A stretch of DNA of 26,981 nt. It comes from a virus. Location: the IMG/VR virus record IMGVR_UViG_3300008266_014512, positions 1 to 26,981 of that record. One strand, written 5' to 3'. Below the pieces are notes generated by a model. The model was not told where the DNA came from, ran no database searches, and saw only the letters and a list, made by a program, of their open reading frames with translations. Within the stretch, counting starts at the first letter, position 1. Every line of letters starts with the position of its first letter. A program made the translations under genes and the position numbers. Below, piece by piece: positions 1-26,981 of the stretch.

Positions 1-699
1 CTTGGCTTTGGCTAGGTGAGCTTCGTCAATAACCACACATTTGAACTGATTATACCAGTTTTTCGGCATTTTAAAGATAGATTGCCAAGTACTAATAACT
101 ATGGGTTTATTCGTATCTTTTGATTCTCCAGCAGTAATTTTATGAATATTATCAATGTTATAGCCATAGTCAGAAAAGTCATTTGCCATTTGATGCACGA
201 GAGATATAGTAGGTACTATAATCAGCACTTTTCTTTGTGTTTTATTGAACGAATATAATCTTGATAGTAAGTATATGACGAATGACTTGCCTGACCCGGT
301 AGGTGATAGTATTAGAGCTCTATGATTCTTAACACAATGAGTAAAAGCTTCTAGCTGATAGTCTCTGGGTACACGTGTAGGATTTATTAGTGATATAAAC
401 TTCTCTGCTTCATTAGTAGTAAAGTCGATGGGTGTATTAACTTCTGATACGTACTCTATTTGTATATCACGTTCTTTGCAGAAGAGCTTTAGATGCTCGT
501 GTAATCCAGAGTATATTAGTTTCGTTTTAAGCGAGTAGAGAAAGATAAAACCATTCCACATACGCTTACGAAACTGCGGCATGAACTTTGCTGCAGGTAC
601 ATCGAACTTGAAGAAGTCTGAGAGTTCCTGCTCAATGTGAGGATCTCCAGTTACTCTCATATAGACTTCGTTTATTTTGTGTACCTGAATCTTATCCAT
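1..699 (-). CDS. uvsW: UvsW-like DNA helicase, partial (C-terminus outside window)
   Basis: Superfamily 2 helicase that in T4 drives branch migration and unwinds R-loops in recombination-dependent replication. Only the first 233 codons are present; the frame runs off base 1. The N-terminal ~100 residues match the UvsW DNA-binding domain (pattern 'LSDFFKFD...F.P.FR...WNG'). The helicase domain then shows a Q-motif-like 'RDYQLEA' (residues 112-118), Walker A 'SPTGSGKS' (132-139), motif Ia 'IIVPTISLVHQMANDF', motif Ib 'STWQSI' and motif II DEAH (225-228); as I recall, T4 UvsW has DECH there. The ATG shares one base with the uvsY stop (TAATG), so the two are translationally coupled. Family assignment comes from reading the translation; confidence is high. 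Confidence 0.93.
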   Translation of the reverse strand, partial: MDKIQVHKINEVYMRVTGDPHIEQELSDFFKFDVPAAKFMPQFRKRMWNGFIFLYSLKTKLIYSGLHEHLKLFCKERDIQIEYVSEVNTPIDFTTNEAEKFISLINPTRVPRDYQLEAFTHCVKNHRALILSPTGSGKSFVIYLLSRLYSFNKTQRKVLIIVPTISLVHQMANDFSDYGYNIDNIHKITAGESKDTNKPIVISTWQSIFKMPKNWYNQFKCVVIDEAHLAKAK

Positions 700-1133
700 T
701 ACGCTCCCACTTGAAATCTCTCAAAATCGATATAATTTTTAATAGTATAATTACGCGTAGATATCATCTTAATCATGGATTCAAGAGCAGCTGTCTTTTC
801 CTCTTGAATGGCTATCTTATTATTAATAGCCTGTAAGTCTTTATCACTGCTGATGTATATATCGACGTCTTGCTTGAGGATCTTAAGTGAGATTGGTTCC
901 CATCCTAGCTCTTTCATGGTATCATAGTCCATAATACCAAGATAATATTCCCATTTGAGCTTATACAGAGACTTATATTCTTGCTTAAGCTTTCTAAGCT
1001 GCAGCGACTCTGGAGTATAAATTTTCATATATTTGTGATGAAGCTCAGGTACTTTAATACTTTCCTGGCTTATATCACTTCGATCGATCTTAGAGTCTTT
1101 TTCCCAGTGAGCGAATATCTCTTCGAGAGTCAT
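699..1133 (-). CDS. uvsY: UvsY-like recombination mediator
   Basis: Recombination mediator protein that loads the UvsX recombinase onto gp32-coated single-stranded DNA. At 144 aa it is close to the 137 aa of T4 UvsY. The N-terminus 'LEEIFAHWEKDSKID' follows the T4 pattern 'LEDLQEELKKDVFID', and the middle 'KLKWEYYLGIMDYDTMK' matches the T4 'ALKARLDYYSGRGDGDEF' region. The C-terminal half ('I.ST..YTIKNYIDFERFQVGA') matches the T4 'IKSRGFAIKHIQDMRAFEAGK' end. An AGGAAGG ribosome-binding site precedes the ATG. The gene directly precedes uvsW and overlaps its start by one base. A sigma-70-like promoter lies upstream, unlike the late boxes of the capsid and tail genes. Confidence 0.9.
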   Translation of the reverse strand: MTLEEIFAHWEKDSKIDRSDISQESIKVPELHHKYMKIYTPESLQLRKLKQEYKSLYKLKWEYYLGIMDYDTMKELGWEPISLKILKQDVDIYISSDKDLQAINNKIAIQEEKTAALESMIKMISTRNYTIKNYIDFERFQVGA

Positions 1134-1164
1134 AACAAAACCTTCCTATAGTATATCAAGGGCA

Positions 1165-1199
1165 CAACCCTATTATATACCATCTCGCGGAAATTACAA
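1165..1199 (-). promoter_or_regulatory. Sigma-70-like promoter for uvsY-uvsW
   Basis: A -35-like TTGTAA (1194-1199) and a perfect -10 TATAAT (1172-1177) are separated by 16 bases on the minus strand. The -35 overlaps the stop codon of the preceding tail gene. No TATAAATA late box is present here. A short inverted repeat, AGGG-TTGTG-CCCT (1159-1171), sits just downstream around the expected start. This fits separate early or middle expression of the recombination genes. The boxes are seen; function is inferred. Confidence 0.55.
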
Positions 1200-1709
1200 G
1201 TACTTTATTTGTACCTTCCTTAATTTAAATACCGCAGTTGCTTCCGCGTAGCTGTTCTGCGTATCGCGAGTATCAAACACAATATCAGAAAGGGAGCGTG
1301 GAAACATATCAACAATAGTAACTAGGATCTTGGGAGTCTTGGCACTATTGAGTACTTCGAGCGTGCCATCCGATACTTTTCCCTCACCAGTAGTTGCACT
1401 TTTACCATCAATGAGCTTATACTGATCAAAGTTATCTGGAAAGCCTAGCTGTACTATCCAGTTATAAATTTCCAGATAGTTCTTCATATCTTCATCAACT
1501 CTGAATGTCATAGTAAAGTCACTAAATTGTACGTGATCGCCTGGAATTGGATATTTAATAAAAGGAGTAGGTATTTCTGCAAACCCCAGCTTGATACCTG
1601 GAATGTTTACAGACTGAATAAAGAAAGAAGTAGTAGGTAGCTTTTTAATACCAAACTTAAAATTGATTAAAGGAAGAAAGTTAGTATTAGTAATAAAGGA
1701 ATCGCTCAT
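1194..1709 (-). CDS. gp19-family tail-tube-fold protein (candidate gp3 tail completion protein)
   Basis: A 171-aa protein of the T4 gp19 tail-tube superfamily: 'F.FGIKKLP...FFIQSVNIPGIKLG..EIPTPFIKYPIPGDHVQFSDFTMTFRVDEDM.NYLEIYNWI.QLGFP'. The motif 'QSVNIPG' followed by 'GD...F.....FRVDEDM.NY' is typical of tube, tube-initiator and terminator proteins in contractile tails. The main tube gene is the separate gp19 at 8154-8705, so this is a paralogue with another role. Marine T4-like phages, as I recall, carry gene 3 (tail completion/sheath stabiliser) between gp23 and uvsY, which makes gp3 the leading candidate by position. A late box (GATAAATA, 1734-1741) lies 24 bases upstream of the ATG, after the gp23 terminator, so it has its own late transcript. 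The exact role is uncertain. Confidence 0.7.
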   Translation of the reverse strand: MSDSFITNTNFLPLINFKFGIKKLPTTSFFIQSVNIPGIKLGFAEIPTPFIKYPIPGDHVQFSDFTMTFRVDEDMKNYLEIYNWIVQLGFPDNFDQYKLIDGKSATTGEGKVSDGTLEVLNSAKTPKILVTIVDMFPRSLSDIVFDTRDTQNSYAEATAVFKLRKVQIKYL

Positions 1710-1733
1710 GATATTCTTTCTCTAGTTATACTA

Positions 1734-1741
1734 TATTTATC
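1734..1741 (-). promoter_or_regulatory. T4-type late promoter box for the gp19-fold gene
   Basis: The minus strand reads GATAAATA, one base from the T4 late consensus TATAAATA, which the phage late sigma factor (gp55 type) recognises without a -35. It lies 24 bases before the ATG at 1709 and directly after the gp23 terminator. Confidence 0.6.
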
Positions 1742-1746
1742 CGAAC

Positions 1747-1773
1747 AAAAAAAGAGGGCCCGAAGGCCCTCTC
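1747..1773 (-). terminator. Rho-independent terminator after gp23
   Basis: On the minus strand an 8-bp GC-rich stem, AGAGGGCC/GGCCCTCT (1753-1760 with 1765-1772), closes on a TTCG tetraloop (1761-1764) and is followed by a run of seven T (1747-1753). It begins about 30 bases after the gp23 stop and is the strongest terminator visible in the window. It separates the abundant capsid transcript from the next gene. Confidence 0.93.
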
Positions 1774-1802
1774 TCGAGTAAGTCCCGTTAACCGGGATCT
1801 TA

Positions 1803-3140
1803 TTACATTAGGTTCGATACTAGAACGCGACGATAGAAGACGTTTACGTTCTGCTCGAGAGCTGCATTGGCATCAGCTTCTGTCGCACCCTTGGCGAATG
1901 GATTTGGTGCCATGCCATAACGAGTCTTGAAGCCAATACGAGGCTGGAAGTTATCTTCACCAACCGCACGTACCATCTGTAGAGGTACATATGGGCAGTA
2001 GAAGAGACCGGCATCGAATGCAGATGAACCCTTATAACCAACTGTCATGTAGTTGCCAGATGTGGCATATGGGTCAACATAGACGCGAACGCGGCCATTT
2101 AGTACACCGGCGAAAGTATTACCTGTGTCATCAACCTGTAGGTTGTTGGAGTTTAGAGCAGGGGCATAGTCTAGTACACCGGCCATCTGAAGAGCAGAAG
2201 CTACGTCAGAAGAGCAGATCAATAGGTTACCCTTACCGCGACGGGTGTCACGAGCAATCTGGTTAGATTCACGCTCGATCTGGAACATTAGACCCTTGAA
2301 CTTTTCTACCATCCAACGACCGTTTGAATCGGTGTCGAGGTCGAAAGTACCAGCAGTTGTAACGCCAGAGTTGGCACCACGAACGGCTGTTAGGTTTACT
2401 GTACGAACAACTTCACGGTTGATTTCGGCCATAATTTCTGTAGAAAGAATATTGGCTAGTTCTGTCTCAGCGTCTAGGCCATGAATTGCCTTTAGGTCCT
2501 GAGCAAGTTCTAGTGTATATTCAGCCTTTAGCGCACGTGCCTTAGCTGTTACAGTGACCTTCTCGATTGAGAATGCCATTTCGTTGAACGCTGTGTTGCC
2601 AGAAGCGCCGAGCTGTTCTGACTTAGCAGTAGTAGCACCACCACCGAAGTTGAATGTTTCAGAGTTACCTGTTGGGGCACCAGCATTACCAACGTTACCG
2701 TTAGCAAGACCGAGGTTTGTGTTGGCTACGCCCATATAGGCCTGACCAGAGAAACCAGTGTTAGCTTCATTATAGAAAGCTTCTGTACCGGCTTGGTTGG
2801 CATAACGTGAACGCATCGCGAAGATCAAGCCTGTTGGACCTGTCATTGGCTGAACGCCGCAGATGTCATACGCGATAAGATTTGGCATTGTACGACGAAC
2901 TAGTGAAATCAATACTGGATCGTAGTTGTCGATAGATGAGCCTGTCTGGTTGCCAGGTACGCCGGCTTCTAGAAGTGACTGAGGGGCATAACCGCGTGTT
3001 TCAGCGAGTGCCTTTTCGGTGTTTTCTAGTAGAACAGCTGTAACTGCGCGACGATGGGAATCACCAATCTTGGGTAGAGCTTCATGCTCTAGAATTGGCT
3101 TCCACTTGCTTAGTACTTCTTCATTAAGATATGAAGTCAT
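1803..3140 (-). CDS. gp23: gp23 major capsid protein
   Basis: Major capsid protein (HK97 fold) that forms the prohead shell hexamers. At 445 aa it is shorter than T4 gp23 (521 aa) but typical of marine relatives. Diagnostic stretches are 'LISLVRRTMPNLIAYDICGVQPMTGPTG', 'YTLELAQDLKAIHGLDAETELANILSTEI..EINREV' and 'VDPYA..NY..VGYKG.S.FDAGLFYCPYVPLQM.RAV.....QPRIGFKTRYG'. A gp21 cleavage site fits 'SLLE|AGVPG' after residue 58, which would remove the N-terminal delta domain on maturation. An AGGAG ribosome-binding site and an exact TATAAATA late box lie upstream, and a strong terminator follows. The protein is unmistakable. Confidence 0.98.
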   Translation of the reverse strand: MTSYLNEEVLSKWKPILEHEALPKIGDSHRRAVTAVLLENTEKALAETRGYAPQSLLEAGVPGNQTGSSIDNYDPVLISLVRRTMPNLIAYDICGVQPMTGPTGLIFAMRSRYANQAGTEAFYNEANTGFSGQAYMGVANTNLGLANGNVGNAGAPTGNSETFNFGGGATTAKSEQLGASGNTAFNEMAFSIEKVTVTAKARALKAEYTLELAQDLKAIHGLDAETELANILSTEIMAEINREVVRTVNLTAVRGANSGVTTAGTFDLDTDSNGRWMVEKFKGLMFQIERESNQIARDTRRGKGNLLICSSDVASALQMAGVLDYAPALNSNNLQVDDTGNTFAGVLNGRVRVYVDPYATSGNYMTVGYKGSSAFDAGLFYCPYVPLQMVRAVGEDNFQPRIGFKTRYGMAPNPFAKGATEADANAALEQNVNVFYRRVLVSNLM

Positions 3141-3167
3141 TTAACGTGTCTCCTTTAGCTTTAACTT

Positions 3168-3175
3168 TATTTATA
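3168..3175 (-). promoter_or_regulatory. Late promoter of gp23
   Basis: Exact T4 late consensus TATAAATA on the minus strand, 27 bases upstream of the gp23 ATG, with an AGGAG ribosome-binding site (about 3149-3153) between them. It overlaps the last codons and stop region of gp22. Strong dedicated expression of the most abundant virion protein is expected. Confidence 0.85.
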
Positions 3176-3177
3176 AG

Positions 3178-4185
3178 TTATACGTTTTTGATTGATCTGG
3201 AAATAGCTTGTGCATATACAGCCATTTGCCCGGTTACAGGTGCATTATTTTTGTCTTCACTCAATTCATCAACACCAACTACTTCCTCAGAAACTACGCG
3301 AGATGGCTTCTTGGAGAAGTAAGTTTCCTTAATAATAGCAAGCTTGGAAGCGTACTCTTCTGTACTACCATAGGTAATATTCTCAGCTAGAGTTTGTAAC
3401 TTTTCTACTTGACTAACAGCGAGACCTTCAGAAACTTCTCTGAAAGTACGCTCTCTTTCGAGATCTTCATTAACCTTTACAAGGCTAATATTCTTTTCAA
3501 TTTCTTCGTTTACGCGAGCTTCGAGAGCTTCAACCTTAGCTTCTAGTTCACCAACGAGAGAAACTTCCTCATCAGGAATTGATACATTATTTTCTTGGAA
3601 AAGATTCTTTAGACCTGTCATAAAGTTCTCGAAGATTTCGAGCTTTAGACCATTTTCTAGAGCAATCTTGTTTTCCTGCACCCACTGATCAACAGCGTAT
3701 GAAAGATATTCGTCTACCTTTTCAGATAGTTCAACCTTATGAGCTTCGACTAGCTCATTAAACTTTACTTCCTGCTCTTCTTCGAGACGAGCAGTTTCTA
3801 CTTCTAGACGTGCATTAACAGCAGCTTCGAATACTGTCTCAACCTTTGTCTTGAACTCTTCTGTTAGCTCTTCACCATCGAACATATCTTCGACGTCTTC
3901 CTTTACAGAAGCTTTCGCCTTAATAGAAGCCTGATTCTGAGCTGTCTTACCAGCAGCGTCAGCTCCAGGGAACTTATTGGGGCCGAACTGAGCCATGGCT
4001 TGATTGAAAAAGTCGACTAGATCAGACTTCTTCATGCCGTTCATGGCACCCATAACGTCAGCCATCATACCGGCCTTGGACTTACCATCGGCTGGATTTG
4101 AATCAGGCGCTAGAGTGGCCGCAGCAGCTGTTGCTTCGTCGAGCTCTGTAACCTGCTCTTCTACTTTCTTTTGTGACTTAGGCAT
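3178..4185 (-). CDS. gp22: gp22 prohead core scaffolding protein
   Basis: Main internal scaffold of the prohead, degraded by gp21 during maturation. It has 335 aa against 269 in T4. The central region is a long charged helix/coiled coil. The signature 'VDQWVQENKIALENGLKLEIFENFMTGLKNLFQENNVSIPDEEV' matches T4 'AKEWLAENKLAVDKGIKAELFESMLGGLKELFVEHNVVVPEESV', and 'ENITYGSTEEYASKLAIIKE' matches the T4 'GIDYSDAFSSKLSAIVE' segment. The N-terminal ~95 residues, rich in Ala, Gly and Met, have no T4 counterpart. Likely protease sites are 'ELDE|AT' (residues 14-19) and 'EVSE|GL'. It lies between gp21 and gp23 as in T4, with a late-type box upstream. Confidence 0.93.
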   Translation of the reverse strand: MPKSQKKVEEQVTELDEATAAAATLAPDSNPADGKSKAGMMADVMGAMNGMKKSDLVDFFNQAMAQFGPNKFPGADAAGKTAQNQASIKAKASVKEDVEDMFDGEELTEEFKTKVETVFEAAVNARLEVETARLEEEQEVKFNELVEAHKVELSEKVDEYLSYAVDQWVQENKIALENGLKLEIFENFMTGLKNLFQENNVSIPDEEVSLVGELEAKVEALEARVNEEIEKNISLVKVNEDLERERTFREVSEGLAVSQVEKLQTLAENITYGSTEEYASKLAIIKETYFSKKPSRVVSEEVVGVDELSEDKNNAPVTGQMAVYAQAISRSIKNV

Positions 4186-4210
4186 TAATTTTCCTCCGAA
4201 ATCTTATGTT

Positions 4211-4218
4211 TATTTATT
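4211..4218 (-). promoter_or_regulatory. Possible late promoter of gp22
   Basis: The minus strand reads AATAAATA, one mismatch to TATAAATA, 25 bases upstream of the gp22 ATG and overlapping the end of gp21. Spacing agrees with the gp23 and gp18 promoters; the local A/T richness lowers certainty. Confidence 0.5.
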
Positions 4219-4870
4219 TGTTTATTAAATTGGAAAGTACTTTATTGAAAAGCTTTAGCTTCTGTTCTTCAGACAAAATCTTACCTGCTTTTCTAGCTTC
4301 ATGTACTAGTTCTTGTGCTCTCCAACTACCTGATACTGAGTCAAGAACCCACTCAGCACCTTCCATAATGCCGCGAACATAAGCATTTGGAGCGGACGGA
4401 TCTGCTACAATATCTGCTGCAGTAGCAAGATGAAAATCATCTTGTACTTCCATAATACCTTCTCTATTTTCCCTAAGCGAACCCATACCGCGAGAAGACA
4501 CACCAATACCAGCGCCTTCAGCGAGTAGATTACGTACAATCATACCATAAGGAGTTTCTAGGATCTTTGCCTTACCAATAAAATTATTACCTTCTTTACA
4601 AAGACTCTTAATCATATGTGATACGCGCTCAAGGTTAATATTTGGACCATCTGGATGGCCAAGCTCACCATAAGCGCGACTAGTTTTTACATTATTATCG
4701 ATATAACGATAAACTTCTTTCTCAAGAACAGGTACAGGGTAAATACGCCCGTTACGGTTCTTAATATTACCTTGCAAGAAAATACCTTCAATATAGAAAG
4801 CCTTCTTTCCTGACTCTTCCATTTCAGTAATGAAAGAAACTTCTTCGTTTAATTCGGTAAATAGTTTCAT
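4214..4870 (-). CDS. gp21: gp21 prohead maturation protease
   Basis: Serine protease of the herpesvirus-assemblin-like fold that cleaves scaffold, core and capsid proteins inside the prohead. The family motifs are clear: 'AFYIEGIFLQGNIKNRNGRIYP' near the N-terminus, catalytic His72 in 'GELGHP' (T4 'GELNHP'), the catalytic Ser of 'GVSSRGMGS' (residues 123-131; T4 'GVSSRGLGSL') and 'DIVADPSAPNAYV'. Length from the chosen start is 218 aa, like T4 (212). I chose the ATG at 4870, not the in-frame ATG at 4900: AGAGG lies five bases before it, it follows the stop of the preceding gene directly (TAAAATG), and homology starts only afterwards. Confidence 0.94.
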   Translation of the reverse strand: MKLFTELNEEVSFITEMEESGKKAFYIEGIFLQGNIKNRNGRIYPVPVLEKEVYRYIDNNVKTSRAYGELGHPDGPNINLERVSHMIKSLCKEGNNFIGKAKILETPYGMIVRNLLAEGAGIGVSSRGMGSLRENREGIMEVQDDFHLATAADIVADPSAPNAYVRGIMEGAEWVLDSVSGSWRAQELVHEARKAGKILSEEQKLKLFNKVLSNLINK

Positions 4871-4871
4871 T

Positions 4872-5114
4872 TTAGCCTCTGAAAGCCGCTTTAGTAGCAT
4901 ATACAGCTACGTTAGCAGCAAGTGTATCTGTTGAATTCTTTTGTACGAATATGTATTGGTTAGCAGGAATAGTAAACGTACAAATAGTAGCAGACGAGTT
5001 AGCTACTGTTAATACCGCTGCATTAATAGCAGATACAAATACACAAGATGCATCGTAAACTGTATTAGCAGTTGTTAGTGTAATCTGATTTGCTAAGCCC
5101 TTAATTATGTTCAT
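4872..5114 (-). CDS. Small beta-rich protein of unknown function in the prohead gene cluster
   Basis: An 80-aa protein that I do not recognise by name. Sequence texture ('ITLTTANTVYDASCVFVSAINAAVLTVA', 'CTFTIPANQYIFVQK', 'TLAANVAVYATKAAF') alternates hydrophobic and small polar residues, as expected for a small beta sandwich. There is no signal peptide or clear membrane segment. It overlaps the end of the core protein gene by 14 bases and ends two bases before the gp21 start, so it is co-translated with prohead genes. T4 has no gene at this place. A decoration, vertex or other head component is a guess from position only. Confidence 0.75.
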   Translation of the reverse strand: MNIIKGLANQITLTTANTVYDASCVFVSAINAAVLTVANSSATICTFTIPANQYIFVQKNSTDTLAANVAVYATKAAFRG

Positions 5115-6273
5115 TTTCGTCTTCTTCTTTTAGAACTTCTGAACAAAAATCAACGCAATAATCAAAGCTTTCGTTTGATAGTGTTAGAGCTGCTTCAAAC
5201 TTTTCTTGACTTTCTTCATCTAAATTTTCATATACATTAAGTAGAATATCAGCAATTTCTTTATCAATTACCAAACCTTCTTCACTCTCTTCGAAGAAAA
5301 TTTCCATTTCCTTATTTGTGTCAGATACTAGAGCTAGAATCGAAAGCATGTCATCATACTCAAATGTTTCGTTGATAGACTGTACATTTGGATCAACACC
5401 TAGTAATGATCTTAGTTCGGATAGTTCAGCTATAATATTTACTTCTTCTTCCATTTCTGATTCATGGGCAATTGTATGTCCACTATCCTGTAGCTTCTTA
5501 ACATCACCATCAGAAATAATATGGCCAGGCTCTAGTGGTATACCTGGTTTGGATGGATGGTCTGCGTCTACATCATGACTCATATTGAATACTTCATGTT
5601 TACCACCACCAATTGGATTAACGTAAATATGCATTGAAGGTAGTTTTTTTTCCTTAAGATCTACCTCTTCTTTATATGCCATTTTAGCAGCTGGTGAGCT
5701 ACCCTTATGTCTTGACATATTCTTCATATAAGAAATACCTTTAGCAGATCTTGGTTTACCAACCGTAACCTTACCGCCCTTTTCAATATATTCTTTTACT
5801 TTATCATCGTCTTCTTTTGAAGCTTCATCAACTTGCTCAACTTCTTCGTTCATACCCTTCTTACGCTTGTTGACATAGTAGTCATGACCAGATGTTCCTG
5901 GTCCGCCGTAGCCGTGTCTCCAAGCCATAGACTGTAGCTCTTTATCAGACATTTTATTATAATGAGGATGGTTAGCAAACTCCTCAGGACTCATCTTTGA
6001 AATATTGGTTTTATGCTTGATCGTAGAAGCAGACATACCAGCTTCATCAACCTGCTCAACAGTAGTAGGCTCTTTAGGAGGCTCGTATGTGGCTAGCTTC
6101 TTGTGCTGAGGCCCAGGTGCCTTGATACGGTCATCACGGAATGGCAAACCATGATCGTTCTTAACTGGATAGTCAAACGTCTTGACGGTATGCATGTTAA
6201 TGAACTCTTTTTCATCCTTCGTAGTAGGAGGATAATCGTAGATTTCAGCTACTAGTTCCTTAAACTTCTTCAT
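5101..6273 (-). CDS. Modular prohead core/inner-head protein (gp68 position)
   Basis: A 390-aa protein occupying the place of T4 gp68 between gp67 and gp21. It is built of short charged modules joined by linkers: an N-terminal segment 'FKELVAEIYDYPPTTKDEKEF', a linker 'VEQVDEAGM' (72-80), a module 'MSDKELQSMAWRHGYGGPGTSGHDYY' (108-133), a second linker 'EEVEQVDEAS' (143-152), a Lys/Gly-rich module 'DDDKVKEYIEKGGKVTV...GISY' and an acidic helical C-terminal third (~275-390). The linkers carry V-D-E|A, matching the gp21 rule hydrophobic-x-E|A. This suggests it is cut into fragments inside the head, like the T4 core and internal proteins. No similarity to the T4 gp68 sequence is obvious, so no symbol is given. 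Confidence 0.7.
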   Translation of the reverse strand: MKKFKELVAEIYDYPPTTKDEKEFINMHTVKTFDYPVKNDHGLPFRDDRIKAPGPQHKKLATYEPPKEPTTVEQVDEAGMSASTIKHKTNISKMSPEEFANHPHYNKMSDKELQSMAWRHGYGGPGTSGHDYYVNKRKKGMNEEVEQVDEASKEDDDKVKEYIEKGGKVTVGKPRSAKGISYMKNMSRHKGSSPAAKMAYKEEVDLKEKKLPSMHIYVNPIGGGKHEVFNMSHDVDADHPSKPGIPLEPGHIISDGDVKKLQDSGHTIAHESEMEEEVNIIAELSELRSLLGVDPNVQSINETFEYDDMLSILALVSDTNKEMEIFFEESEEGLVIDKEIADILLNVYENLDEESQEKFEAALTLSNESFDYCVDFCSEVLKEEDENEHN

Positions 6274-6439
6274 CGGTATCTTCTTCCTTGGGTGTAATGA
6301 TATTCTGAGCTACTTCATTACGAAGGGTACCGATAGCTTCTGCAGCCTTACGGTTTAAAATATTGTTAACTGCATCTACTAACTTAGATGCATCCTGTGT
6401 TGTAGCAAATGTTACTACATCAGCTGGTGTACTTTCCAT
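6260..6439 (-). CDS. gp67-like small prohead core protein
   Basis: A 59-aa gene directly after the portal, in the position of T4 gp67 (pip). The product begins MESTPADVVTFATTQD, continues with an amphipathic helix 'ASKLVDAVNNILNRKAAEAI' and 'LRNEVAQNII', and ends in an acidic tail 'PKEEDTDEEV'. T4 gp67 has the same plan: a short helical segment with '.A...F.E.MA.R...' followed by a long acidic tail. An AAGGAG ribosome-binding site lies seven bases before the ATG. It overlaps the next core gene by 14 bases. The coding status is well supported; the gp67 assignment rests on position, size and layout. Confidence 0.72.
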   Translation of the reverse strand: MESTPADVVTFATTQDASKLVDAVNNILNRKAAEAIGTLRNEVAQNIITPKEEDTDEEV

Positions 6440-6461
6440 AATAATTACTCCTTATTTACCA

Positions 6462-6469
6462 TATTTAGC
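6462..6469 (-). promoter_or_regulatory. Possible late promoter for the prohead core genes
   Basis: The minus strand reads GCTAAATA, a variant late box that also contains the stop codon region of the portal gene. It lies 23 bases before the ATG of the gp67-like gene, with a second weaker copy, GGTAAATA, at 6453-6460. Confidence 0.4.
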
Positions 6470-8114
6470 GACCTCTAAGGAAATCAGGTAGTTCATCGCC
6501 CTGTGGGCTGGAAGCCTGATCACCTTGAGCTGGCGCTTCGCCGTCTTGAGGTGCTTCTGGTTGCTGTGGAGTAGCAGCTTCTTGCTGTGCTAACTGTACC
6601 TCACCATCAACCTGTGCTTGCTTGAGTCTTCTCTCAGCAATGACATTAAACTCTTTTTCATTCTGCATATCAATTTGCTCAATATCTTCATCATGCTGCT
6701 TAAGAATAAATCTGCGTACATACTCTTCAGAGAAGTAGCGACCAATCATAGGATCAATTAGATTAGCCATATTGATACGTTCTTTGAGAATCTGATTATC
6801 ACGAGCTTCTGCAAAGTTATTATCAATTACAAAGTCGTATCTAATATTATCTTTAATTGCATCCCAGTCTTCATATGTCATAATATTCTTGAGCATAAGA
6901 TTTTTTTCAAGAATACTTGTAAATAACATCGAGAAACGAGAACGCAATCTCTGAATAAACTTGAAGAATTTCATCTCTTCATTGGAAACTTCATTAATAT
7001 TTCCAGAAGAGAAAGGTGTTTCAGGGTATAGTCGTGAAACAGGAATGTTTAGTGATTGATATAGTTTCTTTTGGAAATATAATACATCTTCCATTACACC
7101 TAGATTTTCACCACCTTTTAGTGTGGTGATTTCAGTGCCTCTACCACCTTCACGGCGAGGCATCCAGTAATCTTCAACCATTGTCATAAACTTACGATCG
7201 TCTTTAACATCACCAGTCTCGGCGTTATAGATGAGACGATTCTTATGCTTGACCATCATGTCACGTAGATACTGTTCGGCTTTCATCTTGGGTAGATTAC
7301 CGACATCTACATAGAAAACTCTACGCTCAGGTGCACGTGAAATACGGTAAATAACAGTAGCATCTTCCATAATGCGAAGCTGATTCATGGGCTTTACAGC
7401 TTTATGGAGATGTGATAGTACCATTTGACCTGTTCTATCTGTAAGACCAGATGTCAAATATACTATAGAATCTTTTGCAATCTTAACCATCTGACGTGGA
7501 TTGTAGTCTTTAGTATCAAATCCACTAGTAGAATAGATAAAATATTCAGCAACATTAACTGACTTGATTACTTCATTATCAAGACGAGTAATGATCTTGG
7601 GCTTCTTTACTTCTTTTACTTTCTTGATACTACGAGGATCAATGTAACGAAGTTCTTTAATACCGTCTTGCGGTGCCTTTTCATCTACAATAGCATGGTA
7701 GAATAGACGACCATCAATATACCATTGACGGAAAATTTCATAAGCCTTGGCATTAAACTTGAGAAGCTTAATAACATTCTCAAATTCATCCTCAATAATA
7801 CCTTTAATTTTATCAGAAGCTTCTACGTCTGATAAAATAATACCAACAATATGATTTTCTGGAGTGGCGCAGATAGCTTCATTAGTAATCTCATCTACCG
7901 CCATCTCAATCTCAGATTGCTGAGCAAGATCGCGATAGCGAGTTACTAGATCAGTTTCGTTTTTAGCTGCGTTGTCGAGATCAACATATGACCCGAAGAA
8001 GCCACCAGGGGTGAGTACTACACCACCATCTTCGTCGATAGGAGGCGCAAATGACTGCGCCTCTGATTCGCCTGGTCTCTGTCTTTTGATTTCAAATCCA
8101 AATAAGCGGGCCAA
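6465..8114 (-). CDS. gp20: gp20 portal protein
   Basis: Dodecameric portal vertex protein that nucleates head assembly and docks the terminase; 549 aa against 524 in T4. Family segments include 'LVTRYRDLAQQSEIEMAVDEITNEAI', 'DGRLFYHAIVD', 'LRYIDPRSIKKVKEV', 'ATVIYRISRAPERRVFYVDVGNLPK.KAEQYLRDMM', 'PRREGGRGTEITTLKGGENLGVMEDV' and 'LNIPVSRL'. The C-terminus is Gln/Ala/Pro/Asp-rich. The start codon is TTG: the frame has a stop just upstream and the first internal Met is at residue 75, while 'MARLFGF' is a normal portal N-terminus. GGAG lies about nine bases upstream. A weak start codon suits a protein needed in only twelve copies per virion (inference). Confidence 0.97.
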   Translation of the reverse strand: MARLFGFEIKRQRPGESEAQSFAPPIDEDGGVVLTPGGFFGSYVDLDNAAKNETDLVTRYRDLAQQSEIEMAVDEITNEAICATPENHIVGIILSDVEASDKIKGIIEDEFENVIKLLKFNAKAYEIFRQWYIDGRLFYHAIVDEKAPQDGIKELRYIDPRSIKKVKEVKKPKIITRLDNEVIKSVNVAEYFIYSTSGFDTKDYNPRQMVKIAKDSIVYLTSGLTDRTGQMVLSHLHKAVKPMNQLRIMEDATVIYRISRAPERRVFYVDVGNLPKMKAEQYLRDMMVKHKNRLIYNAETGDVKDDRKFMTMVEDYWMPRREGGRGTEITTLKGGENLGVMEDVLYFQKKLYQSLNIPVSRLYPETPFSSGNINEVSNEEMKFFKFIQRLRSRFSMLFTSILEKNLMLKNIMTYEDWDAIKDNIRYDFVIDNNFAEARDNQILKERINMANLIDPMIGRYFSEEYVRRFILKQHDEDIEQIDMQNEKEFNVIAERRLKQAQVDGEVQLAQQEAATPQQPEAPQDGEAPAQGDQASSPQGDELPDFLRGR

Positions 8115-8153
8115 ATTTTTTCACTCCAACAATACTAATATAATTAGGCTTAA

Positions 8154-8705
8154 TTATACGCCACCAGCGTTGCCGGTAACTCCGCCAGATACTTCCCAGT
8201 AATCATATTCAAAAGTTACCTGGAACTCTTGAACGGCATTTTCTACTGACCAATCTAGTGCCATTGCATCTACACTGGTTGGCCAAATGCCGTTAATCTT
8301 GTATGTACGAAGAGGAAGACCGGTCTTGGAAAACTGAGTTACTTCAGCTGTCGCTTTATATAGTAGTGGACTTGCAGCACCTAGAGTACGTAAGTTGCCC
8401 TGAGGTGAATTAATAGCATGTGACCACTGTTCCATAGCATTACGAATTAAGAAGTCTTCGTCATTGATTACTGTTACTGCCCATGGAGCGTATCTTCTAT
8501 TACCAGCAAGCTTAATAATACGACCAAAGTAAGGTACAGGTGTTGTACCTACAGTCGATGCTGGAACAGAAGATGCTCTAACCATGAAAGGTACCTTTAG
8601 GTCAGCTACACCATTAACTGGATTTGTGATAGTGACTTGGAAGAGCGAAGCTCTCGCTCCACCAAGCGTAAGTTGCGATCTGATTTCTTCGATATTGAAA
8701 GCCAT
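8154..8705 (-). CDS. gp19: gp19 tail tube protein
   Basis: Major tail tube subunit, stacked as hexamers inside the sheath. It has 183 aa against 163 in T4. The N-terminus 'MAFNIEEIRSQLTLGGARASLFQVTITNP' and 'VPFMVRASSVPASTVGTTPVPYFGRIIKLAGNRRYAPWAVTVINDEDFLIRNAMEQWSHAINS' are diagnostic, and the protein ends 'FQVTFEYDYWEV'. It sits between sheath and portal as in T4. A late-type box lies 29 bases before the ATG. Confidence 0.96.
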   Translation of the reverse strand: MAFNIEEIRSQLTLGGARASLFQVTITNPVNGVADLKVPFMVRASSVPASTVGTTPVPYFGRIIKLAGNRRYAPWAVTVINDEDFLIRNAMEQWSHAINSPQGNLRTLGAASPLLYKATAEVTQFSKTGLPLRTYKINGIWPTSVDAMALDWSVENAVQEFQVTFEYDYWEVSGGVTGNAGGV

Positions 8706-8733
8706 TAGTGCTGTACCTTTTTAATAACGTTAA

Positions 8734-8741
8734 TATTTATT
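8734..8741 (-). promoter_or_regulatory. Possible late promoter of gp19
   Basis: The minus strand reads AATAAATA, overlapping the gp18 stop codon and lying 28 bases before the gp19 ATG. The fixed spacing agrees with the exact late boxes of gp18 and gp23. Confidence 0.55.
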
Positions 8742-10779
8742 ACCCGAACTGGCCTACAATCTCAGAGAATTCTACGCCGGTACGAACCGCTACAAAGTTA
8801 AGCTGAATGAAGTTAATGCTCTTCGCTGGCTTAATATAGATATCACCTACAAATTCGTTGCGATCAATTACTTCTGCAGTGTTATTTGTTTCGTCACAAA
8901 CAACTCTATAGTCGTAAATGCCGCGGCGACCTTGTACATCACGTAGGAATGGCTCTACTAGATTGCGGAATTGCGCTCTTGTAAATGTATCGTTGAATTC
9001 AAAGAGAGTATATTTCGCAGCAGTAGCAATAGCTTTTTCTAGAGTAATGAATAGACGTCTTACGTTAATACGATCGAATGCTGATGGCTTGGCAAGAGCA
9101 GTCTTGTCACCATATAGTAGTGTACCCTGACCCGGGAATGTTACTACTGGGTTGATACCTGCCTTATAAAGAATATCGCGATCAGCTTTACTTGGATTAT
9201 AAGCGAGCTTTACTGTATTTTTGATAATACCACGATTGAAACCAGCTGGTGAATACCATGGATCACGAGTTGTATCTGTACGAACTACTAGACCAGCAAT
9301 ATCACCATTTAATGGTACATAGCGGTAAGTATCATTATATCTGTCGTACATATACTTGTACCCAGAGTCAATTACAGCATATGATGTAGATGTAATTGAG
9401 TTACGGAATGATACAATATCAGTTGTAATTTCACCTAAGTTATTTACTACTGCACTCTTAGGAGGAGAGATTAGAGCAATACAATCTTTTCTCGCCTCAC
9501 AAACATTGTCAATTACCCAATTTGCCTTAACAGCGCTATTGGCATTTCTACCTGTTAGAATTAAAGATACATCAAGATCTTCTGCAGAACTAAACTTAGC
9601 AAAGCCGCCTAATTCAACCGAAATAGATACGTTGGATTCACTCTCACCATCAGCACCAGCACGGAATGCCTGATCATATGGAAGAGTATTTGCCATAGCT
9701 GTAAAATTAACAGCTGTGTTTGATAATCTACCAGCACGGTCATTAGCCCACCAAACCCAGTTTGACTGCTCATTAATTACATTTTTGTAATAGATAGAAG
9801 TACCATCAGCAAGCTTGGCATCTGTAGCTAGTGATAGATTTGGAAAGGCTTCTAGAATAGTGTCCGGCACACCAGTGATTGTTCCGTTTTCATCAACGAT
9901 AACTACATGCAATTCATCGCCTGTACCACCTCTTTCACTTACGTAATCAGAAGTATTTGGAGCACTATCTACATTCTTATAGAATTCCCAGTTTCTTAGA
10001 AACTGAATACCATTTGTAGCAAGAGAATTAGCTACAGTAGTTGAGTTTGCAACTGCGTTGACAGCAAGTCTATAAGCGGTACTGAAAGATAAAATAACAT
10101 TAGATGTAGATGTAGTTACAGTCTTAACGTATAAATCCTGAAATCCGATACTAGAATTACCTACTCTTACAATAGACTTCTCAGGAAATAATCCAGAAAT
10201 AATAGTAGCCTGCGCAGCGTTAGCAGTTACGAGATTTGCAGTATTAGAACCTACAACTAGCGTAGTTGTAACAGGATCGGCATTAGCACCTGCAGCAGTA
10301 ATAGCAGCGAACGCATTAACAGAGTATGCATTGGGGCTATCGCAAACAGAAATACGCAATGAGTTACCTAAACTACCAGGAGCTTTAGCAATATAGTAAG
10401 CATTTGCGTCAAAACTACTACGTGAGTCGTAGTCTTCTTTATTTTTAACTGAGTTAGTACCTACGTTTGCTACTAGAACGGTTGAGTTGGCACCTGCATA
10501 AGCACTTGGTGTTAGCTGAGTATTAGCTACTCTAACTACATAAAGCTTATTACCATATGCAAGGAAGTTAGCAGCCGTGAAGAACGTCTCAGCATTATTA
10601 TCGGTAGGCTTACCGTAACGATTTACTAGTTCGTTTTCTGACTCCACTAGAATGCGTTGATCTACTGGACCCCAACTAAATACTCCAGCGAATCCACCTT
10701 CAGTTGTGGATACTGCGGGTACTACCGTAGTAAGGTCAATTTCTGATACATTAACACCTGGGCTGACTTGAAACGCCAT
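8740..10779 (-). CDS. gp18: gp18 tail sheath protein
   Basis: Contractile sheath subunit, 679 aa (T4 659). The N-terminus 'MAFQVSPGVNVSEIDLTTVVPAVSTTEGGFAGVFSWGPV' and 'VNRYGKPTDNNAETFFTAANFLAYGN' are diagnostic. So is the C-terminal domain 'GINPVVTFPGQGTLLYGDKTAL...SAFDRINVRRLFITLEKAIATAAKYTLFEFN' ending in 'IKPAKSINFIQLNFVAVRTGVEFSEIVGQ'. The frame extends further upstream to a TTG at 10803. The ATG at 10779 is chosen because AAGGAG lies just before it and because the exact late promoter at 10810-10817 then stands at the usual ~30 bases. Confidence 0.97.
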   Translation of the reverse strand: MAFQVSPGVNVSEIDLTTVVPAVSTTEGGFAGVFSWGPVDQRILVESENELVNRYGKPTDNNAETFFTAANFLAYGNKLYVVRVANTQLTPSAYAGANSTVLVANVGTNSVKNKEDYDSRSSFDANAYYIAKAPGSLGNSLRISVCDSPNAYSVNAFAAITAAGANADPVTTTLVVGSNTANLVTANAAQATIISGLFPEKSIVRVGNSSIGFQDLYVKTVTTSTSNVILSFSTAYRLAVNAVANSTTVANSLATNGIQFLRNWEFYKNVDSAPNTSDYVSERGGTGDELHVVIVDENGTITGVPDTILEAFPNLSLATDAKLADGTSIYYKNVINEQSNWVWWANDRAGRLSNTAVNFTAMANTLPYDQAFRAGADGESESNVSISVELGGFAKFSSAEDLDVSLILTGRNANSAVKANWVIDNVCEARKDCIALISPPKSAVVNNLGEITTDIVSFRNSITSTSYAVIDSGYKYMYDRYNDTYRYVPLNGDIAGLVVRTDTTRDPWYSPAGFNRGIIKNTVKLAYNPSKADRDILYKAGINPVVTFPGQGTLLYGDKTALAKPSAFDRINVRRLFITLEKAIATAAKYTLFEFNDTFTRAQFRNLVEPFLRDVQGRRGIYDYRVVCDETNNTAEVIDRNEFVGDIYIKPAKSINFIQLNFVAVRTGVEFSEIVGQFG

Positions 10780-10809
10780 CGTGAAGCTCCTTATAAGATA
10801 CAATTACTC

Positions 10810-10817
10810 TATTTATA
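10810..10817 (-). promoter_or_regulatory. Late promoter of gp18
   Basis: Exact TATAAATA on the minus strand, 30 bases before the gp18 ATG and just past the gp17 stop codon. It also settles the choice of gp18 start, since a start at 10803 would lie only about six bases from the box. Confidence 0.85.
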
Positions 10818-10819
10818 AA

Positions 10820-12478
10820 CTAGTCGTTTTCTGACAGCATCCATCTATCAAACGAGCTTCCAGACAATTCTCGAACGTCTTCATAACCAAAAGAATTTAC
10901 ACCCATGTCTATATCAAATGGTAGTAGATCTTCTTCTAGTAATTTCATGTTGTCTTGTTGAATTTTTTCACGAATGTTTGTATCAGTCCATTCTCTAAAG
11001 TATGGCTGCATAGTCATCCATGCAAAAATAACACAACACATCGCAAGGTCATCATGCGCACCTTCTTCAGCTGCGTATGAGTCACCTGTTTCTACAAATC
11101 TATAAAGCTCGTCTAGAATCTCAGCATCACCCAAAATGATCTTATCTGCTTCGACTAATGTTTTAAAGTTAGTACAGCCTACTCTCTTGAGCTGAGCTGT
11201 TGTTCTGACACCTGGTGTAGGTCTATTAGCAAAACCACCACTAATAACCTGACCGTGTCTGCCTTTCATTTGAGTCATAACGACATTTTCATACTCTAGT
11301 TCTCTATAGAGAATATCAGCTACCTGCTGACCATTGTCGTTGATTTCAACACATGTATATGCATCATTATACATCTTGGCAAATTGATGTATAATATTAG
11401 GAAAAATTAATGGAGATATTTCATTGTTTTTATATCTCGCGACTACTTTGTATGGTAGTTCTGATACATTATAAACCACAAATGCAGAACTATCTCTACC
11501 CACACCTCTAGCAGTATCAGCTACAAGAACGTATAATTTATCTTTATTTTCTGGTGCGCTAGGATCTTCATACACGGCATAATCATCTGTATACTTTAGT
11601 GGAGCTATAACTGGAAGTTGTAATAGTTTGCCTGGATTGATTAGAGTATTGGAACTGCCGATGAATTCGCACTCAAATTCTTCACGAAACTGCTGTTCGG
11701 AAGTGTTGCGAATAGTTTCTTCTTTCCACTTTTCATTTCTACCAGGTACATCTGACCAATGTACTTCAAATGGAACGAATGAGTTCTTACTATCTACAGC
11801 TTCAGTCCACATCTTGTAAAACATGTTCAGTCCCTTGGGGGTACTGGTGATGATTACTTTAGTGGTATTACCAGATGAAATGGTAGGATAAACAGATGCA
11901 AAAAAGTCGCCTTGGAAATGTGGTGGTACGAATGCAAACTCGTCCAAGTAAATTAGGTTAAACGAACCACCACGAATGGCTGACGATGAAGTAGCAGCTG
12001 CTAGAATCTTAGATCCATTCTCAAGCTCTACACTACCCTTGTTCCACTCAACAACACCCTGCTGCATCCACTTGGGTAGGTTTTCATAGGCAAGCTGAAT
12101 TCTACTTAAGATTTCAATAGCTTGTGCTTTCTTATGAGCAAGTAGGGCCACTGAATAGTTTTCATGAAAGAGAATATACCAAAGAATAGTAGCAGCAGTA
12201 ACAGTAGTTTTACCAACCTGACGAGGAAGCTTACAGATAGAGAATCGATTATTTGTGAAAGTATTGATCATACTTTCCTGGAAAGGCCATAGATCAAATG
12301 GTACTATACCATTATCTACGTTAACGATCTTGATATATTTTCTAACAAAGTATACAATGTCAGAAGAGCATCTTACATACTCTTTAACCTGCTGCTTGGT
12401 AAAATTTACAGGAACATTAGCTCTTTTGAGCTTCTGATTTCCCATATAGTAAGACGTTCTATTCTCACTCATCGTCAT
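10820..12478 (-). CDS. gp17: gp17 terminase large subunit (packaging ATPase/nuclease)
   Basis: Motor ATPase and headful nuclease that packages DNA through the portal; 552 aa (T4 610). The ATPase domain shows Walker A 'RQVGKTT' (residues 86-92), Walker B 'NLIYLDE' (174-180) with catalytic Glu180, and coupling motif 'TSTPKG' (211-216). The RNase H-like nuclease domain has the acidic residues Asp319 in 'LVADTARG', Glu376 in 'CVEINDNG' and Asp474/475 in 'GAHDDLA'. The gene overlaps the end of gp16 by 14 bases. Codons 1 and 3 are both ATG; the second, at 12472, has the better distance to an AGAG upstream. All catalytic residues expected of the family are present. Confidence 0.97.
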   Translation of the reverse strand: MTMSENRTSYYMGNQKLKRANVPVNFTKQQVKEYVRCSSDIVYFVRKYIKIVNVDNGIVPFDLWPFQESMINTFTNNRFSICKLPRQVGKTTVTAATILWYILFHENYSVALLAHKKAQAIEILSRIQLAYENLPKWMQQGVVEWNKGSVELENGSKILAAATSSSAIRGGSFNLIYLDEFAFVPPHFQGDFFASVYPTISSGNTTKVIITSTPKGLNMFYKMWTEAVDSKNSFVPFEVHWSDVPGRNEKWKEETIRNTSEQQFREEFECEFIGSSNTLINPGKLLQLPVIAPLKYTDDYAVYEDPSAPENKDKLYVLVADTARGVGRDSSAFVVYNVSELPYKVVARYKNNEISPLIFPNIIHQFAKMYNDAYTCVEINDNGQQVADILYRELEYENVVMTQMKGRHGQVISGGFANRPTPGVRTTAQLKRVGCTNFKTLVEADKIILGDAEILDELYRFVETGDSYAAEEGAHDDLAMCCVIFAWMTMQPYFREWTDTNIREKIQQDNMKLLEEDLLPFDIDMGVNSFGYEDVRELSGSSFDRWMLSEND

Positions 12479-12875
12479 GCTCTATTGTGTCAGTCTTCTT
12501 CATAAGCTTTAGTAACTCGGAAGTACTACCCACAAATGTATAGTTATTAATAGATCTGTTATCCACGAACTTCTCGTTGGATATCTTATCTTCTTTAAAC
12601 TTTAGTTCTGCTAATTCTTTGTTGGCATCAACTAATGTCTTAATTAGATTAGCTGCGACTTCATATGCACGGGGATGCTCAGATGCTTTCGCAACCTCCA
12701 ATAGATCTTCCAGAGAAGACGAACCTCTATAGATTAGGTCCTTGATGTTTCTTCTAGCATGAATAACATCATCACTATCAGCTTGAATAGCAGCTTCAAT
12801 ACCAGTCTTTATACTGTTAATCGGCTGGAGGTTTAGTGCCTTGCCGATAGGATCTTTTTCATTTTCTTCACTCAT
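12465..12875 (-). CDS. gp16: gp16 terminase small subunit
   Basis: Small terminase that recognises DNA ends and stimulates gp17. It has 136 aa (T4 164). The sequence is helical: 'DVIHARRNIKDLIYRGSSSLEDLLEVAKASEHPRAYEVAANLIKTLVDANKELAELK'. This is the typical central coiled-coil core of T4-like small terminases, including 'SEHPRAYEV...L.K...D.N..L..L'. The N-terminus is acidic and the C-terminus highly charged. It is directly upstream of gp17 (14-base overlap), and its ATG shares one base with the gp15 stop (TAATG). Confidence 0.9.
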   Translation of the reverse strand: MSEENEKDPIGKALNLQPINSIKTGIEAAIQADSDDVIHARRNIKDLIYRGSSSLEDLLEVAKASEHPRAYEVAANLIKTLVDANKELAELKFKEDKISNEKFVDNRSINNYTFVGSTSELLKLMKKTDTIEHDDE

Positions 12876-13903
12876 TACGGTTCCGAAATACTAATATTAA
12901 TACCAAAATCGTCTGTTGATTTAATTAGATCAAGATCTATGGATTGACTTACATTTGATGTTGGCGTTCCATTTGCAGTAAGAGCAGGTCTAACTGTTAT
13001 TACTTCATTTGGTGTATCGGCAGATGAGACTGCCGATACTTCGCCTACAGCATTTGAGTTTCCACATAGAACATTATTCGCAGTATTAAATGTGCCGTTT
13101 ACGTTTGCAATGTATAAGAATGTTGAATTAGCTTGTTTAACAATACCAGACGCTGTTTGTGTTCTGCCATTTGATTGATATACAAAATCACCAGGTTTAA
13201 AATTTGTAATAAAGCTTGTTATGGATAAATTTGCTGTTCTTGTATTTGAATTATTGTATAGATTTGCAATTGAGCGTCTAATAACATCTGATCTACCTGT
13301 AGGACCAAATAGGTATGCTTTCATTATGAATGACAATGTATGAATAATATATCTACGATCTAAATTTTCAAACGATCCTTCATATTTATCTACCATGTTG
13401 ATATCATTAAGAACAACAGGAATATCAACTTTAAGATCCATACTTGGAACTAAACTTAGAGTAGAAGTCCATTCTGGTGTAAAATATGGTAGAATCTGCT
13501 CGAAGATCTTGAATCCATCTTCTGCATTTTTAGTGTAGATGGATAGATTAAACTTAATATTGACTGGTACTGGATTGTAAATTGTCTCAAGCTTACCTGT
13601 ATAGTTAGTAGATTGCTTGGAAATCTTACCAGTAGAGATTAACTTACGTGATGGATCGTAATCAAAATCAACAATCTCAAAAGACATTCTGGGTAGAGTC
13701 ATGGCTACACTCTTGTTAAGTGTAGGGTCTTGTTCTAGTCTTGCAATAAACTTCTGCTTGGGCCCATAAGCAATAGGGACTACAAAATCCTGAATAACAT
13801 TATTACTGGAATCTGTACGCTCAATAGAAATATCGTTGAATAATGTACCAAAGTAAGTGACGTATTTTCTAATTAAAGCGTGATAATAATAACCTGTAAT
13901 CAT
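12875..13903 (-). CDS. gp15: gp15 tail terminator/sheath stabiliser with extra C-terminal domain
   Basis: Tail terminator that caps sheath and tube and joins the tail to the neck. Residues 1-215 match T4 gp15 closely: 'GYYYHALIRKYVTYFGTLFNDISIERT' (T4 'GYFYNSSFRRYATLMGDLFSNIQIKR'), 'TLPRMSFEIVDFDYDPSRK', 'YNPVPVNIKFNLSIYTKNAEDGFKIFEQILPYFTPEW' and 'DRRYIIHTLSFIMKAYLFGP'. At 342 aa it is about 70 residues longer than T4 gp15 (272). The excess is a beta-rich domain at roughly 221-310 ('FKPGDFVYQSNGRTQTASG', 'IVKQANSTFLYIANVNGTF', 'GNSNAVGEV'). The start shares one base with the gp14 stop (TAATG). Confidence 0.94.
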   Translation of the reverse strand: MITGYYYHALIRKYVTYFGTLFNDISIERTDSSNNVIQDFVVPIAYGPKQKFIARLEQDPTLNKSVAMTLPRMSFEIVDFDYDPSRKLISTGKISKQSTNYTGKLETIYNPVPVNIKFNLSIYTKNAEDGFKIFEQILPYFTPEWTSTLSLVPSMDLKVDIPVVLNDINMVDKYEGSFENLDRRYIIHTLSFIMKAYLFGPTGRSDVIRRSIANLYNNSNTRTANLSITSFITNFKPGDFVYQSNGRTQTASGIVKQANSTFLYIANVNGTFNTANNVLCGNSNAVGEVSAVSSADTPNEVITVRPALTANGTPTSNVSQSIDLDLIKSTDDFGINISISEP

Positions 13904-14625
13904 TAGACTCTCTCACTAAATGGATTTTTATCAGTAAAGTCAATGATACCGTCTGATTCCAGCTGGAATTGTGAATTCTGTGCACCAGGGTCTTGATCTT
14001 CAATATCGATACGCTCTAGTATAAGCATATCAGCAGCTTCGGTATAGAGCAGAGCTCCTTCTTCAGTTACTAGTTCATATACACCCACATCATCAAGAGT
14101 AAATCTATCTTCTATACTATCAAGCTGCTCAATACCAGTATCAATTCTTTCTGAACTATACTCAAACTTCTCACATTTTAGTTCGTAAACATAACGATTT
14201 GATAGTTCATAGAACGGTAAGTCGTGATCGACAAATTTAATCTCATAAAGACCATCATTAATAGGTAAATAAATTAAATCACCTTCTAGGGGTCTATTTA
14301 CTCTGCCCTCGTAATCGCCAATCTCATCCTCATAACGTCTCTTGGCCATTACAAATGTAATTTGTTCTCTAATCTCGACACCAAATTTTGTAAGAATGTC
14401 TTTCTCGCCAGCAAAGCCCTGCACGTTCTTGGGATACATCTCAACAAAATACCCGCGTTTAAATATAGATAACACGTCTTCTTTAAAGATCTGATCTTTA
14501 TTAAAAAGTGTTCTGGGTAAATAGTAAGTATCAATGCCGTTTATCTTGATAGATTCTATTGTGAGATCTTCAAGTAAACGCTGCTCTGATACTGCTGCTT
14601 TGTTGAAATAAAACGAAGTTGCCAC
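13903..14625 (-). CDS. gp14: gp14 neck protein
   Basis: Head-completion (neck) protein that assembles with gp13 under the portal. It has 240 aa (T4 256). Matches to T4 include 'LLEDLTIESIKINGIDTYYLPR' (T4 'LVAESIQMRGVECYYVPR'), 'IFKEDVLSIFKRGYFVEMYPKNVQGFAGEKDILTKFGVEIREQITF', 'RPLEGDLIYLPINDGLYEIKFVDHDLPFYELS' and 'KCEKFEYSSERI'. The T4 N-terminal ~35 residues are missing. The start codon is GTG, three bases after the gp13 stop, and no strong ribosome-binding site is visible, so expression probably depends on coupling to gp13. Confidence 0.94.
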   Translation of the reverse strand: MATSFYFNKAAVSEQRLLEDLTIESIKINGIDTYYLPRTLFNKDQIFKEDVLSIFKRGYFVEMYPKNVQGFAGEKDILTKFGVEIREQITFVMAKRRYEDEIGDYEGRVNRPLEGDLIYLPINDGLYEIKFVDHDLPFYELSNRYVYELKCEKFEYSSERIDTGIEQLDSIEDRFTLDDVGVYELVTEEGALLYTEAADMLILERIDIEDQDPGAQNSQFQLESDGIIDFTDKNPFSERV

Positions 14626-14628
14626 TTG

Positions 14629-15369
14629 TTACCCAATCATGTACTCAGGAGGTACTGAGTAGGAAGTAAGCATTTCTGCTTCTAGTTGCTGAATTTCTGA
14701 ATTGGCTTCGTTGTAAATCTTCTCACCGTTAAAGGTGATGCCGCCCATCAACTGAATACCAGAATACTTAGTAAGATTTACGCCCCACTGTCTTTTGATA
14801 AGAGCTGTAGTATACCTTAGAAGCCATCTATCTTTCCATACATCAGTATAAGTATCTGGGTTGATAATTTCGTACGCTTCAACTAAGAAGTACTTGTTGA
14901 TATCAATTCTATCCCAATCCATATCGATATGCAATCTATTTCTAGTGCGTGTATATCTAATAGGCTGTTGGCCTACTAATAGTTGTTCTAGGAATTGAAT
15001 ATGTTGCATGTTCATATAGTACGGTACCATGGACTGTCTATAGAACTGATAAAGATCGTTAAGAGCGATCTGATAGCGAATATCAAATAGCGAAGCTGTT
15101 GTAATTAAATCGCCAATACTAAAAATACGAACAGCGCCAATAATATTTTCAGGTAGAGTGATATACTTATTTGACGCATCCTGCGATGTAACCTGGTGCT
15201 TGTAGTATATCTTTTCCGAACCATCAAAGTGATAATCCCAGTAGTATGCAAGCGCTTCATCAACGCGATCCTCGATTTGATCGGGATCGACGTTGATTTC
15301 TATAACTGGCTTACCTAAACGGCGTAAGCAATTTTCGATGAATTCCGCACGGGTTGTAGGATTGGCCAT
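14629..15369 (-). CDS. gp13: gp13 neck protein
   Basis: Head-completion neck protein, 246 aa (T4 309). The N-terminal pattern 'MANPTTRAEFIENCLRRLGKPVIEINVDPDQIEDRVDEALAYYWDYHFDGSEKIYYKH' is characteristic of marine T4-like gp13. It is followed by 'ITLPENIIGAVRIF', 'RYQIALNDLYQF', 'WDRIDINKYFLVEAYEIINPDTYTDVWKDRWLLRYTTALIKRQWGVNLTKYSGIQLMGGI' and the C-terminal 'GEKIYNEANSEIQQLEAEM'. AGAGGTG precedes the ATG. It opens the neck-terminase block (gp13-14-15-16-17), all with overlaps or gaps of at most three bases. Confidence 0.95.
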   Translation of the reverse strand: MANPTTRAEFIENCLRRLGKPVIEINVDPDQIEDRVDEALAYYWDYHFDGSEKIYYKHQVTSQDASNKYITLPENIIGAVRIFSIGDLITTASLFDIRYQIALNDLYQFYRQSMVPYYMNMQHIQFLEQLLVGQQPIRYTRTRNRLHIDMDWDRIDINKYFLVEAYEIINPDTYTDVWKDRWLLRYTTALIKRQWGVNLTKYSGIQLMGGITFNGEKIYNEANSEIQQLEAEMLTSYSVPPEYMIG

Positions 15370-15387
15370 TGTACACCTCTTTTACTA

Positions 15388-15395
15388 TATTTAGT
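15388..15395 (-). promoter_or_regulatory. Possible late promoter of the neck-terminase operon
   Basis: The minus strand reads ACTAAATA, a late-box variant, 19 bases before the gp13 ATG. It sits in a small imperfect inverted repeat (CTCT...AGAG, 15377-15400). The box lies in the only intergenic space upstream of gp13. Confidence 0.45.
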
Positions 15396-15401
15396 AAGAG
15401 G

Positions 15402-16046
15402 TTATCCTAGAACACTTTTTGCCTTGTTAAGAAGCTCTGTGCGGTGGTCGATACCTAGAGTACCACCATTTACTTTCTTGGTTACAGCTGTAATATCATC
15501 ACTGTCAGCAAGAGCGTTCAGACCGCGTGAACTCCAGAACCATGCAGCTGATTCTACAGCACCTTGAGGAGTTTTTAGATATTCAGCAGCTTCATCTACA
15601 GAGATACCCTTGGCTTTAGCAAAAGCTGTATAGTTAGCGCGGCCGGTTAGCTGAATAACACCGCGGCCCTTGAACTTCGCACCATCACCTTCTTCAGTAT
15701 TACCTAGATTCTTTGCACCCCAAGCACCACCATAGATGATATTTGCAATGGCTGATTGATCTGCTTTCTGGCCGGTTGCGTCGTTACGACCGACCTTACC
15801 AGCTTGTTCAGCTGTAATACGAGAACCAAACATGGCTGTGAGAGCGGTAGTCTTGTAGTTAAGATTTTCTTCTACTACCTTGAACTCACCTGACTCATGT
15901 GCTGTTTGAGCAAGGAAATGAGCCATTCGAAGAGGTGTATTAATACCGTACTTCTCAGCAAGAACAGGAGCTAGTTCTGCAATTGCACCAAGAATTTCTG
16001 GCTTACCACCAGGTGCTAGTTTTTGAAGTTGTGCTAGTGTAGCCAT
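15402..16046 (-). CDS. Glycoside hydrolase family 19 endolysin (chitinase-like lysozyme)
   Basis: Peptidoglycan-degrading enzyme of 214 aa with the GH19 fold found in many phage endolysins. The catalytic pair is visible as Glu51 in 'FLAQTAHESGEF' and Glu60 in 'VVEENLNY'. Substrate-cleft motifs are 'YGGAWGAKNLGN' and 'FKGRGVIQLTGRANY' (126-139), and 'SAAWFWSSRGLNALADSDDITAVTKKVNGGTLGIDHR' completes the family pattern. There is no signal peptide or transmembrane segment, so release would need a holin, which is not seen here. A role inside the virion is also possible. GGAG lies before the ATG at the end of the preceding 52-aa gene. Confidence 0.92.
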   Translation of the reverse strand: MATLAQLQKLAPGGKPEILGAIAELAPVLAEKYGINTPLRMAHFLAQTAHESGEFKVVEENLNYKTTALTAMFGSRITAEQAGKVGRNDATGQKADQSAIANIIYGGAWGAKNLGNTEEGDGAKFKGRGVIQLTGRANYTAFAKAKGISVDEAAEYLKTPQGAVESAAWFWSSRGLNALADSDDITAVTKKVNGGTLGIDHRTELLNKAKSVLG

Positions 16047-16047
16047 T

Positions 16048-16206
16048 TTAACTCTCCGTTTTACTATTAGCTGCCTCTATCTGAGGTAATACTTGCTTTC
16101 TGATTTCTTCTGTAATAGGAAGACCGATACGTGTAGGAAGTTCACCGATACCGGCTAGAATTGTGTTGATTTGATCAAGTGTCAATGTTAAGGTAAGTTC
16201 ATTCAT
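16048..16206 (-). CDS. Small conserved-type protein next to fibre genes
   Basis: A 52-aa gene beginning MNELTLTLTLDQINTILAGI with 'GELPTRIGLPITEEIRKQVLPQI' following. The pattern 'LTLDQINTIL..LGELP......I..I..Q..PQ' resembles small phage proteins of unknown function that often accompany tail fibre genes. It fits tightly between the fibre gene (gap four bases) and the lysin (gap one base), and its end carries the lysin's ribosome-binding site. A degenerate 21-aa relative seems to lie at 17164-17229. Function unknown. Confidence 0.65.
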   Translation of the reverse strand: MNELTLTLTLDQINTILAGIGELPTRIGLPITEEIRKQVLPQIEAANSKTES

Positions 16207-16210
16207 GATA

Positions 16211-17116
16211 TTATCCTTGCTTAAGTGATGTTATTTCTTCTCTTAATTTAGCTATCTGTACTTGCTGTTCTTTGATAGCTTCGGTTAACAGGGCAACAAT
16301 GTTTCCGTACGATACTGTATAGTAGCCTTCTAAACCCTCTCTCACAACTTCCGGTACATGCTGTTGCAATTCTTGAGCGATGAATCCTATACCTTGCTCT
16401 TCAGTGTCAATTCTAGTATAACTAACACCTCTTAATTTTAGTATCTTGTCTAATGCATCTTTTAACTCAACAACGTCCTTTTTTAGTCTTTCATCTGAAT
16501 AAGCAGTTACGTTACCACGAGCGGTAAAATTACCGGACGTATCAGTCGACAGATCGAATGCTGCATTTGTATCGCAAGTTACTACCCAGCCTCCTGCACC
16601 ACCAGGAACATACATTGTAGCACTGTGGTTTAGAGTAGCGTTTGAAGTATTCATCATCCTTATACAAGGATCGTTACTATTATTGAGCCAGATATTTGGA
16701 GCATCTCTACCGTAACCGCCACCTCCAGTGGTGTCAACTCTCAACCTTGCTGATGTTGTATTACTTGTTGCTATAGAGGTATTACCAGCTGTACCAACAT
16801 ATATTGCTGTACCAAACGTTGCTGTGTTGGTTGTAGTTGTTAGGTTTGCTGAAGTCAAACCACCTCCAATAACAACGTTACCTGAAACGTTAGCTGTACC
16901 AGTGACTTGTAACTTAGCATTTGGAGCAGTATTACCTATCCCAACATTGCCGCTGCTGTCGATGCGCATAACCTCAGTGCCACCTTCAACGAATGCAATT
17001 GTATCAGCAGCTGGAAAAACCATGCCAGTGTTGGTGTCAGTACCTTGAATAGCAGGTGTGGTATTAGAACCGTCTATTCCTGATATACCAGATGATCCGT
17101 TTAGGTAGAGGGGCAT
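16211..17116 (-). CDS. Tail fibre protein with C-terminal S74 chaperone domain
   Basis: A 301-aa fibre-type protein. The N-terminal half has 'EVMRIDSSGNVGIGNTAPNAKLQVTG', the repeat that typically precedes beta-helical fibre domains. The middle is a beta-rich, Thr/Asn/Gly-rich shaft. From residue ~205 there is a peptidase S74 intramolecular chaperone: 'AYSDERLKKDVVEL' with the expected catalytic Ser207 and Lys, then 'GIGFIAQELQQHVPEVV', 'YYTVSYGNIVALLTEAIKEQQ' and a terminal coiled coil. In this family the chaperone trimerises the fibre and then cuts itself off. The final trimeric product would therefore end at about residue 206. GGAG precedes the ATG, and a late-like box lies upstream. Confidence 0.88.
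   Translation of the reverse strand: MPLYLNGSSGISGIDGSNTTPAIQGTDTNTGMVFPAADTIAFVEGGTEVMRIDSSGNVGIGNTAPNAKLQVTGTANVSGNVVIGGGLTSANLTTTTNTATFGTAIYVGTAGNTSIATSNTTSARLRVDTTGGGGYGRDAPNIWLNNSNDPCIRMMNTSNATLNHSATMYVPGGAGGWVVTCDTNAAFDLSTDTSGNFTARGNVTAYSDERLKKDVVELKDALDKILKLRGVSYTRIDTEEQGIGFIAQELQQHVPEVVREGLEGYYTVSYGNIVALLTEAIKEQQVQIAKLREEITSLKQG
16933..16969 (-). repeat. 37-bp direct repeat, copy 1 (fibre genes)
   Basis: Identical base for base to 19103-19139. It encodes the 'MRIDSSGNVGIG' segment just before the shaft of the S74 fibre at 16211-17116. Flanking bases differ. It could serve as a recombination site for swapping fibre modules. Confidence 0.8.
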
Positions 17117-17137
17117 TTATTACTCCGATTTCAGTAA

Positions 17138-17145
17138 TATTTACA
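17138..17145 (-). promoter_or_regulatory. Possible late promoter of the S74 fibre gene
   Basis: The minus strand reads TGTAAATA, one mismatch to the late consensus, 22 bases before the fibre ATG. It lies in a short AT-rich gap after the GC-rich module. Confidence 0.35.
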
Positions 17146-17163
17146 ACATTTTATTATAAGTAG

Positions 17164-17229
17164 TTATGTATTTGAAGCTGACGCTTGCAGGATCATGTTG
17201 ACATCGTTGATGGTGAGTTCAAGTTTCAT
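17164..17229 (-). CDS. Very short ORF, probable truncated relative of the 52-aa gene
   Basis: An ATG at 17229 opens 21 codons beginning MKLELTINDVNMILQAS, ending at a TAA at 17164. The pattern L-T-[IL]-[ND]-[DQ]-[VI]-N-x-I-L matches the start of the 52-aa protein at 16048-16206, but the conserved 'GELP...' half is missing. It follows the 55-aa gene by three bases. It may be a decayed copy left by fibre-module exchange, or a short peptide gene. Low certainty that it is expressed. Confidence 0.4.
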   Translation of the reverse strand: MKLELTINDVNMILQASASNT

Positions 17230-17232
17230 GCC

Positions 17233-17400
17233 CTACTCCGCTGGCGCGATTGTCAGTTCCCCGGCAGCAACCAGGGCCATGATGTTCTGGTAATCCGTGT
17301 TGGCTGGGTCCAGCGGCACAAAGCTGGTCACGCCGTTGATGTCAACGCGGATGTCGTTGTTGACGCCGTTAAAGGCGATGTATTGGGCGTTTGTGTACAT
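17233..17400 (-). CDS. Small fibre-associated protein in GC-rich module
   Basis: A 55-aa gene: 'MYTNAQYIAFNGVNNDIRV', 'DINGVTSFVPLDPANTDYQNIM', 'ALVAAGELTIAPAE'. The pattern 'G...SVPLDPANTDY.NIM.LV..G.LTI.PAE' is a small protein type that commonly follows tail fibre genes in marine and cyanobacterial myophages; its function is unknown to me. It starts three bases after the stop of the upstream fibre gene. Codons are visibly richer in G/C at third positions (GCC, AAC, GGC, GTG, CTG) than those of the neck and head genes, as in the fibre gene upstream, so the two probably arrived together. Confidence 0.72.
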   Translation of the reverse strand: MYTNAQYIAFNGVNNDIRVDINGVTSFVPLDPANTDYQNIMALVAAGELTIAPAE

Positions 17401-17403
17401 GGC

Positions 17404-18474
17404 TTATAGCTCGATTTCGGCGCTATACTGGGCTTCAAGAGCGCAGTCATTGGCAACACTGTTTGTTGCGGAAAACCGCCCCCTAGATGCCGTAAGATTA
17501 ACCCACGCTCCGGCGTTCATGTTAGTACTTGCCAGAGTACTAATCAAGGTCATGGTCGGGGCTGCTCTCATCGAGACAGGCCAATTCACAGAACAGTAGA
17601 AAGTTCTGTTGGTAACTGTGGGGGTCGCTCCCCCACCAACTGCAACAAGCACATCACGATTGTAATACCTCTGACACAACACCAACTCCTGCCCATACTG
17701 CCGCCGCTCAAATGGCGTGGCAGCGGTGCCGACTTCGAGTTGGACACCGGTTATGGCGAAGATGTTGCCATTAGTGCCAAGGCAGTTGACTTGATTAGAT
17801 GTTCCAAAAAACTGCCCAGTTTGCCACGAGCCTGCGGCGGTTTGGAACGTAGAACCTACAGCAAGAAGAAAATTTACTTGTAAGCCTAGTCCGTTTGTAA
17901 AATTCCACGTACCAGCAGTTATCAAGCCCCCAGTTACTGTTACAGATTTTGTTTCCCAAGTATTTACGGCATTAACCGTATATTCCACCACAAATGACCT
18001 GTTGTTCCCCTCATTGATAAAACTTATGCAATGAGTTCCAGTATTACTAGACCTGACTCGGAAAGAAAGAGTGAATGTTTGGCCAACAAGGTCTACAACA
18101 TTAAAACCCTCAATGTTCTGTTGAATAAGAGCAAACTCTGATGCGCCAATTGATGTATCGGCAGTAGTTATAGTTGAACGTAGGCTGTACTGAAAACCAC
18201 TACCAGTAGGAACGTCAGAATTTTGTGATAATGTGGAAACAGCGCCTGATGACAGTGCATAACGCCACCTATCAACTGTGTATCCGGTGGAAGCAGCAAC
18301 AAAGCTTGTCCCGCGCTGCGCAAAATCCATCGCACCATTAATAATCCGGTTCCGCAGAAAGCTGCTGTTCGGCACCGGGGTTCCGGCAAACGTGACATTG
18401 CCGCTACTATCCAGCACAATGTTGTTGCTGGCGGAAGAAGCGTGTTTGATTGCTACTGTTTGAAGTGTGCTCAT
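17404..18474 (-). CDS. Tail fibre/receptor-binding protein with carbohydrate-binding-like domain
   Basis: A 356-aa protein. A short N-terminal attachment segment contains 'ASSASNNIVLDSSGNVTFAGTPVP'. It is followed by a jelly-roll-like domain of the phage fibre type: 'FLRNRIINGAMDFAQRGTS', 'TVDRWRYALSSG', 'IQQNIEGFNVVDLVGQTFTLSFRVRS', 'GLQVNFLLAVGS' and 'GVQLEVGTAATPFERRQYGQELVLCQRYY'. This domain recurs in marine phage fibres and resembles carbohydrate-binding modules, which suggests glycan binding at the host surface (inference). The start overlaps the stop of the preceding S74 fibre gene as ATGA, so the two are coupled. Base use is more GC-rich than the structural core. Confidence 0.82.
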   Translation of the reverse strand: MSTLQTVAIKHASSASNNIVLDSSGNVTFAGTPVPNSSFLRNRIINGAMDFAQRGTSFVAASTGYTVDRWRYALSSGAVSTLSQNSDVPTGSGFQYSLRSTITTADTSIGASEFALIQQNIEGFNVVDLVGQTFTLSFRVRSSNTGTHCISFINEGNNRSFVVEYTVNAVNTWETKSVTVTGGLITAGTWNFTNGLGLQVNFLLAVGSTFQTAAGSWQTGQFFGTSNQVNCLGTNGNIFAITGVQLEVGTAATPFERRQYGQELVLCQRYYNRDVLVAVGGGATPTVTNRTFYCSVNWPVSMRAAPTMTLISTLASTNMNAGAWVNLTASRGRFSATNSVANDCALEAQYSAEIEL

Positions 18475-19475
18475 TTTATATTCTCTGTTATTTTTTTTAT
18501 TTGATTATGAAGAGTGGCGATTTGCTTCTGCTGTTCTTTAATAGCTTCGATTAAAACAGGCACTAGCTTATCATATGATACTGTTTTATATGTATCACCT
18601 TCAGGTGCTTCAAATACAGAGCCCCTTACAAGCTCAGGCATTACAGCTTCTACTTCATTAGCGAGAACACCGTAGTCATGCTCGCCTGGATGACCTATTA
18701 CAGATGATTGCTTCCATCTAAAACGAACACCGTTTAGTGCCAAAACCTTACCAAGAGGGTCGTCTATTTTCTTGATATCTTCTTTAAGTCTCGGGTCTGA
18801 GTAAGCTGTTACGTTACCAGCAGCAGTCATATCACCATTGGTCATGTTAACATACCAACGCCAAGCCGTTGCTGACCAACCACCCATACCTAAAAGACCA
18901 TCAGCTCTTAAGTGCATGTGAGTAGCATAAGAGCCAGAACAATGGAAAGTATATCCGGCTACGTTAGTATTACCCGTTCCACCATTATTGGTAGCCATGA
19001 AATGCATCTGAGAGGACTGAGTAGTGTTAGCTGACCAGCCTCTTGAAACAATACTAGATCCAGATGTACCTTGTACGTCAAGTTTATAACCAGGAGAAGC
19101 TGTACCTATCCCAACATTGCCGCTGCTGTCGATGCGCATGCGTTCGGTGTTGCTGGTTGAAAATGCCTGATACCCAGCGTCGCGCACATTGATGGCAAAG
19201 CCGCCGCCGCTATCCAGACCAGTGTAAACACCAGTCGTGTTTACTGACGAACCAAAATAACTCAAACTAGCAAAGTTGCTACCACGAACGCCAATGGCAC
19301 TATGGACAGATAATTTTTCTGATGGCGAACTCGTCCCAATCCCCACATTGCCGCCACCATCAGTTGCAATAATTGTACCAGTTAATGCCGGTAAAGTGAG
19401 TGTTAATGTGCTAGCAGTGCTAGGCGCATCAAGAGTTATAGAACCACCGCCAGTTGAGTTAAGTTTTACAGGCAT
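18471..19475 (-). CDS. Tail fibre protein with C-terminal S74 chaperone domain
   Basis: A 334-aa fibre-type protein. The N-terminus 'MPVKLNSTGGGSITLDAPSTASTLTLTLP' is a common attachment segment. Two 'GNVGIGT.SP' repeats follow, the second within 'ERMRIDSSGNVGIGTASPGYKLDV'. The S74 chaperone begins near residue 224 with 'AYSDPRLKEDIKKI' (putative catalytic Ser226 and Lys), then 'HDYGVLANEVEAVMPELV', 'YKTVSYDKLVPVLIEAIKEQQ' and a coiled-coil tail. Autocleavage after trimer folding is expected from the family. The middle part (about 19100-19350) is GC-rich while the ends are not, so the gene looks mosaic. The ATG follows the stop of the 528-aa fibre gene by one base. Confidence 0.88.
   Translation of the reverse strand: MPVKLNSTGGGSITLDAPSTASTLTLTLPALTGTIIATDGGGNVGIGTSSPSEKLSVHSAIGVRGSNFASLSYFGSSVNTTGVYTGLDSGGGFAINVRDAGYQAFSTSNTERMRIDSSGNVGIGTASPGYKLDVQGTSGSSIVSRGWSANTTQSSQMHFMATNNGGTGNTNVAGYTFHCSGSYATHMHLRADGLLGMGGWSATAWRWYVNMTNGDMTAAGNVTAYSDPRLKEDIKKIDDPLGKVLALNGVRFRWKQSSVIGHPGEHDYGVLANEVEAVMPELVRGSVFEAPEGDTYKTVSYDKLVPVLIEAIKEQQKQIATLHNQIKKITENIK
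19103..19139 (-). repeat. 37-bp direct repeat, copy 2 (fibre genes)
   Basis: Second identical copy, in the S74 fibre at 18471-19475, again encoding the 'MRIDSSGNVGIG' segment. The two copies lie 2170 bases apart in the same orientation. Confidence 0.8.
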
Positions 19476-19476
19476 G

Positions 19477-21063
19477 TTATACGATCGTCCATGTTGATCC
19501 CGAAGGAACTGTTACTGTTACACCTGAATTTATCGCTACAGGTCCTGGCGTCATTGCGTTATAATTAGTAGGTACTGTATAGTTAGCTGAAATTGTTGTA
19601 GGTGCTATAAAGAAAGGTGATGCAATGTCAGCACTTGATTGAATTTTAGCGATTGGTGTAGCTGTTCCAACGCCAACGTTACCGTTAGCTGCAAGACGAA
19701 CACGCTCACTTGCTTCGGTGTAAAAGATTACGGACCCACCAGTCCCACCTAACTGGCCAATTGTAATCTGCGAGTTGTTTCTAGTGTTAAAAATACGTCC
19801 AGAATCAGCAGCTGAAACATCAACTACAAGTCCAGCAGCAAGATTATCTGGATTATTTAACTGTATTTCACCACCCTCTGAAGCAACAGCACGACTGACT
19901 ATGCCACCATTCACATCAAGTTTTGCTGCGGGTGAGCTTGTTCCAATACCTAAATTGCCATTTGCAACAAAGTAAGCTGCTGTACCAACTGTAAACGTAT
20001 TAGTAACGGAGCTGTTAGCGTATGTAGAAGAATTCGCAGCCATAGTAGCAACATTAGCTGCAAGAGTAGAATTTAACTGATAAGAAGCAGCTGCAGTCCC
20101 ACCTAGGAACGATGCATTATTAGCAGATAACGTTCCGATATATGTTGCGTTTACATATACACCAGTAGCATTAGCTACTAAACCTGTATTGGCTACAACA
20201 GAAATAGTACCTGTGGTAGTAATGGTACCACCAGTTAAGCCATTACCAGTAGCTATGGACGTTACGGAACCTGATCCTGCAGCTGTTGCCCAATATACTG
20301 TAGTACCATTGGATGTTAGTACTTGACCAGCTGTACCTAGAGAGCCGTTAGCGTATATACCCGCAGCTGTATTAAATACTAATTCGCCGCCTGAACCAAT
20401 TACTACATTTGCGTTGAAAGTTTGAATACCACTAAACGTAAACGCACCAGAGGTGTTGACGGTACCTGTAGGAGCTTGTGCCCACGGTAAAGTACCAGTA
20501 GTAATATTTGTAGCGTTTGTATAATAAGATGCTAATTGACCGTTTAGGTACGTAGTATTGTTAGCTGATAGTGTGCCAATGTAAGTCGCGTTTACGTATA
20601 CACCAGTCGCATTAGCAACCAAACCTGTATTTGCATTAACATAAACACCTGTAGTATTTGCAACTATACCGCTATTTGCTAACACAGAAACAGTGCCAGT
20701 GCTTGTTATAGTACCACCAGTCAGACCATTACCAGTAGCTACCGAAGTAACTCCCTGATCATCAGCAGCCCAATATACAGAAGTTCCGTTTGAATGGAGT
20801 ACAAAACCTGAAGTACCCAAACCTCCATTAGCGTAAATACCAGCACCGGAAGTAAGTACTAGGTCGCCAGTAGCGCCAACTGTAAGATTAGCGCTTACGC
20901 TTAAATTGGTTTGATTTGATCCAAGTTCATATACTGCAGAGCCATTAGAAGTAAATAATTTTCTATCTGGTAAATTAATAGCTAATTCACCAGTATCGAT
21001 ATCTCCAGTAGTAGGAGTAACGCCACTAACAGTACTTCTTTTTACTTTAAACTTAGTCGGCAT
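19477..21063 (-). CDS. Large repetitive tail fibre protein
   Basis: A 528-aa fibre. The N-terminus 'KFKVKRSTVSGVTPTTGDIDTGELAINLPDRKLFTSNGSAVYELG' is the attachment domain shared by many marine phage fibres. The shaft contains two copies of a ~50-aa block ('TGNGLTGGTIT.TGT.SV.AN.G...N.TGVYVNATYIGTLSANN') and two copies of 'GIYANG.LGT.G.VL.SNGT.VYWA'. The C-terminal third has 'NGNLGIGTSSPAAKLDVNGGI' and 'ANGNVGVGTATPIAKIQ', and ends in a beta-rich tip 'VPSGSTWTIV'. It has no S74 chaperone of its own. Its start overlaps the coiled-coil gene by 11 bases. Confidence 0.85.
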   Translation of the reverse strand: MPTKFKVKRSTVSGVTPTTGDIDTGELAINLPDRKLFTSNGSAVYELGSNQTNLSVSANLTVGATGDLVLTSGAGIYANGGLGTSGFVLHSNGTSVYWAADDQGVTSVATGNGLTGGTITSTGTVSVLANSGIVANTTGVYVNANTGLVANATGVYVNATYIGTLSANNTTYLNGQLASYYTNATNITTGTLPWAQAPTGTVNTSGAFTFSGIQTFNANVVIGSGGELVFNTAAGIYANGSLGTAGQVLTSNGTTVYWATAAGSGSVTSIATGNGLTGGTITTTGTISVVANTGLVANATGVYVNATYIGTLSANNASFLGGTAAASYQLNSTLAANVATMAANSSTYANSSVTNTFTVGTAAYFVANGNLGIGTSSPAAKLDVNGGIVSRAVASEGGEIQLNNPDNLAAGLVVDVSAADSGRIFNTRNNSQITIGQLGGTGGSVIFYTEASERVRLAANGNVGVGTATPIAKIQSSADIASPFFIAPTTISANYTVPTNYNAMTPGPVAINSGVTVTVPSGSTWTIV

Positions 21064-21631
21064 CTATCCATTCTTCACTAACGGTCTTTTTGTTTTTACT
21101 CTTCTTACCAAGCTCTATAATATTACTATCTTCAATAACCTCTATTGGTTTAGGTAGAGATAGTTTTAGATTATTTAATTCCTCTAATACCTTATTATAG
21201 TTTTTCTTCAGAGTAGAATTATCAGAAATATACGTTTCAACTTTATTATTTAGTTGAGTGTATCTACTATCCAACTCATTGTTAAGTACGTTTAACTCGT
21301 TGATATTACGTTCTGCTGAATCTTTATATTTTTCAAATACTTTTTTGGTATTATTATGATCTTCTTTCTCGTCTTTTAACTCACCAATAAGCTTGTCTTT
21401 CTCAATCGTCATGGCTTGCAAGCCATTAACTGCTTGTTGTAAAGCAGTCTGACTATTATTGTTTTGAATTGTGAGATCGTCAATCTGTTTTCTAGATTCG
21501 CTAACTGCACGTTCTAGAAAAGTAACTTTAGTAGTATTCTCGACTACTTTTCTAGATAAGTCGAGAATTAGCGTTTCGTGAGATTTTATATGTGTCTCAA
21601 CAAAAAAGTCATTAGTCACATTTTCGCTCAT
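21053..21631 (-). CDS. Coiled-coil protein between two fibre genes
   Basis: A 192-aa protein that I cannot assign to a family. Residues ~15-155 form an almost continuous charged heptad-type coiled coil (for example 'LILDLSRKVVENTTKVTFLERAVSESRKQIDDL' and 'ELNVLNNELDSRYTQLNNKVETYI'). A Lys-rich, acidic-ending tail 'LGKKSKNKKTVSEEWIDAD' follows. It has no signal peptide. It is embedded between two large fibre genes and overlaps the downstream one by 11 bases. A structural spacer, fibritin-like whisker or fibre-assembly chaperone would fit (inference). It could equally be a trimerisation partner of the neighbouring fibres. Confidence 0.7.
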   Translation of the reverse strand: MSENVTNDFFVETHIKSHETLILDLSRKVVENTTKVTFLERAVSESRKQIDDLTIQNNNSQTALQQAVNGLQAMTIEKDKLIGELKDEKEDHNNTKKVFEKYKDSAERNINELNVLNNELDSRYTQLNNKVETYISDNSTLKKNYNKVLEELNNLKLSLPKPIEVIEDSNIIELGKKSKNKKTVSEEWIDAD

Positions 21632-21651
21632 AATTTAATTTCCTTTTTCGT

Positions 21652-23451
21652 TTAGAAGGTTCCCCCGTCTAATACATCATAGACAAGTGCAGTACCATTT
21701 GATTGAAGTACATAGCCAGACGTACCTAATGCTAGTTCGTTATAGCCGTTGGTTGTATTTCCGACTAGAATAGCATTATTAGTCATAGTTGCTTTACCTG
21801 TACCGCCACTTGTACCAGCTAGTGCAGTAGATAAAGTCAACGTATTAGCAACAATAGCTACGTTAATGGTTGAGTTAGCAGCAATTCTAACATGAGTAGC
21901 GTTTGAAGTAAATCCACCAGCAAGTAAGTATGCCTGTAAAGTAGATTGAGTATACCCAACACCAGCTGTATTTACTGTATTATTAGGTGATTCTTGAAGA
22001 CCTTCAAACAGCTTATAGATATCATCAGTTGCGTCACGGAATAGGCCAGTATGCTCATGATCACCTGCATCGGGATTGTAGCTACCAAAGAAGCCAATAT
22101 CTAGCAAGTCAGATGTTGTATTATTAGCTGCTAACTGCAATAATGGGTCGTTAACAATTAAAGTGTTAGCACTAATTGTAATAGTTGTACCAAGTACTGA
22201 CAGGTTACCGGAGATCTGAACATCACCATCAAAGTAGCCAGATACTGAGTGTACATTTTGTGAATAAATTTGATTCCAGCGAACAGCTGTATTACCTAAG
22301 TTATAAGTGATGTTTGCGGACGGTATAATATTAGTATTAACACCACCGTTTACTGAAATAATATCTGCGTACGCATCACCAATAGCAACGTTACCTGTAG
22401 CGGTCAAGTTACGGAACGTTACATCACTAGTTGTTTCAACTGCCTGACCGATATGAACACCAGTTGTGTTTACTGTAACACCGGTACCTGGCCTTACAAA
22501 TAGACCCGTTGTATTAGCGATTATACCACTATTAGCAAGAACGGATAATGTACCAGTGGATGTGATAGTTCCACCTGTTAAGCCGTTACTTGTAGCTACC
22601 GAAGTAACACCTTGATCATCAGCAGCCCAATATGCTGTAGTACCATTTGAGTGTAATACTTGGCCAGCTGTACCTATTGTTCCGTTAGCTAGCAGCCCTA
22701 CAGCTGTATCTAATGCTAATCTTGTGGAATTGGCAACTACAGATGATCCAACAGATAGAGTAGCACCGTTAACAGTACCTGTCGTAAATACACCTATGGA
22801 GTTAGCTACAACTGACGACCCTACTGAATGCACAGCGGCGTTTACTGTACCTGTAGTAAAGGTACCCAATGAGTTTGATATTACAGCTGTACCGACAGAT
22901 ACAACCGCACCATTTACTGTACCAGTTGTAAAGACACCGAGAGAATTAGCTACAACTGCAGACCCAACAGATAGTGTAGCTGAGTTAACTAAACTTGTAG
23001 CAAGAAAAGTATTAGCAACCGCTGTATTAGTTGTTAGAGTATCTGTAGTTTTATTGAATGTTAGACCAGCGTCTGCTCCTAGAGCACCACCATCGTTAAA
23101 TTGAACTTGAGTATCACTACCAGATACACTAGGAGAAGGAGTGTTCCAGTATACTGTTGATCCGTTTGATGTAAGAAGCTGGCCAGCCGTGCCAAAAGAG
23201 CCGTTAGCATATACACCAGTGGGTACAAGATTTGCTACAATTACTTTATCAATACCGCTAGTTGAGTTAGCTACAAGCGCTTGATTAGCGGTTAGTACAC
23301 CAGGATTGCGCTTACCACTGATAGGTACAACAGCGCCGTTGCTACCAATATAAAGTACGTCACCGTTAGCGGTATAAGCAAGTTCACCATTAGCGAGAGA
23401 TCCAGGAGACGCTCCTGTCAAACTTCTTTTAATCTGAATTAAATTTGGCAC
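21652..23451 (-). CDS. Large repetitive tail fibre protein with 24-residue tandem repeats
   Basis: A 599-aa fibre. The N-terminus 'LIQIKRSLTGASPGSLANGELAYTANGDVLYIGSNGAVVPI' belongs to the same attachment-domain family as the 528-aa fibre. Residues ~156-242 contain about 3.6 copies of a 24-residue repeat ('SVGS.VVANS.GVFTTGTVNGA.'). Then comes a block closely similar to the other fibre ('YWAADDQGVTSVAT.NGLTGGTIT'), a 'DVQISGNLSVLGTTITISANTLIVNDPLLQLA' domain and a tip ending 'LDGGTF'. The start codon is GTG, directly after the TAA of the preceding gene, so translation is probably coupled. Confidence 0.85.
   Translation of the reverse strand: MPNLIQIKRSLTGASPGSLANGELAYTANGDVLYIGSNGAVVPISGKRNPGVLTANQALVANSTSGIDKVIVANLVPTGVYANGSFGTAGQLLTSNGSTVYWNTPSPSVSGSDTQVQFNDGGALGADAGLTFNKTTDTLTTNTAVANTFLATSLVNSATLSVGSAVVANSLGVFTTGTVNGAVVSVGTAVISNSLGTFTTGTVNAAVHSVGSSVVANSIGVFTTGTVNGATLSVGSSVVANSTRLALDTAVGLLANGTIGTAGQVLHSNGTTAYWAADDQGVTSVATSNGLTGGTITSTGTLSVLANSGIIANTTGLFVRPGTGVTVNTTGVHIGQAVETTSDVTFRNLTATGNVAIGDAYADIISVNGGVNTNIIPSANITYNLGNTAVRWNQIYSQNVHSVSGYFDGDVQISGNLSVLGTTITISANTLIVNDPLLQLAANNTTSDLLDIGFFGSYNPDAGDHEHTGLFRDATDDIYKLFEGLQESPNNTVNTAGVGYTQSTLQAYLLAGGFTSNATHVRIAANSTINVAIVANTLTLSTALAGTSGGTGKATMTNNAILVGNTTNGYNELALGTSGYVLQSNGTALVYDVLDGGTF
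22727..22986 (-). repeat. 72-bp in-frame tandem repeat inside fibre gene
   Basis: About 3.6 imperfect copies of a 72-base unit encode a 24-residue beta repeat in the 599-aa fibre. Similar cores recur near 22770, 22842 and 22914. Copies differ mostly at synonymous or conservative positions, so the array is old or under protein-level selection. Confidence 0.8.
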
Positions 23452-23856
23452 TTAGAAGGATCCCCCATCTATATCTAATATCTTTACTACGTATTTATCA
23501 GTAGAATTATCATACACGAGAGTGCTATTATTAGAGGGTAGTAACCCCTCCTCTACATCTGCAAGCTGATCTAGTCTTAAGGTACCTACTCCAGATGTAT
23601 CTACAATAATAGCAGATCCGTTCGATGTAACAGTAGATAAACCAGTACCGACAATAGGGATTGTATCTGCGATTACATTGGTCTGCTGTGTTACGAGACT
23701 AATAGGACCAGCGGAGTTATTGGCAGGGGTATCTAAAACATAAGTCACGGCAGGCCTTACTGTAGCTGAATGTACATCGATACGTAACGCAGCTGAATTA
23801 GCTAGCGCTACATTGTATTTATTTTGTGTAGGTTTAATTACTCTGTATTCAGCCAT
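23452..23856 (-). CDS. Small fibre-associated virion protein
   Basis: A 134-aa beta-rich protein. The C-terminal part 'TLRLDQLADVEEGLLPSNNSTLVYDNSTDKYVVKILDIDGGSF' has the 'L..LADV......LVYD..T.KYVVK' pattern found in phage fibre and fibre-adaptor proteins. It ends in 'DGGSF', nearly the same last residues as the 599-aa fibre that follows ('DGGTF'). Its stop codon is directly followed by the GTG of that fibre, and its ATG shares one base with the stop of the preceding gene. A connector or baseplate adaptor for the fibre is likely by position; the family is not firmly identified. Confidence 0.68.
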   Translation of the reverse strand: MAEYRVIKPTQNKYNVALANSAALRIDVHSATVRPAVTYVLDTPANNSAGPISLVTQQTNVIADTIPIVGTGLSTVTSNGSAIIVDTSGVGTLRLDQLADVEEGLLPSNNSTLVYDNSTDKYVVKILDIDGGSF

Positions 23857-24182
23857 TACTTGGTTACTTCGGGTGTGACAGTTACTATACCTTCTACTAT
23901 ACGAGTCACTTCACCTAAACCATTAGTAATCTGTAAGTCATAAACATAACGATCTGGTAGTAGTGTAGCTGTTTGATTAGCAGTTAAAGAAGCCCTTACG
24001 GTACCATTAGAGTAAACACCAATAGTAAAAGAAGTAGCTGAATTAGACGCGTAATTTCGGCGTAGCTGTCCTGCACCGGTATAATCAGTAAGATTAATTA
24101 TATCGTTATTTGCATCTTTAACGATGAAATCAACAGAGAACGTAGAGCCCTGATCTATTGTAAGGTTTACTTTGTCAGCCAT
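23856..24182 (-). CDS. Small Ig-like virion/baseplate protein
   Basis: A 108-aa protein with 'LTIDQGSTFSVDFIVKDANNDIINLTDYTGAGQLRRNY', 'ASLTANQTATLLPDRYVYDLQI' and 'EVTRIVEGIVTVTPEVTK'. This is the outline of small immunoglobulin-like phage proteins related to N-terminal domains of baseplate receptor-binding components ('..qG.tf...f..kd..g..i.LtgYt...qir', '...YvYDl.......v.rl..G...v.p.vT'). It heads the fibre operon behind an exact late promoter and overlaps the next gene by one base (TAATG). It probably anchors fibres (inference). Confidence 0.68.
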   Translation of the reverse strand: MADKVNLTIDQGSTFSVDFIVKDANNDIINLTDYTGAGQLRRNYASNSATSFTIGVYSNGTVRASLTANQTATLLPDRYVYDLQITNGLGEVTRIVEGIVTVTPEVTK

Positions 24183-24200
24183 AGCACACTCTTTTTATTG

Positions 24201-24208
24201 TATTTATA
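24201..24208 (-). promoter_or_regulatory. Late promoter of the fibre gene cluster
   Basis: Exact TATAAATA on the minus strand, 18 bases before the ATG at 24182. It lies in the 31-base gap after the oxygenase gene. It likely drives the small Ig-like protein, the connector and the fibres as one late transcript. Confidence 0.8.
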
Positions 24209-24213
24209 AGGTA

Positions 24214-24888
24214 TTAAATCTGACAAGCTTCTTTCATCTTATCAAATGTTGCGTGGTTTTTGAGATAGTCTTCACCCTCTATAATACCCGCAAATCTAAT
24301 GTTTGTAATAATAGCGTATTTAATTGAATCTTCACAGAAGAAAGGAAATGTACTATGCTCACTATGGCCTGGAAAAACTACTATAGTTCCCGATTCATTA
24401 TCTACAGGAGTAAAAAGTAGCTCCTTTCTAGCCCAAAATCCACTCGGAGGGTTTCGTGGGTTATGAAAAACAAGCTTGCCAGCCAAAGCGTGAGGTTCCT
24501 CAGGACTTCTTATTACCTTCGGATAATAAGTGACGATAACCTGATTGCCCATATGCGCGTGAGGAACCGACCAGTCACCTCGTTTTTCTACGTTAGCAAA
24601 CATATGAGCGCGAATTGGTGTTATGTCTTCCGGTCCGAGCTCAACAACTGTTTTTAAATAGTGCCAGAAGTACTGCTCCATAAAGCCAATATACTTATTA
24701 AGTGCTTTTGACTTGTAGAAGAATGATAGGTTGTTTGGAATAGCATGCTTGAAACCACCCTCAGTATACACCATCTTCTTATTAACATAATCTTCAGCTA
24801 TTGAAGCTAGCTCTTCGTTTTCATCAACAGAAAGATGCTTAATCTGATCAACAAGAATGTTTGTTGGCCAGAGCTTCATAAGACGCAT
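24214..24888 (-). CDS. 2-oxoglutarate/Fe(II)-dependent oxygenase-like protein
   Basis: A 224-aa enzyme of the 2OG-Fe(II) oxygenase superfamily that oxidises (usually hydroxylates) a substrate with 2-oxoglutarate and O2. The double-stranded beta-helix motifs are readable: 'NVEKRGDWSVPHAHMGNQVIVTYYP' with candidate iron ligands His110 or His112, 'GKLVFHNPRN', 'GTIVVFPGHSEHSTFPF' with distal His178, and 'YAIITNIRF' with Arg198, which could bind the 2OG carboxylate. The layout resembles the family that reads 'H.H...SGVYY...G.L.F.dPR...FPs...H.v.P'. Its ATG shares one base with the radical SAM stop (TAATG), so the two enzymes are translationally coupled. The substrate is unknown. Confidence 0.82.
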   Translation of the reverse strand: MRLMKLWPTNILVDQIKHLSVDENEELASIAEDYVNKKMVYTEGGFKHAIPNNLSFFYKSKALNKYIGFMEQYFWHYLKTVVELGPEDITPIRAHMFANVEKRGDWSVPHAHMGNQVIVTYYPKVIRSPEEPHALAGKLVFHNPRNPPSGFWARKELLFTPVDNESGTIVVFPGHSEHSTFPFFCEDSIKYAIITNIRFAGIIEGEDYLKNHATFDKMKEACQI

Positions 24889-26288
24889 TATAGTTCCTTC
24901 GGAGTTGATCTAACTTCAGGTAGCATAACTTCTAAATCAGCCGGACCCCAAAGATCTTCTCTTTCAGCTGGCAGCTGATAGTTATCATCTAGGGCCCTAA
25001 TAGCATAAGGAAGATCACCAGTTGCTTCTTCGAATGCTGCAGCGAAAAAAGGTATGTGATCGGAGTAGGCGCTGTCACAAGAAATCTTGAAGTACTCGTC
25101 CTCAAGAAACATGCAAGAACCTTTACACATTTGAAGTACAGGGCATTTAGAACATTCATCCCTAAACTTCCAGTGCGTCGCAGTATTCAGTTCTATCTCA
25201 TCGAACTTAGTAACGTGACCAATTCTATGTGAGTTACCATTTGGCGCTTTTGATACTGCTGTTACGTTCTGGCAAGTCAGAACATTACCTCTTAGATCAA
25301 CAGCAATAGTATTTTCGTTGTCCATACCGCATTTTTGACCAAGAACATTCGCTGGTCTGTGATTACCAAAAGAGTCTAACCACTCGCCAATTCTGTGCCT
25401 GTAGATAAGAAATCTGTTGATCTCTTGATTGTTGATAGCGTCCAGCGTTGTTCTTCTAAATGCTAGGTGTTCTTCATGATTTTGAAGAGTGTTGGCTTTT
25501 CCACCTTCGTCATAAACGTCAATGAACCCACCTTCACCAATATTAAACTTGGCATAAGTGCCTAACAAATCTTCGAACCATTTTTGTATCTTTGCTCTAT
25601 CCATGTTTTCTCTATGAACCATGGAGTTGAAGCTCACCCTACCCTGAGGTAGAAATCTATTGACAAGCTTCATGATCATTTCTTTTTGTTTTGGATTTTC
25701 GAACGGATCAGGACCGCGAACATTTTGACCTGGACCATCATGCGAAATTCCTACCACAAATCCCATTTCATCTAGCCAGTCGATTATATCATCATTGAAC
25801 AATGAACCATTGGTAATGACTAGGAACTTAGTAAATAAAAACTTCTCTCTAAGCTTTTCGGCTAGAGGCTTTAACACCTTCCAGTACACAAAAGGCTCGC
25901 CGCCCCAAAACTCTATCTGATCGGGAGGATCTTTCAACCAGCTGTCTAGGTTTTGAAGAAAGTTATCAACCAACTTGCTGTTTGAGTGGTCGATGTTAGG
26001 TACAAACCTTTGGCTGCAATATTCGCAAGAGTAATTACAAGAAAGACCAAGTTGAATCTTAAGATTTTTGATGTTTGATTTACCAGCAGGTGAGGAGGGC
26101 GAAACTGCCTTAACCTCTTTAGCTTTTGAGAAATCAATTTTGAATAGAGGCTTAACCTCTAGAAGATTACCCTGTTCATCAAAAATCTCAGATGTCATAT
26201 TGTCGTAAACGTAAAAAGTATTTTCCGCTTTGATAAACTCACCTTTTTTATTATAGAAAGGTGATGTACATGCTATAGCAAATTTCAT
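24888..26288 (-). CDS. Radical SAM enzyme with SPASM domain
   Basis: A 466-aa protein. After an unfamiliar ~70-residue N-terminal part, the radical SAM core carries the CxxxCxxC [4Fe-4S]/SAM motif at Cys84, Cys88 and Cys91 ('LSCNYSCEYC') and the 'GGEP' motif at 129-132. The C-terminal SPASM domain is complete: Cys320-x13-Gly-x4-Cys339, then Cys379-x2-Cys382-x5-Cys388-x3-Cys392, then Cys404, enough for two auxiliary [4Fe-4S] clusters. In this superfamily such enzymes modify peptides or proteins (anaerobic sulfatase maturases, RiPP maturases). No sulfatase gene is in the window. AGGAG precedes the ATG. The adjacent tail-type genes and coupled oxygenase suggest a protein substrate, but none is identified. 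Confidence 0.92.
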   Translation of the reverse strand: MKFAIACTSPFYNKKGEFIKAENTFYVYDNMTSEIFDEQGNLLEVKPLFKIDFSKAKEVKAVSPSSPAGKSNIKNLKIQLGLSCNYSCEYCSQRFVPNIDHSNSKLVDNFLQNLDSWLKDPPDQIEFWGGEPFVYWKVLKPLAEKLREKFLFTKFLVITNGSLFNDDIIDWLDEMGFVVGISHDGPGQNVRGPDPFENPKQKEMIMKLVNRFLPQGRVSFNSMVHRENMDRAKIQKWFEDLLGTYAKFNIGEGGFIDVYDEGGKANTLQNHEEHLAFRRTTLDAINNQEINRFLIYRHRIGEWLDSFGNHRPANVLGQKCGMDNENTIAVDLRGNVLTCQNVTAVSKAPNGNSHRIGHVTKFDEIELNTATHWKFRDECSKCPVLQMCKGSCMFLEDEYFKISCDSAYSDHIPFFAAAFEEATGDLPYAIRALDDNYQLPAEREDLWGPADLEVMLPEVRSTPKEL

Positions 26289-26299
26289 AATAACTCCTG

Positions 26300-26457
26300 T
26301 TACGTGACCGTCAGTGTATGCACAACTGCGCTAGTGTATACCTTACCTACGCTGAACTTAACGTCAATAGTGTCTCCAGCAGACAAACCGAGAGCTGAAA
26401 CTTTTGCCTTGCATCTACCATCAACGACGTTAATAACGTCTATCTCTGTATTCAAAA
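26300..26457 (-). pseudogene. C-terminal continuation in +1 frame (frameshifted or recoded end of the beta-rich protein)
   Basis: After the run of four T (minus strand; 26454-26457) the +1 frame reads 'NTEIDVINVVDGRCKAKVS' then 'ALGLSAGDTIDVKFSVGKV' and 'YTSAVVHTLTVT', stopping at 26300. This is convincing beta-sandwich coding sequence with no ATG or ribosome-binding site of its own. Skipping one base of the T run joins it smoothly to the upstream frame (…ETVEID-L-NTEIDV…), giving a protein about 50 residues longer. The cause may be an assembly/sequencing indel, a real frameshift mutation or programmed +1 frameshifting. Confidence 0.6.
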
Positions 26458-26981
26458 TCAATTTCAACTGTTTCGTTTGCGTTCATTGTAGTTGGACCGC
26501 TTGTTACGCATTTTGGTGACCAGTTGATTTGTCTAGAACCATGCATAGGAACAAGAGTAGGGGGAAGTACCTGCTCAGCTTCAATGTTACATGTAAGCCC
26601 TGCGTTAGAATCAACAGTAACCAACCAAAGAGCGTTCGAGAAGTTTGTTGTTTCTGGATACGTTATGCATTGCACTGGCCAAGATTGCATCAGAACATGA
26701 GCAAGCTCAGGTGGCTTTAAGCTTGTAGCCTTGGTCATACCGAAAAGATTGAAAGGCATACCAGAAGTTACGATAAAGTTACCATTTGCGTTCGACATGT
26801 TCCTAGTTGGAAAAACAAATCTTGACATATCATAGTAGTCACTACGATTTGCAAAATTATTCCATGCGATTTCCAAGTCATTGATAGTGACAACATCATC
26901 AGTAATATTTAGATCCAGATGAAATCCATGTACGAACATTGGATCCGGATTTTCTGTTTGTTCGTAAACCCATAGAGCCAT
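26430..26981 (-). CDS. Beta-rich protein of unknown function, probably frameshifted at its end
   Basis: A 183-codon frame whose ATG occupies the last three bases of the window, so the true start and its ribosome-binding site cannot be checked. I do not recognise the family. The sequence has 'FVHGFHLDLNITDDVVTINDLEIAWNNF', 'FVFPTRNMSNANGNFIVTSGMPFNLFGM' and 'ALWLVTVDSNAGLTCNIEAEQVLPPTLVPMHGSRQINW', with several Cys and an alternating beta pattern typical of virion or host-surface proteins. It ends '...ETVEIDFEYRDRRY', but coding-quality sequence continues in the +1 frame to 26300. It is immediately upstream of the radical SAM gene and might be its partner or substrate (speculation). Confidence 0.6.
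   Translation of the reverse strand: MALWVYEQTENPDPMFVHGFHLDLNITDDVVTINDLEIAWNNFANRSDYYDMSRFVFPTRNMSNANGNFIVTSGMPFNLFGMTKATSLKPPELAHVLMQSWPVQCITYPETTNFSNALWLVTVDSNAGLTCNIEAEQVLPPTLVPMHGSRQINWSPKCVTSGPTTMNANETVEIDFEYRDRRY

Follow-up and report, generated by a model that had tools for sequence, protein, structure and literature searches.

Radical SAM/SPASM enzymes of phages are reciprocally associated with fibre genes whose products end in an alternating cysteine tail, and one such enzyme is encoded in the window, the 26,981-nucleotide stretch of IMG/VR record IMGVR_UViG_3300008266_014512. We propose that the enzyme and the tail probably constitute a cassette for fibre-tip maturation: the enzyme would act on the Cys tail – most likely forming thioethers – with a 2OG-Fe(II) oxygenase and an Ig-like protein as accessories.

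Pfam and PHROG family scans show that the surroundings of the two genes are a T4-like neck/tail/fibre module, and the other genes in the window include those for portal, scaffold, sheath, large terminase, neck and head-closure, endolysin-like and Peptidase_S74 fibre proteins; the tail-type neighbours described in the initial annotation are thus borne out. The two ORFs it placed side by side are also present with the positions, strand and lengths given in Table 1, and the single base common to 24214-24888 and 24888-26288 is confirmed, the reverse complement of 24886-24890 reading TAATG.

Table 1. Features of the enzyme region of the window and of its edge
Feature	Position	Strand	Remarks
Radical SAM/SPASM enzyme, 466 aa	24888..26288	(-)	Core CxxxCxxC C84/C88/C91; seven-Cys SPASM domain C320...C404
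2OG-Fe(II) oxygenase, 224 aa	24214..24888	(-)	Ligand set H110-x-H112...H178; cassette accessory
c4, conserved neighbour, very divergent, with C-terminal Ig-like domain	26300..26981	(-)	Broken by 68-nt deletion
108-aa homologue of PHROG 1084 ('unknown function') and PHROG 3304 (L-shaped tail fiber protein assembly)	23856..24182	(-)	Module context
Fibre-like protein, 599 aa, without Cys tail	21652..23451	(-)	Module context
Contig edge; predicted substrate gene expected just past it, outside the window	26981..26981	(-)	Predicted from L002-L005, L007, L035, L188 and L192

The larger protein of the pair matches Pfam Radical_SAM (42.4 bits; cut-off 29.5), the SPASM model TIGR04085 (34.1 bits; cut-off 27) and PHROG 1802, 'radical SAM domain-containing protein' (E 7e-62). 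Across 54 aligned relatives, C84, C88 and C91 of the core are invariant, as is the SPASM series C320-x13-G334-x4-C339 ... C379-x2-C382-x5-C388-x3-C392, and C404, the seventh SPASM Cys, is at least 90% conserved. The protein therefore carries the superfamily motif in full (C-x9-15-G-x4-C / C-x2-C-x5-C-x3-C / C, plus the CxxxCxxC core), and the alignment and the two models scoring above their cut-offs uphold the complete seven-Cys SPASM domain and core that had been recognized initially.

In an AlphaFold2 model of the enzyme (pLDDT 93.9), the N-terminal ~70 residues form a beta-hairpin-like element, which may or may not serve in substrate binding, the role raised for it in the initial annotation; a winged-helix RRE is absent from the N-terminus of the model, where the only elements ahead of the core are strands at residues 2-12, 18-29 and 34-36, without any helix reaching four residues. 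The top Foldseek match is the thioether-forming CteB (5wgg; E 3e-13), with anSME second and then ChlB, TigE, SuiB and SkfB; nearly all of these modify peptides or proteins, and the TM scores are moderate (0.51-0.54 on query). None of the curated NCBIfam maturase models reaches its cut-off, the best being PapB (56.9 bits of 340), with QhpD (53.0 bits; cut-off 453) also among the top matches, and the anSME model TIGR03942 is similarly not reached (52.3 bits of 349). Because these scores fall so far below the cut-offs, the specific reaction is not readable from homology. When the enzyme family is aligned by profile to anSME and CteB, the CGMNGTC of anSME, which includes the extra Aux I ligand position, falls opposite CGMDNEN in the enzyme family, with no Cys at the ligand position, and CteB likewise has no Cys there. 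An open Aux I site, as in CteB, is predicted from the sequence for the phage enzyme.

Relatives of the enzyme in IMG/VR were collected by protein pattern search (102 found, 80 kept), and clustering of the neighbours across these 80 loci recovered fibre-like proteins, 2OG oxygenases and the divergent c4 as recurrent. In many of the fibre-like proteins, encoded beside the enzyme and usually 5' of it, the C-terminus is an alternating Cys tail, e.g. NTNCNCNCDCCC, NNCNCNCACACDCACDCNCQCK or ACACACNC; L004 5207-5626 and L020 3976-4587 are examples of tail-protein genes. The tail (for example CNCNCDCAC) is a repeated C-N/A/D with about 4-12 Cys, and 514 of 549 spacers (94%) are N, A or D (359 Asn, 92 Ala and 63 Asp). 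The proteins bearing it vary from ~70 to 1,080 aa, with the tail mostly at the C-terminus of a fibre-like protein, and fall into 11 body families by BLAST, and several of the bodies match tail fibres; the tail is the constant part, borne on unrelated bodies. TGT and TGC codons are mixed in 76 of 125 tails, which argues that the repeat is kept at the protein level.

There are several variations on this arrangement. The canonical C-terminal tail is missing at a few loci, being partial in L044 and L076 and replaced in L038 (7300-7746) by an N-terminal Cys run, CDCQCDCVCDC, in a Gly-rich protein whose gene comes straight after that of the enzyme, a reversal of the usual arrangement. In one clade (L052, L059, L061 and L067), the gene after the enzyme encodes a Cys run followed by a conserved 'SKIICAKLYE...ADQAYG' domain, and several members have an Asp/Asn beta-hydroxylase homologue downstream. 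Some proteins (in L007, L045, L057 and JWF (below Pfam cut-off)) carry the tail just ahead of a Hint (intein-like) domain, self-cleavage of which could expose or derivatise the Cys tail; the Hint domain directly follows the tail at L007 4107-5099, L045 3822-5252, L057 4955-5950 and L082 9793-11244, and the fibre/Hint protein of JWF is at 29502-30953 of its record. At L091 (3051-9000) and L131, a short protein that ends in STACNCNCNCNC and a few further residues is followed downstream by three to four distinct genes of the radical SAM family, which suggests that there are multi-enzyme versions of the system.

The linkage between tail and enzyme holds in both directions. Tail genes were sought in the stretch around the enzyme in 45 non-redundant enzyme groups (80% identity), and a same-strand gene with a strict alternating tail of at least four Cys is near the enzyme in 33 of them; a three-Cys tail (CxCxC) is found in 38, and the opposite strand gives 0 by either definition. 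For the reverse comparison, viral contigs were scanned with a degenerate DNA pattern (CNCNC[NDTA]C[NDTA]C) built without reference to the enzyme sequence, returning at least 119 viral loci. Among the matches listed, the motif is within 15 aa of the ORF C-terminus in 98, and in 81 of these 98 C-terminal-tail loci a same-strand enzyme gene is present (E<1e-5); 16 of the 17 misses among the matches listed have less than 2.5 kb of downstream sequence. Over all motif loci among the matches listed the enzyme is present in 84 of 119, always downstream and on the same strand, at a median of 1,284 bp. Control scans for the enzyme beside other Cys repeats gave 0/31 for CKCKC and 0/103 for CSCSC (0/134 together), and the difference between tail and control loci has a Fisher p of 4e-39, to be taken as indicative only since the loci are not all independent. 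A DNA-level simple repeat as the origin of the tail was ruled out by the mixed codons together with the lack of enzyme linkage in the control repeats.

Fibre homologues without the tail provide a further contrast, in a small set picked by similarity to two tail-bearing fibre bodies: no CxCxC is present in the homologous fibres of S-CAM1, P-SSM2, S-CAM3, S-SSM7, Mosig and S-TIP37, none of which came up when phage records were searched for the enzyme. The reciprocal association with Cys-tailed fibre genes strongly supports the initial suggestion that the phage enzyme modifies a fibre protein, and makes the tail its putative substrate; nothing points to the other options raised initially, a protein of the host surface or a peptide.

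No Cys tail was found in the window's own proteins. In the window's 60%-identity clade, the tail is present in all eight members with at least 893 bp of upstream sequence, its gene sitting one to four places upstream. With eight of eight members carrying the tail, we infer the same for the window phage, the tail gene of which would lie past the contig edge; this missing upstream gene presumably encodes a Cys tail, which in the clade is often followed by Hint. The window contig and its twin L001 both stop at the ATG of c4, and L001 alone was recovered in an exact search for further sequence past the window edge. Along the ~8.1 kb compared (543 + 7,548 bp), the window differs from L001 only by one 68-nt deletion (window 26430-26438 region; L001 544-611) that frameshifts c4 and is either a strain variant or an assembly artefact; c4 is 249 aa in L001. 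In many relatives c4 is placed between the Cys-tail gene and the enzyme, and this Ig-like neighbour is within 3 kb of the enzyme in 45 of 78 groups. It is undetected in several groups having the enzyme and is extremely divergent (10-21% identity to most, with one invariant column), and its PDB matches are to generic Ig-like domains only, e.g. intimin D0.

The 224-aa oxygenase matches PF13759 weakly (18 bits; cut-off 27) and PHROG 81 2OG-oxygenases solidly (E 1.5e-15), and across 50 relatives it has the conserved Fe ligand triad, with H110 in 50/50, H112 in 45/50 and H178 in 50/50. The initial annotation had coupled it to the radical SAM enzyme, a part of its reading that is more weakly supported: of the 78 enzyme groups, 39 have a same-strand 2OG gene no farther than 3 kb away, which rules it out as an obligate partner, and 2OG genes are also in the fibre modules of phages Mosig and S-TIP37, neither of which came up in the enzyme search. 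Where a 2OG gene is present, its position peaks directly upstream of the enzyme, and across the 78 groups it is never on the opposite strand within 3 kb. No correlation was found between 2OG presence and tail composition. We regard it as an accessory that perhaps hydroxylates Asn/Asp or some other residue of the fibre. In one clade (L058-L070), the downstream genes include a true homologue of Asp/Asn beta-hydroxylase (PF05118, 45.9 bits; cut-off 22.6).

The cassette spans many unrelated tailed phages, including T4-like phages, Achromobacter phages and prophage-like loci. Among cultured phage records the only full-length relatives of the enzyme are in Achromobacter phages JWF and 2-1 (42-44% identity), both of which have the Cys tail as well as the enzyme. 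Seven enzyme loci are present in GTDB genomes, mainly Comamonadaceae/Limnohabitans, and are read as prophages; Limnohabitans isolates 2KL-1, 15K and Rim28 (L206-L208) carry the Cys-tail protein and the enzyme in prophage-like regions and are possible laboratory models. Campylobacter phage radical SAM genes were left out as core-only matches (25% coverage), and no alternating Cys tail was seen in the one Campylobacter stretch checked, that of phage CP220.

In the proposed mechanism, a fibre-like virion protein ending in an alternating C-N/A/D tail would be worked on by the radical SAM/SPASM enzyme during assembly. Most likely, a 5'-deoxyadenosyl radical would abstract H from one of the spacer residues (Asn, Asp or Ala), to whose carbon a Cys thiolate bound at an auxiliary cluster would then be joined as a thioether. 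The outcome would be a rigid cross-linked fibre tip, presumably located on the virion, and the 2OG oxygenase and the Ig-like protein would serve as accessories. In CteB, Aux I has an open site that binds a peptide Cys and in anSME the clusters are fully ligated (PMC6231123), and among known non-alpha thioethers, those of NxxcA link Cys to Asn and those of freyrasin link Cys to Asp (PMC8326336). The alternating NCNC tail includes N-x-x-C spacing. Together with the Foldseek rank of CteB, the lack of the extra Aux I Cys and the available Asn-Cys partners, this spacing favours multiple thioethers, which we take as the probable bond type. The chances appear about even for a fuller version, in which these phages make a polycyclic, non-canonical cross-linked tip on receptor-binding fibres, RiPP-like and sometimes with a tail-exposing Hint, in several tailed-phage lineages.

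Different chemistry on the same tail – conversion of Cys to formylglycine (an aldehyde), as in anaerobic sulfatase maturation, epimerisation, a C-C cross-link or desaturation, possibly alongside 2OG-catalysed hydroxylation of Asn/Asp – seems unlikely, notwithstanding that anSME ranks second among the fold matches and scores similarly as a sequence family, and that clade L058-L070 has the PF05118 Asp/Asn beta-hydroxylase homologue downstream. Against it, the sulfatase motif (C/S-x-P/A-x-R) is absent from the tails listed, and full ligation of Aux I is a trait of anSME (PMC6231123), the extra ligand of which has no Cys counterpart in the phage enzyme. A Cys-rich run with Asn/Asp neighbours suits thioether enzymes better.

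Other proteins bind metals through dense CxC motifs, and CxC repeats resemble metallothionein. The tail might accordingly be a metal- or cluster-binding tip that is modified only to aid that role, or the enzyme might target another cassette protein, e.g. the Ig-like one, a frequent neighbour (45 of 78 groups within 3 kb), but we consider either quite improbable, because metal binding alone needs no radical SAM enzyme, and the Ig-like protein is extremely divergent and undetected in several enzyme groups whereas the tail is constant. Action on a small molecule or a host protein, with the tail linkage reflecting joint exchange of a hypervariable host-recognition module, is highly improbable: pelagimyophage and cyanomyophage fibre modules are hypervariable and gain cassettes, some described as radical SAM related (PMC7029224), but such exchange leaves unexplained the same short tail on 11 body families, the constant tail-then-enzyme order in the motif-scan loci listed, a system common to T4-like phages, Achromobacter phages and prophage-like loci, and the tail-less fibre homologues where the enzyme is absent. 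A small-molecule enzyme was ruled out as the main reading by the linkage to the tail and by best folds that modify peptides or proteins.

The proposed thioether-forming fibre-tip cassette touches on several known systems. PHROG 1802 is the same family (E 7e-62), and phage 2-1 carries its 'radical SAM domain-containing protein' label, which gives no function, substrate or link to Cys-tailed fibres. Possibly related radical SAM cassettes have been noted in the pelagimyophage host-recognition cluster, in a T4-like fibre region (PMC7029224); unlike the window family, these come without a Cys tail, substrate or mechanism in the available part of that account. A literature search, with most subscription papers and preprints outside its coverage, found no paper describing the system. 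Peptide chemistry by radical SAM enzymes has been described for small bacterial peptides and for a few enzymes, and to our knowledge there is no precedent for a tail-fibre tip as a target class of this known superfamily. If correct, the proposed system would be a widespread, new viral route to diversify or harden a receptor-binding surface, would supply a substrate for the PHROG 1802 family, and would offer chemists a natural repeat substrate on a structural protein. The system is directly testable, because phages JWF and 2-1 are cultured and Limnohabitans isolates with prophage-like loci carry it.

Among characterized enzymes, anSME is similarly a radical SAM/SPASM enzyme that modifies Cys in a protein, and the JWF homologue is annotated as anSME; the phage enzyme differs in its score (52.3 versus a cut-off of 349) and in the absence of the extra Aux I ligand Cys, and no sulfatase annotation is present in the two Achromobacter phage stretches examined (JWF and 2-1). 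QhpD forms its Cys-Asp/Glu thioethers within a protein and not in a free peptide (PMC8326336), and is alike in having a protein target – a putative one for the phage enzyme – and in being among its top NCBIfam matches (53.0 bits), although this score is far below the cut-off of 453, and the QhpD target is a bacterial enzyme subunit, not a virion protein. There is also a likeness to CteB/SCIFF and the PapB-type ranthipeptide maturases, which share the radical SAM and SPASM domains with two auxiliary clusters and include the best-matching fold (5wgg); an open Aux I site is predicted here, and the putative substrate is Cys-rich with Asn/Asp acceptor candidates. Unlike these maturases, the phage enzyme is without an RRE and scores far below the family cut-offs. 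The locus falls outside the RiPP class in having neither the RRE nor a short leader precursor beside the enzyme, the tail being mostly the C-terminus of fibre-like proteins of ~70-1,080 aa; the putative substrate is the C-terminus of a virion protein, rather than a short leader-bearing precursor.
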